From the NCBI GenBank assembly GCA_015064355.1, contig SVSJ01000003.1:1-64000 (forward strand): 64,000 nt of DNA. Reading direction: 5' to 3'. Positions 1 to 64,000 of the stretch are shown one piece after another (within the stretch, counting starts at the first letter, position 1; every line of letters starts with the position of its first letter). A model generated the notes under the pieces. The model did not search any database, was not told the DNA's origin, and saw only the letters and a list, made by a program, of their open reading frames with translations. Origin of the DNA: Oscillospiraceae bacterium. Its GTDB lineage: Bacteria > Bacillota > Clostridia > Oscillospirales > CAG-272. The translations under genes and the position numbers were made by a program.

Positions 1-10
1 CTACGGTGAC

Positions 11-37
11 AGCTCCCTCCCGGAAGGAGCCTTTTTC
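11..37 (+). terminator. intrinsic terminator of a plus-strand gene outside the window
   Basis: GCTCC...GGAGC stem followed by CTTTTTCT. Confidence 0.5.
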
Positions 38-123
38 TGTCCAATTTTGCTCGTCAATTTTCTCCTCACCGGCTATAGCCTCTAATGAACCACGCGACTA
101 TCGCGTGGTTTTCGGTATACAAT

Positions 124-156
124 AAAATGCCAAGCTTAGATGCTCGGCATTTTTTA
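124..156 (-). terminator. intrinsic terminator downstream of the lipoprotein gene (possibly bidirectional)
   Basis: AAAATGCC-AAGC-TTAGAT-GCT-CGGCATTTTTT inverted repeat with T-tract. Confidence 0.6.
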
Positions 157-157
157 T

Positions 158-859
158 TTATTTAATTTCGCTGCCGCCCCACTCGACTAGGGTAAATCCT
201 ACCCTCTCCGGTGCAGTCAGCACTTGAAGATCAATGGAAACAGGCTCCTCAAGTGCTTTCCATGCCATAAATACGCGGATCACAGTGTCAGGTTCGGGAT
301 CAACTTTTAGCTTTGCGCTCTCGGTATAAGCTGTGGTCTGGAATGAGATGATATTAAATTTATTGTTCTCCATCTGGGGAGCCCAATAGATAATGAACTC
401 ATTTGCCTCTTTGTCGGTGAGTCCGAGTTTTGCGAGAGCGTCTTCAAGAAAATCAACGGTGTCTTCACCTGGTACAACAAATCCCTGTGTCATATCGTAC
501 TCGGTATCTGCTTCCCCTTCCCAGAACAGACAATAGTATTCTCGACCTGCTTCGTCGGTGAGCGTGCCGTCGGGGGAGGCGGTAACTGACCAGCCGTTGT
601 TGTAGAGAGGATATGTGTGAGTAAGCTTGCCGCAAAAATCAAGCTTAACGGAAATCATGGTTTCCTCTTCGGGATAGAGGTATATTACCGGCTTTCTATA
701 TGTGGGTGGATAGATATCCAAAGGGTCACACGTATCAACAACGTTTTCTTCCTGTTGTGTGTCGTCTTGACATTCAATAACCTTCTCGTCGTCAGGTGTG
801 CATCCCAGCAGTGTTAGCAGAATTCCAAGCGCCAAGATAGCGGAAATTGTCTTTTTCAT
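158..859 (-). CDS. secreted lipoprotein, function unknown (KPVIYLYP motif family)
   Basis: N-terminal signal peptide with lipobox LLTLLGC; internal RKPVIYLYPEEET...SVKLDFCGKL motif; upstream RBS-like GGAG. Confidence 0.75.
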   Translation of the reverse strand: MKKTISAILALGILLTLLGCTPDDEKVIECQDDTQQEENVVDTCDPLDIYPPTYRKPVIYLYPEEETMISVKLDFCGKLTHTYPLYNNGWSVTASPDGTLTDEAGREYYCLFWEGEADTEYDMTQGFVVPGEDTVDFLEDALAKLGLTDKEANEFIIYWAPQMENNKFNIISFQTTAYTESAKLKVDPEPDTVIRVFMAWKALEEPVSIDLQVLTAPERVGFTLVEWGGSEIK

Positions 860-975
860 AATCGCTCTCCTAATTTGTGATGATAATTAGACGTTGTATG
901 AGAAATAAAAGTTCCGCGAATTTTTGGAATTGTGGTAAAAAATTACTCCGAGCGAGTTTGCCCGGATATTTTTCA

Positions 976-1623
976 TTAGGTCATTTTTTCCTGCTTGACT
1001 TTCTTATCTATTACGTGGCGGGATGCAAGCTCATTGTGAATATCCTCAAGAGAAATTCCCATCTGAAGCATAAGCACCATTACGTGATACGCAAGGTCGG
1101 CGATTTCGTAGATAGTTTCACGCTTATCGTCAGCTTTACCTGCGATGATAACTTCAGTACACTCCTCGCCAACCTTCTTGAGGATCTTATCAATTCCCTT
1201 TTCGAAGAGGTAAGTTGTGTAGGAGCCTTCCTTCTTCTCAAGCTTTCTGCCCTCAAGCATTTTCATAAGAGACTGGAGTGAGAATTCATGAAGAGTGTCG
1301 CTTTCCCACAGGGGATTCTCAAAGCAGGACTCTGTGCCAAGGTGGCAAGCAGGTCCGTCGGGTTCAACAACTACTACAAGTGCGTCCTTATCGCAGTCTG
1401 CGGTGATTGACACGATATGCTGATAATTGCCGCTGGTCTCTCCCTTAAGCCACAGTTCCTGTCTGGAACGGCTCCAGAAGCACGTCAGGCCCTTCTCCAT
1501 TGAAATTTGTAGGCTTTCCTTGTTCATATATGCAAGTGTGAGAACGCGCTTTGTAACAGCGTCTACGACTATTGCAGGAATAAGCCCACGGTCGTCAAAT
1601 TTAAGTTCGTCTATATTGATCAT
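976..1623 (-). CDS. hisIE: bifunctional phosphoribosyl-AMP cyclohydrolase / phosphoribosyl-ATP pyrophosphatase
   Basis: translation with HisI-like TCFWSRSRQELWLKGETSGN and HisE-like C-terminal half; his operon context. Confidence 0.95.
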   Translation of the reverse strand: MINIDELKFDDRGLIPAIVVDAVTKRVLTLAYMNKESLQISMEKGLTCFWSRSRQELWLKGETSGNYQHIVSITADCDKDALVVVVEPDGPACHLGTESCFENPLWESDTLHEFSLQSLMKMLEGRKLEKKEGSYTTYLFEKGIDKILKKVGEECTEVIIAGKADDKRETIYEIADLAYHVMVLMLQMGISLEDIHNELASRHVIDKKVKQEKMT

Positions 1624-2400
1624 TTATCTGATCTCCTTTCCGGTAAGGCGTGTGGGAATGCCGTTATTTGCCATTGTTTCTTTAAGATCATTAATGCTGA
1701 CTTCACCAAAGTGAAAGATTGATGCGGCCAAGCCTGCATCTACCTTTGGTAATGTGTTGAACAGAGTTATAAAATGCTCGATCGAGCCGGCTCCACCCGA
1801 TGCGATCACCGGTACTGACACGGCATTGCAAACGGCTTCGAGCATTTTAAGGTCAAATCCGCCCTTGACGCCGTCTGTGTCAATAGAGTTGACTACGACC
1901 TCTCCGGCGCCTGAATCAACGCAACGCTTTATCCAGCTTATAGCCTCCATTCCGGTGTCTTCTCTGCCGCCTTTAGCGAACACTCTGAACTCACCGTCTT
2001 TACGTTTAACGTCAACTGAAAGGACAACACACTGGTCGCCGTATAGCTTTGCCGCTTCTCCGATAAGATCGGGATTACGGATAGCTCCGGAATTAACGCT
2101 GACCTTATCTGCGCCGCATTTCAGTACTCGGTCAAAGTCTGCAACGTTGTTGATGCCGCCGCCTACGGTTACGGGAATAAACACAGTTTTTGTGGTCTCA
2201 CAGAGTATATCCGTGAAAAGCTGTCGCCCTTCAAAGGAAGCGGTTATATCGTAGAAAACAAGCTCGTCAGCACCGTTTTCGCTGTAATATCTGGCCAGTT
2301 CTACGGGAGAGGAAACATCGTTCAGTCCCTCAAAGTTTACGCCCTTTACTACCCTGCCGTTTTTCACGTCAAGGCATGGAATAATTCTTTTAGTTATCAT
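1624..2400 (-). CDS. hisF: imidazole glycerol phosphate synthase cyclase subunit
   Basis: MITKRIIPCLDVKNGRVVKGVNF motif. Confidence 0.96.
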   Translation of the reverse strand: MITKRIIPCLDVKNGRVVKGVNFEGLNDVSSPVELARYYSENGADELVFYDITASFEGRQLFTDILCETTKTVFIPVTVGGGINNVADFDRVLKCGADKVSVNSGAIRNPDLIGEAAKLYGDQCVVLSVDVKRKDGEFRVFAKGGREDTGMEAISWIKRCVDSGAGEVVVNSIDTDGVKGGFDLKMLEAVCNAVSVPVIASGGAGSIEHFITLFNTLPKVDAGLAASIFHFGEVSINDLKETMANNGIPTRLTGKEIR

Positions 2401-3110
2401 TTTGTTGCCTCTATTGCATCGCTCAAAGATATTGCGCCTGTGTAGTAGGCTTTTCCGATTATTGCACCGTGAATATTAAGTGCTGCAAGCTTAAGAACGT
2501 CATCCATTGATGAAACACCGCCTGAGGCAATAATGTTCATGCTAAGCTCATCAGACAAAGTCTTGTATAGCTCAACATTGCTGCCCTGCATGGCGCCGTC
2601 CTTTGAAATATCGGTGGAGATAAGGGTTTTGATGCCAATGCTTTCCATCTTCTTGCAGAAGTCAATGGCGGTGTATGAGGATTTCTCCGTCCAGCCTTTT
2701 ACTGCAACGTATCCATCTTTGATGTCTACACCAACAGCGATCTTCTCGCCGTATTTAAGTGCACATTCCTTTGCGAAATCCGGATTCTGTACTGCAGCTG
2801 TTCCGAGGATGACACGGTGGAGGCCTGCCTCAATGTATGCGTCAACAACGTCCATACTGCGAATTCCGCCGCCGATCTCACAGAAAAGGTTTGTCTCTGC
2901 TTTGATCTTTTTCACCACGTCAAAATTTGGGGTGAGACCGTGCTGCGCGCCTTCCAGGTCAACAAGATGGATGCACTGTGCACCTGCCGCCTCGAAATCC
3001 TTTGCAACTGCTATAGGATCGTCGTTATATACGGTCATTTTTGAGTAGTCACCCTTGAAGAGGCGGACCGCTTTTCCGTTGTATAAATCTATTGCAGGAT
3101 AAATTAGCAT
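2397..3110 (-). CDS. hisA: phosphoribosylformimino-5-aminoimidazole carboxamide ribotide isomerase
   Basis: MLIYPAIDLYNGKAVRLFKGDYS; operon context. Confidence 0.96.
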   Translation of the reverse strand: MLIYPAIDLYNGKAVRLFKGDYSKMTVYNDDPIAVAKDFEAAGAQCIHLVDLEGAQHGLTPNFDVVKKIKAETNLFCEIGGGIRSMDVVDAYIEAGLHRVILGTAAVQNPDFAKECALKYGEKIAVGVDIKDGYVAVKGWTEKSSYTAIDFCKKMESIGIKTLISTDISKDGAMQGSNVELYKTLSDELSMNIIASGGVSSMDDVLKLAALNIHGAIIGKAYYTGAISLSDAIEATK

Positions 3111-3114
3111 AGCG

Positions 3115-3729
3115 TCACCTCAACTCGTTAAATGCGCGGAGAATTGAGAGTCCTACCTCCCCGCTTTTCTCAGGATGGAACTGGCAACCGAACACGTTAT
3201 CCCGCGCAACTGCGGCTGTCAGTATTGCACCGTACTCTGTTGTTGCGATGGTGTTTTCCTCACAGTTTGTTCCGTGGTATGAATGGACGAAATACACGCA
3301 GTCGCCGTCATTTATGTATTTGAAAATTGGGCTTTTCTCACCTCGGAAAATAAGGGGATTCCAGCCGATGTGAGGAATCTTTAGCCCTGCGGGAATGGTC
3401 TCGGAAATCGGGCGTATCTCACCACCGATCAAGCCAAGGCCACAGTGCTCACCGTACTCAAAGCTTTTCTCAAGAAGCATCTGCATTCCGAGGCAGATTC
3501 CCATAAGATATTTGCCTTTTTTTGCTTCTGAAATAACCGTATCGGCAAGACCGGATGAACGTAGCTTTTCTGCCGCATCACCAAATGCGCCAACCCCGGG
3601 TAAGATTATCTTTTGTGCGTCCCGAAGAACACGGGGATCTGATGTCACAACTGCCTCGGCACCGATCGCCGCAAAGGAGGACTTCAGAGAGAACAGATTT
3701 CCAACACCGTAATCAACTATTGCTATCAT
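3115..3729 (-). CDS. hisH: imidazole glycerol phosphate synthase glutaminase subunit
   Basis: IVDYGVGNL; GICLGMQ nucleophile motif; FHPEKS. Confidence 0.96.
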   Translation of the reverse strand: MIAIVDYGVGNLFSLKSSFAAIGAEAVVTSDPRVLRDAQKIILPGVGAFGDAAEKLRSSGLADTVISEAKKGKYLMGICLGMQMLLEKSFEYGEHCGLGLIGGEIRPISETIPAGLKIPHIGWNPLIFRGEKSPIFKYINDGDCVYFVHSYHGTNCEENTIATTEYGAILTAAVARDNVFGCQFHPEKSGEVGLSILRAFNELR

Positions 3730-4316
3730 TAAAGAACTCCTTTGGTTGAGGGAATCTCGTTTGCGTACAATGGGTCAATAGCAACGGCGGCTCTCAGGCT
3801 CCGTGCGATTGATTTAAAGGCACCTTCGATAATGTGGTGGGAGTTAGTGCCGTCGATCTGTTTCACGTGTAGAGTGAGCTGTGCGTTGCGTATAAAGCCA
3901 AGCCAGAATTCTTCAACAAGCTCTGTGTCGAAATCTCCTACTCTTGATGTGGGGATATGGAGTCCGTATGTCAAGGAATCTCTGCCGGATATATCAACAG
4001 CGGAGAGAATGAGGGTCTCATCCATGGGAAGGATCATAAATCCGTATCGGGTAATTCCCTTTTTATCGCCGATTGCCTCTCTAAAAGCTTTGCCGAGGGA
4101 GATACCGATATCCTCAACTGTGTGGTGGTAGTCAACGTGAGTATCGCCCTCACACTTAACGGTCAGATCAAATCTGCCGTGGCTAGCAAAAAGGGTCAGC
4201 ATATGATCAAGGAAACCGCAGCCGGTATTGATCTCGCTCTTTCCGCTGCCGTCAAGATCAAGCTTCAATGATATATCGGTCTCCGCTGTTTTTCTGTTTA
4301 TTTCAGCGATTCTCAT
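3729..4316 (-). CDS. hisB: imidazoleglycerol-phosphate dehydratase
   Basis: GCGFLDHML, HHTVEDIGI and HHIIEGAFK motifs. Confidence 0.97.
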   Translation of the reverse strand: MRIAEINRKTAETDISLKLDLDGSGKSEINTGCGFLDHMLTLFASHGRFDLTVKCEGDTHVDYHHTVEDIGISLGKAFREAIGDKKGITRYGFMILPMDETLILSAVDISGRDSLTYGLHIPTSRVGDFDTELVEEFWLGFIRNAQLTLHVKQIDGTNSHHIIEGAFKSIARSLRAAVAIDPLYANEIPSTKGVL

Positions 4317-5377
4317 TGTACTTCCTCCAAAATTTCTTCAAGCTTTTCGATAAGGAATTTCATTTGCTCAAGGCTACCGATAGTTATGCGGTTATATTCA
4401 ACGAGCTTAGGTTTGTCAAAGTGGCGGACGAGGACTCCCTTTTCACGGAGCTTTTGATATATCATCTTGCCGCCGACAGTTTTATGCTTTGCGAAAATGA
4501 AGTTTGCCGTGGACTCGGGCATTTCGAAGCCCAGCTTTTTTAGTTCGTTGGTGGTATAGGTCCTGTTTTCGATGATAGTTTTGCAATTTGACCTCACATA
4601 TTCGTCGTCTTCAAGCATTCCGAGTCCTGCCGCTAATGTCATAGAGTTGACATTATAGGGATTTGTGGAATAGCGGATTGTGTGAAGATCGGCAATAATA
4701 GCTTTTGAGCCAATGCCGAAGCCAAGTCTTGCGCCTGCCATTGAGCGAGATTTAGAGAATGTTTGTGTTACAAGGAGGTTATCGAATTCGTGGATCAGGG
4801 GAATACAGGACTCGCCGCCGAAATCAACGTATGCTTCGTCGATGACAACTATGTTGTCGGGATTAGACTCGAGAATTTTGCGGATCTCGGACACAGGAAG
4901 TGCGATTCCGGTAGGTGCGTTGGGGTTTGCGATGAATATTGTTTTCTTTATGCCTATGTAATCATCCACGTTAACGGTGAAGTCCTTGCGAAGGGGGATC
5001 TCACAATAAGGCACACCGTTCAACTCGGCAAACACGGGATAGAAGCCATAGGTTATGTCCGGAAATACAGCAGGATGATCTGTGTCGCAGAATGCCATAA
5101 ACGCAAAGTTCAAGACTTCGTCGGAGCCGTTTGTTACGATAGTTTCGTCGTAATCTACACCGTAATAATCCGCAAGCTTCTGTCGGAGAGCTCTGCACTC
5201 GGGATCAGAATAAAGCTCAAGCTTTTTTCCGGCTTCCGTTGCCAGATTTTCGGCGCGGTCGGACGGCGGAAAGGGGCTTTCGTTTGTATTGAGCTTTACG
5301 TATTTGAAATCCTTAGGCTGCTCGCCCGGTGTGTACGGAACAAGCTCTTTATATTTCCCTGAGAAAAATCTGCTCAT
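4313..5377 (-). CDS. hisC: histidinol-phosphate aminotransferase
   Basis: KLNTNESPFPPS, FIANPNAPTG, TFSKSRSMAGARLG; ORF trimmed to the internal ATG (MSRFFSGKYKEL). Confidence 0.92.
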   Translation of the reverse strand: MSRFFSGKYKELVPYTPGEQPKDFKYVKLNTNESPFPPSDRAENLATEAGKKLELYSDPECRALRQKLADYYGVDYDETIVTNGSDEVLNFAFMAFCDTDHPAVFPDITYGFYPVFAELNGVPYCEIPLRKDFTVNVDDYIGIKKTIFIANPNAPTGIALPVSEIRKILESNPDNIVVIDEAYVDFGGESCIPLIHEFDNLLVTQTFSKSRSMAGARLGFGIGSKAIIADLHTIRYSTNPYNVNSMTLAAGLGMLEDDEYVRSNCKTIIENRTYTTNELKKLGFEMPESTANFIFAKHKTVGGKMIYQKLREKGVLVRHFDKPKLVEYNRITIGSLEQMKFLIEKLEEILEEVQ

Positions 5378-5379
5378 AA

Positions 5380-6654
5380 TCAGTCCTCGAATCTGATAAC
5401 TGCGCTCTTTGCGTGTGCTGTAAGTCCTTCCTTGGTGGCGAATCTGTGAACATCCCACGCGACATTTTCAAGAGCGTCTTTTGTATAGTAAGTATACTGG
5501 GTTTTCTTTATAAAATCGTCAACGGACAGGGGGCTTGAAAATCTTGCTGTTCCGCTGGTGGGCAAGGTGTGGTTGGGGCCTGCGAAATAATCGCCGAGAG
5601 CCTCGGGACAGTACTTGCCCATGAAAATCGAGCCTGCGTGCTTGATCATATCAAGATAATCGAAGGGATTATCTACAGACAGTTCAAGATGCTCGGGTGC
5701 AATCTCATTTGCTATGTCAATTGCTGCCATTAAAGTATCGGCTACGATGATCTTGCCGTTGTTGTCAATGGAAACACGGGCAATTTCCGCTCTCTCAAGG
5801 AGGGGGATCTGCTCTTCAAGCTCTCGTGAAACTGCTTCTGCCAGCTCCATTGAGTCCGTTACGAGGACTGCGCTTGCCATTTTGTCGTGCTCTGCCTGGG
5901 AGAGAAGATCGGCAGCCACGTATTTGGGGTTGGTTGTTTTATCAGCTACGACGAGTATCTCGCTGGGTCCTGCGATCATATCAATGGAAACCTGACCAAA
6001 CACCTGCTTCTTTGCTTCAGCAACAAATGCGTTACCGGGACCAACGATCTTGTCGACCTTGGGGATGCTTTCGGTGCCGTATGCAAGAGCAGCTATGGCC
6101 TGTGCGCCGCCTACCTTGAAGATCTTGTCAACGCCTGCTATATCCGCCGCAACGAGAATTGCGGGGTTTACCTTACCCTCGCTGCTTGGAGGAGTAACGA
6201 TTACAACGTCCTCGCAGCCTGCAATCTTTGCGGGAATTGAGTCCATAAGCACGGTGGAGGGGTATGCTGCTGTTCCGCCGGGTACATAGAGACCGGCCTT
6301 TGCAATAGGAATGATCTTCTGGCCGATCACAACACCGGACTCATCATTTATGATAAAGCTGTTTCTGACCTGCTTTTCATGGAACTTGCGGATATTCTTT
6401 GCGGCTTTCTTTATTACTTCGATAAATTCGGGTTCAACCAAGGTATACGCTTCCTCGATCTCCTCTCGCGATACAAGAAGAGTGGAAAGCTTTGCCTTAT
6501 CGAATTTTTCCGTGTATTCATAGAGGGCGCGATCACCGTTTGCTCTTACATTTGCGATGATTTCAGCAACAACTGCTTCTACGTTCACAGCTGGAACAGC
6601 GCGAGCAAAAATGTCCTTATTATCAACTTCACCATATTTCAGTATCTTAATCAT
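5380..6654 (-). CDS. hisD: histidinol dehydrogenase
   Basis: VPGGTAAYPSTVLM, VGPGNAFVAEAK, GPSEILVVAD; ORF trimmed to MIKILKYGEV. Confidence 0.95.
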   Translation of the reverse strand: MIKILKYGEVDNKDIFARAVPAVNVEAVVAEIIANVRANGDRALYEYTEKFDKAKLSTLLVSREEIEEAYTLVEPEFIEVIKKAAKNIRKFHEKQVRNSFIINDESGVVIGQKIIPIAKAGLYVPGGTAAYPSTVLMDSIPAKIAGCEDVVIVTPPSSEGKVNPAILVAADIAGVDKIFKVGGAQAIAALAYGTESIPKVDKIVGPGNAFVAEAKKQVFGQVSIDMIAGPSEILVVADKTTNPKYVAADLLSQAEHDKMASAVLVTDSMELAEAVSRELEEQIPLLERAEIARVSIDNNGKIIVADTLMAAIDIANEIAPEHLELSVDNPFDYLDMIKHAGSIFMGKYCPEALGDYFAGPNHTLPTSGTARFSSPLSVDDFIKKTQYTYYTKDALENVAWDVHRFATKEGLTAHAKSAVIRFED

Positions 6655-7288
6655 TTTTTGCCTCCAGCTGAGCTCTGATCTTTTTGGTGAGCTCTTCAAT
6701 TTGCTGATTTTTGAATCTGAAGCTTGCCTTATTCGCAATAAGACGGGCGCTGATTGGAACTACAGTTTCAATAACGTTCAAGTTGTTTTCCTTGAGAGTA
6801 GTACCGGTTTCAACAATATCAACGATCACGTCGGACAGACCAAGAATAGGCGCGATCTCAATAGATCCGTTTAGGCGGATAATATCAATGTCTCTGCCCT
6901 TTGATGCGTAGTGGTTTTGGGTGATGTTAACAAACTTTGTGGCAACCTTCAGAGTGCGCTGGGGATCGTCGTGGAAGTTTGCCATAGCGGCAACTGCCAT
7001 TCTGCATTTACCAAGGTCGAGGTCAAGAAGTTCGTAGATGTCTGGCTCGTACTCGAGAAGAATATCTTTACCTGCAACCCCTATATCAGCGGCACCGCGC
7101 TCAACGTAAATTGATACGTCAGAGGGCTTTACCCAGAAGTAGCGGACACCAACTTCTTCGTTTTCAAAAATTAGCTTGCGGTTGTTTTCTTTGATCGAGG
7201 GGCACTCGAATCCCGCAGCCTCAAACATTGCGTAAACCTTTTCACCGAGTCTTCCCTTAGGGAGCGCAATATTAAGCATTGTTTTCAT
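6647..7288 (-). CDS. hisG: ATP phosphoribosyltransferase (short form, catalytic subunit)
   Basis: LNIALPKGRL; DVIVDIVETGTTL. Confidence 0.95.
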   Translation of the reverse strand: MKTMLNIALPKGRLGEKVYAMFEAAGFECPSIKENNRKLIFENEEVGVRYFWVKPSDVSIYVERGAADIGVAGKDILLEYEPDIYELLDLDLGKCRMAVAAMANFHDDPQRTLKVATKFVNITQNHYASKGRDIDIIRLNGSIEIAPILGLSDVIVDIVETGTTLKENNLNVIETVVPISARLIANKASFRFKNQQIEELTKKIRAQLEAKND

Positions 7289-7301
7289 ATTCGTTCTCCC
7301 T

Positions 7302-8396
7302 TCAAGAAAGCTTAATTAGCTCTTTGTATTTGATGTTCTCGGGGATAGATTTAACCGCAACGGCACTTTTGCCCATTTTTGCAACAGAATCAACTGCATC
7401 ACTGATCTTATGAAGAGATACAGAGTCATCATAAAAAACAACTGTATCAACATCGTATTCGTTGCCGCTGTCATTGAGTCTTTCAAGCATATCAAGATAT
7501 ACGGCAAAGCCGATCGCGCGAGATGTGCGCTTCATTTTCTTAAGAAGTTTATCGTACTGACCGCCGGAAAGTACGCTTGTGGGGACACCGTTGATGAATC
7601 CCTTGAAGACGATTCCGTTATAGTAGCTAAGATCGCTGACTACGGAAAAATCTATGCGAAGCATATTGCCGAGGCCGTTTTTGTCAAGGAGAGAAACGAT
7701 ACTCTCGAGGGTGGAGATGGATTCCTCAGCAACCACTCCCTTATACGTTGCCTTAAGCTTGGGAATTACATCGGATGGCTTTCCATAAATGGAAACAAGG
7801 CTTTGGAGAAGCTCGGCCCCCTGCTCGTCTACGCCATTTTCAAGACACACCTTTTTAATATCGTGGGTGTTTTTGTCTCCGATGAGTCTGAGTACCTGGC
7901 TTCTTGCTTCACCGAAAAGTCCGATATTGTCAAGAACCTCGGAGACGATACCAAGGTGAGATATGTCAAGCTCGCAATCGTCGGAAATAGTTTTAAGGCT
8001 ACGTGCGGCAAGCATCAGCACCTCGTATATGCAATACTCGTCTATATCGCCAATGCATTCAAGACCAACCTGCATGATTTCCTTGAAGGAATTGGTAGCA
8101 CCGGAAACGCGGTATACATTTTCATTATAGTACACCTTATCAAGCTTCCCTGCCTCGTCCTTGCTGTTTTTGATGATAGATAAGGTCACGTCGGGTTTAA
8201 GCGCCATAAGCTTTCCGTTTGTGTCGGTAAAGGTAATTATGTTATCTGAAATGAGAAAATTCTTGTTGCGCACGTACAGGTCATATTCTTCAAACTTGCT
8301 CATTTTATACTGGGTATAACCGTAACCACCGTAAAGAGCGCGAAGTGCCAGTATTGCCCGCTCGTCAGTTTTAAGTTTTATTTCGTCGAGTCTCAT
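7302..8396 (-). CDS. hisZ: ATP phosphoribosyltransferase regulatory subunit
   Basis: HisRS-like catalytic-domain remnant (LKPDVTLSI, YYNGIVFKG, GGQYDKLL) paired with short HisG. Confidence 0.9.
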   Translation of the reverse strand: MRLDEIKLKTDERAILALRALYGGYGYTQYKMSKFEEYDLYVRNKNFLISDNIITFTDTNGKLMALKPDVTLSIIKNSKDEAGKLDKVYYNENVYRVSGATNSFKEIMQVGLECIGDIDEYCIYEVLMLAARSLKTISDDCELDISHLGIVSEVLDNIGLFGEARSQVLRLIGDKNTHDIKKVCLENGVDEQGAELLQSLVSIYGKPSDVIPKLKATYKGVVAEESISTLESIVSLLDKNGLGNMLRIDFSVVSDLSYYNGIVFKGFINGVPTSVLSGGQYDKLLKKMKRTSRAIGFAVYLDMLERLNDSGNEYDVDTVVFYDDSVSLHKISDAVDSVAKMGKSAVAVKSIPENIKYKELIKLS

Positions 8397-8695
8397 TTAT
8401 TTCTTTTCTCCGCTTGCTTTAATTTCTCAATAGCATTTATATATCCGCCATCTCCGTAATTGAGGCACTTTCTCACACGGCAAATGGTTGCGGTGCTGAT
8501 ACTTGTCTCTTCTGATATTCTCTGGCAGCTGTATCCCTTTTCAAGCATAACAGCAACGTCGAAGCGCTGTGCCATATCCTGAATTTCTCTGATCGTACAA
8601 ACGTCCTCGAAAAATGCATAGCATTCTTCAAGTGTTTCAAGGCTCATTATCGCTCGAAACAGCTGATCCATTGTGGCGGAGTGAAGGTCAACCAT
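8393..8695 (-). CDS. YerC/YecD family TrpR-related regulator
   Basis: ALF..VCTIREIQDMAQRFDVAVML..GYSCQRISEETSISTATICRVRKCLNYG typical of the TrpR/YerC family; first gene of the his operon. Confidence 0.9.
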   Translation of the reverse strand: MVDLHSATMDQLFRAIMSLETLEECYAFFEDVCTIREIQDMAQRFDVAVMLEKGYSCQRISEETSISTATICRVRKCLNYGDGGYINAIEKLKQAEKRNK

Positions 8696-8729
8696 ATCCT
8701 AATCCTCTATTCTGAAATATTACCAGATA

Positions 8730-8758
8730 ATAATATCACTTTATCATACTAAAGTCAA
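8730..8758 (-). promoter_or_regulatory. sigma-A promoter of the his operon
   Basis: minus strand TTGACT-N17-TATTAT upstream of the yerC-like gene. Confidence 0.65.
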
Positions 8759-8808
8759 TAGTAATTTTATAAATTTTTGCTATTTTCGGATAAAACTTTC
8801 AAAAGAAA

Positions 8809-8851
8809 ATGCCTGCATTATCCGTCGTTTTGCACAACAGACTATGCAGGC
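8809..8851 (-). terminator. terminator of the purine operon downstream of fhs
   Basis: TGCCTGCAT...ATGCAGGCA inverted repeat followed on the minus strand by TTTTCTTTT. Confidence 0.7.
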
Positions 8852-8867
8852 AATATTATCTTAGGAA

Positions 8868-10562
8868 TTAGAACAGGCCGGTGATCTTTCCGGATGCGTC
8901 TACGTCGATCCTTTCAGCTGCGGGAGACTTGGGAAGGCCGGGCATTGTGAGGATCTCGCCTGTGAGGACTACGATAAATCCTGCACCTGCGGATACCTTA
9001 ATGTTCTTTACTGTAACTGTAAAGCCTTCGGGTGCGCCGAGCTTTGTGGGATCGTCGGAGAAGCTGTACTGTGTCTTGGCGATACATACGGGAAGCTTGT
9101 CAAAGCCGAGAGCTGTGAGTTCTGCGATTTGCTTCTGTGCTGCGGGAAGAATAGAGATTCCCTCGCCGCCGTACACCTTCTTGACAACTGCTTCGATCTT
9201 ATCTGCGATGGTGCCGTCAAGCTCGTAGGAGAAGGTGAAGTCGCCCTTTTCTTCTTCACAGAGGCGAACAACTTCGCGAGCAAGCTCTTCGCCGCCCTTA
9301 CCGCCGTTGGCCCATACTGTAGAGAGGCAGGTGTTAACGCCAAGCTCTCTGCACTTTGCGATGATGAAGTCGATTTCACGGTCTGTATCTGTGGGGAATC
9401 TGTTAACTGCAACAACGCAAGGAAGCTTGTATACGTTCTTGATGTTGGAAACGTGGCGGAGGAGATTGGGGATACCTGCTTCAAGAGCTCCGAGATCTTC
9501 TGTACCAAGCTGTGTCTTTGCGAGGCCGCCGTGCATCTTCAGCGCACGAACAGTTGCTACAACTACAACAGCATCGGGAACGAGGCCTGCTGCGCGGCAC
9601 TTGATGTCAAGGAACTTTTCAGCACCAAGGTCGGCACCGAAACCGGCTTCAGTAATGGTATAGTCTCCCATTTTGAGAGCCATTTTTGTTGCGATTACGG
9701 AGTTACAGCCGTGTGCGATATTTGCGAAAGGACCGCCGTGAACGAATGCAGGTGTGCCTTCGAGTGTCTGAACAAGGTTAGGAGCGAGAGCGTCCTTAAG
9801 AAGTGCAGTCATAGCACCAGCCGCCTTGAGCTGACCGCAGGTTACGGGCTCGCCCTTGAAGTTGTAACCAACGATGATCTTGGAAAGGCGTTCCTTAAGG
9901 TCGGAAATAGAGTTGGACAGGCAGAAAATTGCCATGATTTCGGACGCAACGGTGATGTCGAATCCGTCTTCTCTCGGTACGCCGTTTGCCTTACCGCCCA
10001 TACCGTCTACAATGAAGCGGAGCTGGCGGTCATTCATATCAACGCAACGCTTCCAAGTGATTCTGCGAACGTCGATACCAAGCTCGTTGCCCTGCTGGAT
10101 ATGGTTATCAAGCATAGCTGCAAGGAGGTTGTTAGCAGCGCCGATTGCGTGGAAGTCGCCTGTGAAGTGGAGGTTGATGTCCTCCATAGGAACTACCTGT
10201 GCATATCCGCCGCCTGCCGCACCGCCCTTAACACCGAATACGGGGCCGAGGGAGGGTTCGCGAAGTGCTACGGTTACGTCCTTGCCGATGTATCTGAGAC
10301 CGTCTGCAAGGCCGATTGTCGTTGTTGTCTTACCTTCACCTGCGGGGGTGGGGGTAATAGCGGTTACAAGAACGAGCTTGCCGTTTTTCTTATCCTTTGT
10401 ATCTTCAAGGAGAGAAAGATTTACTTTTGCCTTGTATCTGCCATACTGCTCGATGTATTTCTCGTCGATCTTTGCGGTTTTTGCGATTTCCTGAATGGGC
10501 TTGAGCTCACAGCTCTGTGCTATTTCAATATCTGTTTTGTACTGCACGTCTAAGTCCTCCAA
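8868..10562 (-). CDS. fhs: formate--tetrahydrofolate ligase
   Basis: [41 protein letters not shown]. Confidence 0.98.
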
Positions 10563-10564
10563 AA

Positions 10565-13500
10565 TTATTTAAAATATTTTACTGCCGCTTCAAACATGCG
10601 GATATCAAAGTTGCCGGGAATATTCTTATAAAGTCCTGCGCCTATACGCTCGCTGTGTCCCATTTTACCGAATACGCGTCCGTCGGGAGAGGTAATACCC
10701 TCTATAGCGTACATGGAATCGTTGGGGTTAAAGTGAACGTCGCTTGTTGCATTGCCATCAAAGTCAACGTACTGGGTTGCAATCTGACCGTTTGCTGCAA
10801 GAGCTTTGATAGTTGCTTCATCAGCAAGGAATCTACCCTCACCGTGAGAGATCGGCACGCTGTAAACGTCGCCTACGTTTGTAAGCGCAAGCCAAGGAGA
10901 CTTGTTAGATGCAATTCTTGTGCGAACGATTCTGGACTGGTGGCGGGCGATCGTGTTGAATGTAAGAGTTGGGCAGTTTTCATCAGTGTCGATGATCTTA
11001 CCGTAAGGAACGAGACCAAGCTTGATAAGAGCCTGGAAGCCGTTACAGATACCGCACATAAGACCGTCATGCTTTTCAAGAAGTTCGGTTACGCCTTCTT
11101 TAATTGCAGCGTTGCGGAAGAATGCTGTAATGAACTTACCGGAGCCGTCAGGTTCGTCGCCGCCGGAGAAACCACCGGGAATGAATACCATCTGTGCTGT
11201 CTTAAGTTCATTAGCGAAGTTTTCAACACTTGCCTGGATATCAGAGGAAGTAAGGTTGCGGATTACGATGATCTCGGGGTCAGCACCTGCGTCACGAACA
11301 GCCTTTGCGCTGTCGAATTCGCAGTTTGTACCAGGGAATACGGGAATAAGAACCTTAGGTCTTGCAACCTTAACTGCAGGAGCAGGTCTTGTTTCAGCTG
11401 TGTAGCAGAAGTTCTCCATAGGAGTCTTTCTGTCAGGAATGTTGCACTTATAAACGCCCTCAAGCTTATCTTCGTAGATACCGAGAAGCTCGTTCATGCA
11501 TACGGACTCGTCGCCAAGTGTGATCTTTCCGTCGTCAGTAACAGTACCGATGCACTGTGCACCATCTATATCACCGTCTGCTTCAACAACGAATGCGCCA
11601 TAGCAATAGTCGAAGATATTTTCTGTAGTAACGTTCTCAAAGCGGAAGCCGAATCCGTTACCAAATGCCATTTTCATAACAGCTTCTGCGATACCGCCCA
11701 TACCGGGTGTGTAGCAGGAAACTGCCTTTTTCTCTCGCATTAGGCTTGTTACCTTATTCATCGTTGCGATGAGAGATTCGGTTTCGGGGAGTCCGTTTTC
11801 GTCAAGCTTCGGGCAGAATACGTAAACCTTGTTGCCGGCCTTCTTGAATTCGGGAGATACGATGTCGCCAACCTTTTCTGTGGTTACTGCAAAAGAAACC
11901 AAAGTCGGAGGAACGTCAAGGTCCTCGAAGGAACCACTCATTGAGTCCTTACCGCCGATTGAGCCGATTCCCAGGTTCATCTGTGCCTTGAATGCGCCAA
12001 GAAGAGCTGCGAGAGGCTTGCCCCAACGCTTGCCGTCCTTACCGAGTCTTTCAAAGTATTCCTGGAATGTGAGATATACGTCCTTGAATTCAGCACCTGT
12101 AGCGATAAGCTTGCAGACAGATTCAACTACTGCAAGATATGCGCCGTGGTAGGGACTCTGTTCGGTGATGAATGGGTTATAACCCCAAGCCATAAGGGAG
12201 CAGTCATCGGTATGCTTCTTCTCAACGGATACCTTCTGAACCATAGCCTGAATAGGAGTAAGCTGGTTCTTACCACCGAAAGGCATAAGCACAGTGCCGG
12301 CACCGATTGTGGAGTCAAACTGTTCGGAAAGGCCGCGCTTGGAGCAGATGTTGAGGTCTGCAGCCATTGCTTTTACGTTGTCAGTGAATGTGCCGCTTAT
12401 CTGCTTTCCCTTGAGTGCGGGAGCAGCTGCGGTTACTGTAATATGCTTGTCAGCGCCGTTTGAGTTGAGGAATTCGCGGCTTACGTCAACGATCTTCTTG
12501 CCGTTCCAGGTCATAACGAGACGCGGATCGGCGTCAACTACTGCAACGGGACAAGCCTGGAGGTTCTCACTCTTTGCGAGAGCAAGGAATTTGTCAATAT
12601 TTTCAGGTTCGATAACAACAGCCATTCTCTCCTGAGATTCGCTGATTGCAAGCTCTGTACCGTCAAGGCCTTCGTACTTCTTGGGGACAGCGTTAAGGTC
12701 GATCTTAAGGCCGTCTGCAAGCTCGCCGATAGCAACGGAAACACCGCCTGCACCGAAGTCATTACAACGCTTGATCATGCGGCATGCTTCAGGGTTGCGG
12801 AACAGTCTCTGGAGCTTTCTTTCTTCGGGTGCGTTACCCTTCTGAACTTCAGCACCGCAGGTTTCAACGGAATGAACATTGTGAGACTTGGAGGAGCCTG
12901 TTGCACCACCGATACCGTCACGACCTGTGCTACCGCCGAGGAGGACAACAACGTCTCCGGGAGCGGGAACTTCACGGCGAACATTTGCCGCGGGAGCAGC
13001 TGCGATTACGGCACCGATCTCCATTCTCTTTGCGGCGTAACCGGGATGGTAGATCTCGTCTACGCTACCTGTTGCAAGGCCGATCTGGTTACCGTAAGAG
13101 GAGTAACCGTCAGCCGCTGTGGTAACGAGCTTTCTCTGGGGAAGCTTACCAGGAATGGTTTCGCTGATAGGCTTAAGAGGATCTGCCGCACCGGTAACGC
13201 GCATTGCGCCGTATACGTAGGAACGACCGGACAGCGGGTCACGGATCGCACCGCCGATACAGGTTGCAGCGCCGCCGAAGGGCTCGATCTCTGTGGGGTG
13301 GTTATGTGTTTCGTTCTTGAAGAGGAGGAGCCAAGGCTCGCTTACGCCGTCAACGTCAACGTTGATCTTAACTGTGCAGGCGTTTATCTCTTCGGATTCG
13401 TCCAGCTTATCAAGCTTACCGTTTGCCTTAAGATGACGCACCGCGATGGTTGCAATATCCATAAGGCAGATGGGCTTTGTTCTGCCGAGAGCTTTTCTCG

Positions 13501-14251
13501 TTTCGATATAATCGTTGTAAGCGTTCTGGAGAAGCTCGTCCTCGAATGTCACGTCATCAATTACGGTGAGGAAGGTGGTGTGACGGCAATGGTCAGACCA
13601 GTATGTGTCGATCATGCGGATCTCTGTGATCGTGGGGTCGCGATCTTCACTTCTGAAATACTCCTGACAGAATACGATATCGTCTCCGTCCATTGCGAGG
13701 CCGTAGTCGCGGCGGAACTCGTCGAGCTCTTCTTTAGTGAGCTTATTAAACCCATCAAGAGTTTTAACATCTGTGGGAATATCGTACTTTGCTTCGAGGG
13801 TTTCGGGAAGTTTAGCGCTGGCTTCTCTCGCTTCAACAGGGTTGATTACGTACTTCTTTATCTCAGCGATTTCTTTGTCGGAGAGGTTTCCGTAAAGTGC
13901 GTACACCTTTGCAGTGCGGATTCTCGGACGCTCACCCTGGGAGATGATCTGGATACACTGTGCAGCGGAGTCTGCTCTCTGGTCAAACTGACCGGGCAGG
14001 AACTCTACCGCGAATACGGTTGCGTCGCCAAAATCCACGTCGTCGTAAACGATGTCAAGCTGAGGCTCGGAAAAGACCGTGGTCTTTGCATACTCAAAAA
14101 GCTCGGGTGCGATATTGTCAGCATCGTAGCGGTTAAAAACGCGAACATCTGTCAGCGCTTCAATGCCGAGGAGTGTGCGTACACTTGAAAGAAGGCCTTT
14201 GGCTTCATTTGCAAGTTCTTTTTTCTTTTCAACAAATACTCTGTATACCAT
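10565..14251 (-). CDS. purL: phosphoribosylformylglycinamidine synthase, single-chain type
   Basis: 1228 aa; synthase motifs ([24 protein letters not shown]) and C-terminal glutaminase ([21 protein letters not shown]). Confidence 0.96.
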
Positions 14252-14253
14252 TA

Positions 14254-15522
14254 TTATTCCTCCAATGCTGCCATAGCGCGTGCACCGATGTCGTGACGGT
14301 AGTATGCGTTTTCAAAGCTGATTTTATTAACCATTGCATAAGAATCGGCGATTGCATCCTTCAAAGTTTCAGCTATCGCGGTTGCTCCGAGAACTCTACC
14401 GCCGTTTGTGAGCAGTTTACCGTCAGATAACTTTGCGCCTGCAATAAATACGCTGTTTTCAATTTCCTCGGGAATAGTCATCTCAAAGCCCTTTTCGTAG
14501 CTCTGCGGGTATCCCTTGGACGCCATAATTACGCAGCATGCGTGTTTGTCACTGAACTTGACCTCTGTTTCTGCAAGAGTACCGTTTGTGGTTGCCTGCA
14601 TTATAGTGAGAAGGTCGCTTTCAAGGAGCGGAAGGACAACCTGTGTTTCGGGATCACCGAAGCGACAGTTATATTCGATTACCTTTGGGCCATTCGGTGT
14701 GATCATAAGTCCAAAGTAAAGGCAGCCTTTGAAGGTTCTACCCTCAGCGTTCATCGCTTTAATTGTGGGCAGGAAGATTTTTTCCATACATTCCTTTGCT
14801 ACAGATTCTGTGTAGTAAGGATTGGGAGCAACAGTTCCCATACCGCCGGTGTTAAGGCCTGTATCGTTGTCCCCTGCTCTCTTGTGGTCCATTGATGAGA
14901 TCATAGGCACCACTACGTTTCCGTCAGTAAAGGAGAGGACGGACACCTCGGGGCCTGTGAGGAATTCTTCGATTACAATGTGGTCGCCGCTTTTACCGAA
15001 CTGCTTATCCTGCATCATTGAGATAACTGCGTTCTTTGCGGTTTCTCTGTCCTCGGCAATAATAACACCTTTGCCAAGTGCCAGTCCGTCAGCCTTAATT
15101 ACTGTAGGAATCGGGCAGGTCTCAACGTAAGCGAGAGCCTTTTCCATATCGTCGAATACTTCATATGCAGCTGTGGGAATGCCGTATTTCTTCATCAGGT
15201 TTTTTGAGAACACTTTACTTCCCTCAATGATTGCCGCATTTGCGCGAGGACCGAAGCAAGGGATTCCCTCCGCTTCCAGTGCGTCAACGCATCCAAGCAC
15301 CAGCGGATCGTCGGGAGCAACCACTGCGTAGTCGATCTTATTCTCGACAGCAAATTTTGTGATAGCTTCGATGTCTTTTGCACCGATATCCACGAGGGTT
15401 GCATCCTTTGCCATACCGCCGTTGCCGGGGAGGGCGTAGATCTCGGTGACGTTTTTATTTTCTTTGATCTTTTTGATGATGGCGTGTTCTCTTCCGCCAC
15501 CGCCAACTACCATTATTTTCAT
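14254..15522 (-). CDS. purD: phosphoribosylamine--glycine ligase
   Basis: MKIMVVGGGGREHAI, PTVIKADGLALGKGV. Confidence 0.98.
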   Translation of the reverse strand: MKIMVVGGGGREHAIIKKIKENKNVTEIYALPGNGGMAKDATLVDIGAKDIEAITKFAVENKIDYAVVAPDDPLVLGCVDALEAEGIPCFGPRANAAIIEGSKVFSKNLMKKYGIPTAAYEVFDDMEKALAYVETCPIPTVIKADGLALGKGVIIAEDRETAKNAVISMMQDKQFGKSGDHIVIEEFLTGPEVSVLSFTDGNVVVPMISSMDHKRAGDNDTGLNTGGMGTVAPNPYYTESVAKECMEKIFLPTIKAMNAEGRTFKGCLYFGLMITPNGPKVIEYNCRFGDPETQVVLPLLESDLLTIMQATTNGTLAETEVKFSDKHACCVIMASKGYPQSYEKGFEMTIPEEIENSVFIAGAKLSDGKLLTNGGRVLGATAIAETLKDAIADSYAMVNKISFENAYYRHDIGARAMAALEE

Positions 15523-15540
15523 ATTTCAGTCCTTATAAGA

Positions 15541-16725
15541 TTAATGGTGGAACAGTCTCATACCGGTAAATGCCATTACCATATCGTTCTTGTCACATTC
15601 TGCAATTACAAGATCGTCACGGATAGATCCGCCGGGCTCTGCAACGTACTTAACGCCGGAAGCGTATGCTCTCTTGATATTGTCAGCAAATGGGAAGAAA
15701 GCGTCGGACGCAAGAGCAACATTGGTGTAGCCGTTAAGCCATTCTCTCTTATCTTCTGCTGTAAGGGGAGCAGGCTGTTCTGTAAAGTAGTTCTGCCAGA
15801 TGCCGTCAGCACATACGTCTTCTTCGTTTCCATTGATGTAGCCGTCGATCACGTTGTCGCGCTCGGGTCTGCCCATTGTGGGAAGGAAAGGAAGTGCGAG
15901 GGTCTTGGGATGCTGGCGGAGAAGCCATGTGTCAGCCTTTGTACCTGCAAGTCTTGTGCAGTGGATTCTGGACTGCTGACCTGCGCCTACACCGATCGCC
16001 TGACCGTCGATGGCGTAGCAAACGGAGTTGGACTGTGTGTACTTCAGTGTGATAAGAGCAACGATAAGGTCGCGCTTTGCAGATTCGGGAAGATCCTTGT
16101 TTGCTGTTACGATATTTTCAAGAAGGTGATTGCCGATCTTAAATTCGTTTCTGCCCTGCTCGAAGGTAATACCGTAAACGTCCTTTGTTTCGATGGGCTC
16201 GGGCTTATATTCAGGATCAATTTCAACGATGTTGTAGTTGCCCTTTCTCTTGGACTTGAGGATTTCAAGTGCTTCGGGCTCGTAACCGGGAGCGATGATA
16301 CCGTCGGAAACTTCACGAGCAATAAGCTTTGCAGTTGTTACGTCGCAAACGTCGGAGAGTGCAACCCAGTCACCGAAGGAGCAAAGTCTGTCTGTGCCGC
16401 GTGCACGAACATATGCACAAGCAAGAGGAGACTCGTCAAGGCCTTCGATATCTTCAACGAAGCAAGCCTTCTTGAGACTGTCGCTGAGAGGAAGACCAAC
16501 AGCTGCAGAGGTAGGAGAAACGTGCTTAAAGGAAGTAGCAGCAGGCATACCAAGGGCTTCCTTCAGTTCTTTTACAAGCTGATAAGAGTTGAATGCGTCG
16601 AGGAAGTTGATGTAACCGGGACGTCCGTTGAGCACGGTGATGGGAAGATCGCTTCCGTCCTTCATAAAGATTCTTGAGGGCTTCTGGTTGGGGTTACAAC
16701 CGTATTTCAGTTCAAATTCTTTCAT
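15541..16725 (-). CDS. purH: AICAR transformylase (stand-alone, PurH C-terminal-domain type)
   Basis: 394 aa; GRPGYINFLDAFNSYQLVKEL, GAGQQSRIHCTRLAG, DAFFPFADNI; lacks the N-terminal IMPCHase domain. Confidence 0.92.
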   Translation of the reverse strand: MKEFELKYGCNPNQKPSRIFMKDGSDLPITVLNGRPGYINFLDAFNSYQLVKELKEALGMPAATSFKHVSPTSAAVGLPLSDSLKKACFVEDIEGLDESPLACAYVRARGTDRLCSFGDWVALSDVCDVTTAKLIAREVSDGIIAPGYEPEALEILKSKRKGNYNIVEIDPEYKPEPIETKDVYGITFEQGRNEFKIGNHLLENIVTANKDLPESAKRDLIVALITLKYTQSNSVCYAIDGQAIGVGAGQQSRIHCTRLAGTKADTWLLRQHPKTLALPFLPTMGRPERDNVIDGYINGNEEDVCADGIWQNYFTEQPAPLTAEDKREWLNGYTNVALASDAFFPFADNIKRAYASGVKYVAEPGGSIRDDLVIAECDKNDMVMAFTGMRLFHH

Positions 16726-16752
16726 TGTATCATTGATCCCTTTCGTTTATTA

Positions 16753-17244
16753 TTATTTTGTTCCGTATTTCGAGAGGATATTTTCATATCTCCCCCTGAA
16801 ATGATAGCTCACTTTATTCTTGTTCTCCCCAATTATCTCAAGTCCGAGATGGGTAAGAACCTCTATTGATTTCTTATTCCGCTTGTCTGCATATGCCTCA
16901 ACAAACTCCGTATCTCTAGGAATTATCTCAGTGAGATAACTATAGAGTTCTCGAAAAATTCCCGTTACTTTATACTTCTCTGTAAACTGTATCTCTTCCA
17001 TCATAAAGAGACCTCTGTTAACGAAGTATTGGAAAAATCCTACTATCTCGTCTTTATCGTAGATGAGTAAAATCTGTCTTGGGTCTTTCTGAAGTGAGGG
17101 TTTGACGCAGGAGAGCCAAAATGAGAAATCTTCTTCGTATGAGTTGCCCGTCGGAGCGATAACACTCATATTGGAATAAAGTATGTCAAACAGCTTTGGC
17201 AGAATCAAGTCCGCCTCTGCTTTATTCAAAAATTCGATTCGCAT
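16753..17244 (-). CDS. GNAT-like N-acetyltransferase, unknown substrate
   Basis: ~163 aa, GNAT-like pattern (IVGFFQYF..., AYADKRNKKSIEVLTHLGLEIIGENKNKVSYHF). Confidence 0.6.
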   Translation of the reverse strand: MRIEFLNKAEADLILPKLFDILYSNMSVIAPTGNSYEEDFSFWLSCVKPSLQKDPRQILLIYDKDEIVGFFQYFVNRGLFMMEEIQFTEKYKVTGIFRELYSYLTEIIPRDTEFVEAYADKRNKKSIEVLTHLGLEIIGENKNKVSYHFRGRYENILSKYGTK

Positions 17245-17960
17245 CAGTTGTTCTTATTTACGATTCTTGTTTCTGTTTCGCCTGTTGTGATGTCGATATA
17301 TCTTACGAACAAGGAAACCTTGTTATCTTCGTTAAGATTTGTCCAGATAAGGTCTGTGAGAGTGTCAATGTCAGCTTCGGGAAGCTCAAGGGTCTTGGGC
17401 TCGCCTTCAAATGACGGAAGCGGATTGCCGTCGCAGTTGTAGGTGTGGATAAACTTTGCGCGACCTGCGATGGGGTTGGAGTAAGCGTATGTAAATCTTT
17501 CGCAGGAGCTGTCGTCTCCCTCTGCGCTCTTGAGGATGGACATAGCGAAGTTCATTTCGCCGTTTTCTCTGTGGATAATACCGGAAATGCGGGGTGTGAA
17601 GTTTGGCTTGTCATCTTCAAATTCGCGAGTGCGGAGAGCCTGCTCAAAGGTCATCTGCTTGTCCATAAGGTCGTAGATGGTGTCTGTCTGATCGCCGTTT
17701 GTAACGATAGTCTTGTTGCCAAGTACTCTTACAGGATAGTAGATAATAAGGTGGGGGTCGATCATCTTGGATTCGTCGAATGCCTTTGTACGCATTGCAT
17801 CTCCTTCAAGAACGAACACGCGGTTGCGGCTGTTTTCGCTTCTGCCCATAATAAAGTATGCGGTGATAGCCTTTTTACCGTCAGCGCTCTTGCCAATGAT
17901 GATTCCTCTGCCGTGGTATGCGAGAGAGTTAAGCTCTGTTGCGATAGTAGATATTTTCAT
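17244..17960 (-). CDS. IMP cyclohydrolase, PurO-like family
   Basis: YHGRGIIIGKSADGKKAITAYFIMGRSENSRNRVF is typical of the PurO/IMP_cyclohyd family; gene adjacent to an AICARTFase lacking IMPCHase. Confidence 0.88.
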   Translation of the reverse strand: MKISTIATELNSLAYHGRGIIIGKSADGKKAITAYFIMGRSENSRNRVFVLEGDAMRTKAFDESKMIDPHLIIYYPVRVLGNKTIVTNGDQTDTIYDLMDKQMTFEQALRTREFEDDKPNFTPRISGIIHRENGEMNFAMSILKSAEGDDSSCERFTYAYSNPIAGRAKFIHTYNCDGNPLPSFEGEPKTLELPEADIDTLTDLIWTNLNEDNKVSLFVRYIDITTGETETRIVNKNN

Positions 17961-17965
17961 TTGAA

Positions 17966-18601
17966 TTATTCTCCTTTAATATACACTTTGTTGTCTTCTA
18001 CGGTGATTCTTCCGTCGCAGAACAGACGCACAGCCTCGGGAAGAATCTTCCATTCGGCTTCCTCCATGATTCTTCTCTGGAGGGTCTCGGGTGTATCGTC
18101 CTGTTTTACTTCTACAGCTTTCTGCAGCACGATGGGGCCGGCGTCACATTCCGGTGTTACGATATGCACAGTTGCGCCGGAGACCTTGACTCCCTTTGCA
18201 AGTGCCGCTTCGTGAACATAGAGGCCGTAGTACCCTTTTCCGCAGAAGGACGGGATAAGTGCCGGGTGAACGTTGAGGATCTTATTGGGGAATGCTTCAT
18301 AGACCTGCTCGTCGATGATCGTGAGGAATCCCGCGAGGACAACCAGGTCGATATCGGCTTCAGTCATTGTGTCGGCAAGGGCCTTTGAATATGCAGCGAT
18401 GCTCTCGTACTCCTTACGGGCGAGGACTTTCGACTCGATTCCATTGTTTGCCGCTCTTTCAAGTGCGTAAACTCCGGGCTTTGACGCGATCACCAGAGAG
18501 ATCTTACCGTTGCCCAGTTCCCCTCTCTTTTCAGCGTCGATAAGCGCCTGAAGATTGGTACCGCCACCTGAAACCAGGACTGCAATTTTCGTTTGTTTCA
18601 T
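17966..18601 (-). CDS. purN: phosphoribosylglycinamide formyltransferase
   Basis: KIAVLVSGGGTNLQALIDA, LAGFLTII, ILNVHPALIPSF; ATG at 18601 with AGGTGA RBS preferred over the ORF-track GTG. Confidence 0.95.
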   Translation of the reverse strand: MKQTKIAVLVSGGGTNLQALIDAEKRGELGNGKISLVIASKPGVYALERAANNGIESKVLARKEYESIAAYSKALADTMTEADIDLVVLAGFLTIIDEQVYEAFPNKILNVHPALIPSFCGKGYYGLYVHEAALAKGVKVSGATVHIVTPECDAGPIVLQKAVEVKQDDTPETLQRRIMEEAEWKILPEAVRLFCDGRITVEDNKVYIKGE

Positions 18602-18618
18602 GTCAGTCACCTTTTTTG

Positions 18619-19245
18619 TCACTCCTTAACCTTGCAAAGGAGAGAAAGTGCGGGAATCAGCATACCTCCGATTGCGTTGCCGAGGATCACAAGCCACAGG
18701 TATCCGAATGCTCCTAAGCTTACGATGCCGGATGCTGCGAAGTAGAACATATTTGCGATAGAGTGTTCAAATCCTGCAAGGATGAACACGGGTACGCAGA
18801 AGAAGATTCCTGCAATAGACTTGTTCTCACGGTATATAACAACCGCCAGATACATAAGTATACCGCAGAAGATTGCACGGATGAGAGTTTCGGGAACGGT
18901 CTGGCCGAGCTTTCCCTCACAGATTGCAAGAGCCTTTTCTCCAAGTGCGGGCAGTGCGAGGCGAATAGCGTAACCGGACACTACGGTGCCGATAAGATTG
19001 CCAAGGAGAGAAAGAAGCACTGCGGAAATGTCCGCTTTTTTGTGAGAGAGAACAAGGAATCCGACTTTTCCGGTGAACAGCGCGTATCCGCGGAAGCAGA
19101 TACACAAAAGTGCAACGGAGAACATAATTGCGCCAACGATCTTTCCGTATCCTGTAAAGTCGTTACAGCAAGCAAGGAAAACACTTCCGCCAAGACCGAT
19201 ACACAAGCCTGCAATTACTCCAAGTGTCAAATCTCTTTTCAGCAT
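18619..19245 (-). CDS. formate/nitrite transporter (FNT/FocA) family protein
   Basis: ~6 TM segments; LFTGKVGFL and [11 protein letters not shown] match FNT signature regions. Confidence 0.88.
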
Positions 19246-20288
19246 AATACTACCTGCTCCTCAGATTCAATTATTTCGCCGAGGATATATGCGTCTTCCC
19301 CATTTGCACGGAGGATCTCGAGTGCTGTGTCAACCTGATCAGCGGGAACAACAACGCTCATACCAACGCCCATGTTATAGGTATTATACATATCTCTTTC
19401 GGGGATGTTTCCTGTCTTTGCGATAAGATCGAAAATAGGCAGAACGCGAACATCACTCTTATTGATCTTTGCGCCCAGTCCTTCGGGAATGCTTCTCGGA
19501 ATATTCTCGTAGAAGCCGCCGCCTGTAATATGAGAGATACCCTTAACATCAACTTTCTCGAGGAGTGCGAGGATAGACTTTACGTAAATCTTTGTGGGGG
19601 TGAGGAGTGTTTCTGCGATTGTTTTGCCGTCAAGGGCTTCGCAGGGTTCGTAAAGGTTTGCGGGATTATTGTCGATGTCAAACACCTTGCGGATAAGTGA
19701 GAATCCGTTTGAGTGGATACCGCTGGACGCGAGAGCGAGGACAACATCTCCTGCCTTCATCTTTTTGTTGTCGATTATCTTTTTCTTATCAACGATACCT
19801 ACGGCAAAGCCTGCAAGGTCGTATTCCTCTACGGGCATCATACCGGGGTGTTCGGCAGTTTCGCCGCCAATAAGTGCAGCACCGGACTGAACGCAGCCCT
19901 CTGCAACGCCACCAACGATAGAGGCGATCTTTTCAGGAATATTCTTGCCGCAAGCAATGTAGTCAAGGAAGAAGAGAGGCTTTGCGCCGCAGCAGATGAT
20001 ATCATTTACGCACATTGCAACGGCGTCGATGCCGATGGTGTCGTGCTTGTCCATGAGGATAGCCATCTTAACCTTTGTGCCGCAGCCATCTGTACCGGAA
20101 ACGAGAACCGGCTCTTCCATTCCAAGAAGATTAAGTCCAAAGCAACCGCCAAAGCCACCGATGTCGTCAACACAACCCTCGTTCTTTGTGCGTGCTATAT
20201 GCTTTTTCATGAGTTCAACCGCTTTGTAACCTGCGGTAATGTCAACGCCCGCTGCTGCGTAGCTTTCAGATTTGGAGTTAGAGTGCAT
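19239..20288 (-). CDS. purM: phosphoribosylformylglycinamidine cyclo-ligase
   Basis: [38 protein letters not shown]. Confidence 0.98.
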
Positions 20289-20337
20289 TTTGATTGATCC
20301 TTTCTTAAGTTGAATGCGCCGTGGGTGTTAATACTGA

Positions 20338-21762
20338 TTATTCTTTACCGGTCCAGCAGTATGTGCAAAGCTTACACTCGGGAAGGCCGATAGCTTTGAT
20401 AATTCCTTCAAGAGACTGGAATTCAAGGGAGTCAAAGTGGAATTTTTCGCAGAGTGCACGTCTGAGGTTTTTACCGCGCTCGGTATTTGCGTCACTGTAT
20501 TCGTCGATATGGTTGAAGCCCTCTTCCCCCTCAAGCTCCATGATTACTCTGCGGGCGATAAGGTCCATTTCGCTGTTTGCTCTGGAGAAGTTCAGGTATT
20601 TACAGCAATACATAATCGGCGGGCACGCGCTTCTCATATGTACTTCCTTTGCTCCGTGCTCGTGGAGAAACTCCACTGTTTCCTTAAGCTGTGTGCCACG
20701 TACGATTGAGTCATCAACGAACAGCAGCTTTTTGTCGTGAATGAACTCTTTAATTGGAATCTGCTTCATTTTTGCAACGCGGTTTCTGTCAACCTGCTTT
20801 GCGGGAGTGAAGCTTCTTGCCCAGGTGGGTGTGTACTTGATATAGGGGCGCGCAAATGGAATTCCGCAGGCGTTTGCGTATCCAATTGCATGAGGTGTAC
20901 CGGAATCCGGGAAGCCGCCAATATAGTCGATGTCGGAGATAGTTCCCTTTTCCTTATCGTTTTCAGCCATAATACTGCCGTCGCGATATCTCATTGCCTC
21001 AACATTCACTCCCTCATAATTGGAGGAGGAGTATCCGTAATATGTCCAGAGGAAGGAACAGATACGCATTTCCTTTCCCGGTTCAGCCAGTACCTTCATG
21101 CTGTCGCTGGTAATTTCAACGATCTCGCCGGGACCAAGCTCGTGCTCGGTTTCATATCCAAGCTTCTGGAAAGCAAATGATTCAAAGGAAACGCAGTAGC
21201 CGCCATCGTTTTTACCAACGATAACAGGTGTTCTGCCAAGCGGGTCACGTGCAGCAACAATTGCTCCGTCATCGCGAAGGATCAAAATAGACATTGATCC
21301 GTCTATTTCCTGCTGGGCAAACTTGATACCCTCGGTCATTGTATCCTTAATACCGATAAGTGCGGCAACAAGCTCTGTCCAGTTGATCTTGCCGCTGGTC
21401 ATAGTTGTAAAGTGGCCGCCGCTGTATTCAAGATACTTCTTTATGAGTTCGTCTGCATTATTGATCATACCGATGACACAAATTGCATAAGTGCCCTGGG
21501 ATGAACGAATAAGCAAAGGCTGAGGGTCGCTGTCACTAATGCATCCGATTGCGGAGTTGCCGGACATTTCCTCAAATATTTTTTCAAATTTTGTTCTGAA
21601 AGGTGAGTTCTGGATATTGTGGATATCCCTCTGAAGACCGATCTCCTTGTCATATGCAGCCATACCGCCTCGGCGTGTACCGAGATGAGAATGGTAGTCA
21701 GTGCCGAAGAAAACGTCTTCTATGGCATCATGGTTACATGCTGCGCCAAAAAATCCTCCCAT
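20338..21762 (-). CDS. purF: amidophosphoribosyltransferase homologue (glutaminase nucleophile absent)
   Basis: PRPP loop LLFVDDSIVRGTQ, CKLCTYCWTGKE; N-terminus MGGFFGAAC... in place of (M)CGVFG. Confidence 0.88.
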   Translation of the reverse strand: MGGFFGAACNHDAIEDVFFGTDYHSHLGTRRGGMAAYDKEIGLQRDIHNIQNSPFRTKFEKIFEEMSGNSAIGCISDSDPQPLLIRSSQGTYAICVIGMINNADELIKKYLEYSGGHFTTMTSGKINWTELVAALIGIKDTMTEGIKFAQQEIDGSMSILILRDDGAIVAARDPLGRTPVIVGKNDGGYCVSFESFAFQKLGYETEHELGPGEIVEITSDSMKVLAEPGKEMRICSFLWTYYGYSSSNYEGVNVEAMRYRDGSIMAENDKEKGTISDIDYIGGFPDSGTPHAIGYANACGIPFARPYIKYTPTWARSFTPAKQVDRNRVAKMKQIPIKEFIHDKKLLFVDDSIVRGTQLKETVEFLHEHGAKEVHMRSACPPIMYCCKYLNFSRANSEMDLIARRVIMELEGEEGFNHIDEYSDANTERGKNLRRALCEKFHFDSLEFQSLEGIIKAIGLPECKLCTYCWTGKE

Positions 21763-21811
21763 AGTTTACTCCTTGTCTTTGTTGGTTGGATATTTTACTG
21801 TTTATGCCGGA

Positions 21812-22492
21812 TTATGCGAAGAAAAGTTCAGAGAGGGTCATGGGATCAATATATTCGCCGTTCTTATAAACGCGCATATTGCCGGATGCGATCTCGTCGA
21901 TGAGCATTACCTTTCCTTCAGCGTCATAGCCGAACTCGAACTTGATGTCATAAAGAACGAGACCCTTTTCAAGAAGGTCATCAGCAACGATCTTTGTGAT
22001 CTGCTGTGTCATAAGCTTAATATCATCATACTGTTCAGCGGTCATAACACCAAGGTCAACAAGGCCATCCTTTGTTACCAGCGGGTCGCCCTTTGCGTCG
22101 TTCTTGAATGTTGTTTCAACGTATGCGGGAAGATCAGCGCCTTCTTCGATATAGTCGCTGTAACGGCGGTAGAAGCTACCAACAGCCTTATGACGGCAGA
22201 TTACTTCAAGACCCTTACCGAAGGGCTTTGCGGGGAGAACTTCCATTGTTGTGTTTGCAAGGTCTGCGCTGATATAGTGAGTCTTAATGCCTGCGGCATT
22301 TACTTTTTCAAAGAAATAGATGGACATACGGAGGTTTACGTCGCCAACGCCCTCGATTGTGAGGCCAACGGAGTTTTCGCCGGGATCGAACACGCCATCT
22401 TTACCTGTGCAGTCATCCTTGAACTTAAGAAGGTAGTTGCCATTTTCAAGTGCGAATACGTCCTTTGTCTTTCCTGTGTAAACGAGTTTCAT
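21812..22492 (-). CDS. purC: phosphoribosylaminoimidazole-succinocarboxamide synthase
   Basis: [27 protein letters not shown]. Confidence 0.96.
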
Positions 22493-22527
22493 AATAATTC
22501 TCCTTTATGTATGTTATATTAAATTTA

Positions 22528-23022
22528 TTACTTGTTAAATTCAGCTGCTACTACTGCGTCTTTTTCCAGTACTTTTGCAGCGTCTGCAGCTCTTTTTGCG
22601 TCAAGCTTTGCTGCAAGATCCTGGTCTTCTACAGCAAGGATCTGGGCAGAAAGCAAAGCGGCATTAACACCCCCGTCAATAGCAACAGTTGCCACGGGTA
22701 TACCGGAGGGCATCATAACCGTTGATAAAAGGGCATCAATACCGTCGAGATTTGTTGATTTGCAGGGGATTCCGATAACAGGAAGGGTTGTATTAGCCGC
22801 AACAGCGCCGGCAAGATGAGCAGCCATACCTGCAGCAGCGATAATTACACCAAATCCGTTTGCGCGAGCGTTTCTTGAAAAATCTCTCGCTTCTTCGGGA
22901 GTTCTGTGTGCGGAATACACGTGTACCTCATATGGGATCCCGAGAGTATCAAGTGTTCCTGTAGCCTTTCTGATGATGGGGAGATCGCTGTCGCTACCCA
23001 TTACGATTCCGACTTTTTTCAT
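22528..23022 (-). CDS. purE: 5-(carboxyamino)imidazole ribonucleotide mutase
   Basis: [46 protein letters not shown]. Confidence 0.97.
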
Positions 23023-23049
23023 AGTTCGATGCCTCCTTATTATTTCATA

Positions 23050-23092
23050 AAAAACAAAAACGGCACACTAACTGCGTTCAGTTAAGTGCGCC
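23050..23092 (-). terminator. intrinsic terminator / expression platform of the ZTP riboswitch
   Basis: GGCGCACTTAACTG-AACG-CAGTTAGTGTGCC + GTTTTTGTTTTTT on minus strand. Confidence 0.85.
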
Positions 23093-23165
23093 CAGACGGT
23101 CGGCTGATTTTTGCCTCATTCTTTGCTCCTCCGTGGTGCTCCACGTTATCCGTCAGTCGCAAAAA
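23089..23165 (-). ncRNA. ZTP (pfl motif) riboswitch aptamer
   Basis: minus strand GCGACTGACGGATAACGTGGAGCACCACGGAGGAGCA...GCCGACCGTCTGGGC matches the pfl/ZTP consensus; located 5' of purE. Confidence 0.87.
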
Positions 23166-23188
23166 ACGGTCTACATTTGACATTTTTA

Positions 23189-23217
23189 ATTATAGCATTT
23201 TTTATTTCTGCTGTCAA
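23189..23217 (-). promoter_or_regulatory. sigma-A promoter of the purine operon
   Basis: TTGACA-N17-TATAAT (perfect consensus boxes) on minus strand. Confidence 0.9.
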
Positions 23218-23302
23218 GGTGGCAGTACAACTAATTACGTCTTTTTTTTACAGTTTTTTTCGTCAGAAAATACAATTAAGAAGTTATCAGGCAGGGCATA
23301 AA

Positions 23303-23342
23303 AATTAAACAGAGGCCCCACTGTTTGTGAAGCCTCTGTATT
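23303..23342 (-). terminator. terminator downstream of nrdD
   Basis: ACAGAGGC...GCCTCTGT stem followed by TTAATTTTT on minus strand. Confidence 0.75.
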
Positions 23343-23346
23343 TTTA

Positions 23347-25677
23347 TTACTTATTGGGTGTGCCGTGCTTTACTCTGTCTCTTTCTTCAGCGCGCTTTGC
23401 GTTGTTGAAGCTGTCAAGTGTTCCTACGAGATAACCGGTGATTCTGCGGATTCTCTCGAACTTGAACTCGCCCTCTTCTCTGCCGCACTGGGGACAAGTA
23501 TTACCGATAATACCGGTGTAGCCGCAAATGGGGTCGTGGTCAACGGGATGGTTGATCGCGCCGTAGCCAATGCCGTAATCATGCATCAGGCGCACGATCT
23601 GCTCAAATGCGTCAAGGTTTTCTGTGGGGTCTCCATCCATTTCAACGTATGTAATGTGGCCACCGTTTGTAAGGTTGTGGTAAGGTCCTTCGATACGGAT
23701 CTTATCAGCAGCGGAAATGTCAAAGTGTACGGGAACATGGAAGGAGTTTGTATAATACTCGCGGTCTGTTACACGGGGGATATATCCGAACTTATCCTTG
23801 TCGATTCTGACAAATCTGCCGGAGAGACCTTCAGCAGGTGTCGCGATAAGGGAGAAGTTAAGGCCGTACTTTGCGCTTGCAGCGTCAGTAAGCTTTCTCA
23901 TAAATCCAACGATCTCAAGACCGAGTCTCTGGGACTGCTCGGATTCACCGTGGTGCTTGCCTGTAAGAGCGATAAGGGCTTCTGCAAGGCCGATAAAACC
24001 TACTGTGAGAGTGCCGTGCTTAAGAACCTCTGCAACAGAGTCATCCTTGCCAAGTCCGTCGGAATCAAGCCAAATGCTCTGACCCATAAGGAAGGGATAG
24101 TTGCGCACAAGCTTCTGACACTGGATCTTGAATCTGTCAAGAAGCTGCGCCATAACAAGGTTAACCTTTCTTTCCAGTTCGTCAAAGAACCAGTCGATGT
24201 TACCCTTTGCGTTAAGTGCGATTCTCGGGAGGTTAACAGATGTAAAGCTAAGGTTACCTCTGCCGCTTACGATCTCCTTGGACTTGTCATAGGTGTTTGC
24301 GATAACGCGAGTTCTGCAGCCCATATAAGCAACTTCTGTTTCGGGCTGTCCCTGCTTGTAGTACTGTGCATTATAGGGAGCGTCGAGGAAGCTGAAGTTG
24401 GGGAACAGTCTCTTTGCGGAAACCTTACAAGCCTGTTTGAAGAGGTCATAGTTGGGGTCACCGGGGTTGTAGTTGATACCTTCCTTAACCTTGAAGATCT
24501 GAATGGGGAAAATAGGTGTTTCACCGTTTCCGAGACCTTCATAGGTTGCATCAAGGATACACTTCATTACAAGTCTTCCCTCGGGAGAGGTATCTGTACC
24601 ATAGTTAAGAGATGAGAACGGGATCTGCGCGCCTGCTCTGGAGTGCATAGTGTTAAGGTTATGGATAAGTGCTTCCATAGCCTGGAATGTACTACGCTCG
24701 ATCTCGCGATCTGTATACTTCATAATGATAGCAGCCTGGCAATTTGCAGCCTTATTGTCAAAATATGCTGCAAGCTCGTTAGCGAGGAGTTCTTTAACTT
24801 CTCCTGCGCATCCCATACAGATAGGACAAGCAACTTCGATCTTTTCAGCGATCTTTTCAGCAATCTCATCAGCGCATATACCATCATCGAGAACGCAACC
24901 CATATCAAGGGACTTTGCAACGTTACGCTTGAAATGTCTCTTATATGTCTTTGCAACGCCGGGAGCCATACCGTAGTCAAACATTGGAATGGACTGGCCG
25001 CCGTGCTGGTCGTTCTGGTTAGCCTGAATAGCGATGCAGCAAAGAGCTGCGTATGTCATAATGTCGTTAGGCTCTCTTACAAAGCCGTGACCTGTAGAAA
25101 ATCCGTTCTTGAACAGCTTGCCGATGTCTATCTGGCAGCAGGTTGTTGTAAGTGTGAGGAAGTCAAGGTCATGGATGTGAATATCGCCCTCCTTATGTGC
25201 CTTTGAATGCTCGGGATCAAGAACGAAGAGCTCGTAGAACTTCTTAGCACCCTCAGAACCGTACTTGAGCATTGTACCCATAGCGGTGTCGCCGTCGATA
25301 TTTGCGTTCTCACGCTTGATATCGTTCTGTGCTGCGCTCTTGAATGTAAGGTCTTCAAACGTCTTCATGAGACCTGTGTTCATTTCGCGGATCTTTGTTC
25401 TGTCAGCACGGTACAGGATATACATCTTTGCGGTACGTGCATGTCCATGGTCGATGAGTACACGCTCTACCATATCTTGTATTTCTTCAACAGAAGGAAT
25501 ACGGTGATCGCTCTTGCAATTTTCCTCAATTTTTTCAGAAACCTCGCAAGCGAGCTCCATGGCAACGTCATAGTCGCTTCCGCCCACAGCCTGAGCCGCA
25601 CGGAAAATGGCATTTGCGATTTTTTCAATGTTGAACGGTACTTCGCGACCGTCTCTCTTGATAATTTTTGTAATCAT
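23347..25677 (-). CDS. nrdD: anaerobic ribonucleoside-triphosphate reductase
   Basis: ATP-cone N-terminus (IIKRDGREVPFNIEKIANAI), C-terminal zinc site CGYTGIIGNTCPQCG. Confidence 0.97.
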   Translation of the reverse strand: MITKIIKRDGREVPFNIEKIANAIFRAAQAVGGSDYDVAMELACEVSEKIEENCKSDHRIPSVEEIQDMVERVLIDHGHARTAKMYILYRADRTKIREMNTGLMKTFEDLTFKSAAQNDIKRENANIDGDTAMGTMLKYGSEGAKKFYELFVLDPEHSKAHKEGDIHIHDLDFLTLTTTCCQIDIGKLFKNGFSTGHGFVREPNDIMTYAALCCIAIQANQNDQHGGQSIPMFDYGMAPGVAKTYKRHFKRNVAKSLDMGCVLDDGICADEIAEKIAEKIEVACPICMGCAGEVKELLANELAAYFDNKAANCQAAIIMKYTDREIERSTFQAMEALIHNLNTMHSRAGAQIPFSSLNYGTDTSPEGRLVMKCILDATYEGLGNGETPIFPIQIFKVKEGINYNPGDPNYDLFKQACKVSAKRLFPNFSFLDAPYNAQYYKQGQPETEVAYMGCRTRVIANTYDKSKEIVSGRGNLSFTSVNLPRIALNAKGNIDWFFDELERKVNLVMAQLLDRFKIQCQKLVRNYPFLMGQSIWLDSDGLGKDDSVAEVLKHGTLTVGFIGLAEALIALTGKHHGESEQSQRLGLEIVGFMRKLTDAASAKYGLNFSLIATPAEGLSGRFVRIDKDKFGYIPRVTDREYYTNSFHVPVHFDISAADKIRIEGPYHNLTNGGHITYVEMDGDPTENLDAFEQIVRLMHDYGIGYGAINHPVDHDPICGYTGIIGNTCPQCGREEGEFKFERIRRITGYLVGTLDSFNNAKRAEERDRVKHGTPNK

Positions 25678-25690
25678 TACATTCTCCCTT

Positions 25691-25738
25691 TAACTAAATA
25701 CAGTATTAAAACCGTATTACAAATACTATATATTGATT
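25691..25738 (-). promoter_or_regulatory. candidate NrdR double box
   Basis: two 16-bp boxes (25691-25706, 25723-25738) separated by 16 bp resembling the NrdR consensus, upstream of nrdD. Confidence 0.65.
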
Positions 25739-25761
25739 GTTTGTTTTTCGCCACAGTTAAT

Positions 25762-25790
25762 ATTATAAGTCATGGTATTCTAAAAGTCAA
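25762..25790 (-). promoter_or_regulatory. sigma-A promoter of nrdD
   Basis: TTGACT-N17-TATAAT on minus strand. Confidence 0.75.
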
Positions 25791-25993
25791 CACGGAATAT
25801 AGCACAAATTTATGTCGAATTTTATGGTGATAATGCTATTATGTTTACATAAGTTCACAAAAAGGTGTGTATTTTTCTAAATTTAATAATAAATTTTCAA
25901 AATGTACTGTTTTACAATAAGGATATATGATATAATACACTTGCGAAAATTGCAATTCAAGAAAAATCTATATCTAGTGAAAGGAGACAAGCT

Positions 25994-27859
25994 GTGAAAT
26001 CAACAGAAAACAAAAATTCACTTTACAAATTGCTGTATCCGCTCGTCATCGGAGTTCTTCTGTTTGCAAAAGGCAAGATCTTTTATTCAGGCCTTTATCT
26101 TGGCGAATATCCCTTGGCCTTTGCCCTTGCCACAGTTGCCATTGTACTCCTTATCTATTCCCTCCTTTCCTTGATCTCACAGAAAATATCTACTGTCACT
26201 CTGATGGTTTTGTATTTCTTTATATCAATTATGTTTGCCTCCGACGGACTCTATTTTGCTTACGCTTCAAAGCTTCTTTCCGTAACTCAGCTCGGAATGG
26301 TCGGTCAGCTTGACGATATAAAGACTACTATGCTTGAACTTTTAAAGCTTGAGAATGTTATCAATCTTATTGATCTGCCACTTTGGTGCTTGTATTATTT
26401 CAACCGTGGGCTTATCAATGAGAAGATATCACGTATATCTCTTCACAGATTAGCCGGCAAAATCAAAAAAGCACGGATTAATAAGTACGCAAGCTCTGCG
26501 ATCGTCTTCGGTATTACCGTAGCACTTACCCTCTCCGTTGTTCTCTACCCCGGATTTGAAGCAGAATACATGTCAAACGAGATCCTGTGCTATCACGCAA
26601 AAGACATATATATTAATCTGATAAAAGAAAAAGAAGAGCGTATAGTCGATAAGTCAAAATACACCTCTCCCGATTATTCAGGATATGAATTCTACGGTGT
26701 GGCTGAAAACAGAAATGTGATAGTTATTCAGGTTGAAGCAATGCAGAACTTTGTTCTTGGTGCTTTCTACGAGGGTCAGGAGATCACCCCTAATCTGAAC
26801 AAGCTTATCAAAGCCGATACATTCTACTTTGATCATTACTACTACCAGATTGGCGGCGGAAACACGGCTGACGCTGAATTCCACGTTAACAATTCCCTGT
26901 TCGCGCCCGAATCAAACGCAGCGTATATGCAGTACACGGACAATCACTATTACGGATTGCCACACATTCTGAAAGACAAGGGATATTCTGGGGCGTATGC
27001 TTATCACGGATATATCGGATCATTCTGGAACAGAGAAAGCGCATACCCGGCACAGGGATTTGACGACTACATTTCCCTTGAAGATTTCGTTCAGAATGAC
27101 GTTTTCGGTATGGGTCTATCCGACAGGCAGCTCTTCACTCAGTCAATGGAAATGCTCAAAACTTATGAAGAGCCGTTCTACGCCTTCTACATTACCCTCT
27201 CGTCTCATTATCCCTATGGAATTCCGCTGAACGAGCGTGAGATCACTCTGAAACCCGAGGACGAAGGTACTCTGTTTGGACTCTACATTCAATCAATGAA
27301 TTATGCTGACCGATGCATTGGTGAGTTTATTGAGATGCTTGACTCGGCCGGAATTTACGACAACACAATGCTTGTTATCTACGGCGACCACTATGGTCTT
27401 GGTAACTCTGACTGGGAAAACTCAAAGAGATTTACCGCGCTCACCGGGCAGGACTATACCCTTTACGATATGTTCAACGTGCCCCTTATTATAAACGTAC
27501 CCGGTATGGGTCACAACGAGACTGTAAGCGTAGCCGGCGGGCATATCGACACCCTCCCCACAATGCTGTACCTGCTTGGCATAACTAACGACAAGGCTGT
27601 TATGTTCGGACAGAATCTTATTGAAGCTGATGTTGGCTTTGTTTGTCAGCAGACACATATGTCAGTTGGTTCGTTTATAAATAACGAGGTACTATTTAAA
27701 AAGCCACACAACAACATTAAGTCAAATTACGACGCTTACGAATACGGAACTATGGCGCGGCTCGACTACACTTTGTTTGAAGAAGAGTCTCGCTATGCTG
27801 CCGAGAAGATAAAAGACTGCCAGGCACTTATGGAAAAGGATGACGTGCTTCTGGATTAA
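25994..27859 (+). CDS. LTA synthase family phosphoglycerol transferase / sulfatase-domain membrane protein
   Basis: N-terminal TM helices then VIVIQVEAMQNFVLG, GGGNTADAEFHVNNSL, YGDHYGL; GTG start after AAAGGAG. Confidence 0.92.
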   Translation: MKSTENKNSLYKLLYPLVIGVLLFAKGKIFYSGLYLGEYPLAFALATVAIVLLIYSLLSLISQKISTVTLMVLYFFISIMFASDGLYFAYASKLLSVTQLGMVGQLDDIKTTMLELLKLENVINLIDLPLWCLYYFNRGLINEKISRISLHRLAGKIKKARINKYASSAIVFGITVALTLSVVLYPGFEAEYMSNEILCYHAKDIYINLIKEKEERIVDKSKYTSPDYSGYEFYGVAENRNVIVIQVEAMQNFVLGAFYEGQEITPNLNKLIKADTFYFDHYYYQIGGGNTADAEFHVNNSLFAPESNAAYMQYTDNHYYGLPHILKDKGYSGAYAYHGYIGSFWNRESAYPAQGFDDYISLEDFVQNDVFGMGLSDRQLFTQSMEMLKTYEEPFYAFYITLSSHYPYGIPLNEREITLKPEDEGTLFGLYIQSMNYADRCIGEFIEMLDSAGIYDNTMLVIYGDHYGLGNSDWENSKRFTALTGQDYTLYDMFNVPLIINVPGMGHNETVSVAGGHIDTLPTMLYLLGITNDKAVMFGQNLIEADVGFVCQQTHMSVGSFINNEVLFKKPHNNIKSNYDAYEYGTMARLDYTLFEEESRYAAEKIKDCQALMEKDDVLLD

Positions 27860-27882
27860 CAACTCTGAATCAAGGAATTTTT

Positions 27883-29187
27883 ATGGCAATAAGTAAAGTA
27901 AAGCATTTGCACTGGGTGCGCCTCGACAACGCGGCAAAGATTTACCCAGCGGCAAGGCGAAGAAACTGGAGTAACGTGTTCCGCCAGTCGGTGACCTTTT
28001 ATGAAGACGTGGACATTGATGTTCTCCGCTCTGCTCTTGACGTGACGGTTAAGCGATTCCCCTCTATTGCTGCCAGTCTTCGCCGCGGTGTATTCTGGTA
28101 CTATCTCGAAGAGGTTGAAAATGCTCCCGATATTCTTGAGGAAAAAAGCTATCCTCTCGTATATATGAGTCACAATGAAATGAGAAAGTGCGCTCTGCGT
28201 GTTATCGTTTACAAGGACAGAATAGCTGTTGAGTTTTTCCACTCCCTCACAGACGGCACAGGTGCGCTTATATTTCTTAAAAGTCTGACTGCAGAATATC
28301 TGGAGCAGAAGCACGGAATAAAAGTCCCTTGCGAACACGGAGTTATGGACAGAACCGAATCCCCGTCCCCTGAAGAGCTTGAGGACAGCTTCCTCAAATA
28401 TGCGGGAAAAGTTCCCTCGAGCCGTAAAGACACGGATGCATGGCGATTGTCCGGGGAGATCGAAAAAGATGCTTTCCTGCACCAGACTTGTTTTCAGGTT
28501 CCAGTCAAGGAATCTCTAGCACTTGCACACAAGCACGGTGTTTCCTTGACTGTATTTTTTAGCGCGGTGATCATGGAGGCGCTCCTTAATCTCCAAAAGG
28601 AAAAGGTGCCGAGCATCAAGCGGCGCAAGAGGATCAAGCTTCTGATTCCCGTGAATCTGCGGCAGCTTTTCCCGAGTAAATCTCTCCGCAATTTTGCGAT
28701 GTATACAATACCCGAGCTTGATCCCCGTCTGGGTGAGTACGATTTCGACGAGATCTGCAAGATAATTCGATGCAAAATGGAGACAGAGATCACTTCAAAG
28801 CACATGGGCTCGGTTATTGCAACCAATGTTAACGATGAATTAAACCCGCTAGTTCGTCTTATTCCTCTGCCTCTGAAAAATCTTGTTATGAAGGCTGTAT
28901 TTGACACAGTTGGTGAGAGAAAGTCCTGTCTGACACTATCTAACCTCGGACTTATCAAACTGCCGGAGATAATGAAGCAATATATTCGCAGAATGGACTT
29001 TATTCTTGGTGTTCAGGCTGCGGCGCCCTACAACTGCGGTATGCTTTCTTATAACGATACCGTTTATATCAATTTCATCCGCAACATTCGCGAGCCTGCC
29101 CTTGAGCGCCATTTCTTTGCGGTGCTTCAGAATATGGGAATTCCCGCGACGGTTGAAAGTAATTATTCAAATCTGGAGAACAACTGA
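27883..29187 (+). CDS. condensation/alcohol-acetyltransferase-like (HxxxDG) acyltransferase
   Basis: HSLTDGTG motif in a CoA-dependent acyltransferase-like fold sequence. Confidence 0.75.
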   Translation: MAISKVKHLHWVRLDNAAKIYPAARRRNWSNVFRQSVTFYEDVDIDVLRSALDVTVKRFPSIAASLRRGVFWYYLEEVENAPDILEEKSYPLVYMSHNEMRKCALRVIVYKDRIAVEFFHSLTDGTGALIFLKSLTAEYLEQKHGIKVPCEHGVMDRTESPSPEELEDSFLKYAGKVPSSRKDTDAWRLSGEIEKDAFLHQTCFQVPVKESLALAHKHGVSLTVFFSAVIMEALLNLQKEKVPSIKRRKRIKLLIPVNLRQLFPSKSLRNFAMYTIPELDPRLGEYDFDEICKIIRCKMETEITSKHMGSVIATNVNDELNPLVRLIPLPLKNLVMKAVFDTVGERKSCLTLSNLGLIKLPEIMKQYIRRMDFILGVQAAAPYNCGMLSYNDTVYINFIRNIREPALERHFFAVLQNMGIPATVESNYSNLENN

Positions 29188-29188
29188 C

Positions 29189-29881
29189 ATGTATTGCATA
29201 AATTGCGGCGTTAAATTAGCCGACACAGAAAAGACCTGCCCTCTCTGCGGCACGGTCGTATATCACCCCGACATTAAGCAGGGGCCTGCTACCCCTTTGT
29301 TCCCCGCCGATCGGGTTCCAAAGCCTAACACAAATTCAAAGGCAGTAAACGGAGTACTGATCATTCTCTTTATGATCCCCATTCTCGTGTGCTTCCTTGC
29401 GGACTTTCTTACAAACGGTCAAATTAACTGGTTTGGTTTTGCGGCAGGCGGTGTAATCCTCACATATCTGTTCTTTGCATTGCCCCTTTGGTTTAAAAAT
29501 CCAAATCCTGTTATCTTCGTGCCTTGCGACTTTGCGGCGGTGATCGTATTCCTTTTGTACATTGATCTTGCAACAGGCGGCAGGTGGTTTTTGAGCTTTG
29601 CTTTCCCCGTTGTCGGAGCGATCGCACTGATTACTTGCGCCATGGTCACTCTTCTCTACTATCTGAAGCGCGGGCATCTCTATGTTTGGGGTGGCGCGAC
29701 GATGGCTTGGGGTGGACTTATGATGCTTATCGAGTTTCTCTTGCACATTACCTTTGGTCTCCCTTTCAGCAGCTGGTCAGTTTACCCGCTCATCGTTCTT
29801 GTATTACTGGGTGGACTCCTTATATATCTTGCAATTGACAAATCAGCCCGCGAGGCACTTGAAAGAAAGCTGTTTTTCTAA
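29189..29881 (+). CDS. zinc-ribbon membrane protein (DUF6320-like)
   Basis: MYCINCGVKLADTEKTCPLCG zinc ribbon, then multiple TM helices; ORF trimmed to ATG 1 nt after upstream stop. Confidence 0.75.
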   Translation: MYCINCGVKLADTEKTCPLCGTVVYHPDIKQGPATPLFPADRVPKPNTNSKAVNGVLIILFMIPILVCFLADFLTNGQINWFGFAAGGVILTYLFFALPLWFKNPNPVIFVPCDFAAVIVFLLYIDLATGGRWFLSFAFPVVGAIALITCAMVTLLYYLKRGHLYVWGGATMAWGGLMMLIEFLLHITFGLPFSSWSVYPLIVLVLLGGLLIYLAIDKSAREALERKLFF

Positions 29882-29886
29882 AATAA

Positions 29887-29930
29887 AAGAGCGTACAAAC
29901 CATATGGGAATGTACGCTTTTTTGTTTTAT
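29887..29930. terminator. bidirectional terminator between convergent genes
   Basis: GAGCGTACA-aaccatatggga-TGTACGCTTTTTTG inverted repeat with A/T tracts. Confidence 0.75.
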
Positions 29931-30343
29931 TTTGCTTTTGTTTCGCAGTAGATGCAACGGTAGACCTTTTCCGCTTTGTCGGTAAGCTTGAATATGTGAT
30001 CAAGCTCCTGCTCAACTGAGGTAATGCAACGGGGGTTCTTGCACTTGATTACGTTTGTAAGGGTTTCGGGCATTTCAATGGTGCGCTTTTCTGTAAGCTC
30101 ACCGCCGTGGATGATGTTTACTGTTGCACCCGGATCAACGTATCCGATAACGTCAAGATTTACGGGAATCTCTGCGTCGATCTTGATGATGTCCTTCTTG
30201 CCCATTTTGCCGCTGTTAACGTTCTTGATAATGGCAACGGAGCAATCAAGCTTGTCAAGTCCAAGAAGGTCGTACAGCTTCATGCCGCGGCCTGCGGTGA
30301 TATGGTCGATTACAACGCCATTCTGAATGGAATCTATATTCAT
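29927..30343 (-). CDS. pyrI: aspartate carbamoyltransferase regulatory subunit
   Basis: [15 protein letters not shown]; zinc-site Cys residues CKNPRC, CIYCE. Confidence 0.95.
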
Positions 30344-31260
30344 GCCTGTGCCTCCTTAAGAAGTTTGAGAATAAGTGCCATACGCATGATCTTGCCGTTG
30401 AAGACCTGCTTGAAGTAGCAAGCACGAGGATCCTTGTCGATTGCTACGCTGATCTCGTTTACTCTCGGAAGTGGATGCAGGATGCACATATCTGATTTTG
30501 CATTATTTAGCTTTTCGGGAGTGAGGATATAGCTGTCCTTCAGGCGGAGATAGTCCTCTTCGTTGAAGAAGCGCTCGCGCTGTACTCTGGTCATATAGAG
30601 GATGTCAAGCTCGGGCATTGCGCTTTCAAGGTCGGTGGTCTCCACGTAAGGAATGCCATTTTTGATGATAGTATCCTTTAGAACGTATCCGGGAACCTTC
30701 AGTTCTTCGGGGGAGATGAGAACCAGCTTGATGCCGGTATATCTTGAAAGTGCGTTGATAAGGGAGTGAACCGTTCTGCCGAACTTAAGGTCGCCGCAGA
30801 AGCCTACTGTGATATTGTTAAGTCTACCTTTTTCGCGATAGATCGTCAAGAGGTCAGCGAGGGTCTGTGTAGGATGACAATGCCCGCCGTCACCTGCGTT
30901 GATTACGGGAATGCTTGCGTTATTTGCTGCAACAAGGGCTGCGCCTTCCTTGGGATGACGCATTGCGATAATATCGGCGTAGCAGCTTATAACCTTTGCT
31001 GTGTCTGCAACACTTTCACCCTTGGATGCGGAGGAGCTGTCTGCGGAGGAAACGCTTATCACGTTGCCGCCGAGCTCGTACATTGCCGCTTCAAAGGAAA
31101 GTCTTGTTCTGGTAGAGGGCTCAAAGAAAAGGGTCGCAAGCTTTTTACCCTTGCACATCTCGCTGTACTTTGCGGGATTTTCGATAATGTCGCAGGCGGT
31201 TTTCAGCATCGCATCAATTTCTTCTGTTGTAAAGTCAAGTATATCTATAAGGCTTCTCAT
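30340..31260 (-). CDS. pyrB: aspartate carbamoyltransferase catalytic subunit
   Basis: [28 protein letters not shown]. Confidence 0.97.
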
Positions 31261-31913
31261 CTTTTTGCTCCGTTAACTTCAAGATATTTTTTGATTCTTG
31301 CAACATTTTCGTCGTTTGCGCTGTCTTCTTCGAGGTATTCGATAATGTCGTATACGTCAACAATGGAGTATACGGGGAAGCCGAACTGCTCCTCGATCTC
31401 CTGCATTGCGCCCTTATCTGTCTGACCCTTTTCCTTACGGTCAACCATAATAAAGGTAGCGGCCACCTTAACACCTTCAAGGTGGGAAAGGATCTCCATA
31501 CTCTCGCGGATAGCTGTGCCTGCGGTGATAACGTCCTCGATAATTACAACTTCCTCGCCGGGAGTGGGAACGTATCCAACGAATACGCCGCCTTCGCCGT
31601 GGTCCTTAACTTCTTTTCTGTTGAAGAAGAAGGGCACGTTCAAGTCCTGCTTAGAAAGTGCAACTGCCGCGGAAACTGCAAGGGAGATTCCCTTGTAAGC
31701 AGGTCCGTAAAGAACAGCTTTCTTTGCGCCAAGCTTTTCGAAGTAAGCCTTTGCGTAGAATTCGCCAAGCTTTGCTATATCGTCTCCGGTCTTGATCATA
31801 CCGGCGTTGATGAAGTAAGGGATCTTGCGTCCGCTCTTAGCTGTGAAGTCACCGAATTTGAGCACGCCTGCGCTCTGAAGGAACTCAATAAACTCTCTCT
31901 TATATGCTTCCAT
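31257..31913 (-). CDS. pyrE: orotate phosphoribosyltransferase
   Basis: [20 protein letters not shown] trimmed to [10 protein letters not shown]. Confidence 0.95.
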
Positions 31914-31924
31914 TATCGTTCTCC

Positions 31925-32623
31925 TTAATCTACGAATTCTGCCACGCAACGCTCGTAAGCTGCTACGGGGTCTTCTGCTGCTGTGATAGGTCTGCCAACT
32001 ACGATGTAGTCAGAGCCGATCTTCTTTGCTTCTGCAGGGGTCATAACTCTCTTCTGGTCACCGATGTCACCGTCAGCAAAGCGTACACCGGGAGTTACTG
32101 TGAGAAATCCTCGACCGCAAGTATCGTGAACCTTACCTGCTTCAAGGGGAGAGCAAACTACTCCGTCGAGACCAGCGTCTTTAGCGTTCTTTGCGTAATG
32201 CATTACAACCTTGTCGATAGGCTCTTTGATGAGAAGGTCAGCTTCCATTGTTTCCTGGTCGGTGGAGGTAAGCTGTGTTACTGCGATGAGAAGGGGGCGT
32301 GTGCCGTCGGGTCTTGTGAGTCCTTCGAGGGCACCTTCCATCATTCTCTTTGTACCTGCCGCGTGGAGGTTGGTCATATCAACGTCAAGACCGGACAGAA
32401 CAGCCATAGACTTCTTAACAGTATTCGGAATATCGTGGAGCTTCAAGTCAAGGAAAATCTTGTGACCTCTCTTCTTGATCTCACGAACGATCTGGGGACC
32501 TTCTGCATAAAAAAGCTCCATACCGATCTTCACAAATGGTTTTCTGCCGGTGAACTTATCAAGGAACGCGAATGTCTGCTCCGCGCTTGAAAAATCACAG
32601 GCGATGATTACATCTCTTCCCAT
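31925..32623 (-). CDS. pyrF: orotidine 5'-phosphate decarboxylase
   Basis: VIIACDFSS, FLDLKLHDIPNTV, DYIVVGRPIT. Confidence 0.97.
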   Translation of the reverse strand: MGRDVIIACDFSSAEQTFAFLDKFTGRKPFVKIGMELFYAEGPQIVREIKKRGHKIFLDLKLHDIPNTVKKSMAVLSGLDVDMTNLHAAGTKRMMEGALEGLTRPDGTRPLLIAVTQLTSTDQETMEADLLIKEPIDKVVMHYAKNAKDAGLDGVVCSPLEAGKVHDTCGRGFLTVTPGVRFADGDIGDQKRVMTPAEAKKIGSDYIVVGRPITAAEDPVAAYERCVAEFVD

Positions 32624-32662
32624 TATTATTCTCCTTTATATGTCAATTATTTTTTTCAAAGT

Positions 32663-33583
32663 TTATCTGCTCGTTCTTGCCGCACCAATGATCTCGGAAA
32701 GTGACTTGATTCCGTACTTGTCCATAACCCGGGGCAGATCGGCAATAATATCACGGCAAGCGCAAGGGTCAACGAGGTTTGCAGCGCCAACTTCAACTGC
32801 TGTTGCCCCTGCAAGCATCATTTCAACAACGTCCTCTGCAGTTGCAACGCCGCCCATACCAACAACAGGTACTTTTACTGCGCTTGCAACCTGGTACACC
32901 ATTCTCACAGCTACCGGGAAGATTGCGGGACCGGAGAAGCCGCCCATTTTATTTGCGATAACAGGTTTCTTGGTTTTCAAGTCAATTCTCATACCGAGCA
33001 TTGTATTAATAAGGCTGATGCCATCAGCACCTGCGTCTTCACAAGCCTTGGCGATGGCAACAATATCTGTTACGTTTGGGGAAAGCTTAACGATAACGGG
33101 CTTTGTTGTAACTGCCTTTACTGCCTTAACTACTTCAGCCGCAGCCTTGGGATCTGTACCAAAGCTCATACCGCCGCCGTGTACGTTGGGACAGCTTACG
33201 TTGACTTCAAGCCAGCCAACCTGCTCTTCTTTATCGAGCTTTTCGCAGGTATATGCGTAATCGGGAACGGAAAATCCGCTTACGTTTGCCATAACAGGCT
33301 TATTGAAGCATTTTTTCAGCCTGGGGAGTTCTTCGGAGATAACTTTCTCAACTCCGGGATTCTGGAGACCTACGGCGTTTATCATACCGGAGGTACATTC
33401 CGCAATTCTGGGAGTGGGATTGCCGAAGCGAGGATCTTTTGTGGTACCTTTGAAAGAGAAAGTACCGAGGATATTGATGTCGTATATTTCGGCAAATTCG
33501 TAGCCGTAGCCGAATGTACCGCTGGCAGGGATCACAGGATTATCAAGCTCGATCCCACAAAGGTTTACGCTCAGTCTTCCCAT
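32663..33583 (-). CDS. pyrD: dihydroorotate dehydrogenase (class 1B catalytic)
   Basis: NPVIPASGTFGYG, NVSCPNVHGGGMSFG; paired with pyrK. Confidence 0.95.
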   Translation of the reverse strand: MGRLSVNLCGIELDNPVIPASGTFGYGYEFAEIYDINILGTFSFKGTTKDPRFGNPTPRIAECTSGMINAVGLQNPGVEKVISEELPRLKKCFNKPVMANVSGFSVPDYAYTCEKLDKEEQVGWLEVNVSCPNVHGGGMSFGTDPKAAAEVVKAVKAVTTKPVIVKLSPNVTDIVAIAKACEDAGADGISLINTMLGMRIDLKTKKPVIANKMGGFSGPAIFPVAVRMVYQVASAVKVPVVGMGGVATAEDVVEMMLAGATAVEVGAANLVDPCACRDIIADLPRVMDKYGIKSLSEIIGAARTSR

Positions 33584-34305
33584 AAGATCTCCTCCTTCAT
33601 CATAACGGGACCGTCCTTGCAGATCCTCTTGTAGCCTGTGATGGTCTTGCAGGAGCAACCCATGCACGCGCCTAATCCGCAGCCCATTCTTTCTTCAAAG
33701 CTGAACTGACCGCTTGTTTTTGTTGCCTTATAAACAGCCTTCAGCATCGGCTCGGGACCGCAGGTGTATACGTGAGTATAGTCCTCGGTCATAGCATTTG
33801 TAACAAAGCCACGCACGCCGTAGGAGCCGTCGGCAGTTGTTACGGTAACGTTGGCACCGATAGCCTTAAATTCGTTTTCGTAGAATATCTCGTCCTTTGT
33901 GTTAAATCCGAGCACAACGGAAACTTTTTTACCTTCTGAGATAAGCTTTTTTGCAAGCATATACAGAGGAGGAACGCCAACGCCGCCGCCAAGAAGGAGG
34001 GGTCTCTCACCGGAGACAGATGTATCGTATCCGTTGCCGAGTCCGACGAGGGTATCAATAGTCTCCCCCTCCGTCATTCCCTGCATTTTCTCAGTGCCAT
34101 GACCAACTACCTTATAGATGATAGTCACAGACTCATCATCTTTGTCGCAAACGGAAATAGGTCTGCGAAGATACAGTCCGTCAAGCTTCAGATTAATAAA
34201 CTGGCCGGGGGAAGTTATGTCGGACACATCCCCACCGAGGCGCATTTTCATAACGGTCTCGGTAAGGTGTGTGTTTTCCAGTATTGTAAGAATTACTTGT
34301 TTCAT
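33571..34305 (-). CDS. pyrK: dihydroorotate dehydrogenase electron transfer subunit
   Basis: FAD/NAD domain plus CGLGACMGCSCKT [2Fe-2S] motif. Confidence 0.95.
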   Translation of the reverse strand: MKQVILTILENTHLTETVMKMRLGGDVSDITSPGQFINLKLDGLYLRRPISVCDKDDESVTIIYKVVGHGTEKMQGMTEGETIDTLVGLGNGYDTSVSGERPLLLGGGVGVPPLYMLAKKLISEGKKVSVVLGFNTKDEIFYENEFKAIGANVTVTTADGSYGVRGFVTNAMTEDYTHVYTCGPEPMLKAVYKATKTSGQFSFEERMGCGLGACMGCSCKTITGYKRICKDGPVMMKEEILWED

Positions 34306-34324
34306 TTATCTACCTTCATGCCTC

Positions 34325-37300
34325 TTAAGCGTCGATGGTTGAGATTGTCAGAGTTGTCTCTTCGAGTACGTCGAGAAGAACGCGTACTGTGTCGAGAGAA
34401 GTGAACATTGTCACGTTGTTTTCTGTAGCGCAACGGCGGATCTCCCAACCGTCACTGTTGTCTCCCTGGGAGTCGATAGCCTTGGTGTTGAGAACGTAGG
34501 CAATATGTCCCTGACGCATGGATTCAAGGATCTCTTCGCTTCCGTCGCTGATCTTCTTGAGCACGTGTGTTCTGATTCCGTTAGACTTGAGGAACTGTGC
34601 TGTACCGCTTGTTGCTTCGATGTTGAAACCGAGATTGTAGAAGCGGCGGATAAGCGGAAGAGCCTCTTCCTTGTCGCAGTCTGCTATAGTTGCAAGTACA
34701 GTACCATAGTTCTGGAGATGAGTTCCACCGGCCTGGAGAGCCTTATAAAGTGCACGGTTAAGCTTATCGTCATAGCCGATCGCCTCACCTGTGGACTTCA
34801 TTTCGGGGGAGAGGTATGCGTCAAGTCCGCGGATCTTGTTGAAGGAGAATACGGGAACCTTAACGTAGTAACGCTTCTTTTCTTCGGGATAAATATCGAA
34901 GATGCCCTGCTCTTTAAGGCTCTTACCAAGGATAACCTCGGTTGCGATGTCAGCAAGGCTGTATCCTGTAGCCTTTGAAAGGAACGGTACGGTACGTGAG
35001 GAACGGGGGTTAACCTCGATGATATATACGTCGTCGTTCTGGTCAACGATGAACTGGATATTGTAAAGGCCGATGATGCCGATACCGAGCCCCAGCTTCT
35101 TCGCGTACTGGAGAATGATTCCCTTAACCTTATCGGAAATGGAGAATGTAGGGTAAACGCTGATTGAGTCACCGGAGTGGATACCTGTTCTTTCAACAAG
35201 TTCCATAATACCGGGAACGAAAACATTTCTGCCATCGCAGATCGCGTCAACCTCAACTTCACGTCCCTGGATGTATTTGTCGACAAGCACGGGCTTATCT
35301 TCGTCGATTTCAACGGCGGTTCTCAGATAATGTCTGAGCTGATCTTCGTTTGCAACGATCTGCATTGCACGTCCGCCAAGAACAAAGCTGGGGCGTACAA
35401 GCACGGGATAGCCGATCTCGGCAGCGGCTGCGATTCCGTCTTCGAGATTTGTAACAGCCTTACCCTTTGCTCTGGGAATGTTAAGCTCGTTAAGGAGATT
35501 TTCGAATGCGTTACGGTCCTCTGCTCTGTCAATTGCATCGCAGTCTGTACCGATGATCTTTACGCCACGGTCGTGGAGAGGCTGTGCCAGGTTGATAGCA
35601 GTCTGTCCACCGAGAGTTGCAATAACACCTTCGGGCTTTTCAAACTCAATGATGTTCATAACATCCTCGGGAGTGAGAGGCTCGAAGTAAAGCTTGTCTG
35701 CAGTTGTATAGTCGGTAGAAACTGTTTCGGGGTTATTGTTGATGATAATTGCTTCGTATCCGGCATTCTTGATGGTCTGTACTGCGTGAACGGTGGAGTA
35801 GTCAAATTCTACGCCCTGACCGATACGGATAGGACCTGCACCCAGAACGATTATCTTCTTTTTATCCGTGTGAACAGATGCATTCTCGCCTGTGTATGAT
35901 GAATAGAAGTACGGGATATACGCTCCTGTATGGCAGGTATCAACCATCTTGAACACAGGGAACATATTGTTCGCTTTGCGGAGAGCGTAAACGCTCATTT
36001 CTTCGCACTTCCAGAGGCGAGCGATGTACTTGTCGCTGAAGCCCATTTTCTTTGCGCGGAGAAGTGCTTCAACATCGTTAATCTTAACGCGAAGTTCCTC
36101 TTCCATATCAATGATATTCTTTATAGCTTCAAGGAAATAGGGTGTGATCTCTGTGATCTTGTGAATCTCTTCAACGGAAACACCGTGATAGATAAGCTCT
36201 GCTATTGCAAAGATATTGTCAGCTCGGAAATCCTTGATATAAGCGCGGAGTTCGTCCGGTGTCATATTATCAAATTTGGAAAGATAAACGTGGTTTGCAC
36301 CGATCTCAAGAGAACGGAAGCCTTTGAGGATCGCTTCTTCGATGTTAGATCCGATTCCCATTACCTCGCCTGTTGCCTTCATCTGTGTGCCAAGCTTATT
36401 TGTAGCGGAGGTGAACTTATCGAAGGGGAATCTGGGGAGCTTTGCGATAACGTAGTCAAGTTTCGGCTCAAATGCTGCGTTTGTATTTGCAATTTTGATG
36501 TCCTCAAGAAGCATACCGAGGGCGATTTTTGCAGTTACACGTGCAATAGGATAACCGGATGCCTTGGAAGCAAGAGCGGAGGAACGGGATACGCGGGGGT
36601 TAACCTCGATGAGGTAGTATTCGCTTGTCTTGGGGTTAAGTGCAAACTGAACGTTACAGCCGCCTTCGATCTTCAGCTCTCTTATGATCTTGATCGCGCT
36701 GTCGTTGAGCATTTTTTCATCTTCTTTGGAGAGAGTCATAATAGGAGCAACAACGATAGAGTCACCGGTGTGAACGCCGACAGGGTCGATGTTTTCCATA
36801 CCGCAGATGGTGATCGCGTGGTCGCTGGAGTCGCGCATTACTTCAAACTCGATTTCCTTATATCCCTTAACGCTCTTTTCAATAAGAACCTGATGTACGG
36901 GGGAAAGCTTGAACGCATTTAGACCGATCTCGATAAGCTCTTCTTCGTTATAAGCGAATCCGCCGCCTGTACCGCCAAGGGTAAATGCAGGGCGAAGAAC
37001 AACAGGGTAGCCGATTCTTTCAGCAGCTTCTTTTGCTTCTTCAATGGAGTAGGTGATCTCGGAGGGGATTACGGGCTCGCCGATTGACTGGCAAAGCTCC
37101 TTGAACAGTTCTCTATCCTCTGCTCTCTCGATACTTTCGCTGCTTGTGCCGAGAAGCTCAACGCCGCATTCCTTGAGTACGCCCTTCTTCTCAAGCTGCA
37201 TTGCAAGGTTAAGGCCTGTCTGACCGCCGATGCCGGGAACGATAGCGTCAGGTCTTTCATAGCGAAGGATCTTCGCGATATATTCAAGTGTGAGAGGCTC

Positions 37301-37498
37301 CATATAGACCTTGTCAGCGATGGTTGTGTCAGTCATAATTGTTGCGGGATTGGAGTTAACGAGAACTACCTCGTATCCCTCTTCCTTAAGTGCGAGACAC
37401 GCCTGTGTTCCCGCATAGTCAAATTCCGCCGCCTGACCGATAACGATAGGGCCGGATCCGATAATCAGTACTTTCTTAATGTCCGTTCTTTTTGCCAT
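34325..37498 (-). CDS. carB: carbamoyl-phosphate synthase large subunit
   Basis: 1057 aa; KKVLIIGSGPIVIGQAAEFDYAGTQA, duplicated ATP-grasp domains. Confidence 0.98.
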   Translation of the reverse strand: MAKRTDIKKVLIIGSGPIVIGQAAEFDYAGTQACLALKEEGYEVVLVNSNPATIMTDTTIADKVYMEPLTLEYIAKILRYERPDAIVPGIGGQTGLNLAMQLEKKGVLKECGVELLGTSSESIERAEDRELFKELCQSIGEPVIPSEITYSIEEAKEAAERIGYPVVLRPAFTLGGTGGGFAYNEEELIEIGLNAFKLSPVHQVLIEKSVKGYKEIEFEVMRDSSDHAITICGMENIDPVGVHTGDSIVVAPIMTLSKEDEKMLNDSAIKIIRELKIEGGCNVQFALNPKTSEYYLIEVNPRVSRSSALASKASGYPIARVTAKIALGMLLEDIKIANTNAAFEPKLDYVIAKLPRFPFDKFTSATNKLGTQMKATGEVMGIGSNIEEAILKGFRSLEIGANHVYLSKFDNMTPDELRAYIKDFRADNIFAIAELIYHGVSVEEIHKITEITPYFLEAIKNIIDMEEELRVKINDVEALLRAKKMGFSDKYIARLWKCEEMSVYALRKANNMFPVFKMVDTCHTGAYIPYFYSSYTGENASVHTDKKKIIVLGAGPIRIGQGVEFDYSTVHAVQTIKNAGYEAIIINNNPETVSTDYTTADKLYFEPLTPEDVMNIIEFEKPEGVIATLGGQTAINLAQPLHDRGVKIIGTDCDAIDRAEDRNAFENLLNELNIPRAKGKAVTNLEDGIAAAAEIGYPVLVRPSFVLGGRAMQIVANEDQLRHYLRTAVEIDEDKPVLVDKYIQGREVEVDAICDGRNVFVPGIMELVERTGIHSGDSISVYPTFSISDKVKGIILQYAKKLGLGIGIIGLYNIQFIVDQNDDVYIIEVNPRSSRTVPFLSKATGYSLADIATEVILGKSLKEQGIFDIYPEEKKRYYVKVPVFSFNKIRGLDAYLSPEMKSTGEAIGYDDKLNRALYKALQAGGTHLQNYGTVLATIADCDKEEALPLIRRFYNLGFNIEATSGTAQFLKSNGIRTHVLKKISDGSEEILESMRQGHIAYVLNTKAIDSQGDNSDGWEIRRCATENNVTMFTSLDTVRVLLDVLEETTLTISTIDA

Positions 37499-37533
37499 AA
37501 TAGCCTCCTCGATTTATGTTAACTTAATTTTAA

Positions 37534-38751
37534 TCAAAGTTTATATGCGATCTTGCCGTCTGACACGGTAAGCACGCATCTGCCGAAAAGCTTTTCACCA
37601 GCAAAAGGTGTTGCTTTTCCCATGGAGATAAACTCGTTGGGGTCTACGGTGAATTCTGCGTCCAGATCCCATACGGTAAAATCGTTTGTCATAGGGATTC
37701 CGAAGCGTTCACGCGGGTTTATTACAAGAAGCTCCATAAGGCGATCCATTGAAATTACGCCGGTTTTAACGAGCTTTGTGTACATTACAGGGAACGCGGT
37801 TTCAATACCCACGATGCCGAATGCGCTCTTTTCAAGGCCTTTTGCCTTTTCTTCAGCGCTGTGCGGAGCGTGGTCGGTGGCGATCATATCAATGGTGCCA
37901 TCGCAAATTCCCTCGATTAGGGCAAGTTTATCTTCGCGAGAGCGCAGGGGCGGATTCATTTTGAATCTTCCCTCTTCTCTGAGGTCGCCATCGTCCATTA
38001 CAAGATAGTGAGGTGCTGTTTCGCAGGTCACGTTGACTCCTCTTGCTTTTGCTTCGCGGATAAGCTGCACGCTCTCTTTTGTCGAAATGTGGCAAACGTG
38101 GTATGCGCATCCTGTTTCTTCTGCAAGGCGAAGGTCTCGCGCTATAGGTCCCCACTCGCTTTCGCTGCAGATTCCACGGTGGCCGTGTGCTTTCGCATAT
38201 TCACCGTCGTGAATGTATCCACCCAAGAGAAGTGAATTGTCCTCACAATGGGCCACGATCATTTTACCGAGTGCCTTTGCTCTGATCATTGCCTCGCGCA
38301 TCGTTTCTTCGCTCTGCACACCTCGTCCGTCATCGGAAAAACCGCAAACGTCATCTGCCATTCCCTCAAGATCAGCGAGAGTCTGTCCTGCCTCGCCTAC
38401 TGTTATCGCACCGTAGGGAATCACGCGGATGACGGAGTCTGTCTCAATTATCTCAAGCTCCTTTTTGAGATTCTCAATTGAGTCGGGAACGGGGTTTAAG
38501 TTGGGCATTGTGCACACCGCGGTATATCCGCCACGGGCAGCAGCGCGGCTACCTGTGTAAATGCGCTCTTTATAAGAAAAACCCGGCTCACGAAAATGCA
38601 CATGCACATCGCAAAAACCGGGAAAAACAGCATATTTGGGAGAATCGAAAATAGAACGAATATCGACGGGCAGATCAGCCATATCGACAGAAACACTATA
38701 TTTGGGATGAGATTCAATTTTGAAAACGCCGGACTTCATCATCTCTGTCAT
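37534..38751 (-). CDS. pyrC: dihydroorotase
   Basis: DVHVHFREPGF, ATDHAPHS. Confidence 0.95.
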   Translation of the reverse strand: MTEMMKSGVFKIESHPKYSVSVDMADLPVDIRSIFDSPKYAVFPGFCDVHVHFREPGFSYKERIYTGSRAAARGGYTAVCTMPNLNPVPDSIENLKKELEIIETDSVIRVIPYGAITVGEAGQTLADLEGMADDVCGFSDDGRGVQSEETMREAMIRAKALGKMIVAHCEDNSLLLGGYIHDGEYAKAHGHRGICSESEWGPIARDLRLAEETGCAYHVCHISTKESVQLIREAKARGVNVTCETAPHYLVMDDGDLREEGRFKMNPPLRSREDKLALIEGICDGTIDMIATDHAPHSAEEKAKGLEKSAFGIVGIETAFPVMYTKLVKTGVISMDRLMELLVINPRERFGIPMTNDFTVWDLDAEFTVDPNEFISMGKATPFAGEKLFGRCVLTVSDGKIAYKL

Positions 38752-38771
38752 TACAATTCTCCTTCATTCAA

Positions 38772-38817
38772 GAGCTTACGGAAATCGGCAAGAGACCTCG
38801 CCGACTTCTCAAAGCTC
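38772..38817 (-). ncRNA. strong stem-loop in the 5' leader of the pyr operon, candidate cis-regulatory RNA
   Basis: minus strand GAGCTT-tga-GAAGTCGGCGAG-gtct-CTTGCCGATTTC-cgt-AAGCTC (12-bp apical stem, 3x3 internal loop, 6-bp basal stem, GU pairs included). Confidence 0.6.
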
Positions 38818-38836
38818 ACATATTTCAATCTTACAA

Positions 38837-38865
38837 ATTATATCACCAAAACAACAGTTTGTCAA
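38837..38865 (-). promoter_or_regulatory. sigma-A promoter of the pyr operon
   Basis: TTGACA-N17-TATAAT on minus strand. Confidence 0.9.
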
Positions 38866-38927
38866 TCACACTTGTGACTAATTTACGCAAAATATTCGAA
38901 AATATTTTGTCAAACAGCACAAGTCGA

Positions 38928-39704
38928 TTACTTTGTGGGAATATCGCAGACACCGTTCAGAATGAGGCGGGGACGGTATGGGAAATCATTAACTGTCTCT
39001 CTTGTGGATACGCCAGTAAGAACGAGTGCTGTGTCAAGGCCTGTTTCGATACCTGCGATAATGTCAGTATCCATTCTGTCGCCGATCATAACAGCTTCGC
39101 TGGAGTGGCAGCCCAAAAGCTTAAGGCCTGTTCTCATCATGAGAGGATTGGGCTTACCAACGTAGTACGCGCTCTTACCTGTTGTTGCTTCGATAGGTGC
39201 AACGAAAGCACGGCAGGCAGGTGCGATACCGCCTTCAATGGGGCCGGTAATGTCGGTGTTTGTTGCGATAAGGCGTGCGCCCTTATTAACAAGGTTCATA
39301 GCCTTTAAAATGTGGTCATAGCAGTAGTCGTCAGTCTCACCAACTACAACGTATTCGGGGTCAACGTCGTTGATTGTAATTCCTGCTTCGTAGAGAGCGT
39401 TGTAAAGACCGTGGTCGCCGATTACATATGCACTGCAACCGGGTGCCTGAGTTTGCAAAAACTTTGCGGTTGCAAGGGCACTTGTATAGAAATGCTCTTC
39501 GCCGATCTCAAGACCCATTCTCTCAAGCTTAAGCTTAAGCTCTCTGGGGGAGCGGTGGCTTGCATTTGTCAGGAACAGAAACTGCTTATTTTCACGGTAA
39601 AGCCAATCCACGAACTCCTTAACGCCGTCAAGAAGCTTGTTGCCGTGGTAGATAACACCGTCCATGTCACAGATAAAACCTTTTTTTGCTCTTAAAATTT
39701 CCAT
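38928..39704 (-). CDS. HAD-IIA family hydrolase (NagD-like)
   Basis: GFICDMDGVIYHGNKLL, FLTNASHRSP, VMIGDRMDTDI. Confidence 0.92.
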   Translation of the reverse strand: MEILRAKKGFICDMDGVIYHGNKLLDGVKEFVDWLYRENKQFLFLTNASHRSPRELKLKLERMGLEIGEEHFYTSALATAKFLQTQAPGCSAYVIGDHGLYNALYEAGITINDVDPEYVVVGETDDYCYDHILKAMNLVNKGARLIATNTDITGPIEGGIAPACRAFVAPIEATTGKSAYYVGKPNPLMMRTGLKLLGCHSSEAVMIGDRMDTDIIAGIETGLDTALVLTGVSTRETVNDFPYRPRLILNGVCDIPTK

Positions 39705-39737
39705 TGATTTCTCCTGAATTTTAATTTCTAATATATA

Positions 39738-40301
39738 TTATTGCTCGGTCTCGGAAAAACCAAGCTTGACTGTAGTCATTTTGTGATTCATCGCCGGTAG
39801 CACTTTTTCAAACATATCTTTGGTACTCAGTCGAAGGCTTGAAGTGTTGATACAGGGGTGGCAGCCGATGTTCTCCTCGCGGAGCAGTTCTTCGTCCACA
39901 AGGAGTCTGACAACTCCGTCTGAGTCATTCATCAGTCCGAATATACTAAGGGAGCCGGGGGTTATATCGAGATACTTTTCCATAAACTCACCGCCTGCAA
40001 ATGAAAGACGGGAGACTCCAAGCTGACCGGACAGTTCTTTGGTTTTGAACACCTTGCCGTCGGGAATCAGAAGCAGATAAAAATCGGTTTGCTGGCGATT
40101 ACAGAGAAACAGGTTTTTGCACATTGTCACTCCAAGGGATTTGTCCACTTCCCTGCACAGCTCCATAGTGTCGGCAGGCTCGTGATCCACTCTCCAGTAC
40201 TCAACTCCAAGAGAATCAAGGAGATCGTAGCAGCGGGTCTCTTTATCCAGTCGGCGTTCGCGAGTAATGGGTCTGCCGAGGACTGCTTTCATTATTTCCA
40301 C
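39738..40301 (-). CDS. prolyl-tRNA deacylase (YbaK/PrdX-like domain) protein
   Basis: stand-alone YbaK/PrdX-like sequence: VTMCKNLFLCNRQQTDFYLLLIPDGKVFKTKELSGQLGVSRLSFA, PGSLSIFGLMND, HPCINTSSLRLS. Confidence 0.85.
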   Translation of the reverse strand: MEIMKAVLGRPITRERRLDKETRCYDLLDSLGVEYWRVDHEPADTMELCREVDKSLGVTMCKNLFLCNRQQTDFYLLLIPDGKVFKTKELSGQLGVSRLSFAGGEFMEKYLDITPGSLSIFGLMNDSDGVVRLLVDEELLREENIGCHPCINTSSLRLSTKDMFEKVLPAMNHKMTTVKLGFSETEQ

Positions 40302-40379
40302 GCCATATCCCTCCGATTATATCATAACTGTAATTATTATAACATAGTACGCCGTTTTTTTCAAGTGGTGTGAAACATA

Positions 40380-40408
40380 TTGACTTTAGTTTTTTTGACG
40401 GTTATAAT
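40380..40408 (+). promoter_or_regulatory. sigma-A promoter of the PPTase gene
   Basis: TTGACT-N17-TATAAT. Confidence 0.8.
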
Positions 40409-40440
40409 ATTACCAGAATACAGATGAAAGGTGGACTTTT

Positions 40441-40983
40441 ATGGACAGGATCACAGTTTATTACACGGATTCTTATGACGGAAAATCCTCTCACAGACTC
40501 CTTCGAAAAATAGCATCGGAGCTCTACGGAATTACGGAAGATCAGCTTGTTCTCGTAAGTGAATTTGGGAAAAAACCTTATTTTACCACCCCCACCGGCG
40601 TGCATTTTTCAATTTCACACAGCGATAATCTTTGGGCTTGCGCTTTTGCTCCACGTGAGGTTGGGCTTGACGTGCAGATCATAAATCACCGCCGTGATCC
40701 CCTATCCCTCTCCAAGCGTTTTTTCCATCCGGATGAGGCTCTTTATGTGGGCGACGCTACAGATGCGATTACAACATTCACCGAGATCTGGGCTCGAAAA
40801 GAGGCAGTTGTAAAGCTTTTTGGCGTGGGGATTGCAGGATATTTCGACAAGTTCTCTACCGTATCAGAGCCTATAGTATTCGAGGGAAAAGATGTGCAGG
40901 TTGCGAATTTTCTCATTTCCCCGGAGTTCGCTTCAGCTATTGCTTATTCCGGAGAATTCGAGATTAAAACAGTAAAAATATAA
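40441..40983 (+). CDS. 4'-phosphopantetheinyl transferase superfamily protein (Sfp-like, short)
   Basis: FSISHSDNLWACAFAPREVGLDVQ..., WARKEAVVKLFGVGI. Confidence 0.85.
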   Translation: MDRITVYYTDSYDGKSSHRLLRKIASELYGITEDQLVLVSEFGKKPYFTTPTGVHFSISHSDNLWACAFAPREVGLDVQIINHRRDPLSLSKRFFHPDEALYVGDATDAITTFTEIWARKEAVVKLFGVGIAGYFDKFSTVSEPIVFEGKDVQVANFLISPEFASAIAYSGEFEIKTVKI

Positions 40984-41012
40984 ACGGCACTCAAATGAGT
41001 ACCGTTTTTTAT
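40982..41012. terminator. bidirectional terminator
   Basis: AAACGGCACTCAAATGAGTACCGTTTTTT inverted repeat between convergent genes. Confidence 0.7.
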
Positions 41013-41013
41013 T

Positions 41014-43047
41014 TTATTTTTGGATTGGATGTCTGCCTTCGCCGTGAGGAGGCATCGGAGGCTTTCGACCTTCAGCCTGGAGCTTTTCGGATTCTTCACT
41101 ACCCATCATAAACTGCTCTGCGCTCATACCATCGATAGGCGTGATATAACGCTTTGCCTGGGTTGTGAACAGATCGTAGTAGGTTCCGTGCTTCTTCATA
41201 AGCTCTGCGTGGTCACCCATTTCCTCAAGAGTACCGTTGTTGATAACGATGATCTTATTGGCAACGGTGGCACTGGATAGTCTGTGGGACACGAAGATGG
41301 TAGTTTTGTCCTTGCGGAGTCTGTCAAACTGGTTGTAGATCTCCTGCTCTGCTATTGCGTCAAGGCTGGCTGTAGGCTCGTCCAGGATCATAATATCAGA
41401 GTCGCTGTAGAAGGCGCGGGCTATTGAAAGCTTCTGCCACTGGCCGATAGAAAGCTCGATACCGTCGTCCTCGAAATAACGCATAAGAGGAGTATTGTAC
41501 TTGCCGGGGAGATTTTCGATAAACTGATCAGCAGTTGACTGCTCGGCTGCTTCAACTACGTCATCATGAGTTCCGTTTCTTTCGATCTCACCGAACTTAA
41601 TATTCTCGCTTACGCTTACGGCATACTTACCAAAGTCTTGGAAGATGATGCCGAAGAGGGAGTACAGGTCATCTGTATCGTATTCCTTGATGTTATATCC
41701 GTCAAGGAGGATCTCCCCTTCTGTGGGATCGTAAAGACGGGTAAGAAGCTTGATGAGTGTGGTCTTACCTGCTCCATTGAGACCAACGAGAACGCAAGTG
41801 TCACCTGGTTCAAGTACGAAATTCACATCGTTGAGAACGTTTCTTTCAGTTCCGGGGTATGCAAAGGAAACGTGTCTGAATTCGATTCTGTGGCCTGTGT
41901 GGTGCTTGACCTTTCTGGGGGACGCCAGACTTGAAACGATGTGGCGTTTTTCGTTCATGAACTTGATAAGGTTATCGATAAACAGCGTACCCTCGTAAAT
42001 AGAACCTGTGGAACTGATAAGAGTTCCGACGCATCCTGCAATTGACATAAGGGCGCCGATATAAAGCTGGTAATCACCGATCTTGTAGCTACCGTCGGCA
42101 ACGCCGCGTGCAATAAGCACAAAGAGGATACAGTTCACGGTCGTGCCAACAAGGTTAACTCCGATATTCCAAAGACCTTCACCAACAAACAGTTTGCGCA
42201 AACCCTTGAAGTATACCTTGAATGTGTCCTGGTATCTGCCTATAAAGGTGTTGTGCAGGTTGAAGATACGAACTTCCTTTACCATATCCTTGTTGGTCAT
42301 AACCTCGGAATAGTAGTTCATCTGGCGGCGTTCTTTTGAGTGGTGGCGCATATACCAGAAGCTCTTTTTTCTGTAAGCGAAGTTAATAACTGCCGTAGGA
42401 ATACTGAACGCGATAATGATTATCGGGAACAGGGGTGCTACGTTCCAGAGGATCGCAAGATAACCAACCATACTAATGACTGTACTTACGATATTGAAGT
42501 TGTTGTTAAGAATATGAAGGGGACGCATGCTTGCTTCGCGCTTTGCATTCTCGAATCTTGCGTAGAACTCGGGGTCGTCAAAGCTTGCAAGGTCAACCTC
42601 TTTTGCCTTATACATTATCTTCAGGTTGATATGGTTAACAACAAGCTCACTTGAAATATTGTTAATAATATTACCAATGCGGCTTATTGTGCCTGATGCA
42701 AAGTTAAATGCAAACTGTAAAATGAGGAGCTTTACAACATTGTCAAAAAGATTCTCACCGCCTGTTGTTATTGATATGTACGCGTCTTGCAGGGCGTTCA
42801 AAAGTAATGCGCCGATATACTGGCTGATAACAGGGGAAACGCCGTTCCACAATGCCATGAAGATCATAAACAAAAGGATCCAGGGTTTTGTTTCCCAGAC
42901 TAATTTAAAAATATAAAACAGTCTCTGGAAGAACTTTGTCACTACTCTGCCAACGTATGCGGGTACTTCCTTAATTGATTGGGGCTTTGGCTCTTTGAGC
43001 TTTTCCTGCATTTTTTCGCGGTCTCTGAATCCGCCTCCGGGTCCCAT
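41014..43047 (-). CDS. ABC transporter ATP-binding/permease protein
   Basis: TM domain followed by GLNGAGKTTLIKLL Walker A, LSIGQWQKLSIARAF signature, ILDEPTASLDA. Confidence 0.95.
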   Translation of the reverse strand: MGPGGGFRDREKMQEKLKEPKPQSIKEVPAYVGRVVTKFFQRLFYIFKLVWETKPWILLFMIFMALWNGVSPVISQYIGALLLNALQDAYISITTGGENLFDNVVKLLILQFAFNFASGTISRIGNIINNISSELVVNHINLKIMYKAKEVDLASFDDPEFYARFENAKREASMRPLHILNNNFNIVSTVISMVGYLAILWNVAPLFPIIIIAFSIPTAVINFAYRKKSFWYMRHHSKERRQMNYYSEVMTNKDMVKEVRIFNLHNTFIGRYQDTFKVYFKGLRKLFVGEGLWNIGVNLVGTTVNCILFVLIARGVADGSYKIGDYQLYIGALMSIAGCVGTLISSTGSIYEGTLFIDNLIKFMNEKRHIVSSLASPRKVKHHTGHRIEFRHVSFAYPGTERNVLNDVNFVLEPGDTCVLVGLNGAGKTTLIKLLTRLYDPTEGEILLDGYNIKEYDTDDLYSLFGIIFQDFGKYAVSVSENIKFGEIERNGTHDDVVEAAEQSTADQFIENLPGKYNTPLMRYFEDDGIELSIGQWQKLSIARAFYSDSDIMILDEPTASLDAIAEQEIYNQFDRLRKDKTTIFVSHRLSSATVANKIIVINNGTLEEMGDHAELMKKHGTYYDLFTTQAKRYITPIDGMSAEQFMMGSEESEKLQAEGRKPPMPPHGEGRHPIQK

Positions 43048-43050
43048 AAT

Positions 43051-43518
43051 TTATTCCTCCGTGTTCTTGTCTTTCTGTGATTCTGTTAGCTTGCCGAGAA
43101 GCTGTGCTAGGGTTTCTTTCTCTTCCTCGCTCAAGGGGGAGAAAAACTCCTCTGCGTGACGGCGTCTTGCTTCGCTGATTACCGCGATCTTCTCTTCTCC
43201 AGCATCAGTCAACGATACTATTGTTTGGCGCTTGTCCTCTTCAGATTGTGCGCGGCATATCAGACCTTCCGACTCAAGCTTTGATATAAGCTCGGAAAGA
43301 GATTGAGGGCGTATTTCAAGAAGGGTTGCAAGCTGAGTTTGGCTCATTGGTCCGTTGTCGCGAAGCCGTGCCATAAGCCTGCCTCTGCCGTGTATGCCCC
43401 TGTTGAAGTCCTGGTAATGCTCACCGTTTTCCCCGTGTGGCACGCATCCTTTTTTGCGCCTTGAACACGCATCAAGATGCTTTAGCATGTGCATAAGTTC
43501 TTCGTCTTTAGTATGCAT
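43051..43518 (-). CDS. MarR family transcriptional regulator
   Basis: wHTH SQTQLATLLEIRPQSLSELISKLESEGLICR. Confidence 0.92.
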   Translation of the reverse strand: MHTKDEELMHMLKHLDACSRRKKGCVPHGENGEHYQDFNRGIHGRGRLMARLRDNGPMSQTQLATLLEIRPQSLSELISKLESEGLICRAQSEEDKRQTIVSLTDAGEEKIAVISEARRRHAEEFFSPLSEEEKETLAQLLGKLTESQKDKNTEE

Positions 43519-43533
43519 GATTCCTCCGATTAA

Positions 43534-43588
43534 TAAGGTACCTTAACAATCGCCGTAATATTATATTACACATCGTGACATTTGTCAA
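43534..43588 (-). promoter_or_regulatory. promoter (TTGACA-N17-TATAAT, 43560-43588) with TAAGGTACCTTA palindrome (43534-43545) for marR-ABC
   Basis: perfect consensus boxes and a perfect 12-bp palindrome just downstream of the -10. Confidence 0.8.
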
Positions 43589-43623
43589 TAGTCGGAGCGA
43601 AATTTCTACCATTTTTTCTTCAT

Positions 43624-43653
43624 CAAAAAAATCACCGTGGAGTTTAGCCACGG
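43624..43653 (-). terminator. terminator downstream of the M50 peptidase gene
   Basis: CCGTGG-ctaaact-CCACGG followed by TGATTTTTTT on minus strand. Confidence 0.65.
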
Positions 43654-44178
43654 TTAATTTATTTTACCCAGTAATATTCCTATAATGAAAATCAACAGTC
43701 CAAGGTTGACCCCTGCCCGAAGCTCTATCCACAAGATCCCTGACCACAGAATGAGAACGCTTATAACAGACATTCCTCTGCATATTCTCCACACTGTATC
43801 GGGAAGGAAAAATAATGACAGCAAGCAGCGGAGGAGCCCTCCACCGTCAAATCCTCGAATTGGAAGTAGATTCAATGCTGTCAGGACGACGCTCACCCCA
43901 GCAAAGTAATTGGCGCTCTCCCCAAAGGCTAAATGTGCGCCGATGCCGGAGACGATTCCGAATAGAGGTCCGCTAAAATGCACTATTGCTTCTTTTGCAT
44001 AACCCACCCGTGAAAAGTCAAATGTAATAGCCGCGCCGATGGCACAAATATTGACAGAGCGCACAGGAATCGACATAATTGATGCTGCGAGAATATGCCC
44101 GCACTCGTGGAGAATCAGGGCAACAAGCAAAAGGATCAGTTCTCGCAAATCAACCCTCTCCGAACAATAGGTCAGCAA
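43654..44178 (-). CDS. M50 family site-2-protease-like membrane metallopeptidase (SpoIVFB-like)
   Basis: HECGH motif in TM segment, FDGGGLL second motif. Confidence 0.82.
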   Translation of the reverse strand: MLTYCSERVDLRELILLLVALILHECGHILAASIMSIPVRSVNICAIGAAITFDFSRVGYAKEAIVHFSGPLFGIVSGIGAHLAFGESANYFAGVSVVLTALNLLPIRGFDGGGLLRCLLSLFFLPDTVWRICRGMSVISVLILWSGILWIELRAGVNLGLLIFIIGILLGKIN

Positions 44179-44461
44179 TCATTTGGCCGATGTAGTCATA
44201 GAATGACCACTCCTCTACCCTTGATGAAGTATCCTTTTCAGGCTTTGTCATTTCATCAGTTTGCTCACTTTCAACTCCGGTGCTTATTACAGGTATTGCC
44301 ACGTCATAGGAGCCTTTTTGACCACCGCCAAAAAGTGAGACTATGAAGGACAGGCACACGGCGACGCATCCGACCTTGAATAAAAGATCAGCTTCACGTC
44401 TCTTCTCGTTTTTTATTTTAGAATTATTTGATCTTGCCCTGCCGATCGTCAGTTTTTCCAT
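44150..44461 (-). CDS. small single-TM protein of unknown function, overlapping the M50 gene
   Basis: basic N-terminus, one TM helix (CVAVCLSFIVSLF), start MEKLTIGRARSN after GGAGGGG RBS. Confidence 0.6.
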   Translation of the reverse strand: MEKLTIGRARSNNSKIKNEKRREADLLFKVGCVAVCLSFIVSLFGGGQKGSYDVAIPVISTGVESEQTDEMTKPEKDTSSRVEEWSFYDYIGQMIADLLFGEG

Positions 44462-44472
44462 TCGCCCCTCCA

Positions 44473-44498
44473 CATATATTATCTTAAGACAATATATG
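44473..44498. repeat. 26-bp near-perfect palindrome CATATATTATCTTAAGACAATATATG
   Basis: 12 of 13 symmetric base pairs, directly upstream of RBS of the 44150..44461 gene. Confidence 0.8.
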
Positions 44499-44511
44499 CG
44501 AAAACGGACAA

Positions 44512-44550
44512 AAAAAGCACCTGACTGATACTTGTCAGATGCTTTTGCTT
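44512..44550 (-). terminator. terminator downstream of HAD hydrolase gene
   Basis: AGCATCTGAC-aagtatca-GTCAGGTGCTTTTTTTG on minus strand. Confidence 0.75.
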
Positions 44551-45198
44551 TTATAGACTTTTTACGATCTCAACCATTTCAGGGATAGAGGAAACGATAT
44601 ATTTTGCGCCGGATTCTTCAAATTCCTCCCTTGAGCCGTAGCCCCAAAGAACACCCATTGCGTCGATTCCGTGTACTGCCGCCCCTACAATATCGTGGTG
44701 ACGGTCACCGATCATAAGTACATCTTCCGCCTTGCAACCTGTCTCTTCAATAGCATATTTGATGACAGCGTCCTTTGTTGAGCGTTTTTCGTTCATTGAT
44801 GCGCCGCAGGCTTTGTCAAAGTACTTTGCCAAGTCGAAATGCTCAAGTATGCGCACGGCAAATTCCTCTGGCTTTGAGGTTGCCAGGCAGAGTTTTTTAC
44901 CGGAGGATTTGATCTCATGGAGCGCTTCTGCAATTCCTTCGTAGGGGGTATTTTCAAAGAGGCCTACTGTACTGAACCTGACACGGTACAGGCGTATTGC
45001 CTCACGCGCCTCCTCCTCAGTCATTCCGAGATACTCCTGAAACGCATCGAGAAGGGGTGGTCCGATGAACTTATAGAGGGATTCGCGTGGCGGGATCTCC
45101 TTGCCCATTTCGGAAAGGGCGTACATGATGCAGTTTGTTATACCCAGTGCCGGGTCGGTAAGGGTTCCGTCAAGGTCGAAAAATACATATTCTGCCAT
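44551..45198 (-). CDS. HAD family hydrolase (phosphoglycolate-phosphatase-like)
   Basis: YVFFDLDGTLTDPALGI, VLMIGDRHHDIVGA. Confidence 0.9.
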   Translation of the reverse strand: MAEYVFFDLDGTLTDPALGITNCIMYALSEMGKEIPPRESLYKFIGPPLLDAFQEYLGMTEEEAREAIRLYRVRFSTVGLFENTPYEGIAEALHEIKSSGKKLCLATSKPEEFAVRILEHFDLAKYFDKACGASMNEKRSTKDAVIKYAIEETGCKAEDVLMIGDRHHDIVGAAVHGIDAMGVLWGYGSREEFEESGAKYIVSSIPEMVEIVKSL

Positions 45199-45255
45199 AG
45201 ATGCTCCTAATTTAACTATTTATTAAAATAATTATACACCACGGCATGAGAAAAA

Positions 45256-45861
45256 TCAATAACTGAAATCAAACACCTCCGCAAGCATCTCAAGAAGTTT
45301 AAATCTGATCTTCACGTCTCCCCGCTCGCCGGTTATCATCCTGTACTCGCTGGGTGTAAATCCCACCGCAACGTACTCAGGCGACTTTTCGGCAACCGCG
45401 AAGGATGTGCAGATGGACGGGAACAGTATGCACCACCAATTCTTCCCCTCTCCTCTGCCGAGGGTTACGCGGAGAGAATTATATATCCCTGCGGGGAGTG
45501 ATACATCATCATACTCACGGCGAGGATACCGTTCACGTCCAAGTTCTACCTTGACTTCGCACGATTCACCGTTTTCACTGACGCATTTTTCCGCTGCCAA
45601 TTTGATCTCGTTGCGCATTCTCTCGATTACCGTATATGCCTCTTCGTAGCTTTGGCATTCGCTGACCCTCTCGCTGACACACAATAGCACTGCATCCCGC
45701 ACTTTAAGCTTTAATGCCTGGTCTTCATCGGAATCTGACTCTGCAATCACGTGGAGTCTGAGCACGTCATTATATATTTCAGCCTCACCGTAAACGGGTA
45801 TTACAGATAATAGAGATACTGCAGCAAGAACAGATGCGGCAAAAACAATAAGTCCTTTCAT
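45256..45861 (-). CDS. spoIIR: stage II sporulation protein R
   Basis: LRLHVIAESDSDEDQALKLKVRDAVL, GEGKNWWCILFPSIC. Confidence 0.93.
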   Translation of the reverse strand: MKGLIVFAASVLAAVSLLSVIPVYGEAEIYNDVLRLHVIAESDSDEDQALKLKVRDAVLLCVSERVSECQSYEEAYTVIERMRNEIKLAAEKCVSENGESCEVKVELGRERYPRREYDDVSLPAGIYNSLRVTLGRGEGKNWWCILFPSICTSFAVAEKSPEYVAVGFTPSEYRMITGERGDVKIRFKLLEMLAEVFDFSY

Positions 45862-45902
45862 AAATATAGCTCCTTTTGAAACGATAACAAATTCAATGAT
45901 TT

Positions 45903-45931
45903 ATTATCTCCCTAAAGGAGCTTTATTATTC
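45903..45931 (-). promoter_or_regulatory. candidate sigma-F-type promoter of spoIIR
   Basis: minus strand GAATA-N15-GGAGATAAT compared with GYWTA-N15-GGnnAnAnT. Confidence 0.5.
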
Positions 45932-46691
45932 AATAATTTCGTTTTTTGTCAGAAGAATGAAAAGTTCTCGCAATAGACACGGGGAACACAGCTTCGGCAC
46001 CCAGGAAATAGAGATGCTTTGCCATGGTTTCGATAGTTGCGCCTGTGGTGATTATATCGTCAAACACAATATACTTGCCGCCTTTTCTGATTCTTTCCCG
46101 GATAGGCACAAGAGATGTCTCTGCGTTTGAAAACCGCTCTGCAGCAGAAAGGCTCTTCTGCACATTTCCGTGGTTCGTGCGGTTGAAGGTGGGGGAGAAT
46201 TTGATGCCAAGCTTCTTCGCTATTTTCCGGGCAATCTCCTCGCTTTGATCGAATCCTTTTTCAGCGTACTTCTCCACAGAACGAGGTGGGTATGTGATTA
46301 TCCATTCGGCGAGGTCAACTCCTTCGCGCTCAAACAGGGATTTGATCTCACGTGCAAGGATTGTAGCAAAATAGTCGGCAAATGCTCCGCGGTCTTTCAG
46401 TGAAAGAATCATTCCCTCCGTTATTCTCTCCTCTGACCACGTTTTCTTGCTTTTGTAGAATGTAAGGGCGATGAATCTCTTACCCGCAATCTCTGTTTTT
46501 GTATGTGACGTAAAGTCAGCGCGGCAGGTACATTTGCTTGCAGGCTTGGAGCATTCGGGGCATACTAGGAAAGTTTCTCTGATGAATTTGCCGCTGCATT
46601 CATCACAAAGCTGGCTACCGTCAGTTGCATTTTTGCATAGCAAGCAATTTGACGGGATCAGCAGGTTGATTATTTTTTGTAAAAATCCCAT
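45930..46691 (-). CDS. comF: ComF family phosphoribosyltransferase-like protein
   Basis: N-terminal Cys-rich zinc finger (CLLCKNATDGSQLCDEC), PRTase motif YIVFDDIITTGAT. Confidence 0.9.
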   Translation of the reverse strand: MGFLQKIINLLIPSNCLLCKNATDGSQLCDECSGKFIRETFLVCPECSKPASKCTCRADFTSHTKTEIAGKRFIALTFYKSKKTWSEERITEGMILSLKDRGAFADYFATILAREIKSLFEREGVDLAEWIITYPPRSVEKYAEKGFDQSEEIARKIAKKLGIKFSPTFNRTNHGNVQKSLSAAERFSNAETSLVPIRERIRKGGKYIVFDDIITTGATIETMAKHLYFLGAEAVFPVSIARTFHSSDKKRNY

Positions 46692-46755
46692 TTTTCACCT
46701 GAATTATATTGTAATTCAATATATTTTATCATTATTCCACATAATAATCAACATA

Positions 46756-47265
46756 TCATGAGAAATAAGTGAATGTGAAATATAGAAAATATATCTGGAC
46801 CGCCTCAACTATCACAAGTATCAACGTAAGTAATAGAAATGATCGTCGAGTTATGAAAATAACCAAGCCGCAGATTACAGTTGATAGAAAAAGCAGGACA
46901 CCGGCAAATACAGTAAGCCTTGTGCAGAAGAACACTGCATACCAGGTCTGCGTTAGAAGATACACGAGCATACACAGAGCAAATGCGGTGAGGCAGGCGC
47001 TTGGCGGAATCAGTCGTGACTTGCATATGAGCCAGATAAGCCCGAGGGACAAGCCTGCAAGGCCGTAGGTTATCAGCCACACGCTGAACACCAATCCTAT
47101 AGTAACGGAGCTGTGTCCGCCAGCTCCACCTTTTAGCACAAACCATGTGCTGCCTCCACTTACCCACAATATAGTGCCAATCAGTGCGCAGATAAATGCT
47201 GATGAGATCAACAAAGGGAGACTTGTGCCGATTACGCACAGCTCCCATTTTATTCGTCTGAACAT
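46756..47265 (-). CDS. hypothetical multi-pass membrane protein
   Basis: ~169 aa ORF with several hydrophobic helices; no recognised family. Confidence 0.5.
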   Translation of the reverse strand: MFRRIKWELCVIGTSLPLLISSAFICALIGTILWVSGGSTWFVLKGGAGGHSSVTIGLVFSVWLITYGLAGLSLGLIWLICKSRLIPPSACLTAFALCMLVYLLTQTWYAVFFCTRLTVFAGVLLFLSTVICGLVIFITRRSFLLLTLILVIVEAVQIYFLYFTFTYFS

Positions 47266-47298
47266 AAAAAATCACCCCATACGATTATATGAGGTGAT
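47266..47298 (-). terminator. terminator downstream of the PBP gene, abutting the next start codon
   Basis: ATCACCTCATA-taatcg-TATGGGGTGATTTTTT on minus strand. Confidence 0.75.
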
Positions 47299-47317
47299 CT
47301 CTTAGTATAATTACTGA

Positions 47318-50089
47318 TTAATTGAACCAGTCGTCGTCATCGTCGTCTCTGCCATAGATCTCGTCTTCATCAGGTGGCAAAGCGTCCGGTGGATCATAGA
47401 AGTTTTTGTCGCTTCCCTCGGGAGTATATCCGCTGTATTCGGCAGGGGCATTTCCACCCCAAGGACGGTAGTCACAATGCTTGTAGCAGTAGGCGTTATA
47501 CGGGGTTTCAATATAAGATGAACCGCAATACTCGTCCTCGCCAAGCATATTATCGAAGTACGGAACTCCCCACCATCCCGCAGGCTTTACAGACTCGGGC
47601 ATTTCGCGGTACACGTACTGTGCGTCTTCAACATAGACCTGTGTCGGGAAGAGTCGGTCCTCTACCCGGATAAGGGCAACCTCAACACAATCTCTGGGGT
47701 TACAGTTATCAGAGGCGATAAGTCCGGTGGAAGCATCACGGGATACTACAACGTGAGTCTCACAAAAATCTGTGGGAACTGTGGATCTTGTGAAGTATCC
47801 TGTTTCCGCAGGGTTACCTCTGGGGTCAAGACGGCAGGCATCTGTCATGAGCTTGCCTGAATACTTACAGTATGTGGCAGTTACAACACCGGGGGCGTCC
47901 TCAAAGGTTTTAAGGGGCTCGCCACCACCGGCTGCTTCATCAATATATTTCTGATGAAGGATAGTCATAACCTTATCCCAAACGATAAGTGCCGGGCTGT
48001 TACCGAAGGAGCTCAAGGACTGCGGTGTGTCATAACCTGTCCATACACCGCCAACGTAATAGGGGGTATATCCTACGAAGTAACGGTCAAAGTCGGTACT
48101 TGTTGTACCTGTCTTGCCTGCTACGTTAACAGACCAACGGAGAGTACACGCAGTACCGGTACCGTAGTCCATAACGTTTTTCATCATTTTTGTCATGATG
48201 GAGGCAGTTTCTTCGCTGATAACGATCTTGCTCTCGGAGCCCTTGCCAACGGTCACGTTATTTCTTGTTCCAATTACAAGGTCACCGTTTGCATCTTCAA
48301 CGTAAAGATAAAGATTGGGGGAATTATACACGCCGTTATTCTGGAAGATACAGTAAGCGGATGTCATCTCAAGAAGGGTTACACCGAAGTTAGGCTGACC
48401 AAGGGCAAGTGATGCAAGACCGCGGTCGGTGAAGGTCTGTCCGCTTGAGTTGGTATATGAATCTATGAGGCTGTCAAAGCCAAGCTCATTCTTCATAAAG
48501 TCAAATGAGTAGTCAACACCAAGATCCTGAAGCACCTTCATGGCAATTGTATTAACAGATCGTGTAACTGCGCTGTTGATTGTGGTCAAGCCCTTGAAGA
48601 TGTTAGGATAGTTATAGGGATAGGGGGTATATGAGTAGATTGCTTCCGCATTCTCCGTTGCTTCCCCAACAAGCTTTTCGTTGAACAGAACAGGAGTATC
48701 GTCAACGGTTGAACCGTATGTGATAAGACCAAGGTCAAGGGCGGGAGCGTACACAGAAAGGGGCTTGATAGATGATCCCGGCGGGCGGGTTGCACGTGTG
48801 GCACGGTTAAAGCCAAGGTTGTCAATCTTCTCGCCACGTCCTCCAACAGTTCCGAGAACGTCGCCGGTATATGGATCGCAGACGATCATTGCCGACTGAG
48901 GCTGGAGACCTGCGGTAACGGAGGGGAAATATTCCTTGTCGTTCTCGTAAACCATTTCAAGAACGTCCTGCACCTCGGGGTCCATGGGGATAACGATCTT
49001 ATATCCGCTGTAGTAGATCATATTCCAAGCGGTAGTCTTATCAACGCCGAACAGCTCCATAAGATCATCGCGAAGCTGCATGAGCATAGAGTCAACGTAC
49101 CAGTTGTAAATGGTCATTCCGTCCTCGAGCTTGCCGTCCTCGTCAGTTTCGTAGACGATATCAAGGTCAACGATGGCCTGTGCCTCGCGGCATTCCGCTT
49201 CTGTGATAAAGCCGTTGTTCTTCATCTCCTCAAGAACAACCCAGCGGCGCTCGTAGTTACCGATCTTTTCAACTTCTTTCCCGTTTACCATTACTATGAA
49301 ATTATCGTTATGGTACTTGGGCTCGTACTGAGAGGGGTTCTTTACAATAGCCGCAAGAGACGCGCACTCAACAAGAGAGAGCTCTGATACGTCTTTATCA
49401 AAATAGAAGTTTGCCGCAGCCTGCACACCTGTACATCCGTTACCCATATAGATAACGTTCAGGTATGCTTCCATGATCTCTTCCTTACTCTTTACCTTTT
49501 CAAGGTTTATTGCTCGGAAGATCTCCTCTACCTTACGCTGGATCGTTACCTCATCTTCCTGGGTAACGTTCTTGATAAGCTGCTGGGTAATTGTTGAACC
49601 ACCGCCCGAGCCGCCTGTGAAGAACTTGAAGGCAGATTTCACTGTTGTAATAAGGTCAACGCCGTTGTGTGACTCGAATCTCTTGTCTTCAATTGCCACA
49701 AAGGCGTTAATGAGATCCTTGGGAAGCTGTTTATAGGACACCGCAAGAGCGTTATCCGTTGAATACAGTCGCTGATCTTCAATTTCAACAAGGGTTCCGT
49801 CACGGTTGATTCTATCTTCCTCCGTCTCGAATTTCATATAATAAATTCGAGTCGTAGAGTCCTGATTTACCTTAACAATGGTTGACGGATCTATTTCAAG
49901 ATCAAGATGCTGATTGATATAGACAGCAAAAACAGATGCAACGATTATGCCTGTGATCAGGCAAACAAGAAGCACTGTCAGAAGTATATTGAAGAAATAG
50001 GACACAAGTCTGAGCAGTACCTTGCCGATTATGCGAAGTACGTTCAGAATTTCGCTTCCCCAATATACTTGTCCATTTTTGTTATACAT
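47318..50089 (-). CDS. class A penicillin-binding protein (transglycosylase/transpeptidase)
   Basis: GT51 motifs (AIEDKRFESHNGVD, GGSTITQQLIKN), transpeptidase SSIKP, KTGTTSTD; C-terminal acidic tail. Confidence 0.96.
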   Translation of the reverse strand: MYNKNGQVYWGSEILNVLRIIGKVLLRLVSYFFNILLTVLLVCLITGIIVASVFAVYINQHLDLEIDPSTIVKVNQDSTTRIYYMKFETEEDRINRDGTLVEIEDQRLYSTDNALAVSYKQLPKDLINAFVAIEDKRFESHNGVDLITTVKSAFKFFTGGSGGGSTITQQLIKNVTQEDEVTIQRKVEEIFRAINLEKVKSKEEIMEAYLNVIYMGNGCTGVQAAANFYFDKDVSELSLVECASLAAIVKNPSQYEPKYHNDNFIVMVNGKEVEKIGNYERRWVVLEEMKNNGFITEAECREAQAIVDLDIVYETDEDGKLEDGMTIYNWYVDSMLMQLRDDLMELFGVDKTTAWNMIYYSGYKIVIPMDPEVQDVLEMVYENDKEYFPSVTAGLQPQSAMIVCDPYTGDVLGTVGGRGEKIDNLGFNRATRATRPPGSSIKPLSVYAPALDLGLITYGSTVDDTPVLFNEKLVGEATENAEAIYSYTPYPYNYPNIFKGLTTINSAVTRSVNTIAMKVLQDLGVDYSFDFMKNELGFDSLIDSYTNSSGQTFTDRGLASLALGQPNFGVTLLEMTSAYCIFQNNGVYNSPNLYLYVEDANGDLVIGTRNNVTVGKGSESKIVISEETASIMTKMMKNVMDYGTGTACTLRWSVNVAGKTGTTSTDFDRYFVGYTPYYVGGVWTGYDTPQSLSSFGNSPALIVWDKVMTILHQKYIDEAAGGGEPLKTFEDAPGVVTATYCKYSGKLMTDACRLDPRGNPAETGYFTRSTVPTDFCETHVVVSRDASTGLIASDNCNPRDCVEVALIRVEDRLFPTQVYVEDAQYVYREMPESVKPAGWWGVPYFDNMLGEDEYCGSSYIETPYNAYCYKHCDYRPWGGNAPAEYSGYTPEGSDKNFYDPPDALPPDEDEIYGRDDDDDDWFN

Positions 50090-50146
50090 TATGGAGTTCC
50101 GACCTTTCGTGTTACGCTGATGGTTGAATTATACTCTCGATTTTTG

Positions 50147-50182
50147 AATCTGGTATTAACACAATATGATTTTTACCAGATT
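50147..50182. repeat. inverted repeat AATCTGGTA-N18-TACCAGATT
   Basis: 9-bp perfect arms (50147-50155, 50174-50182) upstream of the PBP gene -10 (ATTATA at 50128-50133). Confidence 0.8.
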
Positions 50183-50202
50183 TTATTGTGAAAATCACAA
50201 TT

Positions 50203-53200
50203 TTATCGAATTACCATATTGTCTTGTCCGATTATCTCCCGAAGCTCACCTAAAACAAAGGGGGTAGGGTTAATCGAAACAGATGGTGACAGGTATTCCC
50301 CTTTCTCAACGGAGAAAAATGTTACAGGGGTGTACCCGTCGAAAATTGAGCAGACCGCATAGGCGCGCTTGTATTCCGCCGAATCCTCCGACGAAACACG
50401 CAAATAGATCTTGCGGATCTGTCCGGGAGTGGTATCAGCTCGGGCAGAGGGTGCCTTTTCTTCCCTCTTCTGATAAACAGGAGTGAGGGTCTCGGCATTT
50501 TCAAGCTCCACGGTCTGTGAATCTGACACAAGTCCAATAATACGGTCAGCAAGGATCTTTATATCCTCGTCTTCACGTATGCTCACGTTACCTGATATAG
50601 CAATAACGGAGTCGTAGTTAAGGAGATGACCGAATTTGGCAAGCACCTTGGGGAACACAAGTATCTCAATAGATGAGGTTCTGTCTTCCACGGTGACAAA
50701 GGCCATTTGCTCGCCGCTTTTGGTGTTCTTGTTAGTTCTCTTTGTGACAGAGCCAACGATAGTCACCCTGCTCTTCTGGTCAAGGCTCACACCTGATGGG
50801 ATTTTTCCGCTGATATGTGCATCCTCAGTTTCGTCTTCGGGCATAAGCGCGGCTCTCAGCTCGCTGATTTTGAGCGGCTTGATCTTGCCCTCGTGCACGG
50901 TATAATCGTCGAGAACGTGACCGCTTAAATAAAGCCCACAGCTTTCCTTTTCAAGGGCAAGCTTTTTCCTCTGGGAAAATTCAGGAATGTCCGGGAAGAC
51001 GATTCGATCCTTTTTAGGGATCTCGGCTTTGGGCGCAACGTCAAACATACCGATCTGACCGTCAAAGGTGTCAGATGCGAGGTTTTTCTTGTCAAGCAGA
51101 CTTTCGTACACCGCCATAAGCTGACTGCGAGGGGTGCCGAGGGAATCAAGTGCGCCGGATTTGATAAGGGTTTCAAGCTGTCGCTTATTGATTTCGGTTT
51201 CGCGGACCCTGTCGATGAAATCGTCAACGTCAACAAATTCGCCGCCATGGTTTCGCTCTGCAACGATCCTGTCGATAAGTGATCCGCCGATGCTTTTCAG
51301 CGCTGTAAGGCCGAATCGAATTGAGTCACCCTCAACGTGGAAGTCGCCGCGGCTTTTGTTAATATCCGGCGGGAGAACAGCTATGTGCTGCTTGTTGCAG
51401 TCAGCAATGTACTCTGCAAGCTTATCCGTAGACGACATAACAGAGGTTAAGAGTGCGCTGACATATTCACGTGGGTAGTGGGTTTTCAGATAAGCCGTGC
51501 GGAAAGAAAGTACAGCGTATGCCGCCGCGTGGCTTTTGTTAAATGCGTAGTTTGCGAAGCTTACTATGTCTTCAAACAATGCTACCGCTTCGTCCTCGAC
51601 TATTCCCTGTGCTACCGCTCCGTCAATAAACGCTTGTCTTTCGCCGTCAAGTACGCTTTGCTTTTTCTTTGAAATAGCTCGGCGGACAACGTCTGCGTGG
51701 CCGAAGGAATATCCCGCGATCTCACGGAATATCTGCATAACCTGTTCCTGATAAACGATACAGCCGTAGGTTACATCGAGAATAGGTGCAAGTTTCGGTG
51801 TACAGTAGCGTATCTTCGAGGGATCGTGCCGCGCTTCGATGTATTTTGGAATTGAATCCATGGGTCCCGGACGGTACAGAGCAATTGCCGCAATAATATC
51901 GTCGAGGGATCGGGGTTTAAGCTGGGTGAGCATCTGTCGCATTCCGGCCGATTCAAGCTGGAAAACTCCGTCAGATCGGCCTGCGGACAGTGCGTCGTAG
52001 GTTGCCCGGTCAGCAATATCAACCTTTGTAAGGTCAAATTCCGGGTCACTTTCACGGATCTGAAGTTCCGCGTTGTTTATTATTGTAAGGTAACGCAAGG
52101 CGAGGAAGTCAAATTTGAGCAGTCCAAGCTCTGCGATGGTGTCCATGTCAAACTGGGTTACGGTAACGCCATTGTTCACAGCGATAGGAACGTAGGTAGT
52201 GAGGGGATTTTCGGTGATGACCACACCCGCTGCATGGGTTGATGCGTGGCGAGGCATTCCCTCCAGTGCTGCGGCTGTGTCGATGAGCTTTCGCACTTCC
52301 CCGTCGTTGTCATACATTTCCTTGAGTGTGCCCCGCTCCAGAGCCTTTCTCAGCGAAATTCCCAGCTCCTGTGGAATTTGTTTTGCCACAGCGTCAACGT
52401 CGCCGTAGGGCATTCCCAGGGCACGTCCAACGTCACGTACCGCCGCTCTCGCCGCAAGGGTTCCAAAGGTGACGATCTGTGCTGTGTGATCCTCACCGTA
52501 CTTTTCACGTACGTAGGAGATAGCTTCGTCACGTCTGTCGTAGCAGAAGTCGATGTCAAAGTCGGGCATACTGACTCGCTCAGGATTGAGGAACCGCTCA
52601 AACAGAAGGTCGAACTTTATAGAGTCAACATCGGTGATTCCAACCAAGTATGCAACAATACTGCCGGCACCCGAACCTCTGCCCGGGCCAACTGGAATTC
52701 CCTTGCCCTTTGAGTAGTTAACGAAATCCCACACAACGAGGTAATATTCGCTGTAGCCCATTTTTGAAATTACGGAAAGCTCGTATTCGATTCGATCTTC
52801 GTAGGCTTTTCTGTCATGCTTTTCGTCAAACACGATGTGCCCGCGGCGGATTCTCGATTCGAGCCCCTCATAAGCCAGTTTTTTCAGATAATCGTCGGGA
52901 TTTGATCCGTCCTCCGGTTTATATCTGGGCAGCTTGGTCTTGCCGAACTCGAAGTCGAAGTTGCACATATCCGCGATCTTCTGGGTGTTTTCGCAAGCAC
53001 CCTCGTAATCACGGAAAAGGCGTTCCATTTCGGGGGTATTTTTGTAGTAAAATTCGTCGGTTTCAAATCCGATAGGCCTACCGTCTGTGATCACGTTGTT
53101 GGTCTGGATGCACATTAGGATCGCCTGGGTTTCGGAGTCTGCTTTTTTGATGTAGTGAACGTCATTGGTAGCAACCATTGGAATACCCGTTTTTTCGGAT

Positions 53201-53778
53201 ATCTGGCGCACACCTGCGTTTACAATATCATCGTCTCGGAGTCCGTGATCCTGAATTTCCAGATAGAAGTTACCGCGACCGAATGCTTTATCAAGTCGGC
53301 GGGCGTATTCCTCTGCCTTTTCGTATTCTCCTGCCACGATGCAACGGGGGATATATCCCGCAAGGCAGGCAGACAGGCAAACGAGTCCATCGGTATGTTT
53401 TTCGAGAAGCTCTGTGTCAATTCTGGGCTTTGAATAGAAACCATCGGTGTATGCCTTTGAAACAAGATAGATAAGGTTGTTCCAACCCGCTTCATTCTTT
53501 ACAAGAAGAACAAGGTGAGAGCTGCCTGCGTCGTATTCTTTTTCTCTGTCGTACATACTGCGACGGGCAACGTAGACCTCACAGCCGATTATCGGCTTGA
53601 TGCCCTCAGCTTTGCAGGCTTTGTAAAACTCAACTACACCGTACATTACGCCGTGGTCCGTGATAGCCACAGCGTTATGTCCTGCGAGCCGTGCTGCCTT
53701 TGGTATTTCGGAAATACGGCAAGCTCCGTCGAGCAGGCTGTATTCGCTGTGAAGATGCAAGTGAACGAAGTTACCCAT
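50203..53778 (-). CDS. dnaE: DNA polymerase III subunit alpha (DnaE)
   Basis: PHP domain start FVHLHLHSEYSLLDGACRI; PDFDIDFCYDRRDE; ~1191 aa. Confidence 0.98.
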   Translation of the reverse strand: MGNFVHLHLHSEYSLLDGACRISEIPKAARLAGHNAVAITDHGVMYGVVEFYKACKAEGIKPIIGCEVYVARRSMYDREKEYDAGSSHLVLLVKNEAGWNNLIYLVSKAYTDGFYSKPRIDTELLEKHTDGLVCLSACLAGYIPRCIVAGEYEKAEEYARRLDKAFGRGNFYLEIQDHGLRDDDIVNAGVRQISEKTGIPMVATNDVHYIKKADSETQAILMCIQTNNVITDGRPIGFETDEFYYKNTPEMERLFRDYEGACENTQKIADMCNFDFEFGKTKLPRYKPEDGSNPDDYLKKLAYEGLESRIRRGHIVFDEKHDRKAYEDRIEYELSVISKMGYSEYYLVVWDFVNYSKGKGIPVGPGRGSGAGSIVAYLVGITDVDSIKFDLLFERFLNPERVSMPDFDIDFCYDRRDEAISYVREKYGEDHTAQIVTFGTLAARAAVRDVGRALGMPYGDVDAVAKQIPQELGISLRKALERGTLKEMYDNDGEVRKLIDTAAALEGMPRHASTHAAGVVITENPLTTYVPIAVNNGVTVTQFDMDTIAELGLLKFDFLALRYLTIINNAELQIRESDPEFDLTKVDIADRATYDALSAGRSDGVFQLESAGMRQMLTQLKPRSLDDIIAAIALYRPGPMDSIPKYIEARHDPSKIRYCTPKLAPILDVTYGCIVYQEQVMQIFREIAGYSFGHADVVRRAISKKKQSVLDGERQAFIDGAVAQGIVEDEAVALFEDIVSFANYAFNKSHAAAYAVLSFRTAYLKTHYPREYVSALLTSVMSSTDKLAEYIADCNKQHIAVLPPDINKSRGDFHVEGDSIRFGLTALKSIGGSLIDRIVAERNHGGEFVDVDDFIDRVRETEINKRQLETLIKSGALDSLGTPRSQLMAVYESLLDKKNLASDTFDGQIGMFDVAPKAEIPKKDRIVFPDIPEFSQRKKLALEKESCGLYLSGHVLDDYTVHEGKIKPLKISELRAALMPEDETEDAHISGKIPSGVSLDQKSRVTIVGSVTKRTNKNTKSGEQMAFVTVEDRTSSIEILVFPKVLAKFGHLLNYDSVIAISGNVSIREDEDIKILADRIIGLVSDSQTVELENAETLTPVYQKREEKAPSARADTTPGQIRKIYLRVSSEDSAEYKRAYAVCSIFDGYTPVTFFSVEKGEYLSPSVSINPTPFVLGELREIIGQDNMVIR

Positions 53779-53796
53779 ATTTCCTCCTTAGTTAAG

Positions 53797-54525
53797 TTAT
53801 AATTGTTGGTTTTTTGCCCGCTCGGCAAGTTCAAGAATTCGCTCAAGACGGTGTCTGATTCCGGATTTTGATACAGGCGGATTCATCAGCTTTCCAAGGT
53901 CTGCAAGAGACAACTGGTCGTTTTCAATGCGCAGAAGAGCCGTTTCCTTTAAATCTGCGGGAAGTGAGTCAATTTTCTCTGTGTCAACGAGCCACTGTAT
54001 TGCTTCTGTGTATTTCTTAACCGCCTGAAGCTGTTTTTCGATGTTCGCGGTATCACAGTTTACCTGGCGGTTTACTGAATTTCTGAATTCGTGGACGATC
54101 TTTGAGTTCATTACGTCAAACGCCGCGGCAGATGCTCCTGTATACACGAGAAAATCCTCGATCACAGCGCTGTCCTTGACGTAAAGTATGAATTTATTTT
54201 TCCGCACCGACGGTCTGAAGTCGAATCCCGAGTCGGAAATCAGCTCCATAACCGTGTCACGCTCGTCTTCAAAATAGAAGGAAAACTCCATGTGGTATGA
54301 CTTAAGCGGGTCGGTAATTGAGCCGTATACTGTAAAAAGTTTACGCCAAAAAACTTCACCGCAAACGTCACAACGGCATTTTTCATAGGTTGATCTTATT
54401 TTTTCTGCCGAGTTTTCTTTGTTGTTCAAGTCAGCAAGAGCAGCGGAGGTGAATTTACAGCATTTTTTCTTGATTTCAAGAGCTTCAAGCTGATTTTTTA
54501 CTTTCTTGGAAAATGATTCTGTCAT
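53797..54525 (-). CDS. whiA: DNA-binding protein WhiA
   Basis: CDVCGEVFWRKLFTVYGSITDP, RENDQLSLADLGKLMNPPVSKSGIRHRLERI-like C-terminal HTH (LRIENDQLSLADLGKL...). Confidence 0.93.
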   Translation of the reverse strand: MTESFSKKVKNQLEALEIKKKCCKFTSAALADLNNKENSAEKIRSTYEKCRCDVCGEVFWRKLFTVYGSITDPLKSYHMEFSFYFEDERDTVMELISDSGFDFRPSVRKNKFILYVKDSAVIEDFLVYTGASAAAFDVMNSKIVHEFRNSVNRQVNCDTANIEKQLQAVKKYTEAIQWLVDTEKIDSLPADLKETALLRIENDQLSLADLGKLMNPPVSKSGIRHRLERILELAERAKNQQL

Positions 54526-55448
54526 TTTACGTATATGACCTCGCACTCGATGGCGCAGCCGAATTTTTCAAGGATCACGTCCTGGATGTGCTTTATCAGA
54601 TTGCGCACGTCTGCACAGGTAGCGCCGCCAATGTTGATAATAAATCCTGCGTGCTTTTCAGAAACCTGCGCTCCGCCGATGGTGAATCCCTTGAGTCCTG
54701 CTTCGTCGATCATCTGACCTGTGTATCTGCCGGGATAACGCTTGAAAACGCTGCCCGCACTTGGATATTCAAGGGGCTGCTTTGTTACACGGCGGTTCAT
54801 AAAATCGTTCATTACCTCGGAAATCTCATCCTTATTACCGGGCTTAAGTTCAAAGGATGCGGACAGAATAAGCCTGTTTGTATGCTTGTATATGCTGTCG
54901 CGGTAGCCGAAATTATGCTCGGTTAGAGAGATCGTATGTACAGTCATGTCGTCAAGGTCAAGATAGGTGCTTTCTTTCAGCACAAAGGCTACCTCGCCGT
55001 TGTACGCGCCTGCGTTCATAAACACCGCTCCACCCACACTTCCCGGTATGCCGTATGCAAATTCAAGTCCGGTGAGGCTATAGTCTCTGGCGCGTGCGGC
55101 AAGGGCAGTAAATGACATTCCGGCGTCAGCGGTTATCACGTTTCCCTCGCAGGTTACGTCACGAAGAGCAGTCAGGATAACCACAACTCCACAAAAGCCC
55201 TCGTCATCAAAGAGAACGTTACTGCCGTTTCCAAGGAAGTATGCCCGTGCATCTGTTTCCTTGATCATTGCGCAAAGCTGTGTCAATGCTTCAACGCTCT
55301 GGGGTATGACCAATAAATCAGAGTTGCCGCCAATACGAAAGGTTGTATGACGGCTCAGGGGCTCATTGTATTCAATTTTTATCTTCTCTCCGCAAGTCTG
55401 ATTGTAATTCTCAATAAGACCGGCGAGTTTTGTTAAATTATCAGTCAA
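54522..55448 (-). CDS. murB: UDP-N-acetylmuramate dehydrogenase
   Basis: TTFRIGGNSDLLVIP, GLEFAYGIPGSVGGAVFMNAGAYNGE, PSAGSVFKR. Confidence 0.97.
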   Translation of the reverse strand: MTDNLTKLAGLIENYNQTCGEKIKIEYNEPLSRHTTFRIGGNSDLLVIPQSVEALTQLCAMIKETDARAYFLGNGSNVLFDDEGFCGVVVILTALRDVTCEGNVITADAGMSFTALAARARDYSLTGLEFAYGIPGSVGGAVFMNAGAYNGEVAFVLKESTYLDLDDMTVHTISLTEHNFGYRDSIYKHTNRLILSASFELKPGNKDEISEVMNDFMNRRVTKQPLEYPSAGSVFKRYPGRYTGQMIDEAGLKGFTIGGAQVSEKHAGFIINIGGATCADVRNLIKHIQDVILEKFGCAIECEVIYVK

Positions 55449-55463
55449 GTTGACCTCCGATAA

Positions 55464-56162
55464 TTACAGTATTTCGTAAAGATCAGTAAGCTTTTTTATA
55501 GTATATGTGAGAACTCTGCCCTTGTTATCGGCACCTGTGGGGTTGAAGCGGCAGATGTCGATTCCGTAGGCAATGGCACCGTCACAGTCGGATGTGAGTG
55601 AGTCGCCGATCATAAGATATTTTGTCTTATCCTGGTCGCCGATTTTGTCAAACACATAGTCAAAATATGCCCTCTCCGGCTTTGTGTGACCTATCTCCTC
55701 GGAAATGAACATTTCTTTGAAGTATTTGCCAAGTCCGGAAATAGCGTAGCGGGAGCGTTGGATATCAGCAATGCCGTTTGTGAGGATATACATATCGTAT
55801 TTCCCGGACAGCTTTTCACACACCTCAGGGGCGCCGTCGATCATACATCCCTGCTCACCAAGCACAAGCATATAACGATTACGCATAAAGGTAGCGATTC
55901 TTTCTCTTTCCTCGGGATCAGAATAGCCGATCTCCGAAAGGAGCATTCTGAATCGCTCGATCTTTAATTCTTCAAGCTTTATTCCCCCAACCTCAAGCTT
56001 CTTCCAGAGGGAATCGTTGATTCGTGAGTAAAGCTCGTAAAGTTCTTCGGAATAGTCAAGTCCCGCCTCTTTAGCAGTCCTCTCAAAAGACAGATACTCT
56101 GCCCGACTGAAATCGAGCAAAGTATTGTCCATATCAAAAAGCAAATATTTATATTTACTCAT
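55464..56162 (-). CDS. YjjG family HAD nucleotidase
   Basis: YLLFDMDNTLLDFSRAEYLSF, MIGDSLTSDCDGAIAYGID. Confidence 0.88.
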   Translation of the reverse strand: MSKYKYLLFDMDNTLLDFSRAEYLSFERTAKEAGLDYSEELYELYSRINDSLWKKLEVGGIKLEELKIERFRMLLSEIGYSDPEERERIATFMRNRYMLVLGEQGCMIDGAPEVCEKLSGKYDMYILTNGIADIQRSRYAISGLGKYFKEMFISEEIGHTKPERAYFDYVFDKIGDQDKTKYLMIGDSLTSDCDGAIAYGIDICRFNPTGADNKGRVLTYTIKKLTDLYEIL

Positions 56163-57385
56163 TATTTTACAAACTTGTGGTAAGTCTTCTTGCCCTTCTT
56201 AACGATTACACCGTCGCCGTCAAATGCGTTTTCTTCAACGGAAGCGTAAACGTCTGTAACCTTTTCGTCGTTTACAAGGATACCGCCCTGCTGAACAAGA
56301 CGTCTTGCTTCGGACTTGGATGCGCAGAGACCGCCCTTAACAAGCATATCAAGAACGCCGATCTTGCCGTCAGCAAAGTCTTCTGCTGCGAGATTTGTTG
56401 TAGGCATATTTTCAGTCATACCGCCACCTGCAAAGAGTGCTCTTGCGGCATTCTGTGCCTTTTCAGCTTCTTCTTCGCCGTGAACAAGCTTTGTGAGCTC
56501 GTATGCAAGAATTTCCTTTGCGGTGTTGAGCTGGCTGCCTTCCCACTTATCCATTTCGTCGATCTGCTCAAGAGGAAGGAACGTAAGCATACGGATGCAC
56601 TTGAGAACGTCATTATCTGATACGTTTCTCCAGTACTGGTAGAAATCAAAGGGAGTGGTCTTGTTGGGATCAAGCCAAACAGCGCCGGAGGCAGTCTTAC
56701 CCATCTTCTTACCTTCGGAATTGAGAAGGAGTGTAATGGTCATTGCGTGAGCGTCCTTACCAAGCTTACGTCTGATAAGCTCTGTACCGCCGAGCATATT
56801 GGACCACTGGTCGTTGCCGCCGAACTGGAAGTTGCAGTCGTAATTCTTGTAGAGGTAGTAGAAGTCGTAAGACTGCATGATCATGTAGTTGAATTCAAGG
56901 AAGGAGAGGCCCTTTTCCATTCTCTGCTTGTAGCATTCTGCGCGAAGCATATTATTTACGGAGAAGCATGCACCTACTTCACGGAGTACGTCGATGTAGT
57001 TAAGGTCCATAAGCCAGTCGGCGTTGTTTACCATCTGTGCCTTGCCTTCGCCGAATTCAATGAAGCGTTCCATCTGCTTCTTGAAGCAATCGCAGTTGTG
57101 CTGAATCGTTTCGGGGGTCATCATAGAACGCATGTCGGTTCTGCCAGAGGGGTCACCGATCATTGCTGTACCGCCACCGATAAGTGCGATAGGACGGTTG
57201 CCTGCCATCTGGAGTCTCTTCATAAGGCAAAGTGCCATAAAGTGACCAACGTGGAGAGAGTCAGCTGTAGGGTCAAAGCCAATATAGAATGTAGCCTTAC
57301 CGTTGTTGATAAGGTCCTTGATCTGTTCTTCGTCTGTCATCTGCGCGATAAGACCGCGCGCTTTCAGTTCGTCAAAAATAGTCAT
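56162..57385 (-). CDS. tyrS: tyrosine--tRNA ligase
   Basis: YIGFDPTADSLHVGHF, KMGKTASGAVWLD; C-terminal S4-like region. Confidence 0.98.
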   Translation of the reverse strand: MTIFDELKARGLIAQMTDEEQIKDLINNGKATFYIGFDPTADSLHVGHFMALCLMKRLQMAGNRPIALIGGGTAMIGDPSGRTDMRSMMTPETIQHNCDCFKKQMERFIEFGEGKAQMVNNADWLMDLNYIDVLREVGACFSVNNMLRAECYKQRMEKGLSFLEFNYMIMQSYDFYYLYKNYDCNFQFGGNDQWSNMLGGTELIRRKLGKDAHAMTITLLLNSEGKKMGKTASGAVWLDPNKTTPFDFYQYWRNVSDNDVLKCIRMLTFLPLEQIDEMDKWEGSQLNTAKEILAYELTKLVHGEEEAEKAQNAARALFAGGGMTENMPTTNLAAEDFADGKIGVLDMLVKGGLCASKSEARRLVQQGGILVNDEKVTDVYASVEENAFDGDGVIVKKGKKTYHKFVK

Positions 57386-57417
57386 TGTTTTTTGCTCCTG
57401 TGATTTTATTTCAATTT

Positions 57418-59112
57418 TTATTTTTTGTTTCTGTTAAGCATTTCGCGGGCTGCCGCGGTTTGCTTTTCCGTTACGTCAATACCGCCGATAATTCGTGCGA
57501 TCTCTGCGGTTCTGTCATCTCCCGTAATCTCGCGGACGCTGCTTTCGGTTCTGCCGTCTGTTTCGGATTTCTCTATGAGCAGGTGGCAGTCGGCGATAGA
57601 TGCGATCTGAGAGGAGTGGGTAACGGATATTACCTGAGCTGTTTCGGACAGCTTTTTCAGCATCATGCCGATACGCTCCGAGGTTCCGCCGGACACGCCT
57701 GCGTCGATCTCGTCAAACACTATGGTTCCGGAATCATTCTTCCCCGCAAGTGCGGTTTTTATTGCCAGGGTGATTCTTGAAAGCTCGCCCCCCGAGGAAA
57801 CCTTACCGAGAGACTGGATCTCTTCACCTGTGTTAACAGAGATAAGGAAGTCAACATCGTCAACGCCGTCAGGTTTGAAGATAAGCTTGCCATTCTCGCG
57901 GATGGGTGTTACGGCGATCCTGAATCTGACCTTTGGCATATCGAGGAAGCGGAGAGATTCAGCGATCTCCTCTGACAGGTGTGCTGCCGCAGCCTGTCTC
58001 TTTGCGGTGATCTTAGCGGCCGAAGTTGCAGCAGATTCTTCCGCTTCGGCCAGGCTCTTTTCAAGCTCGGAAATTCGGAAGTCGCCGTCTTCAAGATCAG
58101 CGATCTGGTTTGCGATCTCTGTCCGCTTTGCCTTTACCTCTGCAATCGTCTCGCCGTACTTTTTCTTGACACGTTCGATTACAGAAAGGCGGGATTCCAC
58201 CTGCGTCAGCTTTTCGGCAGGGTTGCCAATTTCATCATCGTCAAGGGCGTCGCGGACTCGTTCTGCTATATCAATGATCTCGTATCTGTAGTTTTGCAGG
58301 CGAGATGCCATTTCGTCAGCATCCTCGAGAACATCGGAAAGCTGGGTGAGAGCTGCCTCTGCCCGCTCAAGTAGATACGCGGCTGTTGCACCCTTTTCAC
58401 TGTATGCAAGTGCCTTTGATACTACTGAAGAGTACTTTGACACCTTTTCAAAGCTGCGAAGCTTTGTGCGAAGTTTTATGAGCTTTTCCTCTTCGTCATC
58501 CGCCCCGAGTCTTGCAAGATCTATCTCTTTCTTCTGATACTTCAGAATATCGAGCATCATATCCCGCTGGGACATAGCTTTTTTAAGGTTAGCGATCTGT
58601 CCTTTGATCTCTGTTACTTGATCATAGTGGACTTTATATTCGAGAAGCTCATTTTCCGTTTCGGCAAAAGAGTCTACAAGGCTTGTGTAGGTTGTTTTAT
58701 CAGCAAAGGAATTCCGTTCACTTTGGGTCTGGATCCCAATAAGCGAGGGGGCTATTTCCTTCAGAGCGGAAAGGGGTACGGTACGGCGGTTGATTTTTGC
58801 GGTCGAGCGGCCGTCTGCGCCAATTTGTCTCATAAGCTCGATCTCGCCGTTTTCGTCAGCCTCGTATCCAAGCTCCGCGAGTTTTGCTTTTGCGCTGTCG
58901 TTTACGGAGAACAAGGCTGAAACCGTTGCCCTCTCTTCCCCGCTTCTGATCAGCTCACGAGCATTTTTCGCGCCGCAAAGGAGCAGGAGACTGTCAATGA
59001 TTATGGATTTTCCGGCACCCGTTTTACCGGTAAGCACGGTGAATCCCTCTCTGAAGCTGATCTCCAGCCGTTTTGCAACTGCGATATTTTCAATATACAA
59101 GCTCCAAAGCAT
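57418..59112 (-). CDS. recN: DNA repair protein RecN
   Basis: LTGKTGAGKSIIIDSLLLL, SSGGELSRITLAIK, FDEIDAGVSG. Confidence 0.97.
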   Translation of the reverse strand: MLWSLYIENIAVAKRLEISFREGFTVLTGKTGAGKSIIIDSLLLLCGAKNARELIRSGEERATVSALFSVNDSAKAKLAELGYEADENGEIELMRQIGADGRSTAKINRRTVPLSALKEIAPSLIGIQTQSERNSFADKTTYTSLVDSFAETENELLEYKVHYDQVTEIKGQIANLKKAMSQRDMMLDILKYQKKEIDLARLGADDEEEKLIKLRTKLRSFEKVSKYSSVVSKALAYSEKGATAAYLLERAEAALTQLSDVLEDADEMASRLQNYRYEIIDIAERVRDALDDDEIGNPAEKLTQVESRLSVIERVKKKYGETIAEVKAKRTEIANQIADLEDGDFRISELEKSLAEAEESAATSAAKITAKRQAAAAHLSEEIAESLRFLDMPKVRFRIAVTPIRENGKLIFKPDGVDDVDFLISVNTGEEIQSLGKVSSGGELSRITLAIKTALAGKNDSGTIVFDEIDAGVSGGTSERIGMMLKKLSETAQVISVTHSSQIASIADCHLLIEKSETDGRTESSVREITGDDRTAEIARIIGGIDVTEKQTAAAREMLNRNKK

Positions 59113-59140
59113 AGTTATGCTCCGATCTCTATGTTTTTTA

Positions 59141-59593
59141 TCAGGAATTGATAAGCTTTGTGATTCTGTGGGAGATTGCGATTGCGGACTCTGTATCTCG
59201 GGTTACGATGATAATACAGTCGTCTCCTGCTACGCAACCGAGAATATCTGTCTCGTGAAGAGAGTCAACACCTGCTGCAACTGCCTGTGCCATGCCTGGA
59301 TATGTCTTGATAACGATATCGTTATAAGAAGAATCAACGCTCTTTATTGAGCTGGCAAGTGCGCGGCTGTAAACATGCTGGTTTTCGCTAACGCTGCTCT
59401 TGGGTACAACGTACTTATATGTGCCCATATCAGACATCTGCTTAAGAAGCTTTAGTTCTCTGATATCACGGGACACTGTTGCCTGGGTAACATCGAATCC
59501 TGCAAGCTTCAGCTTTGAGATAAGTTCCTCCTGAGTCTCAATGTTATAGTTTTCAATGATCTCCAGAATTTTGTTGTGTCTCTTGACTTTCAT
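59141..59593 (-). CDS. argR: arginine repressor
   Basis: KLAGFDVTQATVSRDIRELKLLK, GCVAGDDCIIIV. Confidence 0.95.
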   Translation of the reverse strand: MKVKRHNKILEIIENYNIETQEELISKLKLAGFDVTQATVSRDIRELKLLKQMSDMGTYKYVVPKSSVSENQHVYSRALASSIKSVDSSYNDIVIKTYPGMAQAVAAGVDSLHETDILGCVAGDDCIIIVTRDTESAIAISHRITKLINS

Positions 59594-59646
59594 GGCGTTC
59601 CTTTCGGCCGAATTATCGGCTTTTATTTAAATAAATAATTTTCTGA

Positions 59647-60519
59647 TTAATTCTCTGACAGCTTTGCGTTAAGTGCGCTGAGGAATCCGTATCCCTTAAG
59701 TCGGATTAGCTTAATTTTGTATTCCGATTTATGAATGGATATGCTGTCGTCCTCGTTTATATGGATAACATCCCGTCCGTCCGCGTTTAAGTAAACAGAG
59801 GAATTATTGTTCTTGATATTATTGATCTCGATTTCTGAATTCCCACCGAAAACAACAGGTCTGCTGTTCAGGGTGTGCGGACAAATGGGAGTAAGGCAGA
59901 TACTCTCAAGGGTTGGGTCAAGAACAGGGCCACCTGCGGAGAGCGAGTATGCTGTGCTTCCCGTAGGGGTGGCAGACACCATTCCGTCAGCACGGCAGGT
60001 CTGAACCTTTACGCCGTTGCAGTACACATCAAAGGTGATGAGCCTTGCAACAGGGCCGTTTGTCAGCACGAGATCGTTTAGCACGGTATATTTCGCACGA
60101 ATCTTGCCGTCTTTATCCCGCACCTGCGCCTCAAGCATCATTCGCTCATCTGTTGTGTAGTCGCCGTTTATTACTCTGTCAATTTCGAGAGCCTCGCCTA
60201 TTTCAAGCTCTGTAAGGTAACCTACATGCCCGAAGTTTATGCCGATTATTGGAATATCGTATCCCATCATTCTGTGGGCAGCGTCAATTATTGACCCATC
60301 TCCGCCCAGAACTATGGCAGCCTCGCAGTTCTCGGTTTCTGCAATATTGTCTATGACTTCTACTCTATTGCCGAGAAAAGCGGTAGATTCTGATACGTCA
60401 CTGAGGACGCTTACCCTGCATCCTCCGTCTGTGAGCTTTTCTACAAGGGAGGTCAGCTTTTCCTTTTCTATATGCTTCCCTGTATTGGGAATAAGAACAA
60501 CGCTTTGGATCTTACTCAT
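59647..60519 (-). CDS. nadK: NAD kinase
   Basis: VLGGDGSIIDAAH, GINFGHVGYLTE, TPTGSTAYSLSAGGP. Confidence 0.96.
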   Translation of the reverse strand: MSKIQSVVLIPNTGKHIEKEKLTSLVEKLTDGGCRVSVLSDVSESTAFLGNRVEVIDNIAETENCEAAIVLGGDGSIIDAAHRMMGYDIPIIGINFGHVGYLTELEIGEALEIDRVINGDYTTDERMMLEAQVRDKDGKIRAKYTVLNDLVLTNGPVARLITFDVYCNGVKVQTCRADGMVSATPTGSTAYSLSAGGPVLDPTLESICLTPICPHTLNSRPVVFGGNSEIEINNIKNNNSSVYLNADGRDVIHINEDDSISIHKSEYKIKLIRLKGYGFLSALNAKLSEN

Positions 60520-61285
60520 TTGCTACCTCCTTGATATCGTTTTCGGTAACTTTACTTACACCACCAAGGATAGCGTAAAACAGGAATTCACGGTTGCCGT
60601 CTCCGCCCAGAATGGGTGATCTGACAAGAGCCTGTGGGGCAAGTCCGTGCTCGTTTGCAGAAGACAGAACTCGTCTGATTGCGGCGATATGCTGTTTTTT
60701 GTCCTTGACTATACCACCCTTGCCGATGGCATCGCGTCCACATTCAAACTGGGGCTTGATAAGTGCAACGTACACGCCACCATCGTGAAGTATCTTCGGC
60801 AGAGTTGGGATAATAAGGGTCTCGGATATAAAGGAAACGTCGCACACTGCGCAGTCGCATCGCTGGGGGAGTGTGGTCTCATCCATATATCTGGCGTTGC
60901 ATCCTTCGATATTTGTTACGCGAGGATCGTTTATGAGGCTCTGGTCAAGCTGGCCATGTCCTGAGTCAATGGCGTAAACGTGAGAAGCACCTCTTTTGAG
61001 AAGGCAGTCGGTGAATCCACCGGTGGAAGCTCCGATATCTGCGCACACAAGCCCGGCAACATCAAGCCCAAAAACATCAAGTGCGCCGTCCAGTTTGATT
61101 CCGCCCCGTCCCACAAATCCGTGCTCTTCTCCGGTAACAGCTACAAGATCTCCCTCTCCTACGTTGTACGCAGGCTTGGTTACGACCTTGCCGTTTACTG
61201 TTACAAATCCCTGTTCAATAAGCTCAGCCGCTCGGCTTCTGCTTTTTGCAAGTCCTTCTGTGGAAAGATATGTATCAATTCTCAT
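60512..61285 (-). CDS. tlyA: TlyA family rRNA methyltransferase/hemolysin-like
   Basis: S4 domain RIDTYLSTEGLAKSRSRAAELI, DIGASTGGFTDCLL. Confidence 0.95.
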   Translation of the reverse strand: MRIDTYLSTEGLAKSRSRAAELIEQGFVTVNGKVVTKPAYNVGEGDLVAVTGEEHGFVGRGGIKLDGALDVFGLDVAGLVCADIGASTGGFTDCLLKRGASHVYAIDSGHGQLDQSLINDPRVTNIEGCNARYMDETTLPQRCDCAVCDVSFISETLIIPTLPKILHDGGVYVALIKPQFECGRDAIGKGGIVKDKKQHIAAIRRVLSSANEHGLAPQALVRSPILGGDGNREFLFYAILGGVSKVTENDIKEVANE

Positions 61286-62178
61286 TTACGTCTTGAAAGA
61301 AGCCAAAGCGCAAGATTGCAAAGGTTTTCGCTACTCGGGTACTCAGAAATTACTTCTACAGCAAGAAGTGTGAGGAGAGTTTCCTCGTCTTCCGCTTCGT
61401 TCATTTTGAGGAATGAGAGAACGGTCTTTTTATTGTTCTTAGCGTCACTTCCCACAGCCTTGCCGAGGGTTTGCGTGTCGCTCTTTACATCAAGTATATC
61501 ATCGTGGATCTGGAATGCAAGGCCGATTGCTTCGGCATAAAGCTTGATGCTTTCCATATCCTTGGAAATGGGCTTATCAACAGCTGCAAAATAGCCAAGC
61601 AAGCACGCTGCGCGGATCAGTGCACTTGTCTTCTTCGAGAAGATCTTGCGAAGCTCTGCATAGCTGTCAACGGAGTTCTGGAGATCGAGAGTCTGACCGC
61701 CTACCATTCCCATAGCACCCGCCTCATGAGCAAGTGTGGCAACTGCGTAGCGAATTGCTTTGTGTGAAACGTATTTATTTGATGCGCAGATCTCAAAAGC
61801 AAATGTAAGAAGTGCGTCACCTGCCAGAAGCGCCTCAGCTTCGCCATACTGTATGTGGCAAGAGGGCTTACCGCGGCGGAGATCATCGTCGTCCATGCAA
61901 GGCAGGTCATCGTGCACAAGAGAGTATGCGTGAATGCACTCAAGGGCGCAGGCAAACGGCATTGCCGCCTCCTCTGTTCCGCCGAACATTTTGCAGAATT
62001 CAAGGACCAAAAAAGCACGGATCCTCTTTCCGCCACCGAGAACAGAATAGCGCATAGCCTCTGAGGTTACAGTATCCCCTGCGAACTCCTCAGACAGGTA
62101 TCTCGCAAGCTCGTATTCAACTTTATCTGCAGCGTCGAGCAGAATATCCTCGACCTTATTCGCAACTAAGTTTTCCAT
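61282..62178 (-). CDS. ispA: polyprenyl (geranyl/farnesyl) diphosphate synthase
   Basis: YSLVHDDLPCMDDDDLRRGKPSCH, FQIHDDILD. Confidence 0.95.
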   Translation of the reverse strand: MENLVANKVEDILLDAADKVEYELARYLSEEFAGDTVTSEAMRYSVLGGGKRIRAFLVLEFCKMFGGTEEAAMPFACALECIHAYSLVHDDLPCMDDDDLRRGKPSCHIQYGEAEALLAGDALLTFAFEICASNKYVSHKAIRYAVATLAHEAGAMGMVGGQTLDLQNSVDSYAELRKIFSKKTSALIRAACLLGYFAAVDKPISKDMESIKLYAEAIGLAFQIHDDILDVKSDTQTLGKAVGSDAKNNKKTVLSFLKMNEAEDEETLLTLLAVEVISEYPSSENLCNLALWLLSRRK

Positions 62179-62219
62179 ATTACACCGGTCTTTCTTTCAG
62201 TTATTGTTCAATTAGTCTG

Positions 62220-62450
62220 TTACTGCATATCGCTCTCAACGAGAGTTCCGTCGCCGCCCATGGTGAGTATTTTCACCTTCTGCTCGGCTGTATCAAGTCT
62301 GGAGTTGCACAGCTTCACAAGGGCAACCCCTTCTTCAAACAAAGCAAGTGACTGATCAAGAGGTGCGTTTCCTCCTTCAAGCATACGCACGATCTCTTCA
62401 AGTCTTGCGATTGCTACTTCAAAGGTCATTTCTTTTTCATTCATATTCAT
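62220..62450 (-). CDS. xseB: exodeoxyribonuclease VII small subunit
   Basis: TFEVAIARLEEIVRMLEGGNAPLDQSLALFEEGVAL. Confidence 0.95.
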   Translation of the reverse strand: MNMNEKEMTFEVAIARLEEIVRMLEGGNAPLDQSLALFEEGVALVKLCNSRLDTAEQKVKILTMGGDGTLVESDMQ

Positions 62451-63706
62451 TCACCGTAATATATATTTTTCTTTATTTCGTCAACTGTGCAGGCAACCTG
62501 TCCGCCTATGGTCTTGAATTCGATCTTCTCTCCAACGGTCACGTCATCAACGCACCGTACAAGCTTACCGTCGTCTTTATAGACAGCGCTGTATCCGCGG
62601 GAGATTACGGAGAGAGGATTGAGTGCGCTGAGCTTGCCCGCTTCCTTTGCCATTTCCGCTTTCTTTATCTGCAGGATGCTCTCCACTGATCTCTGAAGTC
62701 GGTCTGCAAGAAGATCGGAGGTCATTCTGCGGTCGTCTATAAAGTTCATAGGATTTGTCATCGCTCTGGTATTCGCAAGCGAGGTCAGCTTTTCTCGGCG
62801 TATCTTCAGCATTGAGCCTATTACGTCAGCTTCACGAGTGACGATATTAAGGATCTTTCGCTTCAGCTCTGCGGTATCAGGGACTGCAAGCTCTGCCGCC
62901 GCTGACGGTGTGGGGGCACGTCTGTCAGCAACGAAATCGCAGATTGTAAAGTCGGTTTCGTGACCAACTGCGGAAATCACAGGGATCTGTGATGCGGCAA
63001 CTGCTCTCGCCACTCCTTCGTCATTAAACGCCCACAAATCCTCAATTGAACCGCCGCCACGTCCGATAATAATTACGTCAACGTTTTTTGCTGTATTGAA
63101 ATACTGCATACCGGCAATAAGCTGGGGAGGTGCGTCAGGGCCTTGGACAAGTGTGGGATAAAGCACAAGCTTTGCGTACGGGAATCTTCTGCCGCAGACG
63201 TTTATCATATCTCGAATAGCCGCGCCTGTTGCCGAGGTGATTATGCCGACTCTGGTGGGGATCTTCGGCAGGGGGCGTTTTCTTGCGGGGTCAAACAGTC
63301 CTTCAGCTTCGAGCTTTCTTTTGAGCTGCTCGAAGGCTACGTAAAGTGTGCCAACCCCATCCGGTTCCATTGCATCACAGTAAAGCTGATATGTGCCGTC
63401 GCGGACAAAGGAAGAAATCCGTCCGTGTGCTGTGACCTTCATGCCGTCCTCGGGAACAAACTTCATTTTTACCGCAGCGGAACGGAACATTACGGATTTG
63501 AGCTGTCCGCCCTCGTCCTTTAAAGTGAAATAATAATGCCCTGTGCTGTAGTGGTTTTTGAAGTTTGATATTTCGCCCTTGACATACACGTCGCTAAGCT
63601 GCGGTGTAGTGTCGATAACACGCTTCACAAACTCGTTAAGCTGTGTAACTGTCAGGGCTCCGGGAAATTTCCCCTCGGGCTTTGCCAAGTATTCGTTACC
63701 GTTCAT
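62447..63706 (-). CDS. xseA: exodeoxyribonuclease VII large subunit
   Basis: VTQLNEFVKRVID, VGIITSATGAAIRD, IIGRGGGSIEDLWAFNDE. Confidence 0.97.
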   Translation of the reverse strand: MNGNEYLAKPEGKFPGALTVTQLNEFVKRVIDTTPQLSDVYVKGEISNFKNHYSTGHYYFTLKDEGGQLKSVMFRSAAVKMKFVPEDGMKVTAHGRISSFVRDGTYQLYCDAMEPDGVGTLYVAFEQLKRKLEAEGLFDPARKRPLPKIPTRVGIITSATGAAIRDMINVCGRRFPYAKLVLYPTLVQGPDAPPQLIAGMQYFNTAKNVDVIIIGRGGGSIEDLWAFNDEGVARAVAASQIPVISAVGHETDFTICDFVADRRAPTPSAAAELAVPDTAELKRKILNIVTREADVIGSMLKIRREKLTSLANTRAMTNPMNFIDDRRMTSDLLADRLQRSVESILQIKKAEMAKEAGKLSALNPLSVISRGYSAVYKDDGKLVRCVDDVTVGEKIEFKTIGGQVACTVDEIKKNIYYGE

Positions 63707-64000
63707 TTAATCGTATCCCGTCTGTATAATTCTGCACACAGAAGCGCAACTCCGACTGCGTTGTCAGATGAATACTGCGCGTCTGCAAACATACCGTATT
63801 TCATTAGTCTTTTCTTAATATAATTCGAGCTCATAACGCCGCCTGCGTAAAGCACGGGCATTTTGCCGTATTCGGTCAAGGCGTTTTGGGTCAGCTTTTC
63901 AAGAGTTCTTCCGATAAAGTTCAATGTATAAGCAGACACCTCTTGTATACTGTGGGTTTCCTTATAAAGGGCTGCCGCTTTGTTTTCAAGGCCCGACAAG
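63703..64000 (-). CDS. M22/Gcp-like (O-sialoglycoprotease-related) protein, C-terminal part, truncated by window edge
   Basis: LYAGGVMSSNYIKKRL... SSDNAVGVALLC resembles the Kae1/TsaD-like C-terminus. Confidence 0.6.
   Translation of the reverse strand, partial: LSGLENKAAALYKETHSIQEVSAYTLNFIGRTLEKLTQNALTEYGKMPVLYAGGVMSSNYIKKRLMKYGMFADAQYSSDNAVGVALLCAELYRRDTIK

Follow-up and report, generated by a model that had tools for sequence, protein, structure and literature searches.

A sigma-F-type promoter nested in a conserved hairpin at the ribosome site of spoIIR in Oscillospirales

Introduction

How does a cell keep a sporulation gene silent when the gene in front of it is read in the same direction? 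Premature making of the spoIIR signal would upset cell fate, and it is rarely asked what keeps such genes silent in a compact genome whose neighbouring genes run in the same direction. The question arises at the spoIIR locus of an Oscillospiraceae bacterium, located within a DNA stretch of 64,000 nucleotides that was analyzed here as a whole (hereafter the window). An earlier note, made from the sequence alone, had proposed that a sigma-F promoter is nested in a hairpin that masks the ribosome site of spoIIR, such that read-through transcripts from comF would be silenced and forespore transcripts translated.

Arrangements of this kind have been described elsewhere. In phage T4, a fold in the long early transcripts covers the ribosome site of gene e (lysozyme) and of I-TevI. 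The late promoters are located next to or within the DNA for the 5' strand of this fold, and late transcripts, which lack the strand, are translated; experimental support is available (PMC3014915). In Bacillus subtilis, a hairpin of 20+ bp has been proposed to block translation of sigG from spoIIG read-through transcripts (PMC5942855, citing Sun et al. 1991), and transcripts that begin at the sigG promoter itself are unable to form it (PMC5942855).

Here, we conclude that the promoter of spoIIR is likely (probability about 0.78) to be built into a hairpin so that only transcripts from its own promoter can be translated. The architecture, the paired evolution of the arms and the spread across the order are supported by computation. 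The silencing of read-through, the use of sigma-F, the exact start and the benefit to the cell are inferred; no start has been mapped and there are no reporter data.

The spoIIR locus and its promoter

The gene was identified as spoIIR by a family search, with 152.4 bits to TIGR02837 against a curated cut-off of 151.9, so the earlier gene call held. Homologues within the genus share 43–68% identity. The features of the locus are:

45256..45861, minus strand: spoIIR coding sequence, 201 aa, stage II sporulation protein R (TIGR02837)
45930..46691, minus strand: ComF-like gene 5' of spoIIR, co-directional (phosphoribosyltransferase and zinc ribbon, weak matches)
45926..45932, minus strand: -35 element TGAATAA, sigma-F type (motif in 124/132 loci, score >5 in 207/213)
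45903..45911, minus strand: -10 element GGAGATAAT, wholly within the 5' arm of the extended hairpin (motif and fold)
45870..45877, minus strand: Shine-Dalgarno (SD) of spoIIR, AAAAGGAG (sequence; unpaired probability in the long versus the short transcript)

Read 5' to 3' on the minus strand, the comF stop codon TGA (45932-45930) overlaps the -35 element TGAATAA, and is followed by a 14-nt spacer with AGCTCCTTT, the -10 element GGAGATAAT, a leader with AAAAGGAG and the spoIIR ATG at 45861. The positions given previously for GAATA (45931-45927), GGAGATAAT (45911-45903) and the ATG (45861) were all confirmed on this strand. A sigma-70-like match, CTGACA-N16-AATAAT, is located just 5' of the sigma-F element (45952-45925, minus strand), and transcription starting there would include the greater part of the spoIIR hairpin's 5' arm.

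The promoter was modelled as a two-block motif by expectation maximisation on 132 spoIIR upstream regions, seeded with a B. subtilis-like sigma-F consensus. The motif converged on TGNATAA-N14-GNNNANANT, with scores >3 in 124 of the 132 loci and >5 in 94%, as compared to about 2–3% of shuffled regions. In a wider set, to which one locus per family of the class had been added, 207 of 213 loci across Clostridia scored >5. The promoter in the window, TGAATAA-N14-GGAGATAAT, has the correct spacing and is a full match to the lineage consensus, since in these bacteria A usually occupies the one position at odds with the B. subtilis pattern (A for Y). The sigma-F match "at all but one position" reported previously is thus corrected to a complete match with the lineage consensus.

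The genome itself encodes SpoIIAA-, SpoIIAB- and SigF-type ORFs in that order (L262, a spoIIA-type operon). The first two were identified by reading rather than by family search; the SigF-type ORF scored 218 bits, which is under the curated cut-off of 321, and its best matches were SigF models. The genome also encodes sigG. We conclude that the spoIIR promoter is of the sigma-F type, as had been assigned previously. The use of sigma-F is inferred from sequence alone, and use by sigma-F cannot be separated from use by sigma-G on this basis.

Predicted folding of long and short transcripts

The minus strand of the window was folded as RNA from 45925 to 45855, which placed the following features around the promoter:

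45868..45922, minus strand: complete promoter-nested hairpin, 23 bp (-23.9 kcal/mol, z -6.1, 0/200 shuffles)
45914..45922, minus strand: anti-SD arm AGCTCCTTT, within the spacer of the promoter (predicted to pair with 45868-45876)
45893..45898, minus strand: apical loop CATTGA, 6 nt, with the predicted sigma-F start within it at about 45896-45897 (fold; start predicted, not mapped)
45868..45892, minus strand: 3' arm ATTTGTTATCGTTTCAAAAGGAGCT, the would-be 5' leader of a sigma-F transcript (fold)

The 9-bp perfect inverted repeat described in the earlier note held, in that AGCTCCTTT (45922-45914) and AAAGGAGCT (45876-45868) are perfectly complementary. Its extent held only in part: the 9 bp form the base of a 23-bp hairpin with a stem of 9 + 4 + 10 bp, one mismatch and one bulged base. 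None of the 200 dinucleotide shuffles folded as well as this sequence. An RNA that begins at 45896, and therefore lacks the 5' arm, folded at -5.8 kcal/mol (z +1.2), no better than its shuffles. The predicted probability that the SD is unpaired was 0.02 in the long RNA versus 0.49 in the short RNA of the window, and the corresponding predicted medians in the genus were 0.07 versus 0.32 (p 1e-3).

Bacterial transcription generally starts 6–7 nt after the -10. As the 5' arm holds the whole of the -10 and the apical loop holds the predicted start, a sigma-F transcript would carry the 3' arm only. The previous claim that such a transcript starts downstream of the masking arm is thereby supported, although no start has been mapped. 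With regard to the T4 gene e type of control, the spoIIR locus has a promoter within the 5' strand that, from its predicted start, would yield a transcript lacking that strand; the burial of the SD in a stable stem of the long transcript is met by prediction only.

A different explanation is that the hairpin regulates the sporulation transcript itself, as a small hairpin at the ribosome site like that of B. subtilis sigG mRNA, as a thermosensor or as a riboswitch. In support of this, B. subtilis sigG mRNA has such a leader hairpin (PMC5942855), and the short spoIIR transcript retains a weak stem over the SD. However, the short transcript does not fold beyond the level of shuffles, and a start at the predicted site removes a median of 78% of the expected pairs in the genus (53% in outgroups). 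Moreover, no Rfam family came near threshold for the hairpin, the best score being 21.2 bits versus a gathering score of 74. We regard this explanation as very unlikely.

Conservation and compensation across relatives

The conservation of the hairpin was analyzed by three alignment-free tests, based on SD-pairing stems, swapped arms and geometry. Column-wise covariation on a MAFFT alignment was dropped, since the arms slide in register between species and the columns are misaligned; the swapped-arm test was used in its place. The thresholds were our own (stem score 22, rank 5%, T-run 4) and the test windows were picked after the first loci had been seen, but the swapped-arm and fixed-window tests took all loci with a called promoter, failures included. 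Among the relatives, incomplete metagenome bins are numerous. Both promoters and start codons come from automatic calls, and some of the starts are wrong, as in L107, where the true start seemingly follows a long hairpin; the counts are therefore probably conservative.

Strong SD-pairing stems, at the score observed in the window, were present in 41% of 132 spoIIR loci versus 5% of 390 control genes, mostly drawn from the same loci (p 7e-18 over the whole score distribution). In the swapped-arm test, the SD segment of each species was paired with its own and with all others' spacer/-10 segments in 191 loci. The own arm came within the top 5% at 16 of the 21 genus loci, where 1 was expected (p 2e-6), in 14 of 41 in the family, in 41 of 67 on further contigs (mostly Oscillospirales) and in 8 of 62 in outgroup Clostridia. 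Control genes passed a like test at a rate of 12.5% rather than the nominal 5%, and the excess of own arms is thus less than the nominal rate would imply. When the same fixed windows were applied throughout, the own arm outperformed 95% of control upstream regions in 86% of loci in the genus, 49% on the further contigs, 32% in the family and 13% in the outgroups. Outgroup Clostridia are at background for the hairpin, while the promoter is still conserved across Clostridia. Within the genus, no convincing hairpin was seen in 3 of the 21 loci (L009, L011 and L020), and about two thirds of the sampled family loci failed the 5% swapped-arm test.

The arms are different words in each species, such as AACCTCCGGT/ACCGGAGGTT in L012, CTCCTGTC/GACAGGAG in L006 and CCTCCCGGGA/TCCCGGGAGG in L019. 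Loci with the hairpin include those of the cultured spore formers Ruminococcus bromii (L123) and Pseudoflavonifractor (L079). The pairing is kept while the letters of the arms change in matching pairs, which argues that the hairpin is very probably a real safety catch. Thus, Oscillospirales relatives have retained the hairpin, with arms that diverge between species and compensate for each other's changes. Arms that were neither conserved nor compensated in relatives would have refuted the reading of the earlier note; the pairing was retained and the reading was not refuted.

These data bear on two simpler explanations. The first is chance complementarity to a purine-rich SD, for which it can be said that about 12.5% of control genes pass the like test. 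Against it stand the 0/200 shuffles in the window, the 86% of genus loci in the fixed-window test and the swapped-arm result in the genus; chance is all but excluded, and is refuted for the genus as a whole. The second is that the inverted repeat acts as DNA, either as a palindromic operator for a forespore regulator or as a cruciform that tunes the promoter. The repeat does overlap the -10 and the spacer. However, its arms differ by species (AGCTCCTTT, ACCTCCGGT, CTCCTGTC, CCTCCCGGG) without loss of pairing, and the 3' arm always follows the SD. Conserved letters would be expected of a protein-binding site, whereas here they vary, which disfavours an operator and makes the DNA-level explanation very unlikely.

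The geometry of the hairpin was also retained. Across relatives, the start position that would break the largest number of pairs peaks at +3 to +8 nt after the -10, which places the apex of the hairpin on the predicted start. The apex fell between +1 and +15 in a fraction of 0.57 of the loci in the genus, 0.59 in the family, 0.72 on the further contigs and 0.29 in the outgroups.

Upstream genes and the terminator form

Neighbouring genes in the genus were read individually, without automatic strand calls, which gave spurious antisense ORFs in high-GC loci. The readable neighbours 5' of spoIIR are co-directional and belong to differing families: ComF in the window and L002, a glucuronyl esterase-like protein in L006 and L016 (and in others by a shared C-terminus), a solute-binding-like protein in L005 (weak Pfam match), an EEP nuclease in L012 and a GATase_5 domain protein in L009, which is without the hairpin. 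The hairpin thus goes with spoIIR and not with comF, being kept while the upstream gene changes.

A T-run, defined as four or more consecutive T within the 14 nt that precede the start codon, was found in 65% of hairpin loci in Oscillospirales, as compared to 5% of hairpin-less loci and 7% of control genes. The leaders of L006 and L012 are examples with a T-run. Stem strength tracked the T count (Spearman -0.62, duplex energy versus T count). Given its frequent T-run, the hairpin often resembles an intrinsic (Rho-independent) terminator as well as a mask of the ribosome site. In the window, the 3' arm is followed by ATATTTA; with this poor T-run the criterion for an intrinsic terminator was not met, the terminator scan made no call, and termination is unlikely at this spoIIR gene. 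In the spoIIR loci L022, L023, L031, L043 and L065, the hairpin overlaps the -10 and ends in a T-run, with a separate SD further 3', which amounts to the same idea reduced to a terminator.

Hairpins in the genus were weaker behind a separate terminator located before the promoter (median -15.1 versus -23.7 kcal/mol, p 0.03). For all Oscillospirales loci, 33% were hairpin-positive with a separate terminator versus 59% without (p 0.07), which is merely suggestive. The direction fits insulation and this remains a possible interpretation, given the small numbers.

It could be argued that the hairpin is merely the intrinsic terminator of the upstream gene, squeezed against spoIIR for space, with the SD in the 3' arm as a by-product. 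The frequent T-runs, the co-directional upstream genes in the genus and the weaker hairpins where a separate terminator exists speak for this. Against it, the hairpin stays with spoIIR as the upstream gene changes, persists behind complete terminators (L007, L014, L015, L017 and L018) and has a poor T-run in the window, and its apex is on the predicted start, which an ordinary terminator does not need. We consider a terminator-only origin unlikely. The hairpins resemble intrinsic terminators in having a stem followed by a T-run in most hairpin-bearing relatives, and differ from them in that the next gene has its SD in the 3' arm, the 5' arm houses the promoter and the loop contains the predicted start; that of the window, in addition, has a T-run too poor to qualify. 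The simplest function common to all, which is inferred, is to block expression from upstream-derived transcripts by masking, termination or both.

Proposed mechanism and comparison with known systems

In our preferred reading, that of a promoter built into the hairpin, a polymerase arriving from the upstream gene (comF in the window) would copy the 5' arm, which consists of the promoter spacer and the -10. The copied arm would fold onto the leader and bury the SD of spoIIR. In most hairpin-bearing relatives, namely those with a T-run, the hairpin could also terminate transcription just 5' of the ATG. A polymerase with sigma-F would instead start in the apical loop and produce a transcript with the 3' arm only, leaving the ribosome site open. 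The insulation against read-through that had been inferred previously is supported overall, but silencing as such remains an inference. The reading is amended in that the hairpin has a terminator form in most of the relatives that carry it, is tied to spoIIR rather than comF, and is also found at sigG and spoIVA in the genus.

The comparison with phage T4 made in the earlier note held. As in gene e and I-TevI, the long RNA of spoIIR is predicted to mask the ribosome site and the promoter is nested by the 5' strand; the T4 cases differ in having phage late promoters and a lysis or homing gene, in place of a sporulation sigma factor and a cellular developmental signal. B. subtilis sigG is alike in its large read-through hairpin and its sigma-F promoter class, and differs in being another gene in another order of bacteria. 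Unlike what is described for B. subtilis sigG, the spoIIR case includes compensating changes in many Oscillospirales lineages, a frequent terminator form and a further occurrence at spoIVA. In the literature searched, from which subscription papers were mostly outside the scope, there was no report of such a hairpin for spoIIR or for Oscillospirales. Given the T4 mechanism and the B. subtilis sigG proposal, the mechanism is known in kind; new are the gene, the compensation at the level of an order, the frequent terminator form and the loop-centred start.

The spoIIR case thus extends a mechanism that is known in phage T4 and has been proposed for one B. subtilis gene. To the question of how such genes are kept silent, the hairpin points to an answer that is encoded in, and predictable from, the sequence and has been maintained through compensating changes in an order made up mostly of gut bacteria. 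A promoter-nested hairpin could also serve as an insulated, sigma-specific expression module.

The same design at other sporulation genes

The sigG gene of the same genome (L173/L157, contig C36, about 5594-5521, minus strand) has ACCTTTCCC in the spacer and GGGAAAGGT as the SD. In the genus, spoIVA (L286-L299) has the arms ACCTCCGCAT/ATGCGGAGGT with a T-run after the SD, and its 5' arm holds a sigma-E-like -10 (CATANNNT). Stem scores in the genus were above controls for both sigG (p 3e-5) and spoIVA (p 6e-7), and own arms outperformed swapped arms (p 2e-3 and p 7e-4, respectively). The same tests showed no promoter-nested hairpin design for spoIIIAA, SASP and gpr in the genus. The spoIVA gene had been included as a mother-cell negative control, and failed as such, since it carries the hairpin. 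In the same genome, the neighbour of sigG is divergent, yet sigG has the same kind of hairpin; adjacent read-through therefore cannot be the whole reason at sigG.

According to a bolder reading, which we hold to be as likely as not, Oscillospirales use a general "self-erasing" promoter-terminator module at sporulation commitment genes (spoIIR, sigG, spoIVA and perhaps others). If true, a start site in the loop of a hairpin that is both terminator and ribosome-site mask would make these genes deaf to all but their own sigma factor. In some sigG leaders (L174-L178), a 5' arm of the GCCTCCTCC type seems pairable with the terminator arm GGAAGGGGCGTTTTT or with the SD itself.

Only 8 of 381 genes in the window and about 400 kb of the same genome had a stem score as high as that of spoIIR; two of the 8 are spoIIR itself and sigG. 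A third is located just 5' of an M50 peptidase gene and resembles spoIVFA of a spoIVFA-spoIVFB pair, judged by position and peptidase family only. In the window, a second hairpin, CGCATATATTGTC..GATAATATATGTG followed by GAGGGGCGAATG (44462-44502, minus strand), precedes an ORF of 103–104 aa that overlaps an M50 peptidase ORF (spoIVFA-spoIVFB-like pair); within the 5' arm of this hairpin, CATATATT is similar to a -10 of the sigma-E type. Another tight hairpin with a T-run (ATCACCTCATATAATCGTATGGGGTGATTTTTTATG; 47266-47305, minus strand) is located 5' of comF, directly before a 169-aa membrane ORF for which neither Pfam nor NCBIfam gave a match. Its 3' arm would be the SD, and CATATAAT is in the 5' arm. 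Finally, a 475-aa ORF elsewhere in the genome (L158, contig C36:17444, plus strand), which we take by eye to be a SpoVAF/GerA-type germination protein, is preceded by TGAATAA-N14-GTCAATACT, with the arm pair CACCG..CGGTG and TTTTT before the ATG.
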